64,000 nt of DNA from the NCBI RefSeq assembly GCF_001831495.1, contig NZ_CP017689.1, positions 868,001 through 932,000 of the forward strand. Direction: 5' to 3'. The notes beneath the pieces were generated by a model, which searched no databases, was not told the origin of the DNA, and worked only from the letters and a program-made list of their open reading frames with translations. Shown piece by piece: positions 1 through 64,000 of the stretch. Source of the stretch: Thalassotalea crassostreae. Lineage in GTDB: Bacteria; Pseudomonadota; Gammaproteobacteria; Enterobacterales; Alteromonadaceae. Each line of letters starts with the position of its first letter. Position 1 is the first letter of the stretch. The position numbers and the translations under genes are program-made.

Positions 1-360
1 CTTAAATTCCACCGCGTTATGCCTGGTTTTATGATGCAAGGTGGTGATCCAATGGGGACTGGTCAATCGGGCCCAGGTTATCAATACGATGGTGAGTTTC
101 ATAAAGCAGCTCGTCACAACCAACCTGGCATTCTTTCAATGGCCAATCGCGGCCCAGGAACTGACGGGTCGCAATTTTTTATCACCTTTAAAGAAACCCG
201 CTGGTTAGACAATAAGCACACCGTATTTGGTAAAGTTACTAATGGTTTTGAAACACTTTCTGCGATTGAAGCACAAGGTAGTCAATCAGGCAGAACTAAA
301 GAAGAGTTAAAAATACTCACAGCTTCGATTGTCGTTAAAAATAAAGAGTCGAAGAAATAA
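1..360 (+). CDS. Cyclophilin-type peptidyl-prolyl cis-trans isomerase, 3' part
   Basis: The reading frame is open from the first base, so the gene starts before the window; 119 codons are visible. The fragment begins inside the FHRV motif and continues with [10 protein letters not shown], the catalytic core of cyclophilins, which interconvert cis and trans proline peptide bonds during folding. Further on are GSQFFI, which lines the proline pocket, and HTVFGKV. No membrane segment is visible, but the N-terminus is missing, so cytoplasmic (PpiB-like) and periplasmic (PpiA-like) forms cannot be told apart. A strong terminator follows within 25 bases, so this is the last gene of its transcript. 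A separate exported cyclophilin lies at 42393-43001. Confidence 0.9.
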
Positions 361-383
361 AAGCTAGTTCTAGATAAAACTTA

Positions 384-417
384 AAAAGCCTGCAAATTAA
401 TTTTTGCAGGCTTTTTT
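384..417 (+). terminator. Rho-independent terminator after the cyclophilin gene
   Basis: A 13-bp perfect stem (AAAAGCCTGCAAA pairing with TTTGCAGGCTTTT) with a 6-base loop ends in a run of T. Confidence 0.9.
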
Positions 418-629
418 ATAAGTATAAATATAGGCCTTGGGCAATTCTTAGGTTACTGCGTTAAGCAGCTAGGGTATAGAAAACGCTGTCTAATTACGTT
501 TTTGAAAAGTTAAAATAACGATTTTTAAATCAATAAGTTATAGGGCTGTGTTTTTTACAATTGAAAACGCTAAAGTGCTAATTTTTTGCTAATATAAATA
601 ATATTGCTAAACGAAAAAGATAATATATT

Positions 630-1295
630 TTGGATGTTTTGATAGTTGAAGATAACTTTAATATTGCAGAGTCCATTGGCGACTACCTGCTATTGTATGA
701 TGTTATGGTTGATTTTGCCTATAATGGCGAATCTGCATTGGAGCTTGTCGCTGACAATAGTTATGACGTAATCGTTATGGATATTATGATGCCAAAACTT
801 GATGGTATACGTACCGTTTCACACATCAGGCAAGTATTGCAATGCAATACTCCGATAATATTTCTTACTGCGAAAGATACAATTGAAGACAAGTTAACCG
901 CATTTAAAAGTGGCGGTGACGATTATTTAGTAAAACCCTTTTCATTGGACGAATTGTATGTTCGATTGTTGGCACTATCTAGTCGAGGAGGGCGAACTGA
1001 TATTGGTAAGCTTACCTATAAAGATTTAGAGTTCGATGTTCAAACCGGAGAGTTAACCAGAGACGGAAACCCGATAAAACTCTCAAATTTACAGCTAAAA
1101 ATAGTATCGGAATTAATGCGATCAGCACCGAATATTGTTTCTAAGTCTAAACTATCATCGGCTGTTTGGGGAGATGACTCGCCGGATACTGACGCATTAC
1201 GTAGTCATATGTATGTGATTCGTAATGCAATTGATAAGAAATTTACTGAAAATAGAGTAGAGACAGTTCATGGTAAAGGTTATCGAATCCAATAA
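630..1295 (+). CDS. OmpR/PhoB-family response regulator (QseB/PmrA-like)
   Basis: A 221-aa transcription regulator. Residues 1-115 form the receiver domain, with acidic residues E7 and D8, phospho-acceptor D51 in VMDIMMP, T80 and K102 in VKPF. Residues 125-221 form the winged-helix DNA-binding domain, ending HGKGYRIQ. The start is a TTG at 630; the only nearby ATG, at 634, is out of frame. The kinase gene overlaps its 3' end by 26 bases, so the two are translationally coupled. Upstream, GCTAA occurs at 577 and 588, one DNA turn apart, which could be an autoregulatory repeat of the kind this family binds. With the barrel and YgiW-like genes downstream, the context resembles QseB/PmrA-type envelope stress systems; the signal cannot be read from sequence. 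Confidence 0.92.
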   Translation: MDVLIVEDNFNIAESIGDYLLLYDVMVDFAYNGESALELVADNSYDVIVMDIMMPKLDGIRTVSHIRQVLQCNTPIIFLTAKDTIEDKLTAFKSGGDDYLVKPFSLDELYVRLLALSSRGGRTDIGKLTYKDLEFDVQTGELTRDGNPIKLSNLQLKIVSELMRSAPNIVSKSKLSSAVWGDDSPDTDALRSHMYVIRNAIDKKFTENRVETVHGKGYRIQ

Positions 1296-2526
1296 TATTA
1301 TTAGCGCACCTAGTTTAGTTACAAAAATTAAACGCGGCTTTAGCTTCTTAGTGCTTATGGTAACTGTGTTTTTTATCGGGACCATGTACATAGTTGAAGA
1401 TCAGTTAGAGGTTATAAGCTTACATCATAGTTTAGATTCTGCGGCCAAATTGTATAATCAACAATACGCTATGCTAGGGGAAAAAACGCCACTACCTAAC
1501 CCATTAAAATACTCCACTTATTGGAGTGAACGCACAGTTCCTTCATGGCTAAATAAATATAAAGAGCAAGGTTTTTTTGAAGAGTTGAGAGGGACTGAAG
1601 ATAAACACTTTATTGTTGAATTCCATCCGTCTGGAGACGGATTGTTATATGTGGTGTTTAAAGACGACGCCGACGACTATTTAGACCCATATGAAGACGC
1701 TTTACATATATTTACCATAACTGCTGGTGCTTTATTTATCGGTTTGACTATTTTATATAGCCTCTATTTTTCTCGAAGTATCAGTAGTGTATTAAATAAT
1801 ATTCAGGAGAAAGTAAAGCTAACATCAATGGAGCATCCAGACTTTGCTGTTAATAGTCGCTATTCTGAAACTCAAGATATAGAACAAACACTACTAAACA
1901 CAAAGCATCATATTAATGATTACTTTATTAGAGAGAAAGATTTTAGTCGTTTTGCTTCGCATGAATTGCGAACTCCAATTATGGTTGTGCAAGGATCTTC
2001 AGATATATTGGCAAAGCTACATAACGAAAACCCTTTGGCAAAAAAAGCTGTTACTAGACTACAACAGGCTAGTAATGAAATGCGCCTACTTACGGACACT
2101 TTTTTATTACTCGGTAAAGAAGAAATAGAGAAAATACATTATCAGGAGTGTGAACTGACAGACATCATAGAGCTACAAATTGAAAATCTAAAGCCTGTAT
2201 TTTTGTCTCAAAACGTCGGTGTAAATTTAAATATAGTGAACTCAGGAACAATTTATTCACCATTAAGTTTTGTTGTGATTGTAATCAATAATTTATTAAA
2301 AAATGCATTTAGTTATGCCAATGGCGATATTGAAATAACATTAGGTTTTCCTGAACTGACTATACGTAATAATCATGCTGGCCATGATATAGATAACGCT
2401 GGCTATGGAGTTGGCTTAGTGATTGTAGCTCGTATATGTGACGTTATGAACTGGAGTTTTTATAGCGAAAATAATCAAAATGATTACATTGCCAAGATAA
2501 ACTTTAAAGAAATTAAAATTAAATAA
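1270..2526 (+). CDS. Sensor histidine kinase partner of the 630-1295 regulator
   Basis: A 418-aa inner-membrane kinase that would phosphorylate the upstream regulator. It has a membrane helix at about 23-42, a periplasmic loop of roughly 100 residues, a second helix at about 145-168, a short linker, and a dimerisation domain with the phospho-acceptor H231 in HELRTP. The ATPase domain shows an N-box (INNLLKNAFSYA) and a glycine-rich G2 box (GYGVGL). The usual DxGxG box is atypical: the acidic residue is replaced in IRNNHAG, which may alter ATP handling. The start lies inside the regulator gene (26-base overlap), and no in-frame alternative better preserves the first helix. The periplasmic region matches no sensor family I recognise. 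Confidence 0.9.
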   Translation: MVKVIESNNIISAPSLVTKIKRGFSFLVLMVTVFFIGTMYIVEDQLEVISLHHSLDSAAKLYNQQYAMLGEKTPLPNPLKYSTYWSERTVPSWLNKYKEQGFFEELRGTEDKHFIVEFHPSGDGLLYVVFKDDADDYLDPYEDALHIFTITAGALFIGLTILYSLYFSRSISSVLNNIQEKVKLTSMEHPDFAVNSRYSETQDIEQTLLNTKHHINDYFIREKDFSRFASHELRTPIMVVQGSSDILAKLHNENPLAKKAVTRLQQASNEMRLLTDTFLLLGKEEIEKIHYQECELTDIIELQIENLKPVFLSQNVGVNLNIVNSGTIYSPLSFVVIVINNLLKNAFSYANGDIEITLGFPELTIRNNHAGHDIDNAGYGVGLVIVARICDVMNWSFYSENNQNDYIAKINFKEIKIK

Positions 2527-2531
2527 AAGCT

Positions 2532-2562
2532 TTCACGAACACTTCACATTTGATTGTATAAG
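2532..2562 (+). promoter_or_regulatory. Candidate response-regulator boxes and -10 element before the barrel gene
   Basis: TTCAC occurs at 2532-2536 and again at 2543-2547, exactly 11 bp apart, and is followed by TATAAG at 2557-2562. Direct repeats spaced one helical turn apart just upstream of a -10 are the usual layout for activation by OmpR/PhoB-family dimers, and such a regulator is encoded immediately upstream. That this regulator binds here is inferred. Confidence 0.5.
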
Positions 2563-2594
2563 ATGCTCCTCATTGAAACTAATGAGGACATAAC

Positions 2595-3221
2595 ATGAAA
2601 AAAATTATTCCATTTATCGCACTACTCTCGCCTGCTGCATTGGCAAATACATACATTGGTATTGAAGCTGGCACTGCAGACGTAAAAAGTGAAGAATCAA
2701 TCACCTCTAAAGATGGTGCTATTGACATTACTCCAGAAGGTTCAGATACCGTAATTGGTGGTTTTATCGGTTATAAGTTTGAAAACAATTGGGCTGTAGA
2801 GTTTTCTTACAGTCAATTTTCAAGCGAGGACTCTATTACAAACAAAGAACTTAACCAAGGCATCGTTGTTGAACAAGAACTCGACGCAGAATTTGATGCC
2901 AATCAATTTGCGCTAAAACCAGTTTATTTTTACCCCCTAAGCGAAAATCTTACCTTAAAAGCAAGTTTAGGAATTACTTATACCCAGTATGAATTTTCTA
3001 GTTCATACGAAATAGAGTACGACTCAGTACTTGACGTTATGGATATTGATATCCCTGTAGCTAAAAGCAGCAATGACGATGATGCATTTGGCGGAATCGT
3101 TAGTGTCGGTCTGGAATATAACGTATGGGACAACTTAAATCTTGGTGCAAACGTTAAATATCAACAAGATTCGATAGCTAGCAATACACAATTTAACATC
3201 AGCGCATCGTATTACTTTTAA
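2595..3221 (+). CDS. Outer-membrane beta-barrel protein, small OMP_b-brl type
   Basis: A 208-aa exported protein. Residues 1-17 are a signal peptide (positive KK, hydrophobic core, cleavage after ALA). The rest alternates polar and hydrophobic residues in short strands, typically ending in aromatic residues (GGFIGYKF, WAVEFSYSQF), and the chain ends NISASYYF, with the terminal phenylalanine recognised by the BAM machinery. Eight strands would fit the length. It has its own candidate promoter with TTCAC repeats and a GAGGA ribosome site, and is followed by the YgiW-like gene. Substrate and function are unknown; an envelope-stress role is inferred from the adjacent two-component system. Confidence 0.8.
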   Translation: MKKIIPFIALLSPAALANTYIGIEAGTADVKSEESITSKDGAIDITPEGSDTVIGGFIGYKFENNWAVEFSYSQFSSEDSITNKELNQGIVVEQELDAEFDANQFALKPVYFYPLSENLTLKASLGITYTQYEFSSSYEIEYDSVLDVMDIDIPVAKSSNDDDAFGGIVSVGLEYNVWDNLNLGANVKYQQDSIASNTQFNISASYYF

Positions 3222-3286
3222 TCAACACATACTTTAATTTTATTGGCATTAAATAGCCTGAACTCAAAACCTTTAAGGATTACATC

Positions 3287-3652
3287 ATGAACAAATCAAT
3301 TTTTACAATAGCTTTATTGGCACTTAGCACATCAGCATGTGCCGCAACTGACACTGCAAAGAGAGGTGGTTTCACAGGACCTAGCGATATGGTTATCACG
3401 CCTGTTGCGGAAGCAATAGTAGCCGATGACGATACATTCGTTACAATGAAAGGGTATATTAGCAAAGCGATTGGTAATGAAAAGTATCTATTTAAAGATA
3501 AAACAGGAACGGCTGTTATTGAAATAGATGACAAAGATTGGCGCGGTGTTGAAGTCTCAGAAAATGATTTAGTCATTATTTCTGGTGAAGTGGATACCAG
3601 CTTTAATGAGCCAGTTGAAATAGACGTAGATAGCATACAGTTAGCCAAGTAA
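3287..3652 (+). CDS. YgiW/YdeI-family periplasmic OB-fold stress protein (BOF domain)
   Basis: A 121-aa exported protein. The signal peptide covers about residues 1-19, ending SACA-A. The mature part has the BOF pattern: GGFTGP near the start, then VTMKGYISKAIGNEKYLFKD, followed by strands ending in GEVDTS and a final VDSIQL. YgiW/YdeI (VisP in Salmonella) proteins contribute to stress, peroxide or polymyxin tolerance in enterics, and ygiW sits beside qseBC in E. coli; the same pairing with a two-component system is seen here. A good AAGGA ribosome site precedes the ATG. It is probably co-transcribed with the barrel gene 66 bases upstream. Confidence 0.85.
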   Translation: MNKSIFTIALLALSTSACAATDTAKRGGFTGPSDMVITPVAEAIVADDDTFVTMKGYISKAIGNEKYLFKDKTGTAVIEIDDKDWRGVEVSENDLVIISGEVDTSFNEPVEIDVDSIQLAK

Positions 3653-3672
3653 CATGCTCGTTAACCGATACT

Positions 3673-3711
3673 TAAAAAGCTCTATGAGTGACCAATTAAC
3701 GGGGCTTTTTA
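3673..3711 (+). terminator. Probable terminator after the YgiW-like gene
   Basis: TAAAAAGC pairs with GCTTTTTA across a 23-base loop. The T-run is inside the stem, so this is a weaker candidate than the others in the window. Confidence 0.45.
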
Positions 3712-3742
3712 GGTATCTTGAATTTAGAAGTTTTCTTAACTA

Positions 3743-3772
3743 TGGATCGTAGATTCTGCCGTTCATATGAAT
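3743..3772 (-). repeat. 30-bp direct repeat, copy A: Rhs core remnant
   Basis: Identical over 30 bp to 5159-5188 and in the same orientation. On the minus strand it encodes IHMNGRIYDP, the hallmark at the end of the Rhs core, and is followed at once by a TAG stop. It is therefore a fragment of an Rhs gene, lying just downstream of the toxin/immunity pair. Both copies begin at the same base on their Rhs-upstream side. Confidence 0.85.
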
Positions 3773-3804
3773 CTAAGTAGGCGGATTTCAATTCGCCCAC
3801 TTAG
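3773..3804. repeat. Inverted repeat abutting direct repeat copy A
   Basis: CTAAGTAGGCG pairs with CGCCCACTTAG (one mismatch) around a 10-base loop. It touches the 30-bp repeat with no gap. It follows the immunity candidate on the minus strand and might act as its terminator, although no T-run follows; it could equally be a scar or recombination site. Confidence 0.5.
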
Positions 3805-3850
3805 TTATAATTCCAATTTAATTTTTACTTTCCATAAATCATTTCACAAC

Positions 3851-4333
3851 TTAACTAGTTATAAAAGTGATCGCACTTTCTATAACTCCCCATTTGCCAA
3901 TCCAAATAAAGTACACCCCAATTACTGCAATTATTAAAGCGACTAATATTGTGATATAGTTAACAATAGTTAGTTCATTTCTATCCGAAATTTTCGTAAT
4001 AGGCCATTTATCATCCATTATTAGTGTAAGGAGTAAGTGTGGACCTAGGAATAAACATATCCCGGAAAGTTTAGTGTAAATATTACCGCTAATATTAACT
4101 TCTAAAATAATAACTAATGCGCAAACCCAAAGCATTGAAAAATCTGTTTCTGATGAGAAATCATTACCTTTAATGGAAGTGCTTAAATAATAAAACACAG
4201 TCATTACTCCCAAGCTTATTAGAGTTGTTACAACTAAGGCTTGATCCAAATTTTTTGTCAGTACAATTGCAAGGCTAAAGCTTAATGCAATTAATCCTGT
4301 TATCCCTAAATAGTTATTAAAAGTGATTTTCAT
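3851..4333 (-). CDS. Multi-pass membrane protein, candidate immunity protein
   Basis: A 160-aa protein that is almost entirely hydrophobic, with about five membrane helices (roughly residues 8-26, 32-50, 66-82, 86-108 and 124-147). It starts 6 bases after the stop of the Rhs-tip gene and lies on the same strand, the position where Rhs immunity genes are found. No family is recognised. Immunity proteins against pore-forming or membrane-inserting toxins are commonly small multi-pass membrane proteins, which fits the hydrophobic stretch in the upstream toxin candidate. The function is inferred from position and topology only. Confidence 0.6.
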   Translation of the reverse strand: MKITFNNYLGITGLIALSFSLAIVLTKNLDQALVVTTLISLGVMTVFYYLSTSIKGNDFSSETDFSMLWVCALVIILEVNISGNIYTKLSGICLFLGPHLLLTLIMDDKWPITKISDRNELTIVNYITILVALIIAVIGVYFIWIGKWGVIESAITFITS

Positions 4334-4339
4334 TTAAAA

Positions 4340-5194
4340 TTAGTCTATAGCTTTCTTTATGAGCGCTACAATCTTTCCTCTTTTGTTAAGCATGTAAATA
4401 ACTCTTAATCCATTTGATTTTAGATTTCTTTGTTCAATATTGTGGTTATCTAATTTTTTTAATGCTGATTGATTGGCAAGTTCAATACCGATCATACCTA
4501 ATTCCAATATTAAAAACTTTACCATAGGTGAAGCACTAGCGTACGCACTAGCTGCTGCTGCTCCTTTCGCAACAAGAGGAGTAGCAAGAAAAGGAGTAGC
4601 CGCAACAGCTCCAGTTAATGAAAACCCTTCCATTTGCCCACTTTGAATGGAGTCTCGAAGTTGCCTTTGCCCTTCCATTAACTCATACCATTTAGTTCCG
4701 GCATCAAGACGACAAGCGTAGCTGCATACTATGCTGGCGCTTGTTAAAACTCCATCATCAAATTTCAGGGCATGGTATTCAGCTCTTGCCCCATCATCCT
4801 CACTCTCTAAATATTTAGCTGCCTCAGAATCATTCAAAGCCTTTACTGTAGCTGCGTTCTGTTTTGTTATTTGTTCGTTAAAAGATAAGCCTGATGCCCC
4901 AAGTGAACTAATGCCGCTACCGTTTGAAACATTTGGCAGATCATTCCAGTTACTTGCCCCTTCTATACGAACCCATTCACCATCAACTTGCTTGTAGACA
5001 TTTCCATCTCCGTCTTTCCCTAAAACAGGTTCTGATTCATATCCTGTAGGATCAATTCCCATAATGGGATTATTCATAATGTAAGAATAACCATTAATCG
5101 ATTGCGTATTCGTTGGTGATTGAATAAACGGATCAACACTCATGAAACGGCCAAGGTTTGGATCGTAGATTCTGCCGTTCATATGAATTAACAC
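4340..5194 (-). CDS. 5'-truncated Rhs tip with variable C-terminal toxin domain
   Basis: The minus-strand frame encodes the last part of an Rhs core (NGRIYDPNLGRF, then YSYIMNNP and the end-of-core GIDPTG) followed by a unique tail of about 230 residues. Full Rhs proteins exceed 1000 aa, so nearly all of the YD-repeat shell is missing. An in-frame stop lies two codons before the first possible start (GTG at 5194; ATG at 5182). Residues ~190-245 are strongly hydrophobic and alanine-rich, suggesting a membrane-inserting toxin; the end is basic. No known toxin motif is recognised. This is an orphan tip, probably silent unless recombined onto a complete rhs gene, and is followed by a membrane immunity candidate. 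Confidence 0.7.
   Translation of the reverse strand: MLIHMNGRIYDPNLGRFMSVDPFIQSPTNTQSINGYSYIMNNPIMGIDPTGYESEPVLGKDGDGNVYKQVDGEWVRIEGASNWNDLPNVSNGSGISSLGASGLSFNEQITKQNAATVKALNDSEAAKYLESEDDGARAEYHALKFDDGVLTSASIVCSYACRLDAGTKWYELMEGQRQLRDSIQSGQMEGFSLTGAVAATPFLATPLVAKGAAAASAYASASPMVKFLILELGMIGIELANQSALKKLDNHNIEQRNLKSNGLRVIYMLNKRGKIVALIKKAID
5159..5188 (-). repeat. 30-bp direct repeat, copy B: start of the Rhs tip
   Basis: This is the second copy of the 3743-3772 repeat, here in frame as the first ten core residues of the truncated Rhs tip. The two copies bracket 1386 bp that hold the toxin and immunity candidates. Confidence 0.85.
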
Positions 5195-5251
5195 TCTTTA
5201 ATCAAGCTAACTACTTGGTTTTTAAAGAACTTTAATAGATTATAAAATAAC

Positions 5252-5283
5252 ATAGATTGTGGTTTGATCAAATCACAATCTAT
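5252..5283 (-). terminator. Long inverted repeat between the higBA operon and the Rhs tip
   Basis: ATAGATTGTG pairs with CACAATCTAT; the inner TTTGATCAAA is also self-complementary, giving a 32-base near-perfect palindrome. Read on the minus strand it is followed by a T-rich stretch, so it probably ends the higBA transcript, although its symmetry would also suit a protein-binding site. Confidence 0.6.
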
Positions 5284-5303
5284 TTAAAAGGGAGGAACAG
5301 AAC

Positions 5304-5723
5304 TTAAATAAAGACTTGTGGAGCAACATTAAATCGTTTTGATAAGGCCCTAATGTGCTCTAAGGATAGTTTCCTTTTACCATTTAAAATCATAGAAACC
5401 ATACTTTTCCCACCAATTTCTTCTTTAAAATCTGTGGTATTTAAGCCATGCTGCTCTATTAATACTCTTAAAACAGAAAGCCCATTATCAAGCTTTTCTA
5501 TTTCATGGTTGAATAATTTAAATTCATTTGAATTTTCTTCCCATTCATTAATGGCTAAAGAAAGTAAATCAATTAAAGGTTTTTGGTCATCATAATCATC
5601 AATTAATTCATCCATAAGTTCTAAGGCAGCATTATATTCAGATTCATTTTCAATGTGAGTAAGAAAACTAACACTATCAAATAAAATCTTAGCTTGATGC
5701 TTTAATTGCGCTGTATTTAACAT
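5304..5723 (-). CDS. higA: HigA-type antitoxin with Xre helix-turn-helix
   Basis: A 139-aa protein; the ATG at 5723 is chosen because AGGAG sits 7 bases upstream, whereas a longer frame from 5771 would overlap the toxin gene. The N-terminal two thirds are helical and acidic; the last ~60 residues form a helix-turn-helix (LIEQHGLNTTDFKEEIGG, then SMVSMILNGKRKLSLEHI). In HigBA systems the antitoxin neutralises the mRNA-cleaving toxin and represses its own promoter. The toxin gene ends 10 bases upstream, the inverted (toxin-first) order typical of HigBA. The matching operator is at 6046-6102. Confidence 0.85.
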   Translation of the reverse strand: MLNTAQLKHQAKILFDSVSFLTHIENESEYNAALELMDELIDDYDDQKPLIDLLSLAINEWEENSNEFKLFNHEIEKLDNGLSVLRVLIEQHGLNTTDFKEEIGGKSMVSMILNGKRKLSLEHIRALSKRFNVAPQVFI

Positions 5724-5733
5724 ATCTATACTC

Positions 5734-6033
5734 CTATGAATATTTCTTACAAAATTTGTCGTAATCTGCATGTGTAAAAATGTGCTTTATGTACATGCGT
5801 TGATCTCTAAACTCAATAAAAGCAATTAATCTTAAATTGTTTCCACCAATATCTATCACATACCATTTGTCGACATATTTGAAATTATCTAATGAAGAGA
5901 ATATCTGCTTTAACTGTTCTGGTGTTTTAAATTCATTTTTCTTTAACGCATTATAAGTATCAAGTAGTGCTTTAGCGTCATTCGGATACTTTTTTATTGC
6001 ATCGTTAAAAGGCTTTCTAGATATTATGTGCAT
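5734..6033 (-). CDS. higB: HigB-type mRNA interferase toxin
   Basis: A 99-aa protein beginning MHIISRKP, the usual start of the HigB family within the RelE superfamily. The strand-rich C-terminal half contains WYVIDIGGNNLRLIAF and ends YIKHIFTHADYDKF; the histidines and basic residues near the end are the conserved part of the family. These toxins cut mRNA, usually at ribosomes. The start at 6033 is preferred over an in-frame codon at 6126, because the 31 extra residues would be encoded across the promoter and operators. The partner antitoxin follows after 10 bases. Confidence 0.88.
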   Translation of the reverse strand: MHIISRKPFNDAIKKYPNDAKALLDTYNALKKNEFKTPEQLKQIFSSLDNFKYVDKWYVIDIGGNNLRLIAFIEFRDQRMYIKHIFTHADYDKFCKKYS

Positions 6034-6045
6034 TAGTATTTCTTT

Positions 6046-6102
6046 ATAGTTCACAATGTGTGAACTATAACATTCATATTCAATGTTTGCAATTTGTGAA
6101 CT
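6046..6102 (-). promoter_or_regulatory. higBA promoter with two operator palindromes
   Basis: On the minus strand a -35 TTGCAA (6087-6092) and a -10 TATAGT (6064-6069) are separated by 17 bases. A perfect 10-bp inverted repeat, ATAGTTCACA-ATG-TGTGAACTAT (6046-6068), covers the -10. A second, imperfect copy (6084-6102, right half TGTGAACT) covers the -35; the centres are 36 bp apart. This is an autorepression layout for the HigA/HigB complex. Confidence 0.75.
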
Positions 6103-6547
6103 GAAACGCATTAATAATATTCTCAATTAATATCTTAAATTTGACATTAATATTTATTAAGACTTTAATGGTGAATATAAAGTTCTTTAAAATTCATTAA
6201 TTTACATGATTTAAATAATATTAAGTTATATGAATAGTCGAATTTACGATCCTGTCTCAGATTGAATCTTTCAGATAGGCCGCATGAACCTTCACTATAA
6301 GTAAGAAAATCTATAATCGTATTTTTAAGTATCAAAACAATGCTATTAGCCAAGCTGCTACCTCATATTAAATAAGGCACTATTGCAATAAAGTCGGCAA
6401 TTTAAAAATTGAAACTCAAGCTCATGACAACAATTGCATTGTAATTAACCTTCATTTGCTCACAAAACTACCAAGCTGGTTAAAAATTATATAAACTTAG
6501 CAATATTAGTTATTAATCAATAAGCTAGATTGGTCGTATTGAGCCTT
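6103..6547. other. Gene-free AT-rich stretch between higBA and the next gene
   Basis: Apart from the small Rhs relic at 6230-6271, I see no supported gene. A 62-codon minus-strand frame at 6165-6353 has no ribosome site and runs antisense to the relic, so it is not called. Confidence 0.5.
6230..6271 (+). pseudogene. Decayed Rhs core fragment on the plus strand
   Basis: The plus strand reads MNSRIYDPVSD followed by a TGA stop. MN-x-RIYDP is the same hallmark as in the Rhs tip at 5188-5159, but in the opposite orientation and with different codons, so it is not a copy of that repeat. After RIYDPV the expected LGRF can be matched only through point changes, including TGA where CGA is expected. 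It is a small relic and would be easy to miss. Confidence 0.5.
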
Positions 6548-7189
6548 ATGGAACAAGATTTATTATCTCAACATACATTACATTCGCCGCAGTTCTCTGA
6601 ACTGTGTAATGCTTTGTATGAGCGAGAATTAAATATATTGGCCAATGCGGAATTCAATTCTGCAGCGCAAGTGCAAGCGCGCCTTAAAAGTCTCGCTCAC
6701 TACATCAAGCGCACTGCTGGTTCAATGTTAGCGGTCGACTCGCCACTATTGTTAGATTTGCAAAATGCCAGTTGGTCGCAAAAGCAAGCCAAACAATTGC
6801 CGGTTAAAGAACAAGATGTTGAATCCGTGCGTCAATGGTATTTGAACAACGATTTGGCATTGGGATTGGTCGTTCCAGTTGTGGTTCACGAAAACCAAAC
6901 TCAGCGTATAATTATCGACTGTATCGATAGAGTAGATAATGAGAACAAACGTTTTCGCAGCAATTATTGTGGCTGGTTTGAACTTAGTCACGAAAACCTG
7001 CATAAAGATGAAAGCTTTGCGTTATTGAAACCTACCAAAAAAGTTCTCGCCGCCGCATGCAGTGGTCATCAATGGCAGGGCAATGGTGAGCGTAGAACAT
7101 CACCTTCAACGCTATCTCTTAGAGAGCTGTTATTGTCATGCCAAATCAATTGGCGAAATATGAAAATGCCAATCTCGTTAAAACGCTAG
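6548..7189 (+). CDS. Conserved-looking hypothetical protein upstream of ftsB
   Basis: A 213-aa soluble protein from the ATG at 6548 (a TTG at 6530 would add six residues; neither has a strong ribosome site). No signal peptide or membrane helix is seen. The first 80 residues are helical. The middle contains a hydrophobic strand (LALGLVVPVVV) and RIIIDCIDRVDNEN; a cysteine/tryptophan patch (YCGWFEL) follows. I do not recognise the family. It sits where eno lies in E. coli, directly before ftsB and in the same direction, with a 158-base gap, so it probably has a separate transcript. Confidence 0.6.
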   Translation: MEQDLLSQHTLHSPQFSELCNALYERELNILANAEFNSAAQVQARLKSLAHYIKRTAGSMLAVDSPLLLDLQNASWSQKQAKQLPVKEQDVESVRQWYLNNDLALGLVVPVVVHENQTQRIIIDCIDRVDNENKRFRSNYCGWFELSHENLHKDESFALLKPTKKVLAAACSGHQWQGNGERRTSPSTLSLRELLLSCQINWRNMKMPISLKR

Positions 7190-7347
7190 AATATCTTCTC
7201 TGAACTGACTTAAGTCCTTTATTTTTACTTTAAACCCTATTTAGCGGTTATTTTTCTGTTAATTCGTGCGCAATTTTATAATTAATGATGGACTTGCAGA
7301 TCGTGGTATTTATAATGTTAATACTATTTTAATAATAAAAATCCATT

Positions 7348-7626
7348 ATGCGAATAATCACCGCAGCGCTGTTTATCTTTCTATTGCTCTTGCAATACCG
7401 ACTTTGGTTCGGCAAAAACAGTGTGTCTGATTATTTAGAATTACAAGAAAGTGTTGCCCATCAAATTGCCCAAAATGAAAAACTAAATCAACGAAACAAA
7501 CTTATCTATGCTGACATAGATGATTTAAAAAATGGTTTAGAAGCAATTGAAGAGCGAGCTCGCAATGAACTAGGGATGATCAAAGATGGTGAAACCTTTT
7601 TCCGGGTTATTAACACCGACCAATAA
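7348..7626 (+). CDS. ftsB: Cell division protein FtsB
   Basis: A 92-aa bitopic membrane protein with a membrane helix at residues 3-21, followed by a periplasmic coiled coil (about 28-70) carrying NEKLNQRN and a conserved end, ERARNELGMIKDGETFFRVI. FtsB links FtsQ and FtsL in the divisome and helps switch on septal peptidoglycan synthesis by FtsWI. Length and position directly before ispD match the gammaproteobacterial norm. Confidence 0.93.
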   Translation: MRIITAALFIFLLLLQYRLWFGKNSVSDYLELQESVAHQIAQNEKLNQRNKLIYADIDDLKNGLEAIEERARNELGMIKDGETFFRVINTDQ

Positions 7627-7652
7627 TGATTTGAGAATGGATTTAAATTAAC

Positions 7653-8351
7653 GTGAATCAAACAGCATTTACTCTTGTAGTTCCCTGTGCAGGTAGTGGC
7701 AAACGCATGCAAAGCGATATCGCCAAGCAGTATTTAACCATTAACAATAAGCGCATTATTGAGCACACATTAACGCGACTACTTTCCCATCCTCAAATAG
7801 AAAAAGTCATTGTCGTATTAAGTGCCGATGATGACATCTTTCATTCATTAGACATTGCTGCAGATCAGCGAGTTTTTACTGTTATTGGTGGTGCCGAGCG
7901 CAGCGACTCGGTTTTTGCAGGCATAAATCAGGTTGCTGATAACGATTGGGTATTGGTACACGACGCTGCAAGACCTTGCGTAAGTCATGCTGATATCAGT
8001 AATTTAATTGGCCACTGCACATCAACTGGAGTCGGCGCTATTTTGGCAACTCCGGTTAAAGATACGATGAAGCGCAGTAATGATAATTTGGAAATTTTGC
8101 ATACAACTGAACGCAATAACTTATGGCATGCACAAACGCCACAAATGTATTTATGTGGTCAGTTAAAATCGGCAATGCAACAAGCGAGCGAACAAGGTGT
8201 CGCAATTACCGACGAATCTTCAGCAATTGAAAGCGCTGGTATCGAAAGTCATATTGTTAGTGGTAGAGAAGACAATATAAAGATCACTCGACCTGGCGAT
8301 TTAAATTTAGCGGCATTTATATTATCCGAGCAGGAGGGCACATGCGTATAG
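7653..8351 (+). CDS. ispD: 2-C-methyl-D-erythritol 4-phosphate cytidylyltransferase
   Basis: A 232-aa MEP-pathway enzyme that transfers CMP from CTP to methylerythritol phosphate. The nucleotide-binding start [11 protein letters not shown] with downstream KQY, the motif VHDAARPCV and the late TDESSAIE match the family. The start is GTG at 7653. Its 3' end overlaps ispF by 10 bases, as expected for coupled translation of consecutive pathway steps. Confidence 0.95.
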
Positions 8352-8830
8352 GTCATGGTTTTGATGTGCATAAATTTGGCGGCGACGGTCCGGTAGTTTT
8401 ATGTGGCGTAGAGATTGATTACGAGCAAGGGTTTGTTGCTCATTCTGACGGCGATGTCGCGATTCATGCATTATGTGACTCAATTTTGGGCGCACTAGCA
8501 TTAGGGGATATTGGCAATCATTTCCCGGATACCGATAGCGATTATGAAAACATTTCGAGCCGTATATTGCTCCGTCATGTGGTTTCGTTAATGCATGAAA
8601 GAAACTATAAAGTTGGCAATGTAGACATTACGATTGCTGCGCAAGCGCCAAAGATTGCGCCACACTTATTGGCGATGCGTAACGTATTAGCCGAAGACCT
8701 AAATACAGATATCGATAATGTTAATGTAAAAGCAACGACGACCGAAAAGCTTGGTTATGTTGGTCGAAAAGAAGGCGTTTCAGTCCACGCTGTTGCTTTG
8801 CTCAAAGAAAGCTCGCAGGATTGTTGTTAA
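8342..8830 (+). CDS. ispF: 2-C-methyl-D-erythritol 2,4-cyclodiphosphate synthase
   Basis: A 162-aa trimeric zinc enzyme of the MEP pathway. Metal ligands are visible in GFDVHKF (D and H) and AHSDGDV (H), and the substrate loop in IGNHFPDTD. The C-terminal [18 protein letters not shown] is the family signature. It overlaps ispD upstream and shares TAATG with truD downstream. Confidence 0.96.
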
Positions 8831-9948
8831 TGTCTGAGCAAGTTGATAACGCCAAAAATGATATGGACAGTGATAGTGCTAAAGAAAACGCCATTGCTCC
8901 GTTATCGTATCTTTTTGGACAACCAAGCTCCACTGGTGACATAAGAACATCCGCTGATGATTTTAAAGTTTTTGAATTATTACCGTTTGAGCCGTGTGGT
9001 GAAGGCGAGCATTTAATTATTCATATTGAAAAAACTGGCGCCAATACCGTATTTGTTGCTCGCGAGCTGGCGAAATATTTCAAGGTAAAAGAACGACTGG
9101 TTTCCTATGCCGGTTTAAAAGATAGAAATGCTGTAACCCAGCAATATTTTGGTGTACACCTGCCAGGTAAAGCTGAATATGATTTGTCCGATCTAAACAT
9201 CGACGGGGTAACAGTATTATCGTACCAGCGCCACAATAAAAAACTTAAAACAGGCGCGTTAATTGGTAATCGTTTTGAACTGACTATTAGAAATGTATCT
9301 GACGCTTCTGAAGTAGAGCAGCGTTGGCAAAAAGTACAACAGCACGGCGTACCGAATTATTTCGGCGAACAGCGCTTTGGTATTAACGGTAATAACTTAA
9401 CGCTTGCCAAACAAATGTTTGCAGGAAAACGTGTTAACGATAAGAAAAAGCGTGGGTTTTATTTATCAGCCACTCGCTCTTTTATCTTTAATCAGTTTGT
9501 ATCAACTCGAATTGCTAATAATACATTTGATACGCCGTTCAACGGTGATGTGTTTACTTTAGGTAGTAGTCGTTCAATTTTTTGTGAAACCAAAATTGAT
9601 GATCTGATTTTAACGCGATTAAAAGACCAAGAAATTAATATCAGTGCGCCTTTATGGGGAGCAGGGGAGTTAAAGTCAGAGCTGCAAGCAAACGAATTCG
9701 AAACAAAGTTTGCTGAGCAGTATGCGGAACAATGCCGCGGACTCATTAAGTTTGGCTTAAAACAAGAGCGTCGCAGCATGCGTTTAAACCTTTCAAATGG
9801 CAGCCTTTCTCATGGTGCAGACGATAGCGATGACAATACCTTAGTATTGTCATTCTTTTTACCTGCAGGATGCTTTGCAACCACAGTTTTACGCGAATTG
9901 TTGCAATATCAAGATGTTTCACAGCGCGTAAACGTTGAACATAAGTGA
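8830..9948 (+). CDS. truD: tRNA pseudouridine(13) synthase TruD
   Basis: A 372-aa enzyme that isomerises uridine 13 of tRNA-Glu. The catalytic aspartate is in YAGLKDRNAVTQQ; the RNA-binding insertion and the C-terminal motif NYFGEQRFG are also present. The ATG at 8830 overlaps the ispF stop (TAATG) and is preferred over a TTG at 8821. The N-terminus carries about 20 acidic extra residues before the conserved part begins. Confidence 0.94.
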   Translation: MSEQVDNAKNDMDSDSAKENAIAPLSYLFGQPSSTGDIRTSADDFKVFELLPFEPCGEGEHLIIHIEKTGANTVFVARELAKYFKVKERLVSYAGLKDRNAVTQQYFGVHLPGKAEYDLSDLNIDGVTVLSYQRHNKKLKTGALIGNRFELTIRNVSDASEVEQRWQKVQQHGVPNYFGEQRFGINGNNLTLAKQMFAGKRVNDKKKRGFYLSATRSFIFNQFVSTRIANNTFDTPFNGDVFTLGSSRSIFCETKIDDLILTRLKDQEINISAPLWGAGELKSELQANEFETKFAEQYAEQCRGLIKFGLKQERRSMRLNLSNGSLSHGADDSDDNTLVLSFFLPAGCFATTVLRELLQYQDVSQRVNVEHK

Positions 9949-9956
9949 TCTAAATT

Positions 9957-10712
9957 ATGATGAAGATATTGGTCAGTAACGATGACGGCGTAAATGCTTT
10001 AGGCATAAAAATACTTAATGATGAACTCAGTATTTTTGCCGATACATTAGTGGTTGCTCCAGACCGAAATTGCAGTGGTGCAAGTAACTCTTTAACGTTA
10101 TTAAACCCGTTAAGAGCGGATACCTTAGATAACGGTTTTGTCTCGGTTAATGGTACGCCAACAGATTCGGTTCATTTAGGTATTAGTCAATTATTTGATG
10201 GCCAACCAGATTTAGTGGTCGCTGGTGTTAATAATGGTGCGAACTTGGGGGATGATGTGTTGTACTCTGGTACCGTTGCAGCAGCCACTGAAGGACGACA
10301 TATGGGAATGCCGGCAATAGCGGTGTCTATTTGTGGTAAAAGTGAAGCCAATTATCAGACTGCTGCAATTGTTACCGCTCGTATTATTAAGCGATTAAAA
10401 GCGCACCCGTTACCGAGCGATCAAATTCTTAATATCAATGTACCGGATGTTCCTTTGGCGCAATTAAAAGGAATCAAAGTGACGCGTTTAGGGCATCGCC
10501 ATAAAGCAGAAACAATGAAAAAGATGCGAGACCCTTGGAACAGAGATATATATTGGTACGGTACTTTAGGTAGCGAATTAGATTGTGGGCCAGGTACAGA
10601 TTTTCATGCAATCAGTGAAGGTTATGCGTCGGTTACACCAATTACAATAGACATGACTGCCTATAAAAGTATGCAGCAAATGACAGAATGGATGAGTGAA
10701 GTAGAAATATGA
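9957..10712 (+). CDS. surE: 5'/3'-nucleotidase SurE
   Basis: A 251-aa phosphatase acting on nucleoside monophosphates and short polyphosphates, linked to stationary-phase survival. The metal site is in [30 protein letters not shown] and [21 protein letters not shown] follow as in the family. Two adjacent ATGs (9957, 9960) could start it; MKILVSNDD from 9960 resembles most homologues. Its stop overlaps the pcm start by 4 bases. Confidence 0.95.
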
Positions 10713-11362
10713 TGGTACAACGTATGGCAGGCAAATCACAGCGAAGTGGTACTTTGCTAGCGCAACAATTGCAAGTGGCTGGGATCAAAGATACACGAGT
10801 ATTGCAAGCGATTGCCAATAGTCCTAGACACATTTTCATTCCGGAAATACTGGCACACAAAGCATACGACAATACCGCGTTGCCGATTGGTCAAGGGCAA
10901 ACTATTTCACAACCTTATATCGTTGCCAAAATGACGGAATTGATTCTGCAACAAGGCGTGAATGACAATGTTCTAGAAATAGGCACAGGTTCAGGCTATC
11001 AAACGTCGATTTTGGCACAGCTGTTTACTAAGGTTTATTCGGTAGAACGAATTAAATCGTTACAGTGGCAAGCGAAACGTAAGCTACAAAAGATAGACTT
11101 TCATAATGTCTCAATGAAACATGGTGATGGTTGGAAAGGTTGGGCAAATAAAGGACCATATAAGGCAATTATTGTTACTGCTGCTGCCAGTGAAGTACCA
11201 CAGCAGTTGTTAGAGCAATTAACTGATGGTGGGCGTTTAATCATACCGGTCGGTAATGAATCACAAGTGTTAAAGCTAATCACCCGAGATGGTGAGCAGT
11301 TTATTAGTCAACAAATCGAAGCGGTTCGGTTTGTGCCACTTGTACCAGGTGACCTACTGTGA
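10709..11362 (+). CDS. pcm: Protein-L-isoaspartate O-methyltransferase
   Basis: A 217-aa repair enzyme that methylates isoaspartate in aged proteins using SAM. SAM-binding motif I is [23 protein letters not shown] and the [13 protein letters not shown] segment that surrounds the isoaspartyl site are present. It overlaps surE (ATGA) and yqaA (GTGA) by 4 bases each, in the usual surE-pcm pairing. Confidence 0.95.
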
Positions 11363-11937
11363 AGATTTTTACTAAACTCTACGACTGGACATTACGTTGG
11401 GCTGAGCATCGTTTAGCGCCAGCGGTCTTAGCGGTGTTAACGTTTGCCGAATCGGTGTTCTTTCCAATCCCGCCAGACGTATTATTAGCACCTATGGTGC
11501 TATCAAAGCCTGAGAAAGCTTGGAGATATGCCACACTTACGACGATTTCATCTGTTTTTGGTGGTGTAGTTGGTTATTTATTAGGTTATCTAATGTTTGA
11601 ACCGCTGATTGAGCCTGTTTTAATTGAATTTAACTACATGGATAAATTTGAAAATGCCATGGCTTGGTTTGAAGAATACGGTGTTTGGGTGGTGTTTTTA
11701 GCGGGATTTTCACCTATTCCATATAAAGTATTTACGTTGAGTGCCGGCTTTATGCAGATGCTATTTTTGCCATTTTTGATAGCCTCTGCAGTTGGTCGTG
11801 GTATGCGCTTCTTTTTAGTCGCAGGACTGATTAAGTTTGGCGGCCCGAAAATGGAAGCTAAATTGCGTAATAGTATTGACGTTATCGGTTGGTCAGTCGT
11901 GATCCTTGCGGTTATTGCTTATCTTGTATTTAGTTAA
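11359..11937 (+). CDS. YqaA-family inner-membrane protein (DedA-like, SNARE-associated domain)
   Basis: A 192-aa membrane protein with four to five hydrophobic segments. It shows the family pattern [18 protein letters not shown] and, in the second half, [18 protein letters not shown], two re-entrant proline-rich loops typical of DedA-like proteins. DedA relatives are implicated in lipid flipping and membrane potential, but the YqaA branch has no firm function. The GTG start overlaps the pcm stop. This gene between pcm and nlpD is common in Alteromonadales and related orders. Confidence 0.85.
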
Positions 11938-11977
11938 TTCTATAATTATTTAAAACCTATTTAAAACTATATTATCA

Positions 11978-12829
11978 ATGAGTTACATAACCAACATTAG
12001 GTCCCATTTTTTGCCAGTAATAATTCTTATATTGTTATTGCTGGTAATTTCTGCCTGTTCGCAACGAACAAGGCCTGCGCCAGTGGTTAGTTTAAGTGGT
12101 TCTGTTCCTACAAAAGTTGAAACTAAAAATACCCTTACAGCCGATAGTTACACCGTAAAAAAAGGTGAAACTTTATATTCTATCGCCTGGCGTGCAGGTA
12201 AAGATGTTAGGACACTAGCCAATATTAATAATATCTCTGCCCCTTACAATATCTATCCTGGGCAAATAATATCATTAACTGCTAAAACAAGCAGTACAAA
12301 AGGCCCGACCAGTGATAAGGGCAAAAATAAAACTAAAAATGTTAATAAAGAGCTAAAAAGTGACTACAAAAATGTTGCAAATGATAAATCTGGGGAGTAT
12401 GGTGGAGACAGTGGCGGAAAATTCACCAAGGTAAAGGTGCCTTCTCTGACACAAAAAGTGAAAAATTGGGTGTGGCCTGTAAATGGTCGAATTATATCGA
12501 GTTTTTCCAATTCTGCACAGGGTAACAAGGGCGTGGATATCGCCGGTGAGCTGAATCAGCCAGTGAAAGCTGCTGCTGAAGGCCTTGTAGTCTATGCAGG
12601 TAACGCATTACGCGGTTATGGCAATCTAATAATAATAAAGCACAATGATGACTATCTAAGTGCATATGCGCATAATGAAACCTTGCTTGTTAAAGAGCAA
12701 GAATCGGTGAAAACCGGTCAGGTAATCGCGAAAATGGGCAACACGGGCACGGATAAAACCATGTTGCATTTTGAAATCCGTTTTAGGGGCAAATCGGTCG
12801 ATCCAACAAGGTATCTTCCGAAAAAATAA
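11978..12829 (+). CDS. nlpD: NlpD-type LysM/M23 lipoprotein, amidase activator
   Basis: A 283-aa lipoprotein; the lipobox ISAC places the lipidated cysteine at residue 27. A LysM peptidoglycan-binding domain covers about 53-98 (YTVKKGETLYSIAW). A charged linker follows, then a LytM/M23 domain from about 165. That domain is degenerate (GVDIAG lacks the first zinc histidine), which marks it as an activator of a cell-separation amidase such as AmiC rather than a peptidase. It precedes rpoS; in enterics the main rpoS promoter lies inside nlpD. Confidence 0.92.
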   Translation: MSYITNIRSHFLPVIILILLLLVISACSQRTRPAPVVSLSGSVPTKVETKNTLTADSYTVKKGETLYSIAWRAGKDVRTLANINNISAPYNIYPGQIISLTAKTSSTKGPTSDKGKNKTKNVNKELKSDYKNVANDKSGEYGGDSGGKFTKVKVPSLTQKVKNWVWPVNGRIISSFSNSAQGNKGVDIAGELNQPVKAAAEGLVVYAGNALRGYGNLIIIKHNDDYLSAYAHNETLLVKEQESVKTGQVIAKMGNTGTDKTMLHFEIRFRGKSVDPTRYLPKK

Positions 12830-12888
12830 GAGGCTAGAAAGTGACAGTTTAAGTGAATAATAAACCATGAAGTTATTGGGAGATTACA

Positions 12889-13839
12889 ATGGTAAAAGTG
12901 AAGGAAGTTGCAACAAAAGCAAAGGCAGCGCCAAAAGCAAAAGCGGCACCTAAAGCAAAAGCAACAAAAAAAGATGAAAAACTTGCAACAGAAGAAACAT
13001 CATCTAACTTAGATGCAACTCAAATGTATTTAAGTGAGATTGGGTTCTCACCATTATTAAGCGCAGAAGAAGAAGTATATTTTTCTCGCAAATCATTAAA
13101 AGGTTGTGAAAAGTCACGAGCCCGAATGATTGAAAGTAACCTCCGACTCGTAGTTAAGATTGCACGAAGATACAATAATCGCGGTTTACCATTATTAGAC
13201 TTAATCGAAGAAGGCAACTTAGGCCTGATCCGCGCCGTCGAAAAATTTGACCCTGAAAGAGGCTTCCGCTTCTCTACTTATGCTACTTGGTGGATACGCC
13301 AAACCATTGAACGTGCGATAATGAATCAAACCCGCACTATTCGTTTACCTATTCATGTCGTAAAAGAGCTTAACGTCTATTTACGTGCTGCTCGTGAACT
13401 TATTCAAAAGCTTGATCATGAACCAACAGCTGAAGAAATTGCTGAAAAATTAGATGTGCCTGTTGCTGACGTAAGTAAAATGCTTAAGCTAAACGAGCGC
13501 ATAACATCGGTTGATACACCATTTGGTGGTGAATCAGATAAAGCACTGTTAGATGTGATTGCTGACGAGAAAAGTCAAGGTCCAGAATCAGATCTGCAGG
13601 ATGATGATATCAAACAAAGCATTGTTCACTGGTTAAATGAACTTAACTCGAAACAACGTGAAGTGTTAGCGAGACGTTTTGGTCTTCTTGGTTATGAACC
13701 TGCGACATTAGAAGATGTTGGTCATGAAATTGGTTTAACTCGAGAGCGTGTAAGACAGATTCAAGTTGAAGCGTTAAAACGTTTGCGTGATATTTTGTCT
13801 GCACAAGACTTATCGATTGAAGCGCTATTCCAAGCATAA
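12889..13839 (+). CDS. rpoS: RNA polymerase sigma factor RpoS
   Basis: A 316-aa general stress sigma factor. Region 1.2 starts at TQMYLSEIG, region 2 includes [32 protein letters not shown] and the -10 recognition helix ending [10 protein letters not shown], and region 4 ends with [16 protein letters not shown] for -35 contact. Before region 1.2 is an unusual basic tail with [15 protein letters not shown] repeats, encoded by near-identical 15-base units at about 12915-12968. A GGGAG ribosome site precedes the ATG. The gene ends at a shared terminator facing mutS. Confidence 0.96.
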
Positions 13840-13853
13840 ATCCTAATAGCAAT

Positions 13854-13885
13854 AAAAAACCAGCTTTTTAAAGCTGGTTTTTTTT
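13854..13885. terminator. Bidirectional terminator between rpoS and mutS
   Basis: AAAAAACCAGCTT pairs with AAGCTGGTTTTTT around a TTTA loop. Flanking A and T runs allow it to stop transcripts from both convergent genes. Confidence 0.9.
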
Positions 13886-13922
13886 GTGTTGTGAAAACGT
13901 TATTTTGAAAACTACCTTGAAA

Positions 13923-16499
13923 CTATAGTTTCGCCTTTAATTCAAATAACAAATCCATCGCTTCTCTTGGCGTTATATCATCTATATTTATCGCTTTTAA
14001 ATCATTTACCACTGGGTGCTCTTGAGCGATTAAATCAGGCTGTAATTGCTGTGGCGTAGAAACAATGGTTGCAGTTTGTTGAGATTCTAATTCCGCTAAG
14101 CGTTGTTTGGCGCGATTAATAACCGCTTTTGGTACCCCTGCAAGTTGCGCAACCTGTAAACCAAAACTTTTACTTGCGGCGCCTTCTTGTACAGCGTGCA
14201 TAAAGACAATTGAATCGTTATGTTCAATCGCATCTAAATGAATGTTGGCAAGGCCTTCCATTTGCGTGGCGAGCTCAGTTAATTCAAAGTAATGACTGGC
14301 AAATAAAGTAAAGGCATTTGAGTTCACCGCTAAGTACTCAGCACAAGCCCAGGCTAATGATAGACCATCATAGGTACTGGTACCTCGACCGATTTCATCA
14401 AGTAATACCAAAGACTTATCTGTGGCATTATGCAAAATATTGGCTGTTTCGGTCATTTCCACCATAAACGTTGAGCGACCACTTGCCAAATCATCGGAAG
14501 CGCCGATTCGGGTAAATATACGATCAACGATGCCTATCTCGGCGCGCTCTGCCGGTACAAAACTACCAACATGGGCTAATAGCGTGATCAATGCCGTTTG
14601 ACGCATGTAAGTTGATTTACCGCCCATATTAGGCCCTGTTATGATCAACATACGACGATGGTCTGACAATTCTACCGGATTTGCAATAAATGCTTCTTTA
14701 CTAACGAATTCAACAACCGGATGTCGACCGGCATCTATATGAATACCTGGGTTGTCAGTAAGAGTTGGTTTTTGATAGTTTAAACTTATTGCTCTCTCAG
14801 CAAAGGTATTTAATACATCGAGCGTTGATATCGCATCACTTAAGTTTTGCAGTTGTTCTATATACGGCGCGGTCAATTGAAATAGCTCTTCATATAAGCG
14901 TTTTTCTAAAGCTAAAAACTTAGACTGAGCCGATAGCACTTTTTCTTCATGTTGTTTAAGTTCATCAGTAATAAAACGTTCGTTGTTTTTCAATGTCTGA
15001 CGACGAATGTATTCATCAGGCGCCTGTGAAGATTGAGCACGACTGATCTCAATGAAGAAGCCATGCACCTTATTGTATCCCACCTTTAATGTTGGAATAC
15101 CAGTGCGCTCGCGCTCACGAACTTCTAATTCACTTAAAAAGTTTGTTGCGCCTTGGCTAAGGTTTCGAAGTTCATCTAACTCACTGTTATAGCCTTCTTT
15201 TATAACACCACCATCGCGTATCAATACCGGTGGATTTTCGATTACCGCATCAAATAGTAATTTTTCTAACGAATCAATTGGTGCCGCCAATTTGGCCAAT
15301 TGCTGCAAATAACTTTGTTTACTTACACCAAGTAATTGTTTTACTTCTGGCAAAATACCGAGCGCATTTCTCAATCTTGCGAAGTCTCTTGGACGAGCAC
15401 TACCAAGTGCAATACGGGCAATAATTCGTTCGATATCACCAATGTTCTTGATACTGTCGAACAAATCGGTGTATAAGTCTTCGTCAATAATACCGCTGAT
15501 AGCTTGTTGTCGATTCTCTAAGGTTTCAATGTCTCTAAGTGGAAAATGCAGCCAACGCTTTAACAGTCGAGAGCCCATCGCCGATGCGGATTTATCTAAT
15601 ACCGCAGCTAAGGTATTTTCTATGCCACCGGAAAGGTTTTGAGTTAATTCTAAATTCTTTCGCGTTGCAGAATCTAAAATTACACCTTGAGCATAAGCTT
15701 GCGCTTTTATGTCTCGAATGTGTGGTAGGGCGGTTCGTTGAGTATCTTTTACATATTGTAAAAGACAACCTGCAGCTTGCAGAGCATACGGGTAATCATC
15801 AACGCCAAAGCCTGATAATTCCTTGGTATTGAATTGCTGATTTAGAACTTTAAAACTGGTGTCTAAGTCAAATTCCCAATCTGGGCGACGGCGACTGCCT
15901 TTGTATACTTGCACTATATCCAAGTGTTCAAAAGACTCTGGATATAATAACTCTGCTGGTGAAAGTCGCTGTAACTCGGCCTGTAACTGTTCTAATGTTT
16001 CAGGCTGGCAAATTACAAAGCGACCACTACTCATATCTAAATAGCTAATGCCAAATTTTTGCTGCTCAAGTTTAGCTATAGATGCAAATACCGAAACTAA
16101 TAAGTTATCTTGTTTATCTTCTAACAAAGCCTCATCTGAAATAGTACCAGGGGTAACAACACGGACTACTTTTCGCTCGACTGGACCCTTGCTGGTTGCC
16201 GGGTCGCCAATTTGCTCGCAAATAGCAACCGATTCGCCAAGCTTCACTAGCTTAGCTAAATAATTTTCTACTGCATGATAGGGTACACCGGCCATTGGAA
16301 TTGCGTTACCACCGGTTTTTCCGCGGGCAGTTAAAGATATATCAAGAAGCTCTGATGCTTTTTTTGCATCATCGAAAAATAGTTCGTAAAAATCACCCAT
16401 GCGATAAAACATCAAAATTGTTGGAAATTCTGCTTTGATTTTTAAATATTGGCGCATCATCGGTGTGTGATTGCTATTGGTAAAAAGGTCGTCTGTCAT
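13923..16499 (-). CDS. mutS: DNA mismatch repair protein MutS
   Basis: An 858-aa mismatch sensor. The N-terminal mismatch-reading motif [15 protein letters not shown] carries the Phe-x-Glu pair. The C-terminal ATPase has Walker [10 protein letters not shown], the signature [14 protein letters not shown] and Walker [17 protein letters not shown]. Length matches the family (E. coli 853). The tail carries a typical short dimer/tetramer helix ([14 protein letters not shown]). It is convergent with rpoS and divergent from recA. Confidence 0.98.
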
Positions 16500-16960
16500 T
16501 GATTAGCTTTTGTATTTATTAACGTTTTTAAAAACATGAAAATTATTATTGTGATATCAGTCAGGAAAGTTGAAAATAGCCGTTATTAACCCGGTATATC
16601 CAGAACTTTCGAGTGATGTGTTTACCCAATACGCGTTAGAGTTACGATGTTAAAATAATATCTAACTAAGCGCAAAGTAAGTTGCAATTAATTATCAAAT
16701 AAAATGCAAAAGATTTACTGTAAAACTACTGTATAAAATGACTATCTATTTACAGTGTTTTTAAATTATTCACTGTTTAATTAAACATTATTCTCCTTGG
16801 TGGGAAAATAGTAATAAGATAAATGTTTTAAATATCAATGTTTTATCGTTTTTGTTGTGTTTTATTTTAAAATAAATAAAAAATCCAGTTGATACTGTAC
16901 GATTATACAGTATACTGTTTCGTAACTACTGGATAAAAAGATTACAAATCGGAGACTACA
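16500..16960. other. Divergent mutS-recA intergenic region
   Basis: 461 AT-rich bases without a supported gene. The recA promoter and LexA box lie at its right end (16889-16916). A CTGT-rich zone at 16717-16771 resembles LexA half-sites but shows no correctly spaced pair. Confidence 0.6.
16889..16916 (+). promoter_or_regulatory. recA promoter with LexA (SOS) operator
   Basis: The -35 TTGATA (16889) and -10 TATACT (16911) are 16 bases apart. Between and overlapping them is TACTGTACGATTATACAGTA (16893-16912), a perfect CTGT-N8-ACAG SOS box. The arrangement is nearly the same as the E. coli recA promoter, so recA should be repressed by LexA and induced by DNA damage. Confidence 0.93.
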
Positions 16961-17983
16961 ATGGACGCAAATAAAGAAAAGGCGTTATCAGCAGCGCTAG
17001 GTCAAATTGAAAGACAATTTGGTAAAGGTTCTATCATGAAACTTGGTGATAACCGCAGTATGGAAGTTGAAACTATTTCAACAGGTTCTTTAGCCTTGGA
17101 TGTGGCGCTAGGTGCTGGTGGTTTACCGATGGGACGTGTTGTTGAGATTTACGGTCCTGAATCAAGTGGTAAAACCACGTTAACGCTTGAAGTTATCGCT
17201 GAAGCACAGCGTAACGGTAAAGTTTGTGCCTTTGTTGATGCTGAGCATGCACTTGATCCTATTTATGCTGAGAAGCTTGGTGTAGATATTAATGAATTAT
17301 TAGTGTCGCAACCTGACACTGGTGAGCAAGCATTGGAAATCGTTGATATGTTAAGCCGCTCTGGCGCCGTTGATGTAATCGTAGTCGATTCAGTTGCAGC
17401 TCTTACACCAAAAGCAGAAATTGAAGGTGACATGGGAGATTCGCACATGGGTTTACAAGCACGTATGTTATCGCAAGCAATGCGTAAACTTACTGGTAAC
17501 CTTAAGCAGTCAAATACCATGCTTATTTTCATCAACCAAATTCGTATGAAAATTGGTGTAATGTTTGGTAATCCAGAAACTACAACAGGTGGTAATGCGC
17601 TTAAGTTCTATGCGTCGGTTCGTCTTGATATTCGTCGTATTGGTGCAGTTAAAGAAGGTGATGAGATCACTGGTAACGAAACTCGCGTGAAAGTGGTTAA
17701 AAACAAGATCGCTCCTCCGTTCAAACAAGCAGAGTTCCAAATCTTATATGGTTTAGGTATAAACAGTTTAGGCGAATTAATCGATCTTGGTGTTAAGCAC
17801 AAGATGGTTGAAAAAGCAGGTGCTTGGTATAGCTGTATGGGCGAAAGAATTGGTCAAGGTAAAGCAAATGCTACTAAATACCTTGCTGAAAACCCTGCAA
17901 TGGCGAAAGATTTAGAAGGTAAGTTACGTAGCCTATTATTAGCACCTATCGAACTTACTTCCGAAGAGGAAATCGAAGAGTAA
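16961..17983 (+). CDS. recA: Recombinase RecA
   Basis: A 340-aa strand-exchange ATPase and LexA co-protease. Walker A is GPESSGKTT, Walker [11 protein letters not shown]; the DNA-binding loop region contains [17 protein letters not shown]; and the acidic C-terminal tail ends EEEIEE. GGAG 6 bases before the ATG is the ribosome site. Unlike in most gammaproteobacteria, recX does not follow directly; it is at 26766. Confidence 0.98.
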
Positions 17984-18061
17984 TTAATATCGAGAAGTAA
18001 AACTTAATCAAAAACTAGATAAAAATCTTAACATCAGTTTTTATTAATCTTTTTGCATTTT

Positions 18062-18090
18062 AAATGGCGCTCATTGAGCGCCATTTTTTT
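18062..18090 (+). terminator. recA terminator
   Basis: AAATGGCGCTC pairs with GAGCGCCATTT around a short loop and is followed by T residues. Confidence 0.92.
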
Positions 18091-18260
18091 GTCACAGTTC
18101 TTACCTTGTTGTAACAATTAAGCTTTTTCACTATTTCAAACCCGAACTATTTTATTAAATATTATAATTGAACTAGTTAGTGCAACTTTTTCTTAATAGA
18201 CTTTTGATGCACATGTTCGTTTTATTATCTTGATTTTAGCTTTCTAGGATTCTTTTATTT

Positions 18261-18309
18261 AGACGTCTATACGTTTAGATGTTGACAATGCCGGGCGAAT
18301 TAGTACTAT
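18261..18309 (+). promoter_or_regulatory. metA promoter with three tandem MetJ boxes
   Basis: AGACGTCT (18261, a perfect met box), ATACGTTT (18269) and AGATGTTG (18277) are contiguous 8-bp units; MetJ-SAM dimers bind such tandem boxes. The last box runs into the -35 TTGACA (18282-18287), with a -10 TACTAT at 18304-18309 (16-base spacer). This predicts repression by MetJ when SAM is abundant. Confidence 0.85.
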
Positions 18310-18354
18310 AAGCCAATGTTCGAACGCTAAATTACTTATTGTTTACTATTTATT

Positions 18355-19302
18355 ATGCCGATTAAAATACCTGATCAATTACCTGCACTTGCAGTTCTCG
18401 CTAATGAGAATATCTTTGTAATGTCCGAAAATAGAGCGATTAATCAGGATATTCGCCCTATGCAAGTAGCGATATTGAACTTGATGCCAAACAAGATTGA
18501 AACGGAAATTCAAATTCTTAGAATGTTAAGCAATTCGCCATTACAAATTAATATAGAATTTGTGCGATTACATCTAAATGAGTCGAAAAATACTCCTAAA
18601 GCTCATCTTGATAATTTCTATCGTCATTTTGATGATATAAAGGATAAGCACTACGATGGATTGATTGTAACCGGTGCGCCGTTAGGAAAAATGGATTTTG
18701 AAGAAGTTACTTATTGGCCTAAGATTCAACAAGTATTTGATTGGGCTCAAAATAACGTTACATCTACCATGTATTCATGCTGGGCAGCTCATGCAGCGCT
18801 ATTTCATTTTTATGGTTTACACCGCAAATTGAGAACAGAGAAGTTATCAGGTGTCTATCGACATCAAACACTTGATCCTATGGAGTCATTAACTCGAGGC
18901 TTCGATGAAGAGTTTTTAGTGCCTCATTCACGCTTTGGTGATATAAGTGAAGCAGAATATCGCACCATTGACGAGTTGAATGTACTTGGTGTAGCTGACA
19001 TTGCTGGTGTTTATTTAACGGCAAGTAAAGACAAAAAGCAGGTGTTTGTTACTGGCCATCCTGAATATGATTCATTTACCTTAAGTGATGAATATCAACG
19101 GGACCTAACAACTAGTGATGACGTTAGCTTACCGATAAATTATTTTCCCAAGGACGACCCATCGGCAAAAGCACTAAACAGCTGGCGCAGCCATGGCTGT
19201 TTATTATTTAGCAATTGGTTAAATTATTACGTCTATCAAATTACCCCTTATCATCTTGAAGGCAGTGACGATAACCGTACACTGTTAGGAAAAAGAAAGT
19301 GA
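18355..19302 (+). CDS. metA: Homoserine O-succinyltransferase MetA
   Basis: A 315-aa enzyme for the first committed step of methionine synthesis. The acyl-enzyme cysteine is in [20 protein letters not shown] and GHPEYD carry further conserved residues. GAPLG has glycine where acetyl-CoA-specific members have glutamate, so succinyl-CoA use is expected. It has no clear Shine-Dalgarno sequence. The stop overlaps the metH start (GTGA), forming a two-gene operon under MetJ control. Confidence 0.95.
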
Positions 19303-22300
19303 AATCATCAGTAGAACAATTAGAAAAAACTCGTTTATTGGAGCAGCAATTAAGCCAACGCATCTTAGTATTAGATGGCGCAATGGGCACCATGATCCAA
19401 GAACATAAGTTTGAAGAAGAAGATTATCGAGGGCAGCGCTTTGTCGATTGGCATTGTGACGTCAAAGGAAATAATGACCTTCTAGTTTTGTCTCAACCTG
19501 AGATTATCAAGGATATTCATCGCCAATACCTAGTTGCTGGCTCGGATATCATCGAAACTAATACCTTTAATGCGACAACGATTGCCATGGCTGACTATGA
19601 CATGGAATCATTAAGTCGGGAAATCAACTTAGTTGCCGCTCAAATTGCGCGTCAAGTTGCCGATGAAATAACGGCGAAAACGCCGGATAAACCAAGATTT
19701 GTCGCAGGTGTTTTAGGCCCAACAAACCGTACTTGTTCAATATCTCCTGATGTCAATAACCCTGCATTTCGTAATGTTAGTTTTGATGAATTAAAAGATG
19801 CTTATATCGAATCGATACAGGCGTTAATTGAAGGCGGTTCTGACATCATTATGATCGAAACCATTTTTGATACGCTAAATGCCAAGGCTGCGGTATTTGC
19901 TATTGAAACTGTGTTTGCAGACATTGGTTATCGTTTACCTATTATGATTTCTGGCACCATTACCGATGCGTCAGGTCGTACACTATCAGGGCAAACCTGT
20001 GAAGCATTTTACAACTCAATGCGCCATGCCGAACCTATTAGTATTGGCTTAAACTGTGCACTTGGTCCAAAAGAGTTGCGCCAATATGTTGAAGAGCTCA
20101 GCCAAATTTCAGACTTCCCAGTATCAGCTCATCCAAATGCGGGTTTACCGAATGCTTTTGGTGAATATGATTTAGATGCGGCTGAAATGACCGAGCACAT
20201 CGTTGAGTGGGCACAGTCAGGATTTTTAAATGTGGTTGGCGGATGTTGTGGTACAACGCCTGAGCACATTAAAACAATCAGTGATGCCATTGCTAACGTG
20301 AAACCCCGCATTGTTGAAGCTAAAAAGATCGCTTGTCGTTTATCTGGCTTAGAAGCATTAAACCTTGATGAAAACAGCTTATTTGTTAACGTTGGTGAGC
20401 GAACCAACGTTACCGGCTCAGCAATATTTAAGCGTCTGATCACTGAAGAAAAATATGATGAAGCGATCGCAGTAGCATTACAGCAAGTGGAAAATGGTGC
20501 GCAGATCATCGATATCAACATGGATGAAGGTATGCTTGATTCTGAAGCTGCCATGGTCAAGTTGCTAAACCTGATTGCCGGTGAGCCTGATATTGCTCGG
20601 GTACCAATTATGATCGACTCTTCTAAGTGGGAGATCTTAGAAGCAGGCCTGAAATGTATTCAAGGTAAGGGCATCGTCAACTCGATTAGTTTAAAAGAAG
20701 GCGAAGAAAGCTTTAGAAAGCAAGCTGAACTGATTAGGCGTTATGGCGCCGCAGTAATCGTTATGGCGTTTGACGAAGTAGGACAGGCAGATACCGAAGC
20801 TCGAAAAGTTGAAATTTGTAGCCGTGCGTATCACATGTTAGTCGATGAAATAGGCTTTCCTCCACAAGATATTATTTTTGACCCAAATATTTTCGCCGTG
20901 GCAACTGGTATTGAAGAGCATAACAATTATGCGGTTGACTTCATTCGAGCAACGAAGGCAATTAAAGACACCTTACCCCATGCAATGGTCTCTGGTGGAG
21001 TATCAAATGTATCGTTTTCATTTCGAGGAAACAACGTTGTTCGTGAAGCCATTCATGCGGTGTTTTTATATCATGCGATTAACAATGGCATGGATATGGG
21101 GATTGTTAATGCGGGCCAGTTGGCAATTTACGCTGACATTCCAAAGGACTTATTGAAAGCAGTTGAAGATGTTATTCAAAATACCGATGAAGAAGCGACA
21201 GAGCGATTATTAGATCTTGCTAGTCGATATCATGGTACTGGTGCTGCTAAAGCCAGCACCGTTGATTTATCGTGGCGTGAATTGCCGGTAATTAAACGAT
21301 TAGAGCATGCTTTAGTTAAAGGCATTAATGAGTTTATTGTTGAAGATACCGAACAGGCAAGATTAGAAGCAGACCGTCCGTTAGATGTTATTGAAGGGCC
21401 GTTGATGGACGGCATGAATGTCGTTGGTGATTTGTTTGGTGAAGGTAAAATGTTTTTACCGCAAGTGGTTAAATCTGCCCGCGTAATGAAGCAAGCGGTT
21501 GCCCACTTACAACCGTTTATTGAAGCTGAGAAAACCGAAGCAAGTAGCAACGGTAAGGTAGTTTTAGCGACGGTAAAAGGTGATGTTCACGATATCGGTA
21601 AAAACATTGTTGGCGTAGTTCTCCAATGTAATAACTATGACGTTGTTGATTTAGGCGTCATGGTTCCTTGTGAAAAGATTTTACAAGTCGCTAGAGAAGA
21701 GAAAGCAGATATTATCGGCTTATCAGGACTGATCACGCCATCGTTAGATGAAATGGTGCATGTTGCCAAAGAAATGCAGCGTCAAGATTTTGACTTGCCA
21801 TTACTTATTGGCGGTGCGACAACATCGAAAGCCCATACTGCGGTTAAGATTGAACAAAACTACGACCATCCGGTGATCTACGTACCTAATGCATCTCGCT
21901 CTGTGTCAGTAGTAAGCGCGTTATTAAATCCAAAGTTAAAAGGTGAATTAGTAGCTAGAGCTGAAAAAGAATATGAAACCGTTCGTCAACGTCATCAAAA
22001 CAAAGGGCCACGCACCCAGCTTTCTACATTTGCAGAAGCTAAAGCAAACAAATTCCCGTTAAGTTTTGAAGACTACACACCGAAAAAACCAAATAAACTC
22101 GGCGTTACGGTATTAGAAAATCTCGATTTAAACGTGGTTCGCAACTATATCGATTGGACGCCATTTTTCTTGACCTGGCAGCTTTCAGGCAAGTATCCGA
22201 AAATACTAGAACATGAATTAATTGGCGGTGAAGCAACCAAGTTGTTTAATGACGCCAATGCAATGTTAGATAAAGTGATCGATGAAAACAGTTTGCAAGC

Positions 22301-22991
22301 AAGAGCAGTGTTTGGACTGTTTCCTGCGCACAGTATCGATGAAGATATTGAAGTGTTTGCCGATGAAGGTAAAACTCAAAAGCTACAAACCTTGTGCGGT
22401 TTGCGTCAACAAACTAAGAAAAAAGCTGGCCAATATAATCGTTGTTTAAGTGATTATGTTGCTAGCAAAGATGACAATATAGAAGATTATGTTGGTGCCT
22501 TTGCAGTATCTGCTGGCTTTGGTGCCGATGAATTAGTTCGTCAGTTTGACGAGCAACACGATACCTATAACTCGATTTTATTGAAGGCCGTTGCAGATCG
22601 ATTAGCGGAAGCTAGTGCCGAATATCTGCATGAATGTATCCGCAAAGATTATTGGGGCTATGCTGCTGATGAGCAGTTTGATAATGAAGCGTTAATACGA
22701 GAAAGCTATCAAGGTATTCGTCCTGCCCCTGGTTACCCTGCCTGTCCTGAACACACCGAAAAAGGGACACTTTGGCGATTGCTCGATGTTAAAAACAACA
22801 TTGATATGGACTTAACTTCAAGCTTTGCGATGTGGCCGGGAGCTGCGGTAAGTGGCTGGTATTTCGCTCATCCTGATAGTAAGTATTTTGCGGTTGCTAA
22901 AATCGACAAAGAACAAGTCGAAAACTACGCAGAGCGCAAAGGCATGGGCATAACTGATGCGGAAAGATGGTTGTCACCGAATTTAGACTAG
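19299..22991 (+). CDS. metH: Cobalamin-dependent methionine synthase
   Basis: A 1230-aa four-module enzyme that methylates homocysteine from methyl-tetrahydrofolate through B12. The homocysteine module (1-~330) has its zinc cysteines in LNCALGP and [10 protein letters not shown]; the folate module (~355-620) follows. The B12 module carries [11 protein letters not shown] with the cobalt-ligating histidine, then [11 protein letters not shown]. The C-terminal SAM reactivation module includes [15 protein letters not shown]. The start is GTG at 19299, overlapping metA. Placement behind the MetJ-controlled metA differs from E. coli, where metH stands alone. Confidence 0.97.
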
Positions 22992-23097
22992 GACAACTAG
23001 TTTAAGTACTAATGTAAGTGCCTGTGTAAGTACTAGTGTTTGTGTTAGCTAAGTGTAACTTAATCTAACTTAGCCTAAATATAAAAAAAGAGGCAAT

Positions 23098-23127
23098 AAA
23101 AAAGGACGATATTTCATCGTCCTTTTT
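23098..23127 (+). terminator. Terminator between metH and the convergent protease gene
   Basis: AAAAAAGGACGAT pairs with ATCGTCCTTTTTT around ATTTC. A-rich and T-rich flanks suit both directions. Confidence 0.9.
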
Positions 23128-23145
23128 TGTTTTTAAAGTGTGTGT

Positions 23146-26100
23146 TTATTTGATCTTTTTTACGTCAGCAGCAGGTCCAGACTTAACCATAGGCTTGGCT
23201 TCAAACTTTTTAATCGGTTGTTCTGCTAACTTATCGGTTAAGTATTTAATTCCAGCTTCAAGCTGAGCATCAGTGCCACTAAATGTTGCAAAAGGTAGGT
23301 TATCTACTTCAATATCCGGTGATACACCATGGCCTTCTACAACCCAGTTACCATTGACATCATAGACAGGGAATTCAGCAACGCGTGCCATACCTCTATC
23401 GGTCAAACCATTACGGCCGCTTAACCAAACACCTGCACCGGTAGTTTGCTTACCAATAAGTGGTGCTAGTCCTAATGACTTAATCGCCGCCGAAAATGTC
23501 TCGCCATCTGAATAGGTTAGTTGGTCGGTTAATACCACTAAATGCCCTTTAAATGTTTGCTGCATATTTCCTGCTGGCGTTGAGTCTCGCTCTTGCCAGT
23601 ACATCCATACTTGGCGTAATAATTTTTCTATTAGCCAGCTATCTATGTTACCTCCACGATTTCGACGAACATCAATAATTAAACCGTCTTTATTAATGTT
23701 GGCGTAAAACTCTCTGGCAAAACTGTTTACATCGTTAGCAGTCATTGCGTACATGTGCAGATAACCTAAGTTTTTATCAGTTGCAGCAACTTTGGTTTGA
23801 TTTTGATTAATCCAATCATGATATCTAAAGGTTGAATCTTGTCGACTAGTTGCAGGTACAACCACTTGTTTGAATGACGTTTTACCACGCTCAAGTGTCA
23901 GTAGAATTTGTTTGCCAGCTTGATTTCGTAATGACTTTTGTATATCGACAATCGAGTTTACTTTTTTGCCATTAATGTGAGTAATTACATCACCTTCGTT
24001 AACATTTATGCCAGCTTTCGCTAAAGGGCTAGCCAGGCTCGGTAAGTCGCTATCAGCCTGATATATATTGACAATTTGAACACCATTTTTAACTTGTTGG
24101 TATTGTGCGCCTAAACTACTTGCTCGAGGCGTAGTCGCATCAATTGGAACATCGCCGCCTCTAACTTGTGAGTGTAATGAGTTAAGCTCGCCCATCATTT
24201 GCGCAAAGATATCGTTTAGTTCGCTTCGAGCGGTAATGCGATCAACCAGTGGTTGGTACTTTTCTTTGGTTGCTGCCCAATCTAAGCCACGCATATTTTG
24301 ATCATATAAAAATTCACGGTGCATTAACCAAGCATCTTGAAACATCTGTTGCCACTCATCAACTGGGTTAAACGCCATTTGCCAATGATTGGCATTGATT
24401 TGAGATTTTTTCAGATCTTTAGGAGCAGATTCTCCTGCTTTAACAATATAAAGGTTGGTTGCTGTTGCGCCTTTTTTAGCTAATAAAAGATTCTTACCAT
24501 TGCTTGCTAACTCATAACCAAGTACACCGCTGGCGAAATCTTTTGCTTTTGGTTCAATATTATCAAATTTAAGAAACTTAAGGTTTTTATTGCGACCATT
24601 GCTATCGATGAAATACAGCCCTGATTTGTTGGCACTTAAGTTAGAATAATTGCCGTTAGTTACTGGCACTTGGTATAACTCGTCGGTAATTGTCTCCCAC
24701 AACGGCTTGTTTATAGAGGCACTTTTTGAGTTATCTTTTGTGTCGCTATTTGCAGCCGATTTATCGGTTTTACTGTTAGCTGAGTCTTGATCGAGTTCAG
24801 TCGGTTTTGCAAATGCAAATTTAGCGTTTTCGGTTAATGGGTATGCGAATATTTGCGTACGTTTATCAAATGCAGGCCCCATATTTCTATCACCCCATGG
24901 TGATGTTGGGTTCGATTTAAAATGCCTTGCAGATAAGAAATATAACCAATTACCATCAGTTGAGAAGGCAGGGCTAGTAGATTCGTATTTATCGCTGGTT
25001 AACTGTAATTTTTTCTCGGTTGCCAGTGAATACAAACGAATACTGGTACGATCATAGCCTGTTTGCGAGCCAGCAAACGCAATAAGCTTACTGTCTGCAG
25101 ACCAAACTACATGATCAAAAGCAGAGGATCCAGAGTCAGAATAACCTATAATTTTATTGTCGCCAGTACTTAGGTTTAATAACCACAAATAACCGTCACG
25201 ATCGTCATGGGCGATATATTTTCCATCAGGAGATAGATATAAATTCCATCTGAACGATACACCATCTTTAGTGAGTTGCTTGCTATTTTTGCTGCCATCG
25301 GTGGCATAGCGCCAAATTTCATTTTCACCGGTCACATCATTAATGGCATATACCCACTTACCATCGTTACTTAAAATTGCGCTACGTGTGCGGCTCTTTG
25401 CTGGTGTGTCGATTTCCACCAAACGCGTATTGTGTAATCCCGCTACAGCAAGTTTTCCGCGAGCCGTAATGACTGCTTTTTCAGTATTACCTGCAATATC
25501 AGCGCCTTTAAAATATTTTAAAGGATTGTTTTCCCATCGTTCTTGTCGCTCAGGGAAGTCAGACGTTAAGGCAATTTCAATGACTTCATCTTGATTGGTT
25601 TTAACGTCCAATTGATGGATATCGGCGCCAAGCTGATAGACAATTTTGTCGTTGTGAATCGAAGCCAAACGAATTTCCCAATCGGCATGCTTTGTCACTT
25701 GTTTAATATTGCTGCCATCAAAGTTCATTGACCAAATGTTGTCACTGCCACTCGCGTCAGAAATAAAGTATAAAGCGTCTTTGTGGGCCATAGGTTCACG
25801 CACTGAACCAATATGGTTTTTGCTTAGCGGTGTCGCTTCTTGATCGCTACCTAATTCATAGCGCCATAATTGTCCTTTGGCACCACCACGATATACTTTT
25901 GAATTATCACCGGTTGTTTGTAAACCAAAACGAACGAAATACAAATACTTACCACTGCTATCAACACTACCTTCAATAGCGTCACTTAAAGGAATTTGAT
26001 TAACATTTAAGTTGTCGGTATTAACGGTTTTTAAAGTCCAGTAATTTGCCGGACCAAGGTTGGCATCAGTGGCATAAATAACGGTATTATCATTACTCCA

Positions 26101-26442
26101 ACCTTGCACTCTTACACGGGCATTTTCGTAAGTTAGTCGAACAGGTTCGCCGCCGCCAATTGGCATAAGATAAGCTTCAAAATTACCTTCGTAATTGGCA
26201 CTGTATGCGATAAATTTTCCGTCTGGCGAAATACTTGCCATTAGTTCTTCACTCGCATGAGTGGTTAGTCGTTTGGCATTACCTATGGTTGTGTAGGTAT
26301 GCCAAAGATCGCCTTCTGCGGTAAATACTAAAGAGTTTTCATGCAATGTTGGCGAACTAAAGTAACCCAGTTTTTGCTCTGCGTTAGCGTTAAAAGCCGA
26401 TAGCGCAAAAAATGCTAAAGAGATTGATTTTTTTAAATTCAT
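23146..26442 (-). CDS. Tricorn-like S41 peptidase with beta-propeller and PDZ domains
   Basis: A 1098-aa exported protein. The signal peptide is about residues 1-21 (ANA-E). Beta-propeller repeats of PD40/WD40-like type (SPDGKFIAYSANYEGNFEAY and similar) fill roughly 30-560. A low-complexity Asp/Ser/Lys spacer lies near 560-590. A PDZ domain follows the mixed core domain, and the S41 catalytic part has SLHSQ (candidate His) and YSDGE with the nucleophilic Ser, plus VEGHGVSPDIEV near the end. Tricorn enzymes degrade oligopeptides released by other proteases; here it is probably periplasmic. It is convergent with metH and divergent from recX. Confidence 0.88.
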   Translation of the reverse strand: MNLKKSISLAFFALSAFNANAEQKLGYFSSPTLHENSLVFTAEGDLWHTYTTIGNAKRLTTHASEELMASISPDGKFIAYSANYEGNFEAYLMPIGGGEPVRLTYENARVRVQGWSNDNTVIYATDANLGPANYWTLKTVNTDNLNVNQIPLSDAIEGSVDSSGKYLYFVRFGLQTTGDNSKVYRGGAKGQLWRYELGSDQEATPLSKNHIGSVREPMAHKDALYFISDASGSDNIWSMNFDGSNIKQVTKHADWEIRLASIHNDKIVYQLGADIHQLDVKTNQDEVIEIALTSDFPERQERWENNPLKYFKGADIAGNTEKAVITARGKLAVAGLHNTRLVEIDTPAKSRTRSAILSNDGKWVYAINDVTGENEIWRYATDGSKNSKQLTKDGVSFRWNLYLSPDGKYIAHDDRDGYLWLLNLSTGDNKIIGYSDSGSSAFDHVVWSADSKLIAFAGSQTGYDRTSIRLYSLATEKKLQLTSDKYESTSPAFSTDGNWLYFLSARHFKSNPTSPWGDRNMGPAFDKRTQIFAYPLTENAKFAFAKPTELDQDSANSKTDKSAANSDTKDNSKSASINKPLWETITDELYQVPVTNGNYSNLSANKSGLYFIDSNGRNKNLKFLKFDNIEPKAKDFASGVLGYELASNGKNLLLAKKGATATNLYIVKAGESAPKDLKKSQINANHWQMAFNPVDEWQQMFQDAWLMHREFLYDQNMRGLDWAATKEKYQPLVDRITARSELNDIFAQMMGELNSLHSQVRGGDVPIDATTPRASSLGAQYQQVKNGVQIVNIYQADSDLPSLASPLAKAGINVNEGDVITHINGKKVNSIVDIQKSLRNQAGKQILLTLERGKTSFKQVVVPATSRQDSTFRYHDWINQNQTKVAATDKNLGYLHMYAMTANDVNSFAREFYANINKDGLIIDVRRNRGGNIDSWLIEKLLRQVWMYWQERDSTPAGNMQQTFKGHLVVLTDQLTYSDGETFSAAIKSLGLAPLIGKQTTGAGVWLSGRNGLTDRGMARVAEFPVYDVNGNWVVEGHGVSPDIEVDNLPFATFSGTDAQLEAGIKYLTDKLAEQPIKKFEAKPMVKSGPAADVKKIK

Positions 26443-26765
26443 AACTGCCCTTAATTTGGGGATAAATTGTATTATTTGATTATTAGATACCGTTTCTTAG
26501 TATCATTATCTATTCGTTCTATAGCAGTGCCTTAGGCATTAATTTGCTTTTAATTTTGGCACATTAATCGGAGATTTTTACTGGAACGAAATTTATTTGC
26601 AGATTTTATAACAGATCTTAGAACTGATTTGTGAGAAAAGATGTGAAAACTTTCAATTTATATTTAGAGTCAACACATTTATTGGTAAACAGTGCACTAG
26701 AAAACTGTATTTTTAGTTAGCATTGGTTAGAATATGATGCTTAACGCAAATTAAGAATTATTCTA
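26443..26765. other. Divergent intergenic region before recX
   Basis: 323 AT-rich bases between the protease gene and recX must hold both promoters. I find no convincing -35/-10 pair, SOS box or RNA gene. Confidence 0.4.
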
Positions 26766-27245
26766 ATGACTGAAAATAACATCGCTAATAATGAGAATAA
26801 TCCTGTGATTAACAAAGACGTGAAAAAAGCGGCTTACTCATTGCTTGCTCGTCGCGAGCACGCGCGACAGGAATTGATGCAAAAATTATCACAGCGTGAC
26901 TTTGTTAAAGAAGATATTGAAGTGGTATTGGATGCTTTAGCAGAGCAAGATTTACAAAGCGATTTAAGGTATGGCGAAGCAGTGCTGCGCCAACGTGTAC
27001 AAAAAGGCTATGGATGGACGTATATTTGCGCACAACTAAAGCAAAAAGGATTAACTAGTGATATCATAAACGCCGTTTATGATAGTCAAGCCATTGATTG
27101 GTTTGAAATGGCAGAGATTGCCTATGTAAAACGTTTTGCCCAAACCGAAATTGTTGATCAAAAAGATAAAGCAAAACGCATAAGATTTTTACAATATCGC
27201 GGCTTTGATTTTGAACAAATCAGCGCGGCATTGGACTTGAATTAA
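26766..27245 (+). CDS. recX: Regulatory protein RecX
   Basis: A 159-aa helical-repeat protein that inhibits RecA filament growth. The pattern AAYSLLARREHARQELMQKL, then VLDALAEQDLQSDLRYGEA and RGFDFEQISAAL, is characteristic of three-helix RecX repeats. It lies 8.8 kb from recA, separated by metA, metH and the Tricorn-like gene, yet directly before alaS as in E. coli. Coupling to recA transcription is therefore lost, and the upstream region shows no LexA box. Confidence 0.92.
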   Translation: MTENNIANNENNPVINKDVKKAAYSLLARREHARQELMQKLSQRDFVKEDIEVVLDALAEQDLQSDLRYGEAVLRQRVQKGYGWTYICAQLKQKGLTSDIINAVYDSQAIDWFEMAEIAYVKRFAQTEIVDQKDKAKRIRFLQYRGFDFEQISAALDLN

Positions 27246-27307
27246 CGCCTTTGAGCACCCATTAATTCAAATAACCGAATAAATTATATTTAAATACAAA
27301 TTGTTGG

Positions 27308-29941
27308 ATGATGACCATGATTAAATCGAGTGCCGAAATTAGACAGGCATTTTTAAATTACTTCGCTGAGCAACAACATCAAATAGTTGCTAGTAGTTCA
27401 CTTGTACCAGGTAATGACGCGACGTTACTTTTTACCAATGCTGGTATGGTGCCATTTAAGGATGTTTTCTTAGGGGCAGAAAAGCGCAGTTATACTCGAG
27501 CTACATCATCACAACGTTGTGTTCGTGCTGGTGGTAAACACAACGATTTAGAAAACGTTGGTTATACCGCTCGTCACCATACATTTTTTGAAATGCTAGG
27601 TAACTTTAGTTTTGGCGATTACTTTAAAGAAGAAGCAATTACCTTTGGTTGGACGTTCTTAACTGAAATATTAAATCTACCTAAAGAAAAACTATTGGTT
27701 ACTGTTTATGAAAGCGACGATGAAGCTTTTGAACTTTGGAATAAAAAAATAGGCGTACCAGCTGAAAAGATTATTCGCATTGGTGACAAGTCAGCAGACA
27801 AAAAATATGAGTCAGATAACTTTTGGTCAATGGGTGATACAGGTCCATGTGGTCCATGTACTGAAATTTTCTACGATCACGGTGAGCATATTTGGGGTGG
27901 TCCTCCAGGTTCTCCTGAAGAAGATGGCGACCGTTTCATCGAGATTTGGAATTTAGTATTTATGCAATTTAACCGCCAAGCGAGCGGTGAAATGTTACCT
28001 TTACCTAAGCCGTCTGTAGATACAGGTATGGGCTTAGAGCGTATCGCAGCAATCATGCAGGGCGTACACTCCAACTACGAAATAGATATTTTCCAAGGCT
28101 TAATCAAAGCCGCTGCAAAATTATTGTCATGTGACGATATTGAGCATAAATCACTGCGCGTTATTGCGGATCACGTTCGTTCATGTTCGTTCTTAGTAGC
28201 CGACGGCGTTATGCCATCAAATGAAGGGCGCGGTTATGTATTGCGCCGTATTATTCGTCGTGCAGTTCGTCATGGTCATAAGCTTGAAGCATCTTCGCAT
28301 TTCTTCCATCAATTAGTCGCCGCACTTGTTGAACAGATGGGTGAAGCTTACCCTGAGCTAGTTAAACAACAAGCAGTGATTGAAAAAATCATTCGTATCG
28401 AAGAAGAGCAATTTGGTCGTACATTAGATCGTGGCATGAATTTACTATCGGATGTGATTGCTAATCTAGAAGGTAAAGTAATCCCAGGTAAAGATGTATT
28501 TAAACTATACGATACCTATGGTTTCCCTGCCGATTTAACCGCAGATATTGCCCGCGAAAAAGAACTAAGCATCGACACCGACGGTTTTGACGCTGAAATG
28601 AAGGCGCAGCGAGAACGCGCTCAAAAGGCCAGTAACTTTGGTTCAGATTACAACGAACAATTGAAATCTGAAGCAACAACGGCATTTAAAGGTTATGACA
28701 ACCACAGCTTTAGCTCGACCATAGTTGAATTATTCAATGGCGAAGGCAGTGTCTCGACACTTAATGCTGGCGAGAAAGGCGTAATTGTACTGGATAAAAC
28801 ACCTTTCTATGCAGAATCTGGTGGTCAAGTTGGTGATACCGGTACTATAACGACCAACTCTGGTGAATTTGAAGTAACCGATACAGTTAAACTTGGTAAT
28901 GCATTTGCACATCACGGCATCGCTAAGTCAGCAATACAGCTTAACGCCCGTGCTAATTCTGAAATTGATAGCGAGCGTCGCCAAGCGATTGTTAAAAACC
29001 ATACAGCAACTCACTTGTTACATGCTGCATTGCGTCAAGTATTAGGTGAGCACGTAACACAAAAAGGCTCTCTTTGTGATGCTGATAAACTTCGTTTTGA
29101 CTTCTCTCACTTTGAAGGTGTTACGGCGGCTGAATTACGCACAGTAGAAAAATTAGTAAACGATAAGATCCGTAATAATTATCAACGCGAAACCGCTTTG
29201 ATGAATATTGATGAAGCGAAAGCAAAAGGCGCGATGGCGCTATTTGGTGAGAAATACGATGATGAAGTTCGTGTTGTTACCTTAGGTGAGTTTTCAACTG
29301 AACTTTGTGGTGGTGTTCACGTTGAACGCACCGGAGATATTGGCTTGTTAAAAATCACTTCTGAAGGTGGTATTGCAGCCGGCGTTCGTCGTATTGAAGC
29401 TGTCACTGCTGATGCAGCACTTGATTACATTGATAGTCAAGCTGACAAGTTATCTAAGATTTCTCATCTTGTTAAATCTGACGCTGCTAATACCTTAACG
29501 AAAGTTGAACAAATGATTTCTCGTTCAAAAGAACTAGAGAAAGAAATTAGCGCATTAAAGCAAAAGTTAGCTGCTCAAGCAGGTTCTGACCTGATTAATC
29601 AAGCAATTGAAATTAATGGTGTGAAAGCCTTGATTGCCGATGTTGAAGGAAGCGATCCAAAAGCCTTAAGAGATATGCTTGATGATCTTAAAAATAAGCT
29701 TGGCTCTGGTATTGTGATGCTTGCTTTAGCTAATGGTGCTAAGGTGAACCTTATTGCTGGTGTTACCAAAGATTTGACCGGTAAAGTTAAGGCTGGCGAT
29801 TTAGTGAAAATGGTTGCTGAGCAAGTAGGCGGTAAAGGCGGCGGCCGTCCTGATATGGCTCAAGCTGGTGGTACTCAACCGGAAAATATAGGCACAGCAT
29901 TAGCAAGCGTCGAATCTTGGTTAAGTGAAAAGCTAGCGTAG
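27308..29941 (+). CDS. alaS: Alanyl-tRNA synthetase
   Basis: An 877-aa class II synthetase. The catalytic core starts [13 protein letters not shown]; motif 2 is in [37 protein letters not shown]. The editing domain has [11 protein letters not shown] and the CGGVHV zinc site. The C-terminal C-Ala domain contains [16 protein letters not shown]. ATGs at 27308, 27311 and 27317 compete; the third leaves MIKSSAEIR, closest to the usual start. Confidence 0.97.
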
Positions 29942-29955
29942 GTCATTATTAGTTA

Positions 29956-31176
29956 ATGGCTACTATTGTTCAAAAGTTTGGGGGAACCTCGGTAGGTTCT
30001 CTTGAGCGTATTGAAGCAGTTGCAGAGCAAATCATAGCAACCAAAGGGCAAGGGCATGACATTATCGTTGTGCTCTCCGCCATGTCTGGCGAAACTAATC
30101 GCCTAATGTCGTTGGCCAATGCCATTGACGAACAACCTTCTCCACGTGAACTCGATATGCTGCTTTCGAGCGGCGAACAAGTCTCTATCTCTTTACTCGC
30201 GATGGCACTGATCAAACGTGGCCACTCTGCGGTGTCTTTATTGGCTCATCAAATAGGTTTAAAAACCAATAATCGCTTTAATAAAGCTCGTATTCAAGAT
30301 ATTGATAACTACCGCATCATTAAAGAATTGCAACAAGGCCATATCGTCATTGTTGCCGGCTTTCAAGGCGTCGATGAGGAAGGGAATATCACTACCTTAG
30401 GTAGAGGCGGCTCAGATACCTCTGCGGTGGCGATAGCTACCTCAGTAAATGCGAAAGAGTGTCAAATTTATACAGACGTAGATGGTGTGTATACCACGGA
30501 TCCGCGAATTGACGAATCTGCCAAAAAACACTCTCATATCGGATTTGACGAGATGCTTGAGATGGCAAGCTCTGGTGCGAAAGTTCTGCAATCTCGTTCG
30601 GTTGAGTTTGCCAGAAATCATAATATGCCACTTAGAGTACTTTCCAGCTTTTCAAAAGGCACAGGTACTCGCATTGACTTTGAGCAGCAAAAAGATAAGA
30701 AACATCCTGTATCGGCGATTACCGCAGATAACAATCAAGCACTGATCAAGATTGAAAAAATTAAGCCAAATAATCACTTTTCAGTAGCAATACTAAATGA
30801 GCTAGCAAAAGCCGATATTGAAATTGACATGCTTAGTCAGTTAGCAGGCAGTGATGGTGCTTTATCAATATACTTTAGTGTTAATGAAGTTGATTATCAG
30901 CAGAGTTTAGCCCTTAGTATGGCAGTAGCGAATAACTACGGACATGATTCGGTGATAGGTCAGCAAGACTTAGTAAAGGTTTCGGCCATCGGTAATGGTA
31001 TGAAGTCACACAGCGGTGTTGCAGCAACTCTTGTACAAACTCTCAATAACGAGAATATTAAAATTGAGCTGATTTATGCAGCTGAAATTAAAATAGCAGT
31101 TCTCGTGTCTAATAAACTAATGGAGCAATCTGTTACTAAATTGCATAAAATATTTAACTTAAATTCAATTAATTAG
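29956..31176 (+). CDS. lysC: Monofunctional aspartate kinase
   Basis: A 406-aa kinase for the first step of the lysine, threonine and methionine pathway. The ATP/aspartate site starts VQKFGGTSVG; LGRGGSDTSAVAIA and YTDVDGVYTTDPR are present. Two ACT domains occupy about 265-406, suggesting end-product inhibition. It starts 14 bases after alaS and is followed by csrA, the order in Pseudomonas and Shewanella-type genomes. The gene symbol is by family position; which amino acid inhibits it is not readable. Confidence 0.92.
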   Translation: MATIVQKFGGTSVGSLERIEAVAEQIIATKGQGHDIIVVLSAMSGETNRLMSLANAIDEQPSPRELDMLLSSGEQVSISLLAMALIKRGHSAVSLLAHQIGLKTNNRFNKARIQDIDNYRIIKELQQGHIVIVAGFQGVDEEGNITTLGRGGSDTSAVAIATSVNAKECQIYTDVDGVYTTDPRIDESAKKHSHIGFDEMLEMASSGAKVLQSRSVEFARNHNMPLRVLSSFSKGTGTRIDFEQQKDKKHPVSAITADNNQALIKIEKIKPNNHFSVAILNELAKADIEIDMLSQLAGSDGALSIYFSVNEVDYQQSLALSMAVANNYGHDSVIGQQDLVKVSAIGNGMKSHSGVAATLVQTLNNENIKIELIYAAEIKIAVLVSNKLMEQSVTKLHKIFNLNSIN

Positions 31177-31352
31177 AGCTTTTTCTGAAAAGTTTGCTAA
31201 ATTTTTTAATGTGTTATGGAAAATAATTGGATTTCAGTGTTTATCTATCTGTTCAATTTGTTACCATGGTTCAAGAGTTAATGATTTCTCAATGACTGCA
31301 GAATAGTTAGCTTTTATTTCGATTTCTTAAATTTAAAAAAGGGAGCATTTGG

Positions 31353-31547
31353 ATGCTTATATTAACTAGACGAGTTGGTGAAACTCTTATGGTGGGTGAC
31401 GACGTTACAGTCACTGTTTTAGGGGTTAAAGGGAACCAAGTACGTATCGGCGTTAACGCACCGAAAGAAGTTTCTGTTCATCGTGAAGAAATTTATATGC
31501 GTATACAAGCTGAAAAAGGCGATGATGAAAATTCAGGGAATAAATAA
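31353..31547 (+). CDS. csrA: Carbon storage regulator CsrA
   Basis: A 64-aa RNA-binding dimer that controls translation by binding GGA loops. [18 protein letters not shown] at the start and the RNA-contact segment [13 protein letters not shown] are invariant features. The ribosome site is AAAGGGAG. The 176-base gap after the aspartokinase gene leaves room for its own promoters. Confidence 0.97.
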
Positions 31548-31684
31548 TTTATTTCTGTAGAATTGGAAAATAGCAGTAAAGTTAAATATCGTAATTTTAC
31601 TGTTAACCTTTTGTCTCAAATGGTGTGAAAAATAGTCTTCTTGTTTGAAATATCGCCAAACAGAAAAAAAGACGAAAAAATCCG

Positions 31685-31712
31685 TTGACTTATTTCTCGA
31701 ATCCATTAATAT
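31685..31712 (+). promoter_or_regulatory. Promoter of the Ser/Arg tRNA operon
   Basis: TTGACT (31685) and TAATAT (31707) are 16 bases apart. A GC-rich stretch (GCACGCC) follows the -10, a typical discriminator of stringently controlled stable-RNA promoters. The tRNA begins 10 bases further on. Confidence 0.75.
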
Positions 31713-31722
31713 GCACGCCATT

Positions 31723-31814
31723 GGTGAGGTGGCCGAGAGGCTGAAGGCGCTCCCCTGCTAAGGGAGTATAGGCTTTATACCCTATCGAGGGTTCGAATCC
31801 CTCCCTCACCGCCA
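31723..31814 (+). tRNA. tRNA-Ser (anticodon GCU)
   Basis: The 92-base gene includes an encoded CCA. Anticodon stem CTCCC/GGGAG with loop CTGCTAA places GCT at 31757-31759. A long variable arm, as in all serine tRNAs, and the T-loop GTTCGAATC are visible; the acceptor stem is GGTGAGG/CCTCACC. Position after csrA matches E. coli serV. Confidence 0.97.
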
Positions 31815-31860
31815 TTTAATTTTAGTTTTTAATTAAAATTAAATGGGAAAAAATGATTGC

Positions 31861-31937
31861 GGACGCGTAGCTCAGCTGGATAGAGTACCTGGCTACGAAC
31901 CAGGCGGTCGCAGGTTCGACTCCTGCCGCGTCCGCCA
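31861..31937 (+). tRNA. tRNA-Arg (anticodon ACG), copy 1
   Basis: 77 bases with encoded CCA. Acceptor stem GGACGCG/CGCGTCC, anticodon stem CCTGG/CCAGG, loop CTACGAA with ACG at 31895-31897 (A34 to be edited to inosine by TadA), T-loop TTCGACT. It corresponds to argV/Y/Z/Q after serV in E. coli. Confidence 0.97.
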
Positions 31938-31999
31938 CTTTTCTTAATAGTGAAGTGGTTGTCAATCGAAGTGAGGTATCACTTAAAACTACCGACCGC

Positions 32000-32076
32000 G
32001 GACGCGTAGCTCAGCTGGATAGAGTACCTGGCTACGAACCAGGCGGTCGCAGGTTCGACTCCTGCCGCGTCCGCCA
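32000..32076 (+). tRNA. tRNA-Arg (anticodon ACG), copy 2
   Basis: Identical in sequence to copy 1 across all 77 bases; a 62-base spacer separates them. A terminator follows 10 bases later. Degenerate derivatives continue downstream. Confidence 0.97.
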
Positions 32077-32086
32077 CATTAAATAG

Positions 32087-32117
32087 AAAACCCGAACCGA
32101 AAGGCTCGGGTTTTTTA
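32087..32117 (+). terminator. Terminator of the tRNA operon (hairpin A, first copy)
   Basis: AAAACCCGA pairs with TCGGGTTTT and is followed by T residues, 10 bases after the last intact tRNA. Confidence 0.9.
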
Positions 32118-32133
32118 TTGCCTAAATTTTTCT

Positions 32134-32190
32134 GAGTACCAGGCGCTAATACAAGATCCCAGGCATTCGCAGTTTGACCCTTGTAGCAAC
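32134..32190 (+). pseudogene. tRNA-Arg relic 1 (most decayed)
   Basis: It carries the same 5' segment as relic 3 (CAGGCGCTAATACAAGATC) and then a mutated tRNA-Arg 3' half (CATTCGCAGTTTGACCC in place of GGTCGCAGGTTCGACTC). There is no acceptor 5' strand, no D arm and no CCA. Confidence 0.75.
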
Positions 32191-32203
32191 CTCAACATTA
32201 AAC

Positions 32204-32234
32204 GAAAAGCCCATCCATTAGGATGGGCTTTTTC
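32204..32234 (+). terminator. Hairpin B terminator, first copy
   Basis: GAAAAGCCCATCC pairs with GGATGGGCTTTTT around a short loop. The second copy (32461-32485) has lost its T-run. Confidence 0.8.
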
Positions 32235-32269
32235 GTATCTGGAAGAAAATTTATTGATGGTTCTGCCAG

Positions 32270-32332
32270 GAGTAGCTGGCGCTAATACAAGAGCCCAGGC
32301 GGTCGCAGGTTCGACTCCTGCCGCGTCCACCA
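32270..32332 (+). pseudogene. tRNA-Arg relic 2
   Basis: The 3' half from the anticodon stem to CCA is intact except for discriminator A in place of G (32329). The 5' part is replaced by GTAGCTGGCGCTAATACAAG; CTGG can still pair with CCAG, but the loop is enlarged and has no anticodon. The D arm and acceptor 5' strand are missing. Confidence 0.75.
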
Positions 32333-32342
32333 CATTAAATAG

Positions 32343-32373
32343 AAAACCCGAACCGAAAGGCTCGGGTTTTTTA
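32343..32373 (+). terminator. Hairpin A terminator, second copy
   Basis: Identical to 32087-32117, displaced by 256 bases. Confidence 0.85.
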
Positions 32374-32389
32374 TTGCCTAAATTTTTCT

Positions 32390-32452
32390 GAGTACCAGGC
32401 GCTAATACAAGATCCCAGGCGGTCGCAGGTTCGACTCCTGCCGCGTCCGCCA
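32390..32452 (+). pseudogene. tRNA-Arg relic 3
   Basis: From 32414 to 32452 it is identical to the 3' half of the intact tRNA-Arg genes, including the discriminator and CCA. The 5' segment is the same CAGGCGCTAATACAAGATC as relic 1. It lacks an anticodon and a D arm, so it cannot be a working tRNA. Confidence 0.75.
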
Positions 32453-32666
32453 CATTAAACGAAAAGCCCATCCATTAGGATGGGCAATTAGTATCTAAGA
32501 GGAAATAGATTGTTGATTATTCAAATTCAAATGATTATTGTTAAAATTCTAAGTTGTTGAGTAAAACTCTCTCAATTTGTTCTGCTAGCATAACGAGAAA
32601 GATTGAGAGCTAATTCAACAAATTGTGTCCTATAGACGCATAAACTAACACCACGCAGAGAATAAA

Positions 32667-33875
32667 ATGAATAGATACAAAATTCTAGCAAAAAAATACG
32701 TCGGCTTGTCATTACGAATAGGGCTGCTGCTTCCATTGCTTTTACCTTTTGTTGCTAAGGCAGAAACTGATGACGAAATTTGGGAGAATGCTAGAAAGGT
32801 AATGAAGTCTAGGGCTCACTGTAAGTCTTTAAGTCAATGTTTATCAAAAGCCCAAGATGGTGATGTTAAAGCACAATATATTACAGGCAATGCCTATAGA
32901 GTTGGACCTGATGCTGAAAACATCTATTATTTCAAGGTTAAAGAAGTCGACAATAAGAAAGCTTTGTTTTGGCTGAACATGGCAGCACAGAACGAAAATG
33001 TAAATGCCATGAATAGTTTATCTAAGCTCTATTCGGTTGAAGCGACCAATAATACAAGGGACTTTGAAAAGGCAAAACGTTGGGCATCCAAATGTGTTGA
33101 CAAAGGTGAAACTGATTGCCATTTCGTTTTAGGCGTGATCGCCGAGGCTAATGGAGATTATACCGCTGCTAGAAGTCATTACCAAAAAACTACTCTCCAC
33201 CGTAAGGCAAAATATCAAATGGCCATGTTACATTTTTACGGCAAAGGGGGCGCAGTCGATTACAAATCAGCCAATGACATACTTTCTGGAATTGAACTTG
33301 ATCGCTTCGGTCCTGCTTATCGAGTGAGAGGGTTGATGGCAATCAATGGTCTTGGACAGGAGAAAGATGTTAGGCTTGGTTTAAGTTATTTACGTCAAGC
33401 AATAGAGTACAAGGAATTCGCGGCTTATGAAGACATAGGTGAATTATATTACACAGGTAACGGTGTTGAAAAAAATTATGAAACTGCATTTTCAAACTTT
33501 AGCGCAATTGTCAGTATGCAGAGACCCAAAACGATGAGGTACGTAGCTTTAATGGCTTATTATGGGCAGGGGGTAGAAAAAAAAGTAGACCATGCTATCG
33601 TGCTATTTGAAGCTGCAGCCAATAAAGGCGATGTCACCTCAGCATGGGCTCTTGGTCGCATATACTTGAGCGGCGAAGACATCGAAAAGAACGAGGAACT
33701 AGGCTTTCATTTGGTTAAATTTGCAGCCGAAAGGAATCACCCCGAGGCTCAATATGGACTAGGTTACCTCTACTCTTCTGGAATAGGGGTTGAAAAAAAT
33801 GCCGAAGAAGCCAGAAGGTGGCTAACTTTAGCTGCCAAAAATGGTAATAAAATGGCCATTGAAGCGTTAAAATAA
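32667..33875 (+). CDS. Exported Sel1-repeat protein
   Basis: A 402-aa protein with an N-terminal signal peptide (hydrophobic 14-28, cleavage near VAKA-E). The rest is built of about nine Sel1-like helical repeats of ~36 residues, recognisable as A-x2-WL-x3-AA-x-G and G-x-GVEKN (e.g. GNGVEKNYETA, GIGVEKNAEEA). Such proteins act as protein-protein scaffolds, often periplasmic. One cysteine pair (CKSLSQC) lies near residue 52. No partner gene is adjacent, since it stands alone between the tRNA array and oadG, so the function is not inferable. Confidence 0.82.
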   Translation: MNRYKILAKKYVGLSLRIGLLLPLLLPFVAKAETDDEIWENARKVMKSRAHCKSLSQCLSKAQDGDVKAQYITGNAYRVGPDAENIYYFKVKEVDNKKALFWLNMAAQNENVNAMNSLSKLYSVEATNNTRDFEKAKRWASKCVDKGETDCHFVLGVIAEANGDYTAARSHYQKTTLHRKAKYQMAMLHFYGKGGAVDYKSANDILSGIELDRFGPAYRVRGLMAINGLGQEKDVRLGLSYLRQAIEYKEFAAYEDIGELYYTGNGVEKNYETAFSNFSAIVSMQRPKTMRYVALMAYYGQGVEKKVDHAIVLFEAAANKGDVTSAWALGRIYLSGEDIEKNEELGFHLVKFAAERNHPEAQYGLGYLYSSGIGVEKNAEEARRWLTLAAKNGNKMAIEALK

Positions 33876-34308
33876 CAATAAACAGGTGGCTCATTGAGTG
33901 CCACTTCTTCGTTTCTGATTTCAAGAAACTTTTGCTTCGAATTTAGCGTGCATAATTGACTTTTTGGACAATTCGACGGATTTTACAAAAGCCTATCTAA
34001 CGTGATGGGCTTTTTTGTATGAACCCCATTCATTCTGCATAAAAAACTTATCACTTTGACTAATTATGATGACAATAGCGTGATTTTTAACCAGTTATTC
34101 TTTCCGTTTTTATAGCCATGTAGTACTTTGGGTGCTTAATGAAAATAAATTTAACTTTTTTTAATTGTACTTTTATTGGTTGCAAACGCCAGTATATTGG
34201 ACAATTGAGTGTCTTTTTAGTGAGATTTATACACAAAGAATTAACATTCTCAGTTGATTTTATAAATTGGAGTGATTATTCTAATTCTTTTAACTGTTGA
34301 GAATAGTT
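33876..34308. other. Intergenic region before the oad operon
   Basis: 433 bases. A terminator lies at 33987-34016. A weaker imperfect hairpin (GTGGC/GCCAC, 33885-33903) follows the Sel1 gene. The rest must contain the oad promoter; TATATT at 34192-34197 is a possible -10 without a clear -35. Confidence 0.5.
33987..34016 (+). terminator. Terminator upstream of the oad operon
   Basis: AAAAGCCTATC pairs with GATGGGCTTTT (one wobble pair) and is followed by T residues; it probably ends the Sel1-protein transcript. Confidence 0.8.
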
Positions 34309-34560
34309 ATGGAAAATCTAACAGAAACATTTATTGAAGCGGGTATGCTCATGCTAGTTGGCATGGCGTTCGTATTCGCGTTTTTAGGCATGCTAATCTT
34401 TGCGATTAAACTATTAGCTAAGATTGCCAGTAATTTTGAAGAGCCAGTGCCTGCATCAACAAACACTGCTCGAGCGAACCCAAATGAAATTCCAGAAGGC
34501 GTGGTAGCAGCCATTACCTCAGCAGTCGCTCACTACCGCAAGAACAACGGAAAAAATTAG
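34309..34560 (+). CDS. oadG: Oxaloacetate decarboxylase Na+ pump, gamma subunit
   Basis: An 83-aa protein with one membrane helix (about residues 10-36) and a polar C-terminal tail that in characterised enzymes binds Zn2+ and assembles the alpha and beta subunits. ATG at 34309 is chosen over an upstream TTG (34297) on family length. It opens the oadGAB operon, 9 bases before oadA. Confidence 0.88.
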   Translation: MENLTETFIEAGMLMLVGMAFVFAFLGMLIFAIKLLAKIASNFEEPVPASTNTARANPNEIPEGVVAAITSAVAHYRKNNGKN

Positions 34561-34569
34561 GAGTAAACT

Positions 34570-36357
34570 ATGTCAAAACCTTTAGGTATCACTGAAGTCG
34601 TATTAAGGGATGGCCACCAGTCACTTTTAGCAACACGTTTTCGTTTAGAAGATATGCTTCCAATTGCCAGTAAAATGGATGAAATTGGTTTCTGGTCTAT
34701 CGAATCTTGGGGTGGAGCTACGTTTGATTCGTGTATTCGTTATTTAGGTGAAGATCCTTGGGAACGCATTCGTAAACTTAAAGCAGCAATGCCTAACACC
34801 AAACAACAGATGCTGTTTCGTGGTCAGAACATTTTAGGCTACCGTCATTATGCTGATGATGTTGTTGAGAAGTTTGTTGAACGTGCTCACGTAAATGGTA
34901 TTGATGTTTTCCGTATTTTTGACGCGATGAACGATACTCGCAACCTTGAAACAGCGATTAAAGCAGCAGTAAAAGTTGGTGCTCACGCACAAGGTACCTT
35001 ATCGTTTACAGAGTCTCCGGTTCATACTACTCAAGGTTGGTTAGATATGGCCAAGAAACTTGAAGATATGGGCGCACATTCTTTATGTATTAAAGATATG
35101 GCCGGCTTACTTAATCCATACGATGGTGAAGAGCTAATCGCTAAACTAAAAGACACTGTTGAATTGCCATTGTCATTGCATTGTCATGCAACCACAGGTT
35201 TAAGCATGGCAACTCACATTAAAGCAATTGATGCTGGTGTTGATGTAATTGATACCTCTATTTCGTCAATGAGTATGACTTACGGTCATTCGCCAACAGA
35301 ATCAATTGTCTCAGCAGTTCAAGGTCGTGACCGAGATACTGGTTTAGATATGACAAAACTTGCTGAGGTTGCGGCTTACTTTAGAGATGTTCGTGAAAAA
35401 TATTGTAAGTTTGAAGGTAGCTTAAAAGGTGTTGATGCACGTATCTTGTTAGCACAAGTTCCTGGTGGCATGTTAACGAACATGGAAAGCCAATTAAAAG
35501 AACAGGGCGCAGCAGATAAGTTAGATGAAGTACTTAAAGAAATTCCACGAGTTCGCAAAGACCTTGGTTATATCCCTCTTGTTACACCAACATCTCAAAT
35601 TGTTGGTACGCAATCAGTACTCAATGTTTTAACTGGTGAGCGTTATAAATCAATCACTAAAGAAACTGCAGGTGTTCTTAAAGGTGAGTATGGTGCAACA
35701 GCAGCAGAAGTTGATGCTGAGTTACAAGCTAAAGTGCTTGATGGTGCAGAAGCAATTACTTGTCGTCCTGCCGATTTACTTGAGCCAGAAATGGATAAGT
35801 TAGCCGCAGAACTAAGTGAGCTGGCGAAAGAGAAAAATATTACCTTAGCTGATGAAGTGATCGATGACGTATTAACGTACGCATTATTCCCACAAATTGG
35901 TTTGAAATTCTTAGAAAATCGTGACAATCCTGATGCGTTTGAACCAATGCCAAGCAAAGATGACTTAAAAGTCGCAGCAAGTGATTCTGGCGAACCAGAA
36001 AGCTATGCGGTTCAAGTTGATGGTAAAGTTTACGACGTGATCGTCGCGCCAAGTGGTTCGATTGAACATATCGCTGTGTCGGGCAGCGCTCCGACACCAG
36101 TTTCTGCTGCTTCTGCTCCTGCAGCAAGTGCGCCGGTTGCATCATCTGGTGTAGCAATTAATGCACCACTAGCAGGTAACATCTTTAAGATTGTTGCTAA
36201 AGCTGGTGACACAGTTAGCGAAGGCGATGTTGTTATCATTATGGAAGCGATGAAAATGGAAACTGAAATCAGAGCAACTGCGTCTGGTACTATTTCTGCA
36301 GTTAATGTTAAAGAAGGTGATGCGGTCGCGGTCGGTGATGCATTGCTAACACTATAA
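34570..36357 (+). CDS. oadA: Oxaloacetate decarboxylase alpha subunit (carboxyltransferase and biotin carrier)
   Basis: A 595-aa soluble subunit. The carboxyltransferase TIM barrel starts [15 protein letters not shown] and has the metal-ligand motif LHCHATTGL. The conserved PYC/OADA domain follows. After an Ala/Pro/Ser hinge (~505-525) comes the biotinyl domain, with the biotin lysine at residue 562 in EAMKMET. It moves CO2 from oxaloacetate to biotin, giving pyruvate. The ribosome site is AGGAG. Confidence 0.96.
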
Positions 36358-36367
36358 GGGTGTCATA

Positions 36368-37498
36368 ATGGAGTCGTTATATACTCTTTGGTTATCAACT
36401 GGTTTAGCGAATTTCGAGCTAGGCCAAGTTATCATGATGCTGGTCGGTTTAGGTTTACTCTATTTGGCAATCGCTAAAGGTTTTGAGCCGTTATTATTAT
36501 TACCAATTGGCTTTGGTGCTATTTTAACTAATATTCCAGTAGCGGGCTTCTCAGAGGTCGGTGGCGTATTGCATTATATTTATTATGCAGGCATCGATAC
36601 CGGTATTTTCCCTTTGCTTATTTTTATGGGCGTAGGGGCAATGACTGATTTCGGGGCGCTTATCGCGAACCCTAGAATGTTATTACTTGGTGCCGCTGCA
36701 CAGTTTGGTATTTTTGCGACGCTGTTTGGGGCGATTGCATTAAATGCAATTCCAGGTTTTGACTTTACCCTAAAAGACGCCTCTGCAATTGCCATTATTG
36801 GTGGTGCTGATGGTCCAACAGCAATCTTCCTTGCTTCTAAACTTGCTCCTGAACTACTTGGTGCAATTGCAGTTGCTGCTTATTCATATATGGCGCTAGT
36901 ACCAATTATTCAGCCGCCTATTATGAAAGCATTGACCAATGAAGAAGAACGTAAAGTTGTGATGAAGCAATTACGTCATGTGACTAAGCTTGAGAAAGTA
37001 ATCTTCCCGTTAGCGGTACTTATTTTAACAATATTCTTCTTGCCGGCAGCGACACCACTTGTAGGTATGTTCTGTTTAGGTAATTTAATGAGAGAATGTG
37101 GTGTCGTTGATCGTTTAAGCTCAACAGCACAAAATGAGTTAATTAACATTGTGACTATCTTCCTAGGATTAGGTGTTGGCTCAAAGCTAAGCGCTGAAGC
37201 ATTCTTAAATGTTGAAACTTTAGGTATTCTTGCTCTTGGTGCGGTAGCATTCTCAATTGGTACAGCAGCTGGGGTATTAATGGCGAAGTTGATGCGTAAG
37301 TTCTCATCAGATCCAATTAACCCGCTGGTTGGCGCAGCAGGTGTTTCTGCGGTACCAATGGCAGCACGTGTTGTTAACAAAGTAGGTTTAGAGTCAAATG
37401 CTCATAACTTCTTGTTAATGCATGCAATGGGACCTAATGTTGCTGGTGTACTAGGTTCGGCAGTAGCCGCTGGTGTATTACTTGCGCTAGTTGGCTAA
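36368..37498 (+). CDS. oadB: Oxaloacetate decarboxylase beta subunit (Na+ channel)
   Basis: A 376-aa polytopic membrane protein. The motif [11 protein letters not shown] carries the key aspartate for Na+ and carboxybiotin handling, and [11 protein letters not shown] and the late region [13 protein letters not shown] are family landmarks. It decarboxylates carboxybiotin and exports Na+. It begins 10 bases after oadA, and the operon ends at the terminator at 37546. Confidence 0.96.
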
Positions 37499-37545
37499 GT
37501 TCTGGCTAAGATCTAGCAGCAAACACTTACATTGCTAATATTGAT

Positions 37546-37580
37546 AAACCGAAGTAAATTTAATTTACTTCGGTTTTTTT
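37546..37580 (+). terminator. oadGAB terminator
   Basis: AAACCGAAGTAAA pairs with TTTACTTCGGTTT around TTTAA and is followed by T residues. Confidence 0.92.
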
Positions 37581-37676
37581 ATGCCTGAGCAATTTTGGTT
37601 TAAAACTTAAAGTTTTAAACCAAAGATTTAGATTAAAGTTTTCGGCATATGGATACGATATAAATAAGGACAAAAC

Positions 37677-38030
37677 GTGGAACAACATCACAAAATAAGT
37701 TATCTCGAATTACCTGCTAAAGATATCGGTGCGATCAAGTCGTTTTACCAACGTGTATTTGATTTTAAGTTTGTTGATTATGGTGATGAGTATAGTGCTT
37801 TTAATGATGGAAACATCAATGGCGGTTTCTATCAGAGTGATGCTCATGCCAATTATCAGCAAGGGGCACCTTTAATTGTATTCTATTCAGATAATCTTGA
37901 AGACAGTGTCGATAAAGTGACTGAGCACGGCGGCAAAATTGTCCAGCCCATATTTAGTTTTCCTGGTGGGCGTCGTTTTCATTTTACCGATCCAAGTCAA
38001 AATGAGCTGGCGGTTTGGTCGGATAAATAG
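37677..38030 (+). CDS. VOC-superfamily (glyoxalase-like) protein
   Basis: A 117-aa single-domain protein with two beta-alpha-beta-beta-beta units. It starts ISYLELPAKDIGAIKSFYQRVFDF and ends GRRFHFTDPSQNELAVWSD, the usual arrangement for small glyoxalase/bleomycin-resistance-like proteins, with possible metal ligands in the first strand (E) and near the end (H, E). GTG at 37677 has AAGGA 7 bases upstream. The substrate cannot be predicted. Confidence 0.85.
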   Translation: MEQHHKISYLELPAKDIGAIKSFYQRVFDFKFVDYGDEYSAFNDGNINGGFYQSDAHANYQQGAPLIVFYSDNLEDSVDKVTEHGGKIVQPIFSFPGGRRFHFTDPSQNELAVWSDK

Positions 38031-38173
38031 TACAAAGTGAAATAATTATCTGCTCATTTTTCCTCAGCCAAAAGTAGATCACATATTTATCTCAATTGGT
38101 ACAAGGCCCAAAATAGAAACCTATTTTGAGCCTTTGATTTATTGTGGTCGGAAACTGTAGCTAAAACGTTTAC

Positions 38174-39577
38174 TTATCGAGTATGACGACCTTTATTACC
38201 GCTGCCGCTAGGTTTACCTGAGCCGCCACTTTTACCGGTGCCGCCACTTGGCTTTCTTCGTCTCGAAGTGTTTTTCGCCCAAGGGTTGTCCTTAGTTACG
38301 TGCTTTTTGTTTTTGCCTGCCGGTTTGTGACCGCGTGCAACATCCGAGCTACGTTGACCATCTTGGTGCTCAATCTTATTTGCTTTTGGCTTTTTCGGTT
38401 TCTTCGGTTTTAACGGACGAATATCATGAGATTTCGGTACAGCATTAGCCGCTTCAAAACCTTCGACTTCAGCACGTTCTAATTTCTTTTGAGTTAAGCG
38501 CTCAATAGCAACCATCAGTTTAAATTCGTCGGCACATACTAAAGATATGGCATGACCTGTGCTTCCTGCTCGACCTGTTCTACCAATACGGTGCACGTAG
38601 TCTTCGGCAACGTGTGGCAACTCAAAGTTAACTACTTGTGGTAATTGGTCGATATCGATACCACGGGCCGCGATGTCGGTTGCTACTAGCACACGAATAC
38701 TACCGTCTTTAAACTGAGCGAGTGCTTTTGTTCTCGCACCTTGGCTTTTGTTACCGTGGATCGCCAATGCTTTAATACCATCAGCTTCAAGGTGTTTAGT
38801 AAGCTTATTTGCGCCGTGTTTGGTTTTAGTAAACACCAATACTTGCTGCCAATTATTATGGCCAATCAAATAAGACAATAGCCGTGCTTTCTTGTTTTTA
38901 TCAGTGGTGTAAACTAATTGCTCAACAGTCGCTGCTGTTGCGTTTCTTGGCGTCACCGAAATCTCGACAGGATTATTTACTAGGCCTTTGGCCAGATCAC
39001 GGATTTCATCTGAAAAAGTGGCTGAAAATAGTAAGTTCTGACGTTTTCTAGGTAACAGCGCAAGGATTTTTTTTATGTCTCTAATAAAGCCCATGTCTAA
39101 CATACGATCTGCTTCATCAAGCACTAAGACTTCAACCTGTGAAAACTTAACGGCGTTTTGCTGATACAAATCTAATAGTCGGCCAGGTGTTGCTACTAAA
39201 ATATCGATACCTTTTCTAAGTGCCATCATTTGTGGGTTAATTTTAACGCCACCGTAAATAATGTATGAGCTCAAACCTAGATTCTTACCATAAGTAGAGA
39301 CACTTTCGCCTACCTGCGCGGCAAGTTCACGAGTCGGTGTTAATACGAGAGTTCGAATATGGTTACTTTTAACTTTATCGCCACCGCTTAATCGTTCAAG
39401 AATTGGCAATGTAAAACCAGCGGTTTTTCCGGTACCGGTTTGTGCAGCAGCCATCACGTCTTTGCCGGCTAATACCGCAGGGATCGCTTGTTCTTGAATA
39501 GGAGAAGGGGTGTCATAACCTTGTTCAGCAACTGCTGATAGAATGGCGGGGGATAACCCCAAAGCGTCAAAGCTCAT
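38174..39577 (-). CDS. rhlE: DEAD-box RNA helicase, RhlE-like
   Basis: A 467-aa ATP-dependent RNA helicase. The Q motif [14 protein letters not shown], Walker [14 protein letters not shown] box [16 protein letters not shown] motif (FSATF) and [10 protein letters not shown] are in order within residues 1-370. The tail from about 375 is rich in Lys, Arg and Gly and is probably unstructured and RNA-binding. RhlE proteins assist ribosome assembly and RNA turnover. The symbol is assigned by similarity of the core and is not certain among paralogues. Confidence 0.85.
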
Positions 39578-39706
39578 AGATAAGTCTCATTTGCAAATAA
39601 TCAAAACCCCAGTGAATGCTGAGGCGTGCGCAGAGTACAGTATAGTCCGTGGTGATGCAAACGAATGATTTATCTGAAAATAGTTTTTGCAGGTGGAAAA
39701 ATAAAT

Positions 39707-39880
39707 CTAATCGGTGATATGGATCATTAATGTGAAGAAGCCAATGACAAAAACATTAAAAGCAATAATGTAAGCAAAGCCTTTGATGCCCTGTTTCGCG
39801 GTATAGTTATGCTGCTTTAAATACCACCACCATATCAGACACATAACAACAGGTAGAATAAACAACAGACGTAATAACAT
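39707..39880 (-). CDS. Small two-helix membrane protein
   Basis: A 57-aa frame from ATG at 39880 to TAG at 39707. It contains two hydrophobic segments (residues ~3-20 with WWWY at the end, and ~33-53), joined by a polar hairpin KQHNYTAKQGIK. Upstream, AGGGAC lies about 12 bases before the ATG, further than usual. Composition and hydrophobic pattern look like a real small inner-membrane protein. I do not recognise a family. It lies between the helicase and permease genes on the same strand. Confidence 0.55.
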   Translation of the reverse strand: MLLRLLFILPVVMCLIWWWYLKQHNYTAKQGIKGFAYIIAFNVFVIGFFTLMIHITD

Positions 39881-40028
39881 AGTTTTCTAGGTCCCTAATT
39901 ATATTGGTTTTATTAATTTTTATAATTGTAACTATAGCAAAGATAATCTAAGTTTATCTGTAAATTCAATACTTTGCTCTATCAATTTCTCTGTTTACAA
40001 ATTGCTAAGTTGGTATGTGTTTATATCG

Positions 40029-41582
40029 TTAGGTTTGACGCAGTTTTAGTTGTTTGTTGGCCAGATAAACTAATATCAAAATTGGCAAGCCAATCGCCGA
40101 AGCGATTATGAAAAACGGTACATAACCTAAACTGTCGACAATACTTCCAGAATAACCCGCTAATGCTTTTGGGATCAGCGTCATTAATGATGAAAATATC
40201 GCATACTGCATTGCGGTAAATTTGACGTTTACTAAACTAGAAAGGAAAGCCACAAATGCTGCACTTGAGATGCCAGCAACTAAATTATCCATGGAAACGA
40301 CAGCATATAATACTGGTAAGTTGTGGCCTGAATAGACTAGGGTAATAAACAATAAATTAGTTACAACAACAAGAAAAGCTCCGATAAACAAAACTCGCAT
40401 AACGCCGAGTTTCATTGATAAAATTCCACCAACAAAACCACCGAACAATGTCATTATCAAACCGAATAATTTAACCGCGTCAGCGATTTCAGTTTTGCTA
40501 TAGCCCATATCCTGATAGAAAACATTCGAAATTACACCTAATACAATATCACTAATACGATATAGACCGATTAAGGCTAACAGCAATAATGCGGTAGATT
40601 TACTGTAATCGTTAAAAAACTGTTTGATTGGTGCAAGGTAACTTTGATCAATTAGTTCGTTACTGACAAAGCGAGTTTTACTGGTTAATTTAGCGGCGAC
40701 AATTGCGATAAAAATACCAACAAACAGACGAACTAATTCAACTAAAAATGCGGATAAATTTTTACTGTACACAATGTCCGTTAGGAAGTCTTTAACATGA
40801 ATACTGATGTCCGACGTAAAGACAAACCAAGTAATGAAGACGAACACAGAGATCGCAAATGTAAATACTAAACCTAGGTATTCATTGGCTTTGTATGTAA
40901 GTTTTTTATCTCGAATATCAGGCTCTTTGATTAAAAATGTTGCGATAATGCCGATAAGCATAAATAGAGACATGAAGTGATAGGTATTTTTCCACGCTAA
41001 ATATTGATAATTATCTGGCGTGGTGCCAAAAAAACTTGCTAAATATAATGCCCCCGCACCTGAAACGATCATACCTAAGCGATAACCGGCGATATAACTT
41101 GAACTTACCAAGGCTTGCATATTAACCGATACAGACTCAACTCGATAGGCATCGATAGAAATATCTTGAGTTGCTGAGCTAAAACCAAGTAAAACTGCGC
41201 CCAACGCCATAAATATTAACTGATCTTCTACTGCCGGATTGGTAAATGCCATAATAGAAATTGCCAGTACAATGGATAATTGCGATACCAATAACCACGA
41301 GCGTCGTAGACCCAACTTTTTGGTCAGTAGTGGAATTGGCAAACAGTCGACCAATGGAGCCCAAACAAACTTAAACGAATAACCAAGAGCAGCCCAACTA
41401 AAATAGGTCACTGCCGATTTTTCTATGCCAGCTTCGCCTAACCACAATGACAAAGATGAGAATATTAATAACAAGGGCAGGCCGGCCGAAAATCCTAGCA
41501 ACAGCATATAAAGCACCTGTTTGTTAAGGATTGCTTCTAGGCTTTCTTTCCAACTGTGTTGAATGTTTATTTTATTTAGCAT
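40029..41582 (-). CDS. Major facilitator permease, AmpG-like
   Basis: A 517-aa inner-membrane transporter with about 12-14 predicted helices. LLLGFSAGLPLLLIFSSLSLWL near the start, FSWAALGYSFKFVWAPLVD and SATQDISIDAYRVE are characteristic of AmpG permeases, which import GlcNAc-anhydromuramyl peptides for cell-wall recycling. Two helices enclose a longer loop in the middle (~215-320). No beta-lactamase or amidase gene is adjacent, so the cell-wall role is inferred from similarity. Confidence 0.8.
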   Translation of the reverse strand: MLNKINIQHSWKESLEAILNKQVLYMLLLGFSAGLPLLLIFSSLSLWLGEAGIEKSAVTYFSWAALGYSFKFVWAPLVDCLPIPLLTKKLGLRRSWLLVSQLSIVLAISIMAFTNPAVEDQLIFMALGAVLLGFSSATQDISIDAYRVESVSVNMQALVSSSYIAGYRLGMIVSGAGALYLASFFGTTPDNYQYLAWKNTYHFMSLFMLIGIIATFLIKEPDIRDKKLTYKANEYLGLVFTFAISVFVFITWFVFTSDISIHVKDFLTDIVYSKNLSAFLVELVRLFVGIFIAIVAAKLTSKTRFVSNELIDQSYLAPIKQFFNDYSKSTALLLLALIGLYRISDIVLGVISNVFYQDMGYSKTEIADAVKLFGLIMTLFGGFVGGILSMKLGVMRVLFIGAFLVVVTNLLFITLVYSGHNLPVLYAVVSMDNLVAGISSAAFVAFLSSLVNVKFTAMQYAIFSSLMTLIPKALAGYSGSIVDSLGYVPFFIIASAIGLPILILVYLANKQLKLRQT

Positions 41583-41843
41583 CAGGTCTCTTATAAACGC
41601 CGTTAATCTTTTATAAGGCGTTGCTTTATTATTTCATTCTAACGATTTAAGAAGAAAAATCATTCCTTATTTTCAATTCAAATAAATTAAAATTTGAGTT
41701 GCTTACAAATGAATCAATTTCTCAATATAACTCGAGTATTCGCAGGGGGGAGCGGATGTCATAGTCGATGATTAGAATTTATAAAACGAAACAAAATGAT
41801 TGTTGAAGTATTGTTCGATATTGGAGCGAAAGTGTTTGGAAAA

Positions 41844-42197
41844 TTACACTGGTCTCCAGCCAATACAATTAATGGGGTAACTGCCTTTTCCTTGCAAGAA
41901 GTCCATGCATGTTTCTATCTCACTGGCCAAGTATAAGTTTTTTTCTACCTCGTTTAGAGAGCCAAGTTTTAATTCGTGCATTAAGTGCCAAAACACACGT
42001 TCTTTTGCGCTGTTTGGGGTTTCTTCGGTGATGTTAAGTTGTGCCCATTCCTCAAAACAATCCCATATAAACTTATCAACTTCGGTATGGTGTACCGAAT
42101 GTTTTAATAACGCATTTAAGTAATACACTAACTGCGAAATTTTATCGTTGATAAAATTATCTATATGCAAAACGACCTCTGATTTAGTGACGATCAA
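41844..42197 (-). CDS. Hypothetical protein, 117 aa
   Basis: A soluble, acidic, mostly helical protein starting at TTG 42197, with TAGGGT about 8 bases upstream as a ribosome site. Notable are HSVHHTEVDKFIWDCFEEW and a C-terminal GKGSYPINCIGWRP with a conserved-looking cysteine and tryptophan. No domain is recognised. It stands alone between the AmpG-like and cyclophilin genes. Confidence 0.55.
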   Translation of the reverse strand: MIVTKSEVVLHIDNFINDKISQLVYYLNALLKHSVHHTEVDKFIWDCFEEWAQLNITEETPNSAKERVFWHLMHELKLGSLNEVEKNLYLASEIETCMDFLQGKGSYPINCIGWRPV

Positions 42198-42392
42198 AAT
42201 AAACCCTACTTTACTAAGACTAGGTTAGTACTTTGAATAGGTCTAATTATTATTATTAACTAAAAGTTTAATTGTAATTAATAGCTCAAATGTACAATTA
42301 TTCAAGAAAACAAAATAATCGCTAAAGGCAGAGTATAAATGGTCTATTTTTGTGGAAGTTATCGTTAATCCAAGAGCGGATTAAAGATTGTG

Positions 42393-43001
42393 TTATTGGT
42401 GAATGTAGTCGCTAGGCATTAATGTGGCTTTGACAAGAACAATTGGCTCTACAGGCACGTCTTCCCAACCTTGGCCTTCATGAAAATCCGTTTTAGCCAC
42501 AGCCATCTTTTCTAGAACCTCTTCGCCGAAGGTAATGCTGCCAAATACGGTGTACCCCCAGTTTCGTCCGGGATCTAAATTAGTATTTTCACCGGCATTA
42601 AAATAAAACTGTCTGGTTGAACTATGAGGGTCATTTTCTCGAGCCATGGCGATAGTGCCAAAACTATTTTTTAGACCATTACCTGATTCATTAATAATAG
42701 GTTCGCCAACTTTTCGTGGAATAAAGTTGGCATCATAGCCCCCACCTTGAACAACAAAGTCTTCAACGACGCGATGAAAAATGGTGTTGTTGTATTGGCC
42801 AGAGATCACATAATGAAGAAAATTATTAACCGCGATTGGCGCTTTTACTCGATCAAGCTCAACAATGATCACCCCCATTGAGGTTTCCATCTTAATTTGT
42901 GGGTATAGATTATTGGGATCAATAACTTTCTGTTTCGCTGCAAAACTACTAATACTGATCAAGTTCAGAACCGTAAATATAATTGCAATGAAAGTTCTCA
43001 T
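42393..43001 (-). CDS. Exported cyclophilin-type peptidyl-prolyl isomerase
   Basis: A 202-aa protein with a signal peptide (residues ~1-21, SSFA-A). The cyclophilin core begins near 37 (IKMETSMGVIIVELD) and has FHRVVEDFVVQGGG and the SSTRQFYFN segment of the proline pocket, with NWGYTVFG near the end. It probably folds periplasmic proteins (PpiA role). It lies 4 bases after yajG in an rlmG-yajG-ppi operon. Confidence 0.9.
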   Translation of the reverse strand: MRTFIAIIFTVLNLISISSFAAKQKVIDPNNLYPQIKMETSMGVIIVELDRVKAPIAVNNFLHYVISGQYNNTIFHRVVEDFVVQGGGYDANFIPRKVGEPIINESGNGLKNSFGTIAMARENDPHSSTRQFYFNAGENTNLDPGRNWGYTVFGSITFGEEVLEKMAVAKTDFHEGQGWEDVPVEPIVLVKATLMPSDYIHQ

Positions 43002-43005
43002 TGAT

Positions 43006-43572
43006 TTAGCCCTTAATAAATTCTTGCAGTTGTTGATCGGTTAATACTTTTGAAATCAATTTTGATAATTGTCGATTAAAGTCAATTTGTAAATCTTCTA
43101 TATCGGCGTCAAATGCACCGCGGCTTGTTGCTCGTTGAGTAAACGTTTTACTCATAGTTTGAGAGATAGTATCAACTTTTACCTTGAGTTTAATAATGGT
43201 ATTAGCTCGGTAATCAAGTACGTCTTGGTTGACATAAGTGCGCGCTCGTTCCACTAAAAGTTGCAGTTTAATGTTTGAATCATTACTAACTTTTAGTCCT
43301 TGGGACGCTAATTCTTCCGAAAACTCTGTGTTTAGTACACTTTGCAATGAAGAGTCTGCGTCTATCATGGTACTAGGTTTCTCGATACCAAGTACTTCGA
43401 CAACATGATTCGTGCTGCGCAAATCGCTAACCACTAATTTAGCGGAATGATCTTTATACACTTTACCTTGCATATTGGTTACATTAGGTTGCAATACAAT
43501 AGTCTCTGGCTTGCTTGCACAACCCGATATTACTGATAACGCAATCATTGTCGCAAAAATCTTATTATTCAT
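43006..43572 (-). CDS. YajG-family lipoprotein
   Basis: A 188-aa lipoprotein; the lipobox SGC places the lipidated cysteine at residue 18. The following ETIVLQPNV and KLVVSDLR are typical of the YajG family, whose role is undefined. The ATG overlaps the rlmG stop by one base (TAATG), showing translational coupling to a ribosomal RNA methylase. Confidence 0.8.
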   Translation of the reverse strand: MNNKIFATMIALSVISGCASKPETIVLQPNVTNMQGKVYKDHSAKLVVSDLRSTNHVVEVLGIEKPSTMIDADSSLQSVLNTEFSEELASQGLKVSNDSNIKLQLLVERARTYVNQDVLDYRANTIIKLKVKVDTISQTMSKTFTQRATSRGAFDADIEDLQIDFNRQLSKLISKVLTDQQLQEFIKG

Positions 43573-44723
43573 TATTTCTTCGCTGATAAAATGACAAACT
43601 TCTTATTACTAGCAATTGTTTTACAATTACCAAATAGGCGCTGTAACTTTACATGATATGCAAGCTGCCTGTTGCCTATTATCCTTAATTCTCCACCATT
43701 TTTCAAAGTTTTATAACTCTGCTTGAACATTTGCCACGCAATATGGTCGGTAACTGCTTGTTGTTGATGAAATGGAGGATTACAAAGCACCAAATCGAAA
43801 CTTTCATCGTCAACATCGGTTAAACAATCATTGACTCGAAACTGACAATCAGACAACTGTTCAGGTAAATTAGTTTCAATATTTTTTTGACAGCTTTTTA
43901 TCGCCATGTAGGACTCATCATAAAACTGCATTTCAATGCTAGGGTTTTTAGCAAGCATAGTTAAACCTACTACCCCATTACCACAGCCCAGGTCGGCAAC
44001 GACAGAGTCTCGATTTACTTTGGGTAAATGCTCCATCAAAAAGCCGCCGCCAATATCTAAGCTATCCCGCGAAAATACATTGGCCATATTACGAATTAAA
44101 AAGTCTGGTACGCCGAAACGTTTTCCATCGAGTGTCCAAGTTTTGTATTCATTAGGCGAGGTGGCTTTTGATGGATCAAGTTTACTGAAAATTAATCTCG
44201 CTTTTTTTACTGCTAATGAGGTTTTTGTTTCGCCTAAGTGTTTTTCAAATAATTTTAATGTTGAAGTGTGAATATCTTTAGCCCGAGCACTGGCAATAAT
44301 CAGTGTTGCTTCGGTCGCTATTTTTCGAATTTGTTGTAATTGATACTCTAGAAAAGCATTACTCTTTGGCAATTTGAGCAGCACAATGTCGACTGGGCTT
44401 TCCAATTGTGCAGTCGATTCAGTAAGAACGACATTCTCCATTGGAATAAAATTGTTTTGCATATTGTGCTTTATACCCATATGCGAAATATAAGAGTCAT
44501 TGCAAAGCTGAACATTGTATTCATATAAGTTCAGCGCTAAAGCGCCGAAACTGTCGTTAAATACTGCAATTTTGCTGCCATCATTCAAAACATCGTTTTC
44601 TCTTAAATGTTTAATGATTAATTCATCGGCAGCATCCCATGCTTGTAAAGAACGGTTTACTTGCGCCAACGGATAGCGATCGAGAATTAATGGCTCATCG
44701 TGATGTAAAAAAGGACTTTGCAT
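43572..44723 (-). CDS. rlmG: 23S rRNA (guanine-N2) methyltransferase RlmG
   Basis: A 383-aa enzyme expected to methylate G1835 of 23S rRNA. It has a duplicated methyltransferase fold: the degenerate N-terminal half contains LILDRYP, and the C-terminal half has SAM motif VVADLGCGNGVVGLTML and catalytic NPPFHQQ. Length matches the family (E. coli 378). It is first in the operon and divergent from alkB. Confidence 0.93.
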   Translation of the reverse strand: MQSPFLHHDEPLILDRYPLAQVNRSLQAWDAADELIIKHLRENDVLNDGSKIAVFNDSFGALALNLYEYNVQLCNDSYISHMGIKHNMQNNFIPMENVVLTESTAQLESPVDIVLLKLPKSNAFLEYQLQQIRKIATEATLIIASARAKDIHTSTLKLFEKHLGETKTSLAVKKARLIFSKLDPSKATSPNEYKTWTLDGKRFGVPDFLIRNMANVFSRDSLDIGGGFLMEHLPKVNRDSVVADLGCGNGVVGLTMLAKNPSIEMQFYDESYMAIKSCQKNIETNLPEQLSDCQFRVNDCLTDVDDESFDLVLCNPPFHQQQAVTDHIAWQMFKQSYKTLKNGGELRIIGNRQLAYHVKLQRLFGNCKTIASNKKFVILSAKK

Positions 44724-44789
44724 GTTTTATCTTTAACTAGGATACTTACTTTTATTGTCGCAAAAACCGAATACCAATTCCATTGATTA

Positions 44790-45425
44790 ATGACAGATCT
44801 TTTTAGTAACGAAGAAGTCGTGCTATGCAACGGCGATGTAGTATATTTAGCTGACTTTTATAGTGAAGTGAAAGCGGCCGGTTTATACCAGAAATTTAAC
44901 CATCAACTTGCTTGGCGACAAGAAAGTATTGTGTTGTATGGAAAGAAAGTATTAAGTCCTAGACTACAAGCTTGGTACGGTGATAAACAAGCTGAGTATA
45001 CATATTCAGGGTTAACCATGACGCCATTACCTTGGCATATTGAGTTGTTGAATATTAAAAATGATATTCAACAATACAGCGGCGGCAGTTTTAACTCGGT
45101 CTTGGCGAACTACTATCGAGACGGAAATGATTCAATGGGCTGGCATAGTGACGATGAGACAGAGCTTGGTGTTCAGCCGCTAATAGCCTCTTTAACCCTA
45201 GGGCAAACCCGAAAATTTGTGTTAAAACATAAAACTAGTGGTGAAAAACTGCAATTAAATTTACAATCAGGGAGCTTACTATTGATGAGTGGTCAGTTAC
45301 AAAGTAACTGGCAACACTGTTTACCGAAGACCAAAAAAATAGTAGCGGGTCGAATAAATTTAACCTATCGCCAAATCAACGCAGATGAAACTAACGCAAA
45401 TAATGCGAACGCTACCAATACTTAA
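44790..45425 (+). CDS. AlkB-like 2-oxoglutarate/Fe(II) dioxygenase
   Basis: A 211-aa enzyme of the AlkB family, which removes alkyl groups from nucleic-acid bases. The iron ligands are in GWHSDDE (H and D) and HCLPK (H), and 2-oxoglutarate is held by the R residues of [21 protein letters not shown] and LGQTRKFVL are typical of the ALKBH2/3-like bacterial branch. The end of the protein is Asn/Ala-rich. bolA starts 13 bases downstream. Confidence 0.9.
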
Positions 45426-45438
45426 ACGAGATAAAGAA

Positions 45439-45747
45439 ATGTCAGTTGCAGATATAATTGAACAAAAATTAAAAGATGAATTTTCACCTATACACCTTGA
45501 AGTAATCAATGAAAGCTTTATGCATAACGTGCCGGAAGGTAGTGAATCCCATTTCAAAGTGGTTGTAGTAAGCGAAAAATTTGATGGTTTACGTTTATTG
45601 CCGCGCCATCGCATGATTAACGAGGTGCTGGCGGACGAATTAGCAAACAGCATTCATGCACTTGCGATGCACACTTATACTGAGAAACAATGGTTAGAAA
45701 TTCAAAATGCCCCGCAATCACCCAACTGCATGGGCGGCGGGAAATAA
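45439..45747 (+). CDS. BolA-family protein
   Basis: A 102-aa protein from the ATG at 45439; a longer in-frame start at 45385 would overlap alkB and add an unconserved tail. The class II KH-like fold is visible: [49 protein letters not shown] and [12 protein letters not shown]. The conserved histidine in RHR and the loop cysteine region relate to Fe-S binding with monothiol glutaredoxin. It is closer to BolA than to IbaG by length. Confidence 0.9.
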
Positions 45748-45815
45748 TATTCCATCGATGTTGATTTTCTGCTATTTATAGTGGTCATTGAAACTTATTA
45801 TAATAATTACACTTC

Positions 45816-46343
45816 ATGCTAAACACCTATTTGAATAACCTGGTTAAGGTTATTGACTCAATTACAGAATTTACCGGCAAAGCGATTGCTTGGTTAACAT
45901 TGCTAATTGTAATCACAACATTTGCGATTGTTCTGCTGCGCTATGGATTTAGCTTGGGGTGGATCGCCATGCAAGAATCTGTGATCTATGCTCACGGTGC
46001 AATATTTATGTTAGGCGCAGCCTACACACTCAAACATGATGGCCATGTGCGTGTTGATATTTTCTATCAAAAGTTCTCCGCAAAACAAAAAGCATTAGTG
46101 AATTTATTTGGTACCTTATTTTTATTGATGCCGGTTTGTCTTTTTATTTTCTACGTGAGCATCGATTACGTGTTATTGAGTTGGGAAATATTAGAAAAAT
46201 CAAAAGAGCCGGGCGGCCTGCCTGCAGTATATTTGAATAAGTCACTTATTTTATTATTGGTGATCACATTAATTTTGCAAGGTGTAGCAGAAATCGCTCG
46301 AAACATATTGATAATTAACACTAATTCGCAAGGGGAAGGATAA
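45816..46343 (+). CDS. dctQ: TRAP transporter small permease (DctQ)
   Basis: A 175-aa protein with four membrane helices (about 20-40, 55-75, 92-115, 140-165). VLLRYGFSLGWIAMQESVIYAHGAIFMLGAAYTLKHDGHVRVDIFY is represented here by its landmarks LGAAYTLKHDGHV and VRVDIFY. Together with DctM it forms the Na+-coupled transport unit. Its stop overlaps the DctM start by one base. Confidence 0.9.
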   Translation: MLNTYLNNLVKVIDSITEFTGKAIAWLTLLIVITTFAIVLLRYGFSLGWIAMQESVIYAHGAIFMLGAAYTLKHDGHVRVDIFYQKFSAKQKALVNLFGTLFLLMPVCLFIFYVSIDYVLLSWEILEKSKEPGGLPAVYLNKSLILLLVITLILQGVAEIARNILIINTNSQGEG

Positions 46344-47713
46344 TGGAATACCTCGCGTTGTTAATGTTTGTCTGCATTTGTTTTGTGTTATTACTTGGTT
46401 ATTCTGTTGCCTTTTCTTTAGCTGGAACGGCACTTATTTTCGCCGGCGTTGCGACTATGCTTGGCTATTTTGATAGTTCTTATTTATCAGCGCTGCCGTC
46501 ACGTTATTACGGTATTTTGAATAATCAAACCTTGCTAGCAGTACCGCTGTTTATTTTTATGGGCGGCGTTCTTGAAAAAGCAAAAATCGCTGAGAATCTA
46601 CTGACTTCAATGGCACAATTGTTTGGTCGTGTACGCGGCGGTTTAGCGATTTCGGTAACCCTTGTTGGAATGTTATTAGCGGCAAGCACCGGTATCGTTG
46701 GTGCGACCGTAGTGACTATGGGGTTATTGTCATTACCAACAATGATCAAACGTGGCTATGATGCATCATTTTCGACTGGAATTATCTGTGCAACGGGTAC
46801 ATTAGGACAAATCATTCCGCCATCTATCGCTCTGGTTTTACTTGGTGACGTGCTGTCTAATTCTTATCAATTAGCGCAGCTTAAATTGGGTAACTTCAAT
46901 CCTGATACGGTAAGCGTTGGTGATTTGTTTGCGGGCGCTGTAGTACCAGGGTTAATTTTAGTAGTGTTATACATTGCTTATTCAATGTATATGGCAGTTA
47001 TGAACCCTGAAAAAGTACCACCTGCCAACGTTGACGAAGTCGAGCCTATGCACTGGTCAACACTAATAAAATCATTGCTACCACCGTTGATACTCATGAC
47101 TGTTGTTTTAGGCTCTATTCTTGGCGGTTTTGCAACACCAACTGAAGCAGCGGGTGTTGGTGCATTTGGCGCGTTAGTATTAGCGCAGTTTAGTGGCCAA
47201 TTATCGCTGACAAATCTCAAGTCGATCATGCAAAATACCTTGAAAATTACTTCTATGGTATTTTTAATATTGCTCGGTGCTAGTTTATTTTCACTGGTAT
47301 TTAGAGGCTTAGGCGGTGAAGAAATAATCTTAAATTTCTTTGAACAATTGCCTGGCGGCGCAATAACCGCGACCATTATCGTTATGTTAGTGATATTTTT
47401 GCTCGGCTTTATACTAGACTTTATTGAGATCACCTTTGTTGTTGTGCCGATTGTCGCACCGATATTGTTAATGATGGATATAAACCCAATTTGGCTCGGT
47501 ATAATGATTGCGGTGAATCTGCAAACGTCGTTCTTAACACCGCCATTTGGTTTCGCATTATTTTATTTACGCGGCGTTGCTGATAAAGCGATTAAAACGT
47601 CGCAAATATATAAAGGCGTTATACCATTTATTATCATACAGCTAATTTTACTTGTCGCTCTAGCGATATGGCCAGAGCTGGTCACTTGGTTACCAAATAA
47701 AATTTATGGTTAA
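46343..47713 (+). CDS. dctM: TRAP transporter large permease (DctM)
   Basis: A 456-aa protein with about 12 membrane helices. Landmarks are VPLFIFMGGVLEKA, STGIVGATVVTMGLLSLP, GQIIPPSIALVLLGD, the TPTEAAGVGAFGAL region and LQTSFLTPPFGFALFYLRG. Elevator-type Na+/solute symport occurs here. It is translationally coupled to dctQ. Confidence 0.94.
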   Translation: MEYLALLMFVCICFVLLLGYSVAFSLAGTALIFAGVATMLGYFDSSYLSALPSRYYGILNNQTLLAVPLFIFMGGVLEKAKIAENLLTSMAQLFGRVRGGLAISVTLVGMLLAASTGIVGATVVTMGLLSLPTMIKRGYDASFSTGIICATGTLGQIIPPSIALVLLGDVLSNSYQLAQLKLGNFNPDTVSVGDLFAGAVVPGLILVVLYIAYSMYMAVMNPEKVPPANVDEVEPMHWSTLIKSLLPPLILMTVVLGSILGGFATPTEAAGVGAFGALVLAQFSGQLSLTNLKSIMQNTLKITSMVFLILLGASLFSLVFRGLGGEEIILNFFEQLPGGAITATIIVMLVIFLLGFILDFIEITFVVVPIVAPILLMMDINPIWLGIMIAVNLQTSFLTPPFGFALFYLRGVADKAIKTSQIYKGVIPFIIIQLILLVALAIWPELVTWLPNKIYG

Positions 47714-47765
47714 ATGTATTCGGTAAATTACTGAATATTAAAATGACAAAACTAATATAAGAACT

Positions 47766-47800
47766 AATACAAAAACAAATACAAAAACAAATACAAAAAC
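47766..47800 (+). repeat. Three tandem copies of a 12-bp unit
   Basis: AAATACAAAAAC is repeated three times (first copy short by one base) between dctM and dctP. It would give an unstructured A-rich leader 34 bases before the dctP start. Confidence 0.85.
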
Positions 47801-47833
47801 TTACGTATCAAATGATTGGAACAATATAACAAA

Positions 47834-48928
47834 ATGAACATGTTCAAAAAATTAGCATTAGTACTGGCATCATCAGCATTGTTGTTGACCGCTTGTGGTG
47901 AAAAAAAGGTAGAACAAAGTGGCGCTGCTAAATCACAAAAAACCTTTAAGTGGAAGCTGGTAACTACTTGGCCAAAAAACTTTCCGGGTTTAGGTGAAGC
48001 GCCAGAAGAGTTTGCCAAACATATTAATAAAATGAGTAACGGCCGTTTAACGGTGCAAGTCTTTGGTGCGGGTCAATTAGTACCAGGCTTTGAAGTGTTT
48101 GATACGGTTAAATCTGGAACCGCACAAATGGGCCATGGTGCAGCATATTATTGGACTGGAAAGATGAATGCAGCACCGTTTTTTACAGCAGTACCATTTG
48201 GTATGAATATGACTGAAACCAACGGTTGGCTATATTATGGTGGCGGTCTAGAATTATGGCAAAAGCTATACAAGCCATTTGGCTTAGTACCATTTCCAGG
48301 CGGTAATTCAGGTGCGCAGTTTGCCGGTTGGTTTAATAAAGAAATTAACTCTGTCGACGATCTACAAGGATTGAAGATGCGTATCGGTGGTATAGGCGGT
48401 GAAGCGTTTAAGAGAGCCGGCGGATTACCAGTGCAACTTCCTGGCGGAGAAATATTTTCTTCTTTGCAAAGCGGCGTTATCGATGCAACTGAGTGGGTAG
48501 GACCTCACAATGATTTAGCCTTTGGCTTTTATAAGACCACCAAATATTATTACTCAACGGTTTGGCAAGAACCAAGTGCAACCCTTGAGTTCATCGTCAA
48601 CGAGCAAGCATTAAATGAATTGCCTGACGATTTACGAGAAATGGTTGTTATTGCAATGCGTGCGGTCAATGACGATATGATCAACAAATACACAGCTCGT
48701 AGTCCAAGTGCGTTAATCACATTAGTGGAAAAGCATGACGTACAAGTTAAGCAATTCCCTAGAGATGTAATCGAAAAATTAAAGGCAACGACTGCTGAAG
48801 TTATCAATGAGAAAGCGGCAAATGATCCAGTAGTGAAAGAAATTTGGGATTCATACAAAGCGTTTTATGATCAAGTTAAGGTATATCATCAAGTAACGGA
48901 TCATACCTATTTCGAAAATCGAAAATAA
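47834..48928 (+). CDS. dctP: TRAP transporter solute-binding lipoprotein (DctP/TakP-like)
   Basis: A 364-aa protein. The start is the ATG at 47834; an upstream TTG would lengthen the signal peptide. The lipobox LTAC shows it is lipid-anchored. WKLVTTWPKNFPGLGEAPEEF, the arginine of LKMRIGG and ATEWVGPHNDLAFG resemble TakP-type proteins that bind 2-oxo acids and related monocarboxylates. The ligand is inferred. It follows DctQ and DctM after a repeat-containing gap and is ended by a terminator. Confidence 0.88.
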   Translation: MNMFKKLALVLASSALLLTACGEKKVEQSGAAKSQKTFKWKLVTTWPKNFPGLGEAPEEFAKHINKMSNGRLTVQVFGAGQLVPGFEVFDTVKSGTAQMGHGAAYYWTGKMNAAPFFTAVPFGMNMTETNGWLYYGGGLELWQKLYKPFGLVPFPGGNSGAQFAGWFNKEINSVDDLQGLKMRIGGIGGEAFKRAGGLPVQLPGGEIFSSLQSGVIDATEWVGPHNDLAFGFYKTTKYYYSTVWQEPSATLEFIVNEQALNELPDDLREMVVIAMRAVNDDMINKYTARSPSALITLVEKHDVQVKQFPRDVIEKLKATTAEVINEKAANDPVVKEIWDSYKAFYDQVKVYHQVTDHTYFENRK

Positions 48929-48973
48929 CTAGTCTCGCCAATTTAGCGATTCTAATATTTAAACAGCTAACTG

Positions 48974-49025
48974 ACACAGATAACTGATAACTAATCAATT
49001 ATCTGTGTTTTTTTTGAAAAAAAAC
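48974..49025 (+). terminator. TRAP operon terminator
   Basis: ACACAGATAA pairs with TTATCTGTGT around a 25-base loop and is followed by a T-run. Confidence 0.75.
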
Positions 49026-49140
49026 GGCTGCTCTGACCTCATCAAGCTAATTATTAGGTACAATAGCGGCAGATTTATTTTAAAAGTATTTGAATGATTC
49101 ATTCAGATGCAACTATATAATTGAAAATTAAGGTTTTATT

Positions 49141-50331
49141 ATGGTTATCAAGCCAAAAGTTCGTGGTTTTATTTGTACAAACGCTCACCCAACTGGTTGT
49201 GCTCAACACGTTAAAGAACAGATTGATTACGTTAAATCGCAACCTCAATCTGATAACAAACCAAAGAAAGTGTTAGTGATTGGTGCTTCAACTGGTTACG
49301 GTTTAGCGTCTCGAATTACTGCTACATTTGGTAACGGTGCAAGTACATTAGGTGTATTTTTCGAAAAAGAACCTACTGAAAAACGTACAGGCTCTGCTGG
49401 TTGGTACAATACTGCTGCATTTCAAACTGCTGCAGATGAAGCTGGTATCTATTCTAAGAACATCAATGGCGATGCCTTTTCAAATGAAATCAAGGCACAA
49501 GTTATTGAGACAATTAAAGAAGACTTAGGTCAAGTTGATTTAGTTGTTTACTCTTTGGCTTCTCCTCGTCGTACTGATCCAAACACTGGTGAAGTTTACG
49601 CATCGGCACTTAAGCCAATTGGTAACGGTTTTACAACTAAAAGCTTAAACACGTCTAAGCGTGTTATTGAAGAAGTAGCGGTTGAACCTGCAACGGAAGA
49701 AGAAATTGCTGGCACCATTAAAGTAATGGGCGGCGAAGACTGGGAACTTTGGATGAATGCACTAAGTGAAGCTGGTGTTCTTGCCGAAGGCGTTAAAACG
49801 GTTGCATACACCTACATTGGTAAGAAGTTAACTTGGCCATTATACGGCAAAGCTACAATTGGCCGCGCTAAAGAAGACTTAGATCGTGCTGCAACTGAGA
49901 TCCGCAAAGTTACTAGCGATATCAATGGTGAAGCATTTGTTACTTCATTAAACGCTGTTGTAACTCAAGCAAGTTCTGCGATTCCAATTATGCCGTTATA
50001 CATCTCTTCAATGTTCAAAGTGATGAAAGACGACGGTACTCATGAAAATCCAATTCACCAGATCCAAGGTCTGTTCCGTGACAACTTGTACAGTGCCGAT
50101 CGTGATCTAGATGAACATAATCGTATTATGCAAAACTTGAAAGAACTTGAAGATAGTGTTCAAGATAGAGTTCAACAAATTTGGGATCAAACTCAAACAG
50201 AAACTATTGATGAATTAACTGACTATGAAGGTTATAACCACGAGTTCCTGAAGTTGTTTGGCTTTGAGGTTGACGGTGTTGATTATGATGCTGATGTGAG
50301 TCCTTTAGCGAACATTAACAACTTAGTTTAA
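49141..50331 (+). CDS. fabV: Enoyl-ACP reductase FabV
   Basis: A 396-aa NADH-dependent reductase for the last step of fatty-acid elongation, in the branch that resists triclosan. It begins VIKPKVRGFICTNAHPTGC; the cofactor motif is GASTGYGLASRI; and the catalytic Y-x8-K pair is visible in YGKATIGRAK. Length is normal for FabV. It is monocistronic between two terminators. Confidence 0.96.
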   Translation: MVIKPKVRGFICTNAHPTGCAQHVKEQIDYVKSQPQSDNKPKKVLVIGASTGYGLASRITATFGNGASTLGVFFEKEPTEKRTGSAGWYNTAAFQTAADEAGIYSKNINGDAFSNEIKAQVIETIKEDLGQVDLVVYSLASPRRTDPNTGEVYASALKPIGNGFTTKSLNTSKRVIEEVAVEPATEEEIAGTIKVMGGEDWELWMNALSEAGVLAEGVKTVAYTYIGKKLTWPLYGKATIGRAKEDLDRAATEIRKVTSDINGEAFVTSLNAVVTQASSAIPIMPLYISSMFKVMKDDGTHENPIHQIQGLFRDNLYSADRDLDEHNRIMQNLKELEDSVQDRVQQIWDQTQTETIDELTDYEGYNHEFLKLFGFEVDGVDYDADVSPLANINNLV

Positions 50332-50341
50332 ATTTATTTAC

Positions 50342-50388
50342 AAAAGTGCCAAATAGACAATTTAAAAGTCTATTTGGCACTTTTTTAT
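50342..50388 (+). terminator. fabV terminator
   Basis: AAAAGTGCCAAATAGAC pairs with GTCTATTTGGCACTTTT over 17 bp around a short loop and is followed by T residues; it is the longest stem in the window. Confidence 0.95.
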
Positions 50389-50572
50389 GCCCTCTGTTAG
50401 ACCAAAGTATCAGCTCTTTTCTTCTCTTCTTAGTTATTGATTTATAAGTATTTAAAAATTTTCTTATGAATTAAAATTCTAAATACAGCTAATTTGTTAT
50501 TAAATGTGATCCTTTCCATAGAAATACCCCCTGTTTTTGTGGTAATATTCGCGCCTGAAAATTTTGGAAATT

Positions 50573-50677
50573 ATGTTGGTACAATTATTGAACGTTTTTA
50601 TGTTCGATATGAGTTTGCCAGCTAACACAGGTCAAGTGACGCTAATGGCGAATAATCTTGGCTTAAACTCTCGTTAA
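50573..50677 (+). CDS. Possible 34-aa leader peptide upstream of nqrA
   Basis: ATG at 50573 with GGAAA 4 bases before it opens a 34-codon frame ending TAA at 50675-50677, 16 bases before nqrA. The start of the peptide is hydrophobic ([11 protein letters not shown]); the end is polar. It could be a translated leader or chance. No homologue is known to me. Confidence 0.25.
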
Positions 50678-50693
50678 AGTAGTGCATGTGTTT

Positions 50694-52028
50694 ATGATTA
50701 CAATAAAAAAAGGTCTGGATATTCCTGTAACAGGTGTTCCCCAGCAAGTAATCCATGATGGTGCGACCATCAATACCGTTGCGACACTAGGTGAAGAGTA
50801 TGTGGGTATGCGCCCAACCATGTTTGTAAAAGCAGGTGACAGCGTTAAAAAAGGTCAGGCACTTTTTGAAGACAAAAAGAACCCTGGCGTTTTATTCACA
50901 GCCTCAGCAGCCGGTGTAGTAAAAGAAATTAACCGTGGTGAAAAGCGTGTTTTACAATCTGTTGTTATCGAAGTAAACGGTGACGAAGAAGAAACATTCA
51001 ACGCTTATGCCGCTGACCAATTAGCGTCTTTACCTCGCGAAGATGTTGAAGCCAATCTAGTTAAATCTGGATTATGGACAGCGTTAAGAACTCGCCCATT
51101 CAGCAAGATACCTGCTTTAGGTAGCGTTGCCGCTGATATCTTTGTTTCTGCGATGGATACCAATCCATTAGCCGCAGATCCACAAGTTATCATTGCCGAA
51201 GATAGTGAAGCGTTTACGAATGGTTTAGCCGTTCTTGAAACGTTAACTTCAGGCAAGGTATTCGTATCAAAAGCGCCAGGTGCTGATATTCCAGCAGGTA
51301 ACGCAACCGTTACTGAATTCGCTGGTAAGCATCCTGCAGGTCTTGTTGGTACACATATCCATTTCTTATCGCCGGTATCGGCTGAGAAAATGGTATGGCA
51401 TCTTGGTTATCAAGACGTTATCGCATTTGGTAAATTATTTACCACAGGTAAAATAGATTCTAGCCGTGTTGTTTCTGTTGCAGGTCCTGCAGTGAAAGAG
51501 CCACGTTTAGTACGTACTGTATTAGGTGCGAAAGTTAGCGAAATTACCGCTAACGAACTAGCTGATGGCGAAGTGCGTACAGTTTCTGGTTCATTGTTAA
51601 CTGGCCATTCTGCTCGCGGTGTGCACGACTACTTAGGTCGTTACAACGTTCAAGTAAGTGCATTACTTGAAGGTCGTGAAAAAGAATTTATCGGTTACAT
51701 GTACCCAGGTCCTAACATGTTCTCTGTTACACGTGCATATATGTCGCACTTTTTCCGTAACAAGTTATTCAACATGACTACGACAACTAACGGTTCTTCT
51801 CGTGCGATGGTTCCAATTGGAAACTTTGAGCGCGTTATGCCGCTAGATATTTTACCTACCTTGTTATTACGTGACTTGTGTGCCGGCGATACTGACGGTG
51901 CTCAGCAACTAGGTGCATTAGAGCTAGACGAAGAAGATTTAGCGCTAAGTACTTTCGTATGTCCAGGTAAAACTGATTATGGCGTTATCCTTCGTGATTG
52001 CCTAACCACTATTGAAAAGGAAGGTTAG
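50694..52028 (+). CDS. nqrA: Na+-translocating NADH:quinone reductase subunit A
   Basis: A 444-aa membrane-associated subunit; ATG at 50694 gives the canonical [12 protein letters not shown] start, in preference to a GTG at 50682. It carries a barrel-sandwich-like N-terminus and sites implicated in ubiquinone binding. [12 protein letters not shown] and [16 protein letters not shown] are family landmarks. It is first of six genes encoding the Na+-NQR pump, which oxidises NADH and exports Na+. Confidence 0.96.
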
Positions 52029-52030
52029 AC

Positions 52031-53230
52031 ATGGGCTTGAAAAAGTTTATTGAAGATATCGAGCCGCATTTTGAAAAAGGCGGTAAGCACGAGAAATGGT
52101 TCGCATTATACGAAGCCGTTGCTACAGGCTTATTTACTCCTGGTTATGTAACTAAGGGTAAAACTCATATCCGTGACAGCATTGATCTTAAACGTATTAT
52201 GATCACTGTTTGGTTAGCAGTATTCCCTGCAATGTTCTTTGGTATGTACAACATCGGTTTCCAAGCGGTTGACGCTTTGGCTGCTGGTTTTGCTACACCT
52301 GATACATGGCAAACTGCTCTATTTAGCATGCTTGGCGGCACATTAACAGTTGATTCCGGCTGGTTTAGTATGATGCTATACGGCGCATGTTTCTTCCTAC
52401 CTATCTATGCAACAGTATTTATTGTTGGTGGTTTCTGGGAAGTACTATTTGCTGCAGTACGTAAGCATGAAGTTAACGAAGGTTTCTTCGTATCATCTAT
52501 TCTATTTGCTCTTATCCTTCCTGCAACTATCCCGTTATGGCAAGCAGCGCTTGGTATCACGTTTGGTATTGTAATCGCTAAAGAAATCTTTGGTGGTACT
52601 GGTAAGAACTTCTTGAACCCGGCATTAGCGGGTCGTGCATTCTTATTCTTCGCATACCCTGCAGAAATTTCAGGTGATGCAGTGTGGGTTGCAGTTGACG
52701 GCTTCTCTGGCGCTACACCATTGAGCGCAGCATTAGCTGGTACCGTTGATTACACAATCAACGCTGCTTGGTGGGATGCATTCTGGGGCTTCATTCCTGG
52801 TTCTGTTGGTGAAGTATCTACGTTCGCTATATTACTTGGTGGTGCATATATCCTTTATAAAGGTATCGCATCATGGCGCATCGTTTTAGGTGTGTTCGGT
52901 GGTATGGTTGCAATGTCTTTCTTATTCAACCAAATCGGTAGTGACACAAACGCTATGTTTGCTATGCCTTGGTACTGGCACTTAGTCGTTGGTGGTTTTG
53001 CTTTTGGTATGATGTTTATGGCAACAGACCCTGTTTCAGCATCATTTACAAACACCGGTAAATACTTCTTCGGTGCCTTAGTAGGTATCATGGTAGTACT
53101 TGTACGTGTTGTTAACCCTGCTTTCCCTGAAGGTATGATGTTAGCAATCCTTTTTGCCAACTTGTTTGCACCACTATTTGACTACTTCGTTGTTAAATCG
53201 AATGTGAAAAGGAGACTTGCTCGTGGCTAG
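52031..53230 (+). CDS. nqrB: Na+-NQR subunit B
   Basis: A 399-aa membrane subunit with about ten helices. The threonine that carries covalent FMN is in SGATPLS; riboflavin and the Na+ pathway are also housed in this subunit in characterised enzymes. It begins 2 bases after nqrA. Its last codons overlap the nqrC start. Confidence 0.96.
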
Positions 53231-53996
53231 TAAAAAAGAAAGTTTCTTAGGAACTGTAGGTTTCGTTGTTGCTGTTTGTTTAGTTTGTGCTGCATTAGTT
53301 TCTGTTTCTGCAGTAGGCCTAAAAGACAGACAAGTTGCCAACAAGTTACTAGATCAACAAACTAAGATTTTAGAAGCCGCAGGCCTACTAGAACTTGGTG
53401 AAAAAGATGGCATCGTTGCAACTTACAACCAGTTTGTTACTGCTAAAATGATCGACTTAAACACTGGTGAATACATTGAAGGTAACCCGGATATGTTTGA
53501 AGAACGTCGTGAAGCTCGCGATGTATCAAAATCAATTAAACCAGAAAATGATATTGCCGGTATTAACCGTCGTGCCAATAGCGCTGTTGTGTACCTAGTA
53601 AGAAATGGTGCAGGCACAATTGATACGATTATTTTACCAATCGTTGGTTCAGGTCTTTGGGATCTAATGTACGGCTTTATCGGTTTAGAAACTGACGCTA
53701 ACACAGTTAAGTCAGTTATTTATTCTGATCATAAAGAAACTCCAGGCTTAGGTGCTGAAGTGTTAAACCCTAAGTGGAAAGCATTATGGCCAGGCAAAAA
53801 GATGTTCAATGACGAAGGTGAAATTGCTATTCGCATCGTTAAAGGCAACGCTAAAGCTGGTGATATCCACGATGTTGACGGTCTTTCTGGTGCGACATTA
53901 ACAAGTGTTGGTGTTGAGAAAACTATCCACTTCTGGTTAGGCGAAGAGGGCTATGGTCCTTATATTGCTAACATTCGCGAAAAGGGGATTAACTAA
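53223..53996 (+). CDS. nqrC: Na+-NQR subunit C
   Basis: A 257-aa subunit with one N-terminal membrane helix (~10-31) and a periplasmic FMN domain; the flavin-attachment threonine is in SGATLTS. GTG at 53223 is chosen because AGGAG lies 8 bases before it; it overlaps the end of nqrB by 8 bases. Confidence 0.95.
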
Positions 53997-54622
53997 TGAG
54001 TGATGTAAGTACTAAAAAAGTATTAACGCAACCTATCGTTGATAATAACCCTATTGCTCTACAAGTACTTGGTATTTGTTCTGCACTAGCGGTTACTAGC
54101 TCAATGGCTAATGCATTGGTAATGACGTTAGCGGTTGTTTTTGTAACAGCATTCTCGAACTTATTTATTTCGATTATCCGTAATCACATACCATCTTCAG
54201 TACGTATCATCGTACAGATGGCAATCATTGCGTCACTAGTAATCGTAGTAGACCAAGTGCTAAAAGCATTCTCTTACCAGTTATCTAAAGAACTAGCCGT
54301 TTTTGTTGGCTTGATTATTACTAACTGTATTGTAATGGGGCGTGCTGAAGCATTTGCAATGAAAGAAAAGCCAGTTGTTAGCTTTATGGATGGTATCGGT
54401 AACGGTTTAGGTTACGGTTTCATCTTAATGACTGTTGCGTTTTTCCGTGAGTTATTTGGTTTTGGTACCTTATTTGGAATTGAAATCTTACCACTTGTTC
54501 AAAATGGTGGTTGGTATCAAGCAAACGGTCTTCTTGTACTACCGTTTAGTTCATTCTTCATCATCGGTTTAATTATCTGGGCAATTCGCCAGTTTAAACC
54601 TGAACAAGTAGAGAAGGATTAA
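53996..54622 (+). CDS. nqrD: Na+-NQR subunit D
   Basis: A 208-aa subunit with six membrane helices, homologous to NqrE and arranged in inverted topology with it. [15 protein letters not shown] contains the conserved cysteine that helps ligate the intramembrane iron centre. The ATG overlaps the nqrC stop (TAATG). Confidence 0.96.
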
Positions 54623-54626
54623 TTCA

Positions 54627-55250
54627 ATGGAACATTATTTAGCATTACTAGTAAAAGCTATTTTTATTGAAAACATCGCATTAATGTTTTTCTTAGGTAT
54701 GTGTACATTCTTAGCTGTATCTAAAAAAGTAGACACAGCTATCGGCCTTGGTGTTGCAGTTGTTGTAGTACTAGGTATCGCCGTACCGACTAACCAAATC
54801 ATTTACCAATCAATTCTAGCGCCAGGTGCACTAGATTCGATGTTAGGTATTACTGATCCGGCAGAGTCTGTAGATTTATCATTCTTATCATTCATTACTT
54901 TTATCGGTGTCATTGCGGCGTTGGTACAAATTCTAGAAATGGTGCTTGATAAGTTTTTCCCTGCATTATATCAAGCACTAGGTATCTTCTTACCATTGAT
55001 CACAGTTAACTGTGCAATCTTTGGTGCGGTATCATTCATGGTTGCTAAAAACTTAACTCTTGGTGAGTCTGTAGTTTATGGTATTGGTTCAGGCATCGGT
55101 TGGGCACTAGCTATCGTTTTACTTGCGGGTTTACGTGAGAAAATGAAGTATTCAGATGTACCTGATGGTTTGAAAGGTTTAGGTATTACGTTTATCACCT
55201 CAGGATTGATGGCATTTGGCTTTCTTTCTTTCGGCGGTATCTCGTTATAA
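54627..55250 (+). CDS. nqrE: Na+-NQR subunit E
   Basis: A 207-aa six-helix subunit. [18 protein letters not shown] and [15 protein letters not shown] carry the paired iron-binding cysteines that complement NqrD. It begins 4 bases after nqrD. Confidence 0.96.
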
Positions 55251-55263
55251 GGTTAATGCGGTC

Positions 55264-55279
55264 AAGGGCATTTGCCCTT
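55264..55279 (+). other. Small hairpin between nqrE and nqrF
   Basis: AAGGGCA pairs with TGCCCTT around TT; an outer GGTTAA/TTAACC pair (55251-55256, 55278-55283) can extend it. There is no T-run, so it is not a terminator. It may mark an mRNA-processing or stability site within the operon. Confidence 0.5.
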
Positions 55280-55305
55280 AACCTCAAGGTTTAAAGGAAA
55301 ATACT

Positions 55306-56532
55306 ATGCAAGAGATTATTCTAGGCGTAGGCATGTTCACCGCTATTGTTGTTGCCTTAGTATTAGTGATTCTATTCGCTAAATCTAAGTTGGTAAGTGA
55401 CGGTGACGTGCAAATTTCAATTAACGGCGATCCAGAGAAAGCTGTTACTACTGCTGCTGGCGGTAAACTACTTGGCGCATTAGCTGACCAAGGTATTTTC
55501 ATTCCATCAGCCTGTGGTGGCGGTGGTACATGTGGACAGTGTCGAGTAGACGTACATTCAGGTGGTGGTGATATTCTTCCAACTGAATTAGGTCACATCA
55601 CTAAGCGTGAAGCGAAAGAAGGTTGTCGTTTAGCATGTCAAGTTGCGGTTAAACAAGACATGGAAATTGAACTTGAAGACGAGATCTTCGGTGTTCAACA
55701 ATGGGAATGTGAAGTTATCTCTAACGATAACAAAGCGACGTTCATCAAAGAACTTAAGCTTGGTATTCCTGATGGCGAATCTGTACCGTTTCGTGCCGGT
55801 GGTTACATTCAAATTGAAGCACCTGCGCATCACGTTAAATATTCAGATTTCGATATTGAAGAACAATATCGTGGTGACTGGGAACACTTTGGTTTCTTCG
55901 ATGTAGAATCAAAAGTTGATGAGCCGACTTTACGTGCTTATTCAATGGCGAACTACCCAGAAGAAGAAGGCATTATCATGCTTAACGTGCGTATCGCTAC
56001 GCCGCCTCCTGGACGCTTACATTTACCAGCTGGTAAAATGTCATCATTTATCTTTAACCTTAAGCCTGGCGATAAGGTTACTATTTCTGGTCCATTTGGT
56101 GAGTTCTTCGCTAAAGAAACTGAAAACGAAATGGTATTTATCGGTGGTGGTGCAGGTATGGCGCCAATGCGTTCTCATATCTTTGACCAACTTAAGCGTC
56201 TTAAGACTAAGCGTAAGATGAGTTTCTGGTATGGTGCACGCTCACTTCGTGAAATGTTCTATGAAGATGATTACAACGGTCTAGCGGCTGAGAATGATAA
56301 TTTCGATTGGCATGTGGCTCTATCGGATCCTCAACCAGAAGATAACTGGGATGGTATGACAGGTTTCATTCATAATGTACTTTATGAAAACTACTTGAAA
56401 GACCACGAAGCGCCAGAAGATTGTGAGTACTACATGTGTGGTCCACCAATGATGAACGCGGCAGTTATCGGTATGCTTAAAGATTTAGGCGTGGAAGATG
56501 AAAATATCTTACTTGATGATTTTGGTGGTTAA
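55306..56532 (+). CDS. nqrF: Na+-NQR subunit F (NADH dehydrogenase, 2Fe-2S and FAD)
   Basis: A 408-aa subunit and the entry point for electrons from NADH. It has a membrane helix at ~3-25 and a 2Fe-2S ferredoxin domain ([10 protein letters not shown] with a further C in CRLAC). The FAD domain has RAYSMANYP and the NADH domain [12 protein letters not shown]. The end [10 protein letters not shown] is standard. It follows a 55-base gap with a hairpin and an AAAGGA ribosome site. Confidence 0.97.
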
Positions 56533-56568
56533 ACCTTAGCAACTAAATATCAATTTGATAATTATATT

Positions 56569-56597
56569 GAAAGGAGTGCATTGCACTCCTTTTTTTT
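56569..56597 (+). terminator. nqr operon terminator
   Basis: AAAGGAGTGCA pairs with TGCACTCCTTT and is followed by a T-run. Confidence 0.92.
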
Positions 56598-56754
56598 GTG
56601 TTTTTAAATTACATAAATATGATAATCATGTAATTTTGTTACTAAATTGTTAAGATATCGATATCATTTTAATTGTTTTTGATATTTTACTTTCATAACT
56701 GTTATTTGTTTGATATAAAAAATACATAACATTAATAATTCAAAACTAATAATT

Positions 56755-56904
56755 ATGAAAAACTCAAATAGTGCTCGAATCAGCGAACTTGCGGATAAGA
56801 TTATCGCCGGTACTATCAATTCGTTTGAAGAAGAAGAATTTACCTACTTGTATCATCAGTTACGTGAATGTGAGCAAGATAGTTCAGCCAAAGCGTCAAA
56901 CTAA
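56755..56904 (+). CDS. Mini-protein family, member 1 (49 aa)
   Basis: Reads ARISELADKIIAGTINSF, then EEEEFTYLYHQL and a polar tail. It matches the two mini-proteins downstream at R-I/L-x2-LA-x-KII-x-G, an N two residues later, and EE-x-EF-x2-LY. The pattern predicts two helices joined at the Gly/Asn turn. No Shine-Dalgarno is evident, the upstream 15 bases being AT-rich. It lies 150 bases after the nqr terminator. No function is known to me; loose likeness to the N-terminal helical hairpin of FecR-type anti-sigma proteins is noted. Confidence 0.65.
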   Translation: MKNSNSARISELADKIIAGTINSFEEEEFTYLYHQLRECEQDSSAKASN

Positions 56905-57210
56905 TTAGCTGTTTTTCTACCTTCTAGAAAATCAACTTATTTGTTTTTTCAGAATTCATTCTAGAGTTTTTGCCTAAAAGCTCTGTTTAATATCTCTACT
57001 TAAATTTTTTTTTACAACTTCATTCTAAAACTTTTTTTTAACTGCTTTAAACAAACTAACTAATGCATACGAAACTTTCCGTCATTAGGCTTTTTCGCTT
57101 CGTTTGGTATTGATAACAAATTGCTACATTTTGATCGGGTATAACAACAGTATGCTTGTAAATGGTTTGTTAATATCTAGTTATTGATAAATAACGAAGC
57201 GGGAAATGAT
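56905..57210. other. AT-rich gap between mini-protein genes 1 and 2
   Basis: 306 bases with several long T and A runs. TTCATTCTA occurs twice (at about 56955 and 57020), in each case followed within a few bases by a T-run. A promoter for members 2 and 3 must lie here; TATAAC near 57140 is a possible -10. Confidence 0.4.
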
Positions 57211-57339
57211 ATGGCTGAACAACAACATAAGCGTTTAGAGCAATTAGCAAACAAAATAATTGAAGGCACCATAAATCCGCGTGAAGAGCATGAGTTTAAA
57301 GAGCTCTATGCATTGATTCGTGAAGAAGATGCTGAATAA
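57211..57339 (+). CDS. Mini-protein family, member 2 (42 aa)
   Basis: Reads HKRLEQLANKIIEGTINP, then REEHEFKELYALIREE. GGGAA about 6 bases before the ATG is a good ribosome site. It shares LA-x-KII-x-GTIN with member 1 and RLE-x-LA-x-KII with member 3, so it is the shortest and most central version of the family. Highly charged, helical, with no membrane segment or cysteine. Member 3 starts 39 bases downstream, so the two form an operon. Confidence 0.72.
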   Translation: MAEQQHKRLEQLANKIIEGTINPREEHEFKELYALIREEDAE

Positions 57340-57378
57340 AAATTTGTGATTGTTTTAGCTAACGTAGGAGTTAATCGT

Positions 57379-57534
57379 ATGAACAGCAAGCAACAGAGGT
57401 TAGAAGAATTAGCAGAAAAAATTATTTTTGGTAAATCTAATCAAATTGAAGAGAAAGAATTTAATAAACTGTATCAACAATTTAGTCAGATCCCAGCTTA
57501 TAAATCATCAAAAGAATTAAAGTATTTACATTAG
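57379..57534 (+). CDS. Mini-protein family, member 3 (51 aa)
   Basis: Starts at ATG 57379 with TAGGAG 8 bases upstream. Reads QQRLEELAEKIIFGKSNQ, then EEKEFNKLYQQF and a 15-residue tail that is unlike the other members. Core identity with members 1 and 2 shows tandem duplication followed by divergence. Function unknown. Confidence 0.72.
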   Translation: MNSKQQRLEELAEKIIFGKSNQIEEKEFNKLYQQFSQIPAYKSSKELKYLH

Positions 57535-57561
57535 GTTTTGACGTTTGATGAGAATAAATAA

Positions 57562-57586
57562 CGCTAGTGATCAAATATCACCAGCG
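57562..57586. terminator. Hairpin between mini-protein 3 and pdxH
   Basis: CGCTAGTGAT pairs with ATCACCAGCG (one mismatch) between convergent genes. The T-run is weak, so the terminator role is tentative. Confidence 0.4.
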
Positions 57587-57622
57587 CCTATTGCACTTTA
57601 AGAGTTAAGATTAAATACTGGT

Positions 57623-58276
57623 TTAAGGGTGTAAGTTAAAGGTTTGCCAGTTGTCGTCTTGCCTTTCAAAGCAAACTCTATCGTGTAAACGACTCGCTCG
57701 ACCTTGCCAAAACTCTATATAATGTGGCACCACTCTATATCCTCCCCAAAATTCTGGTAGCGGTACTTCCTTACCAGAGAACTCTTTTTCAAACTGCTTC
57801 TCTCTATCCTTTAGTTCATCTGGATATTGATACTTTTCACTTTGCTTCGACGCCCATGCGCCAATTTGACTGCCACGATAGCGGCTATGGAAATATTGCT
57901 CAGATTCTTCCGTTGTCGTGCGCTCGATTGTGCCTTCGATTCTAACTTGACGTTGTAATACGCCCCAATGAAATAATAAAGCGACTTTTTGATTAGCTTC
58001 TAATTCTTGAGATTTTCGTGAGCCGTAATTGGTATAAAATACAAACCCTTTGTCATCGAACGCCTTAAGCAACACCATGCGACAAGATGGTTGCCCATCA
58101 GCACTGCAGCTACTTACCGACATTGATTCCGGCAATAAAATACCTGATTTATTGGCATCATCAAACCACGATTCGAATATTTTAAACGGTGATTTATCAT
58201 CTGGAATTTCAGGTAATGGTAATACTACACCTTGGCCGAAGGTAAACAAGCAGCGTAATTTTTCGAATAAAGTCAT
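57623..58276 (-). CDS. pdxH: Pyridoxine/pyridoxamine 5'-phosphate oxidase
   Basis: A 217-aa FMN enzyme that makes pyridoxal 5'-phosphate. FMN and substrate contacts are seen in SCRMVLLKAFDDKGFVFYTNYGSRK (landmarks RMVLLK and FYTNYGSRK), HWGVLQRQVRIEG, SRYRGSQIGAWAS and EFWQGRASRLHDR. Length and end are as expected for the family. Confidence 0.95.
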   Translation of the reverse strand: MTLFEKLRCLFTFGQGVVLPLPEIPDDKSPFKIFESWFDDANKSGILLPESMSVSSCSADGQPSCRMVLLKAFDDKGFVFYTNYGSRKSQELEANQKVALLFHWGVLQRQVRIEGTIERTTTEESEQYFHSRYRGSQIGAWASKQSEKYQYPDELKDREKQFEKEFSGKEVPLPEFWGGYRVVPHYIEFWQGRASRLHDRVCFERQDDNWQTFNLHP

Positions 58277-58483
58277 AGTTCAATGATCAAATAGAGTGAG
58301 AGTGAAGTCAGGATTGTAGCAAAACAATCGCTTTTATCGAAATGATTATAATGTTCTATTATTATTTTAAATAATTTTCGTCATTAATTAAGGCAATAGT
58401 TACAAATGATTACACCAATGTATTTATGATTATCTTTAGAAATTTGTTAATATAGCCGCCAATCAAAAGAGAACTGAATCAAG

Positions 58484-59659
58484 ATGACCAATTCGTCACA
58501 ATTAACGTTAATTACTAATGCGAACTTATATACGCCTAAGTTTGTTGGCAATCGCAATGTCCTTGTCGCTGGTGGCAAAATTGTCGCGATAAGCGAACAG
58601 GCAATAGAGTTGCCGGAATCGTTAAATGTTAGCCTTGTTGATTTGGCTGGTAAACGTTTAGTGCCAGGATTTGTGGACAGTCATGCACATATTACTGGTG
58701 GTGGCGGTGAGGCTGGTTTTAGCACACAAGTACCGCCAGTAAATATAAGTGAATTCACTCATGCTGGCGTAACTACGGTTATCGGCCTACTCGGTACTGA
58801 TGACACCACGAGAACAACGGGAAATGTTCTTGCTAAAGTGAATGGTTTACGCGAAGAAGGTATGTCTGCGTATTGTTGGACAGGTGGTTATCATTACCCT
58901 CTGACGACATTAACAGGTAGTGCAAAAACAGATATTGTTTATCTCGATTCAGTTATCGGCATTGGCGAGTTTGCGATTAGTGATCATCGTTCAAGCCAGC
59001 CAACATTTGATGAAGTGATCAAGCTAGCTAGCGAGGCTCATGTTGCAGGTTTAATAACCGGTAAAGCCGGTGTTATACACTTTCATTTAGGTGATGGTGA
59101 TCGTAAGTTGCAATTAATCGAGCGTGCTATCAGTGAAACTGAAATCCCTGCGCGGGTGTTTAATCCAACGCATGTTAATCGCAATAAACCGCTTTATGAA
59201 GATAGCTTGCAACTGCTAAAACTTGGTTGCAACATCGACATCACAGCATTCCCAAAAGATTGCAGTGAGCCGGGCTATAGCGCGGCAGAAGCAATCAAAA
59301 TAGCTGTTGATCGCAAGGTTTCACTAGAACAAATTACGGTAAGCTCTGACGGCGGTGGGTGTATGCCATTTTTTGATTGTCAGGGTAATTTAACCAAAAT
59401 GGATTTTGGCCGAGCAATAACCTTGCTCGAAGCGCTACAAGAGAGTGTTGAATTAGGCATAGACTTTGAACAAGTTTTACCTATGTTGACATCAAACGTA
59501 GCAGAATATTTACGCCTAAATAATAAAGGCCGAATCGTTGAAGGCAACGATGCAGACTTTGTTGTATTAGATAAAGATTTAAATATTACTGATGTAATGG
59601 CGATGGGCCATTGGCATTTAAAAGACGGCCAGTCAGTAATAAAAGGAACATTTGAGTAG
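58484..59659 (+). CDS. iadA: Isoaspartyl dipeptidase IadA
   Basis: A 391-aa amidohydrolase that cleaves beta-aspartyl dipeptides. The binuclear zinc site is built from DSHAHITGGGGE, the bridging position in a GKAGVIHFHLGD context, and the histidine of NPTHVNRN; the acid is in SSDGGG. Its placement 9 bases before cyanophycinase indicates a role in hydrolysing the beta-Asp-Arg units that enzyme releases. Confidence 0.94.
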   Translation: MTNSSQLTLITNANLYTPKFVGNRNVLVAGGKIVAISEQAIELPESLNVSLVDLAGKRLVPGFVDSHAHITGGGGEAGFSTQVPPVNISEFTHAGVTTVIGLLGTDDTTRTTGNVLAKVNGLREEGMSAYCWTGGYHYPLTTLTGSAKTDIVYLDSVIGIGEFAISDHRSSQPTFDEVIKLASEAHVAGLITGKAGVIHFHLGDGDRKLQLIERAISETEIPARVFNPTHVNRNKPLYEDSLQLLKLGCNIDITAFPKDCSEPGYSAAEAIKIAVDRKVSLEQITVSSDGGGCMPFFDCQGNLTKMDFGRAITLLEALQESVELGIDFEQVLPMLTSNVAEYLRLNNKGRIVEGNDADFVVLDKDLNITDVMAMGHWHLKDGQSVIKGTFE

Positions 59660-59668
59660 AGGTTTTGT

Positions 59669-60490
59669 ATGTGTGCATCACAAGTATCTGAAGGTCAGGA
59701 ACGTGGTTATATTATTCCAATTGGTGGAGCTGAAGAGCGAGTAGACCGTCCAGTCATTTTGCGTAAATTTGCGCGCCTTTGTGGTGGCAAGAAAGCGAAA
59801 ATTGTCGTCATTCCTACGGCTTCAATGCTAGAAGAAACAGGACCAAATTACATTAAAGTATTTAATGAGATTGGTGTGGAAGATGTTGTTTCATTGCCTA
59901 TTAATGATCGTGAAGATAGCTTTCGTGAAGATTATTTAGATGCCATGGAGAATGCGTCTGGTATCTTTATTACTGGTGGTAACCAATTGCGTCTGTCGAC
60001 GATTATTGGCGGCACACCGGTTGCCAAAGCAATCCGTCGATTGAACGCTGATGGTGTTCATATAGCTGGCACTTCTGCTGGCGCGGCGATAATGCCCGAG
60101 CATATGATTGCTGGCGGTAGAACAGGTTCACTTCCTAATGAGCAAGGCGTAACTTTTGCACCAGGCTTAGGTTTATTTAATAAGTTAATATTGGATCAAC
60201 ACTTTAGTCAGCGTAATCGATTAGGTCGTTTGTTATCAGCGGTATCATATAACCCATTTGCTTCGGCAATCGGTATTGATGAAGACACTGCAGCATTTAT
60301 CGGTCCAGACAATGATTTAGAAGTTGTCGGTAGTGGTTCGATTACGGTTATTGACCCATCTGATCTTATTCATAGTTCAATGGCTGAAGCCGGTCATGGA
60401 GAAGCAGTAACGTTAGTTGGCTTGAAATTACATATGCTGAGTGAAGGCTCTGTATACAACATCATTACCCGTGAAGTTGACGGTAATTAA
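59669..60490 (+). CDS. cphB: Cyanophycinase CphB
   Basis: A 273-aa serine peptidase of family S51 that cuts cyanophycin to beta-Asp-Arg. The nucleophile S136 sits in GTSAGAA; GGAEE near the start, ITGGNQLRL and DQHFSQRNRLGRL are family hallmarks. There is no signal peptide, consistent with action on intracellular granules. It forms an operon with iadA and ends at the terminator at 60526. Confidence 0.95.
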   Translation: MCASQVSEGQERGYIIPIGGAEERVDRPVILRKFARLCGGKKAKIVVIPTASMLEETGPNYIKVFNEIGVEDVVSLPINDREDSFREDYLDAMENASGIFITGGNQLRLSTIIGGTPVAKAIRRLNADGVHIAGTSAGAAIMPEHMIAGGRTGSLPNEQGVTFAPGLGLFNKLILDQHFSQRNRLGRLLSAVSYNPFASAIGIDEDTAAFIGPDNDLEVVGSGSITVIDPSDLIHSSMAEAGHGEAVTLVGLKLHMLSEGSVYNIITREVDGN

Positions 60491-60864
60491 TTTCATATTA
60501 GCAACGCTAAAAATTTCGATAAATCAAAAGGTAGCTTAGGCTACCTTTTTTGTTTTTTAACCTTGGCAAAATAACGGATTTAGCTAAGCGATTTAAGCCG
60601 ATTTTTTGGATAACAAAATTTCCCAACAAATTACAGTTTAAAACGAGATAAAATCTGAAAGTGAATTATACTCAAATGAATAAAACCATTATGTATAAAT
60701 CTATTCGATTTGAGCTGTTAATGATGCTGCCTATTGTCCTGCATATTTAGTAACTCTAATTACATCATGGTACTAATTTTAATTGCGAATTTAGAGGTGT
60801 TTCAATTTCGAATTGCACGTCACGGTTTGTATTCGTCTGCTAATTTTTTCGCCAAGGAATCTAT
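60491..60864. other. cphB-cphA intergenic region
   Basis: 374 bases: a terminator at 60526-60553, then about 310 bases that must hold the cphA promoter. No convincing -35/-10 pair is visible. A 24-codon frame from 60676 lacks a ribosome site. Confidence 0.5.
60526..60553 (+). terminator. Terminator of the iadA-cphB operon
   Basis: AAAAGGTAGC pairs with GCTACCTTTT around TTAG and is followed by T residues. It separates the degradation operon from the synthesis gene. Confidence 0.92.
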
Positions 60865-63684
60865 ATGAAAATCGTTTCTACCAATGTCTATGTTGGTCCT
60901 AATTTATATGCTCATTTCCCCGTAATAAGACATGTTATTAATTTAGGTGTATTAGAACAGTATCCTTCAGTGTCATTAGGACAAGATTTTATTAATGGTT
61001 TAACGGATGCTTTACCAGGTTTAACTGAACACGGTTGCTCTTATCGAGAAGCTGGTGGTTTTATTCGTCGATTGTCAGAAGATGAAGGCACCTGGATGGG
61101 ACATATCTGGGAGCACGTGATCCTTGAATTACAATGTATGGCTGGTAGTGATGTAAGTTTTGGTAAAACCCGTTCTACTGGTGTTGAAGCGGAATACAAC
61201 ATGATTTTTGAATACCATCAACGCGACGTTGGATTGGAAGCTGCGCAACTTGGTCGTAATTTATTGATCTCATTATTACCGCAAGACGTGCAAAATCAGG
61301 TTGAACACAAATTGCCTGAAGATTTTGACTTTGCAGTTGAATTAGAAGATTTTATAAAATTTACTCAACGTAAAGAGTTTGGGCCAAGTACAGGCTCGTT
61401 AGTACATGCCGCTGAACAACGAAACATTCCTTGGATTCGTTTAAATAACTATTCGTTAGTTCAATTTGGTCACGGTAAATACCAGCAGCGAATTCAGGCG
61501 ACAATTACTTCTGAAACTAAACATATTGCGGTTGAGATCTCTTGTGACAAAGAGGATACCCATACCTTATTAGGCGATTTAGGCTTGCCGGTTCCAAAAC
61601 AAATTTTAACTTACTCAGAGCATTCCGCTATTCGAGCAGCTCGTCGTATCGGTTTTCCAGTTGTATTAAAACCACTTAATGCAAACCATGGTCGTGGTGT
61701 TTCGATTAATCTAAATAGTGACGAAGAAGTTAGTGCAGCGTTTGAGCATGCTCGCGAATATGGTACAGGTCGCTCTGTATTAGTCGAATCTTTCCTTACC
61801 GGCTTAGATCATCGCATGTTAGTGGTAGACAATAAGCTTGTCGCTGTTGCCAAGCGCGTACCAGGACATGTCGTTGGTGATGGTAAACATACCATAAGTG
61901 AGTTAGTAGATATTGTTAACTTGGATCCAAAACGTGGCGTCGGTCATGAGAAGGTACTGACTAAATTAGAATTAGATCGCCAAGCACAAACGCTAATGGA
62001 AGAAGCGGAATTAGATGAAAATTCAGTATTAGAAAAAGACAGAATATTTTACTTACGCTCAACGGCAAACTTATCAACAGGTGGTACAGCAATTGATATG
62101 ACCGATGTTGTTCATCCAGATAACAAAGCAATGGCTGAACGAGCGGTTATGGCGGTAGGACTTGATGTAGGTGGCGTCGATTTCTTAACTGATGATATTA
62201 CCCAATCCTATAAAGATATCGGTGGTGGTATTGTTGAAGTTAATGCTGCGCCTGGTTTTAGAATGCATGTTGCCCCTTCAGAAGGTAAGCCAAGGGATGT
62301 GGCAGGTAAGGTGATGGACATGTTATTCAAGCCTGGTGAGCCAACAACCATTCCAATAGCAGGCATTACTGGTACTAATGGTAAAACGACAACCTCGCGA
62401 ATGTTATCTCATATATTAAAAACTGCCGGCAATGTGGTGGGTATGACATCAACCGATGGCGTTTATATTGATGGTAACTTATCCGTTAAAGGCGACATGA
62501 CAGGGCCAGTATCATCAAATATTGTACTGCGAGATCCACTGGTAGATATTGCGGTATTAGAAACTGCTCGTGGTGGTATTTTACGTGCAGGCTTAGGTTA
62601 TCGTCACAACGATGTAGCCGCAGTACTCAATGTGCAAGAAGACCACTTAGGCCTTAAGGGAATCGATACAGTTGCCCAGCTTGCAGAAATAAAACGAATC
62701 GTTGTGGAAGTCACAAAGGGCACTGCCGTTTTAAACGCCGATGATCCTGAATGTTTAAAAATGGCTGATCATACTAAGGCAGAGCATATTTGTTATGTCA
62801 CCATTAACTCTGGCCATGGCCTAGTACGTGAGCATATTCGAGCTGGTGGTAAAGCGGTTGTTTTAGAAAAGGGCATCAATGGTGACATGATCACTATCTT
62901 TGATAACGGCTCTCATATTCCATTATTGTGGACTCATTTGATCCCTGCGACATTAGAAGGTAAGGCTATCCATAATGTGCAAAATGCCATGTTCGCGGCA
63001 GCACTGGCTTTTGGTTTAAATAAATCGTTAGAAGATATTCGCCACGGCTTACGAACCTTTAATACCACCTTCTTCCAAGCTCCTGGGCGTATGAATGTTT
63101 ATGATGAACATGACTTTAGAGTGATCTTAGATTATGCACACAACCCCGATGGTGTGCGCTTGATGAGCGACTTAGCGAGCAAGTTAGAAATCAAAGGTAA
63201 ACGTATTGTTGTTCTTGCAGGACCTGGTGATAGACGTGATCAAGATATCGAAAATATTGCCTTAGCTGCCGCTGGTAAGTTTGATTTATACCTGTGTAAA
63301 GCTGATGACAATCGTCGTGGTCGAGGCGTGACAGAAGTGCCTGATATCCTATCTAGTTCATTAAAGAGCGCAGGTATTAGAGAAGAACAGATATTTATAA
63401 TCCCTGATGAAGTTGAAGCCATCGAAAAGTCGCTACAATTGGCTGATCGTGATGATTTAGTTATGGTGTTTGGTGACAACATTACGCGTAGTTGGAAGCA
63501 AATCATCAACTTTAATAGTGATAAACCAGTAAGTGAAAATGAACAAACACCAGTGCAAACTGTGGTTTCAATGTTAGATACCAACGAGCCCGATCCATTT
63601 GTGCTAGAGCAAGGACTTAAAATTGTTCAAGATAGCCGTGGTGTGCGTGTGGTAAATGAAGAAATTGAAGAAGATAGCGATTAG
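60865..63684 (+). CDS. cphA: Cyanophycin synthetase CphA
   Basis: A 939-aa enzyme that builds the Asp backbone and adds Arg side chains using ATP. The N-terminal domain (1-~165) is followed by an ATP-grasp domain (LPVPKQIL, VVLKPLNANHGRGV, VEVNAAPGFRMHV) that activates the backbone. The Mur-ligase-like domain starts at about 495 with the P-loop GITGTNGKTTTSRML and continues through ETARGGILRAGLG and LDYAHNPDGVRLM. AAGGA precedes the ATG. It has a slightly acidic C-terminal extension (EEIEEDSD). The next cluster gene starts 16 bases downstream. Confidence 0.96.
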   Translation: MKIVSTNVYVGPNLYAHFPVIRHVINLGVLEQYPSVSLGQDFINGLTDALPGLTEHGCSYREAGGFIRRLSEDEGTWMGHIWEHVILELQCMAGSDVSFGKTRSTGVEAEYNMIFEYHQRDVGLEAAQLGRNLLISLLPQDVQNQVEHKLPEDFDFAVELEDFIKFTQRKEFGPSTGSLVHAAEQRNIPWIRLNNYSLVQFGHGKYQQRIQATITSETKHIAVEISCDKEDTHTLLGDLGLPVPKQILTYSEHSAIRAARRIGFPVVLKPLNANHGRGVSINLNSDEEVSAAFEHAREYGTGRSVLVESFLTGLDHRMLVVDNKLVAVAKRVPGHVVGDGKHTISELVDIVNLDPKRGVGHEKVLTKLELDRQAQTLMEEAELDENSVLEKDRIFYLRSTANLSTGGTAIDMTDVVHPDNKAMAERAVMAVGLDVGGVDFLTDDITQSYKDIGGGIVEVNAAPGFRMHVAPSEGKPRDVAGKVMDMLFKPGEPTTIPIAGITGTNGKTTTSRMLSHILKTAGNVVGMTSTDGVYIDGNLSVKGDMTGPVSSNIVLRDPLVDIAVLETARGGILRAGLGYRHNDVAAVLNVQEDHLGLKGIDTVAQLAEIKRIVVEVTKGTAVLNADDPECLKMADHTKAEHICYVTINSGHGLVREHIRAGGKAVVLEKGINGDMITIFDNGSHIPLLWTHLIPATLEGKAIHNVQNAMFAAALAFGLNKSLEDIRHGLRTFNTTFFQAPGRMNVYDEHDFRVILDYAHNPDGVRLMSDLASKLEIKGKRIVVLAGPGDRRDQDIENIALAAAGKFDLYLCKADDNRRGRGVTEVPDILSSSLKSAGIREEQIFIIPDEVEAIEKSLQLADRDDLVMVFGDNITRSWKQIINFNSDKPVSENEQTPVQTVVSMLDTNEPDPFVLEQGLKIVQDSRGVRVVNEEIEEDSD

Positions 63685-63700
63685 GCTTTAAGGATTTAAC

Positions 63701-64000
63701 ATGACTCAAAGTTTGATCTTAGATGATTGCCGGCGCTTAACCGGAAAAAACTTGCTATCGGACAAACCTGGAGCGGTAATCGATGTGTTTATCGACGGTT
63801 ATTCCCAATCTGCTGTTAAACAAGCGTGGCAGTGTCATGTGCAAAGTTTGCTAGACAGTGTTAACTGGCATAATGAAAAGACTTTTGTCAGACAGTTTTC
63901 TGGTGGTTTAACTTTGGCAATCAGCGCGCCAATGGACGCGCTTTATGCTGCTTGTGAATTAATTGAGCATGCCTGGAACTTCGCTGTGGCAGACGTTTCT
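63701..64000 (+). CDS. Cyanophycin-cluster gene after cphA, 5' part (Mur ligase-like, tentative)
   Basis: A 100-codon fragment beginning MTQSLILDDCRRLTGKNLL and running off the window. AAGGA precedes the ATG, and the gene is 16 bases from cphA, so they are co-transcribed. The start (LTGxNLLxxxPGAVIDVFIDG, then FSGGLTLAISAPMDALYAACEL) resembles the N-terminus of the second, shorter CphA-like/Mur-ligase protein that often follows cphA in proteobacteria. No catalytic motif lies in the visible part, so the identity is provisional. Confidence 0.55.
   Translation, partial: MTQSLILDDCRRLTGKNLLSDKPGAVIDVFIDGYSQSAVKQAWQCHVQSLLDSVNWHNEKTFVRQFSGGLTLAISAPMDALYAACELIEHAWNFAVADVS

Follow-up and report, generated by a model that had tools for sequence, protein, structure and literature searches.

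A family of free-standing helical-hairpin microproteins in one Alteromonadales family, resembling YnzC and the C-terminal hairpin of DnaG

What is encoded by three very short open reading frames that lie in tandem between two longer genes of Thalassotalea crassostreae? The DNA analysed here, a stretch of 64,000 nucleotides (the window), carries these frames, p1, p2 and p3, between ORFs that we take to be nqrF and pdxH (Table 1). A reading made from the sequence alone had described them as paralogues of 49, 42 and 51 aa, and its coordinates and lengths were right. The shared motif was recovered as well: 15 positions are invariant among the three products (M1, R8, L12, A13, K15, I16, I17, G19, N22, E25, E26, E28, F29, L32 and Y33), and the strict motif is present at three places of the 64 kb window, p1, p2 and p3, with no occurrence in 30 mononucleotide shuffles. 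A p2 query against the organism's own 3.86 Mb genome (E ≤ 10) returned p2, p1 and p3 alone. The three frames are confirmed as real paralogous microgenes.

Table 1. Features of the p1–p3 locus in window coordinates
Feature	Position	Strand	Remark
nqrF-like gene, upstream neighbour of p1–p3	55306..56532	+	
Terminator-like stem-loop 3' of nqrF	56569..56593	+	consensus scan
p1, 49-aa hairpin microprotein	56755..56904	+	start 222 bp past nqrF; clear ribosome site absent
p2, 42-aa hairpin microprotein	57211..57339	+	AlphaFold2 model is a two-helix hairpin, pLDDT 89.9
p3, 51-aa hairpin microprotein, low-confidence tail	57379..57534	+	GGAG ribosome site
Terminator-like stem-loop, pdxH strand	57560..57588	-	consensus scan
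pdxH-like gene, convergent neighbour of p1–p3	57623..58276	-	

The expression signals are uneven. Two good ribosome sites had been claimed; by eye, that of p3 is textbook, with an 8 nt spacer, whereas p2 has a weaker CGGG and none is visible for p1. The suggested operon of the last two genes is plausible: p2 and p3 are 39 bp apart and the consensus scan found no terminator between them, so they are plausibly co-transcribed. The terminator-like element 3' of nqrF implies that p1 may have a separate transcript. Local triplication of the three genes gave an AU p of 0.309, on a tree too short to resolve p1–p3. An RNA feature at the locus was rejected, the only two Rfam matches (E 0.72 and 0.99) both lying far under gathering, and SR1P, ABC_membrane_2 and adhesin P1 were discarded as isolated, sub-threshold single-sequence matches.

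Several other elements of the window were recorded along the way. A HigBA-like toxin-antitoxin pair (5304-6126, minus strand) combines a HigB-type toxin (PF09907, E 1.1e-25) with an overlapping HTH_3 partner. Close to it, a 284-aa ORF (4340-5194, minus strand) has a start that looks like the closing part of an RHS-type repeat protein, and no Pfam match at 0.01; it is perhaps a remnant. One tRNA-Ser and two tRNA-Arg genes occupy 31723-32471, and an antisense ORF beyond them repeats DAAGVEPATAW, perhaps an opposite-strand reading of tRNA-like repeat DNA.

Relatives of p1–p3 were sought at increasing taxonomic distance. A single-sequence protein search gave one match. Within the genus, 9 of 15 genomes, the own genome counted, contain a match at E ≤ 0.1. 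At E ≤ 0.01, a 15-sequence profile matched 23 of 147 genomes of the GTDB family, and a 35-sequence profile matched 85 of 395, spread over 21 of 52 genera. At E ≤ 0.001 family members are present in 78 of the 395 genomes, all in frames of ~44-106 aa; this count excludes four genomes with long-frame matches alone (G149, G295, G091 and G095, the last overlapping its own DnaG) and three with E values of 0.001-0.003 (G104, G258, G355). In 369 class and 299 phylum genomes (overlapping draws), no family member was found in other GTDB families: the mini-sized matches came from the own genome and from G015, of the same family, and one isolated short frame (L080, 93 aa) scored E 0.006. The p1–p3 family is an undescribed set of free-standing alpha-helical-hairpin microproteins confined, as far as tested, to one Alteromonadales family. 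Named matches are hypothetical proteins of Thalassotalea, Thalassomonas and Colwelliaceae, Colwellia records and one uncultured gammaproteobacterium. Most of these genes had been described as below the size that gene finders report; in correction, at least seven relatives are already annotated 'hypothetical protein' in a source. Among the 35 members aligned (A3, from which the near-duplicates L029 and L032 as well as L034 and L037 were excluded), three match PHROGs (best 0.0056, function unknown) and two match the Pfam model T4_RIIA1 (E 0.002); both sets of matches were set aside.

Three types, labelled a, b and c in the present analysis, can be told apart. Type a, the type of the window, follows the pattern R-[IL]-x2-LA-x-K-[IL]-I-x-G..E[EDN]xEFxxLY, and shares a single locus of 2.1-3.1 kb with a pdxH homologue in six of the eight other matching genus genomes (G001, G009, G010, G012, G013 and G014; not G006 or G007). 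Of the eight type-c members in A3, seven adjoin a typA-like ORF (L019, L020, L022, L026, L030, L036 and L041, not L035; names by eye), and by eye a convergent lipoprotein-like ORF lies beyond the typA-like ORF in six of those seven; the same arrangement with a typA-like ORF was seen by eye in G039 (L127). Type b carries a W-N-x-S tail and is multi-copy in Colwellia, with 13 matches in one genome (G039). Tandem pairs recur, as p2–p3, at L138, L139, L141 and L144, and, judged from the coordinates of neighbouring copies, in G012, G074, G107 and G135. At L138 (2550-2717) and L139 (3982-4134) a more diverged second hairpin ORF lies directly 3' of a type-a gene; the two ORFs of L138 overlap, so their translation is possibly coupled.

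Selection on these genes was measured across relatives. By the Nei-Gojobori method, dN/dS came to 0.11, 0.15, 0.11, 0.04 and 0.23 in five of seven within-group pairs, the other two having a saturated dS. A second set of 45 type-b pairs, made up of paralogues and phage copies, included seven with saturation, and the remaining 38 lay at 0.09-0.40. These values, 0.04-0.40 overall, describe related pairs and not p1–p3 themselves, whose close relatives (93% identical to p2, 94% to p3) are protein records only. The dN/dS check suggested by the sequence-only reading thus came out in favour of coding: relatives in 9 of 15 genus genomes and ratios below 1 in every computable pair indicate selected coding genes. 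Together with the absence of the motif from the 30 shuffles, the dN/dS of the relatives led us to reject p1–p3 as chance ORFs.

The same early reading had likened the turn of the hairpin to the N-terminal helices of FecR-type anti-sigma factors, in which case the hairpin would bind a sigma factor. The FecR-type N-terminus (DUF4880, PF16220) is likewise short, a hairpin whose turn is similar; the loose turn pattern G-x-x-[ST]-x-x-E is present, RsiW is among the weak fold matches of p2, and by eye an ECF-sigma-like ORF (L153:5235-5765, minus strand) is convergent to one type-b gene. However, hhalign against FecR/DUF4880 (one of 25 loci excluded from that profile as below cut-off) reached a probability of only 11.9% (E 0.0025, 17 columns), within the range of shuffled sequences, and DUF4880 is absent from the own genome at E ≤ 0.001. 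The neighbours of p1–p3 are nqrF- and pdxH-like and not an ECF sigma-factor gene, and by eye no regular sigma-factor neighbour was seen in the listed family loci. With the profile match at control level and DUF4880 missing from the genome, a FecR/anti-sigma identity was rejected, and regulation in the anti-sigma manner is very improbable. As a whole, the interpretation given by the sequence-only reading is supported in part.

The nearest known protein to the family is YnzC of Bacillus subtilis (UPF0291/DUF896, PF05979). The two-helix hairpin foreseen from the sequence is what AlphaFold2 returned for p2, and the top fold match of this model is the YnzC structure 3bhp (TM 0.94, rmsd 1.1 Å, 42 of 42 residues). 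A PDB sequence search with the microproteins found three YnzC chains at E 1.8e-6 to 4.1e-6, the next match standing at 0.0069, and hhalign against YnzC gave 95.4% (E 1.8e-8, 41 ungapped columns); the YnzC alignment (A5) held 27 of 120 listed DUF896 proteins (of 408), mostly from Bacillus and near kin. The microproteins keep R, L, K, [ST], E, E and L at equivalent positions. Of the YnzC signature R-I-N-x-L-x-x-K / E-x-x-E-Q / L-R-x-E-Y they retain R, L, K, E, E and L; by eye LRxEY is absent, and in all 35 an F, L or Y takes the place of the Q after the second Glu. The conserved C-terminal half of DUF896 (..DPEGNDVTPEKLK..) is also missing, the microproteins ending earlier or carrying other tails (by eye), and copy number differs, with up to 13 matches per genome.

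Scores against the curated family model define the relationship further. The Pfam DUF896 model matches 12 of the 35 aligned members at E ≤ 10 (best 3.1e-4) and none of p1–p3 at that threshold, and its gathering cut-off (24.2 bits) is exceeded in none of 196 family genomes. Because p1–p3 do not match the model and the family lacks the DUF896 C-terminal half, we regard these proteins as YnzC-like and not as members: they are either related to YnzC at a distance or closely analogous to it in structure. One 283-aa frame (L119, in G177) opens with a hairpin of the DUF896/mini kind (PF05979, E 0.0075), which is possibly a domain of this larger protein. The flanking sequence differs as well. YnzC is reportedly under SOS (LexA) control in B. 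subtilis, going by the title of its structure paper; unlike there, no LexA box (CTGTN8ACAG, at most one mismatch) lies near p1–p3, the nearest being at 53012 and 58901, and SOS control through such a box was rejected. The scan is able to find boxes: it recovered a perfect LexA-box-like site (16895-16910), 50 bp 5' of a recA-like ORF that starts at 16961.

A second likeness, to the extreme C-terminus of primase, may bear on function. The DnaG alignment (A4, n = 29) comprised E. coli and 28 of 30 family loci, L093 and L112 being excluded as their tails were out of register. Against it, hhalign gave 88.2% for the microproteins (E 2.9e-6, 36 ungapped columns) and 85.8% for YnzC (E 5.4e-6). The DnaG register reads R +0, L +4, K +7, [STN] +14, E +17, E +20, L +24, and R +0, L +4, K +7, E +17, E +20 and L +24 are common to the 35 microproteins, 29 DnaG and 27 YnzC sequences with five exceptions overall; R..L..K and [ST]..E..E[LFY]..L thus recur in ungapped register. 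The match is also local. Among 47 windows over the last 400 aa of DnaG, the three covering the terminal hairpin score 29.7, 29.6 and 24.9 and the next 13.3, and none of 150 shuffles exceeds 20.1, where the microprotein-hairpin match scores 29.8. There are differences too: the microproteins are free-standing ORFs of 42-51 aa without C1 bundle, polymerase or zinc domains.

Database searches reached the same site from two directions. Outside the family, the search of the 369 class genomes gave seven matches, and the four best are the extreme C-terminus of DnaG (Pfam check), two of these four coming from a single genus. The curated DUF896 model, which was built independently of the present data, has one match in 274 Gammaproteobacteria genomes at E ≤ 0.01, and this is again the DnaG C-terminal hairpin. 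In the 196 family genomes its top match is DnaG; the six matches at E ≤ 0.01 are one DnaG, one microprotein and four other proteins or frames, and among all 29 matches at least four are DnaG, identified in two cases through Pfam and in two through their coordinates, and at least one is a microprotein, three further 583-aa frames standing outside both counts. In the PDB, the DnaG-hairpin profile ranks YnzC next after DnaG (E 0.0039).

These observations suggest a role at the replicative helicase. In the available parts of the sources, the helicase-binding domain of DnaG combines a bundle, C1, with a helical hairpin, C2 (PMC6163395), and is suggested to meet N-terminal hairpin dimers of DnaB (PMC10359460). 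From these two features comes the proposal that the microproteins bind DnaB in place of primase or beside it, acting at its collar as a competitor or an adaptor. They would be detached copies of the helicase-docking hairpin of primase, each free hairpin with the C2 pattern docking at the N-terminal hairpin collar of DnaB or pairing with another hairpin as DnaB hairpins do. Collar binding might then lower, time or redirect primase recruitment, with the proteins acting singly or as two-hairpin pairs such as p2 with p3. We hold this proposal as possible though doubtful. In a Bacillus model the primase-helicase interface is made of three separate regions of the primase C-terminal domain (PMC2761005, as far as its available part goes), so a lone hairpin may bind weakly. 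No mappable list of DnaG hairpin contact residues was found in the literature available in part. Type a alone (A2) matches DnaG less well (69.5%, E 4.2e-5), which appears to count against docking.

The main rival, and a likelier one than DnaB docking, is that the microproteins are YnzC-like hairpins whose resemblance to DnaG reflects convergent rules of construction (capping box, core leucines, salt bridges), and that in reality they bind a partner unrelated to DnaB. The shared residues could then be mere needs of any small autonomous hairpin. Several results fit this explanation: no DnaG is present among the seven outside matches of the 299 phylum genomes; the reciprocal search with the DnaG-hairpin profile matches the microproteins weakly (best E 0.0013 among the matches listed); the YnzC profile finds YnzC alone in the PDB at E ≤ 10, and no DnaG; and unrelated hairpins give moderate structural matches. 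DnaG does not appear in the Foldseek listing for the p2 model, an absence that excludes nothing. Another possible partner is indicated by the MecA interactome of Streptococcus mutans, which lists a DUF896-family protein (PMC10845952, in its accessible portion). On the other hand, the class-draw and DUF896-model matches converge on one site in one protein, controls elsewhere in DnaG and shuffles do not score, and the FecR N-terminal hairpins, which are hairpins too, fail to match. On balance, we give convergence a chance somewhat short of even.

A broader version of the docking proposal would unite YnzC/DUF896 and the microproteins as detached docking hairpins of primase, a single superfamily occupying the DnaG site on the replicative helicase, setting how often primase is admitted and used by bacteria and filamentous phages alike. 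This extension is distinctly unlikely. The Bacillus and Helicobacter DnaG structures of PMC6163395 are absent from the PDB matches of the DnaG-hairpin profile, so the pattern is seemingly not general to DnaG; it was seen in gammaproteobacterial DnaG only, and DnaB binding by the microproteins is a proposal. The absence of those structures and the lack of DnaG among the YnzC profile's PDB matches count against the Firmicute side. The co-evolution of YnzC with polC, which appears in the part available of PMC3814617, fits helicase docking, a weak point in its favour. Solved structures of YnzC exist; in the literature as available in part, no functional study of YnzC, DUF896 or UPF0291 was found, nor a mention of the present family or of a YnzC-DnaG link, for which a remark in the YnzC structure paper is possible. 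For the pneumococcal homologue, the accessible text of PMC4143570 states that a viable knockout was not obtained and terms the gene potentially essential.

The genomic context of the type-b genes adds a phage connection. Six phage-like elements carry microprotein genes 0.1-0.7 kb past a Zot gene (Zot-to-mini distance 110-703 bp): two in G039 (L128, L129), one in G306, of another genus, where two microprotein genes lie beside Zot (L144), and three in viral contigs (L145, L146, L147), the full yield of a viral-contig scan, all with Zot upstream on the same strand. These six we read as filamentous phages. Among 12 stretches around the G039 copies (L125-L136), Zot lies beside the microprotein gene in L128 and L129, a phage portal gene is found in L130 and a phage integrase in L133, the Pfam run having covered selected neighbour ORFs. 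L145 has an 86-aa ORF between Zot and the microprotein gene; L146 also carries a Rep_trans replication gene and DUF1293, and its region looks identical to one of Colwellia sp. MB3u-41 (L151). Under the docking proposal, filamentous prophages might carry these genes for tuning host or phage DNA synthesis; no small-protein or inovirus replication mimic was found described in the portions of the literature at hand.

The Zot-linked loci, the portal and integrase neighbours in G039 and the high copy number of that Colwellia genome would suit another account, in which prophages spread the genes as small accessories whose products affect the physiology of phage or host (superinfection, lysogeny, assembly), the chromosomal copies near pdxH and typA being remnants that became domesticated. 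We consider this unlikely, since types a and c hold recurrent chromosomal places under purifying selection and type-a relatives are absent from the viral contigs, where a type-a scan gave 46 pattern matches and no relative. A tblastn search with one type-b query likewise found no match in phage and plasmid collections.

If the superfamily reading were true, it would supply a function for an uncharacterised Firmicute protein that is potentially essential in one species. Should the microproteins bind DnaB, they would add a new level to the regulation of primer synthesis, in cells and in filamentous phages. The sequence link from hairpin to primase offers a concrete and cheap hypothesis, DnaB binding. 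Even if that binding proves false, the present work defines a Gram-negative, often multi-copy and partly phage-borne family of a size easily missed by annotation.
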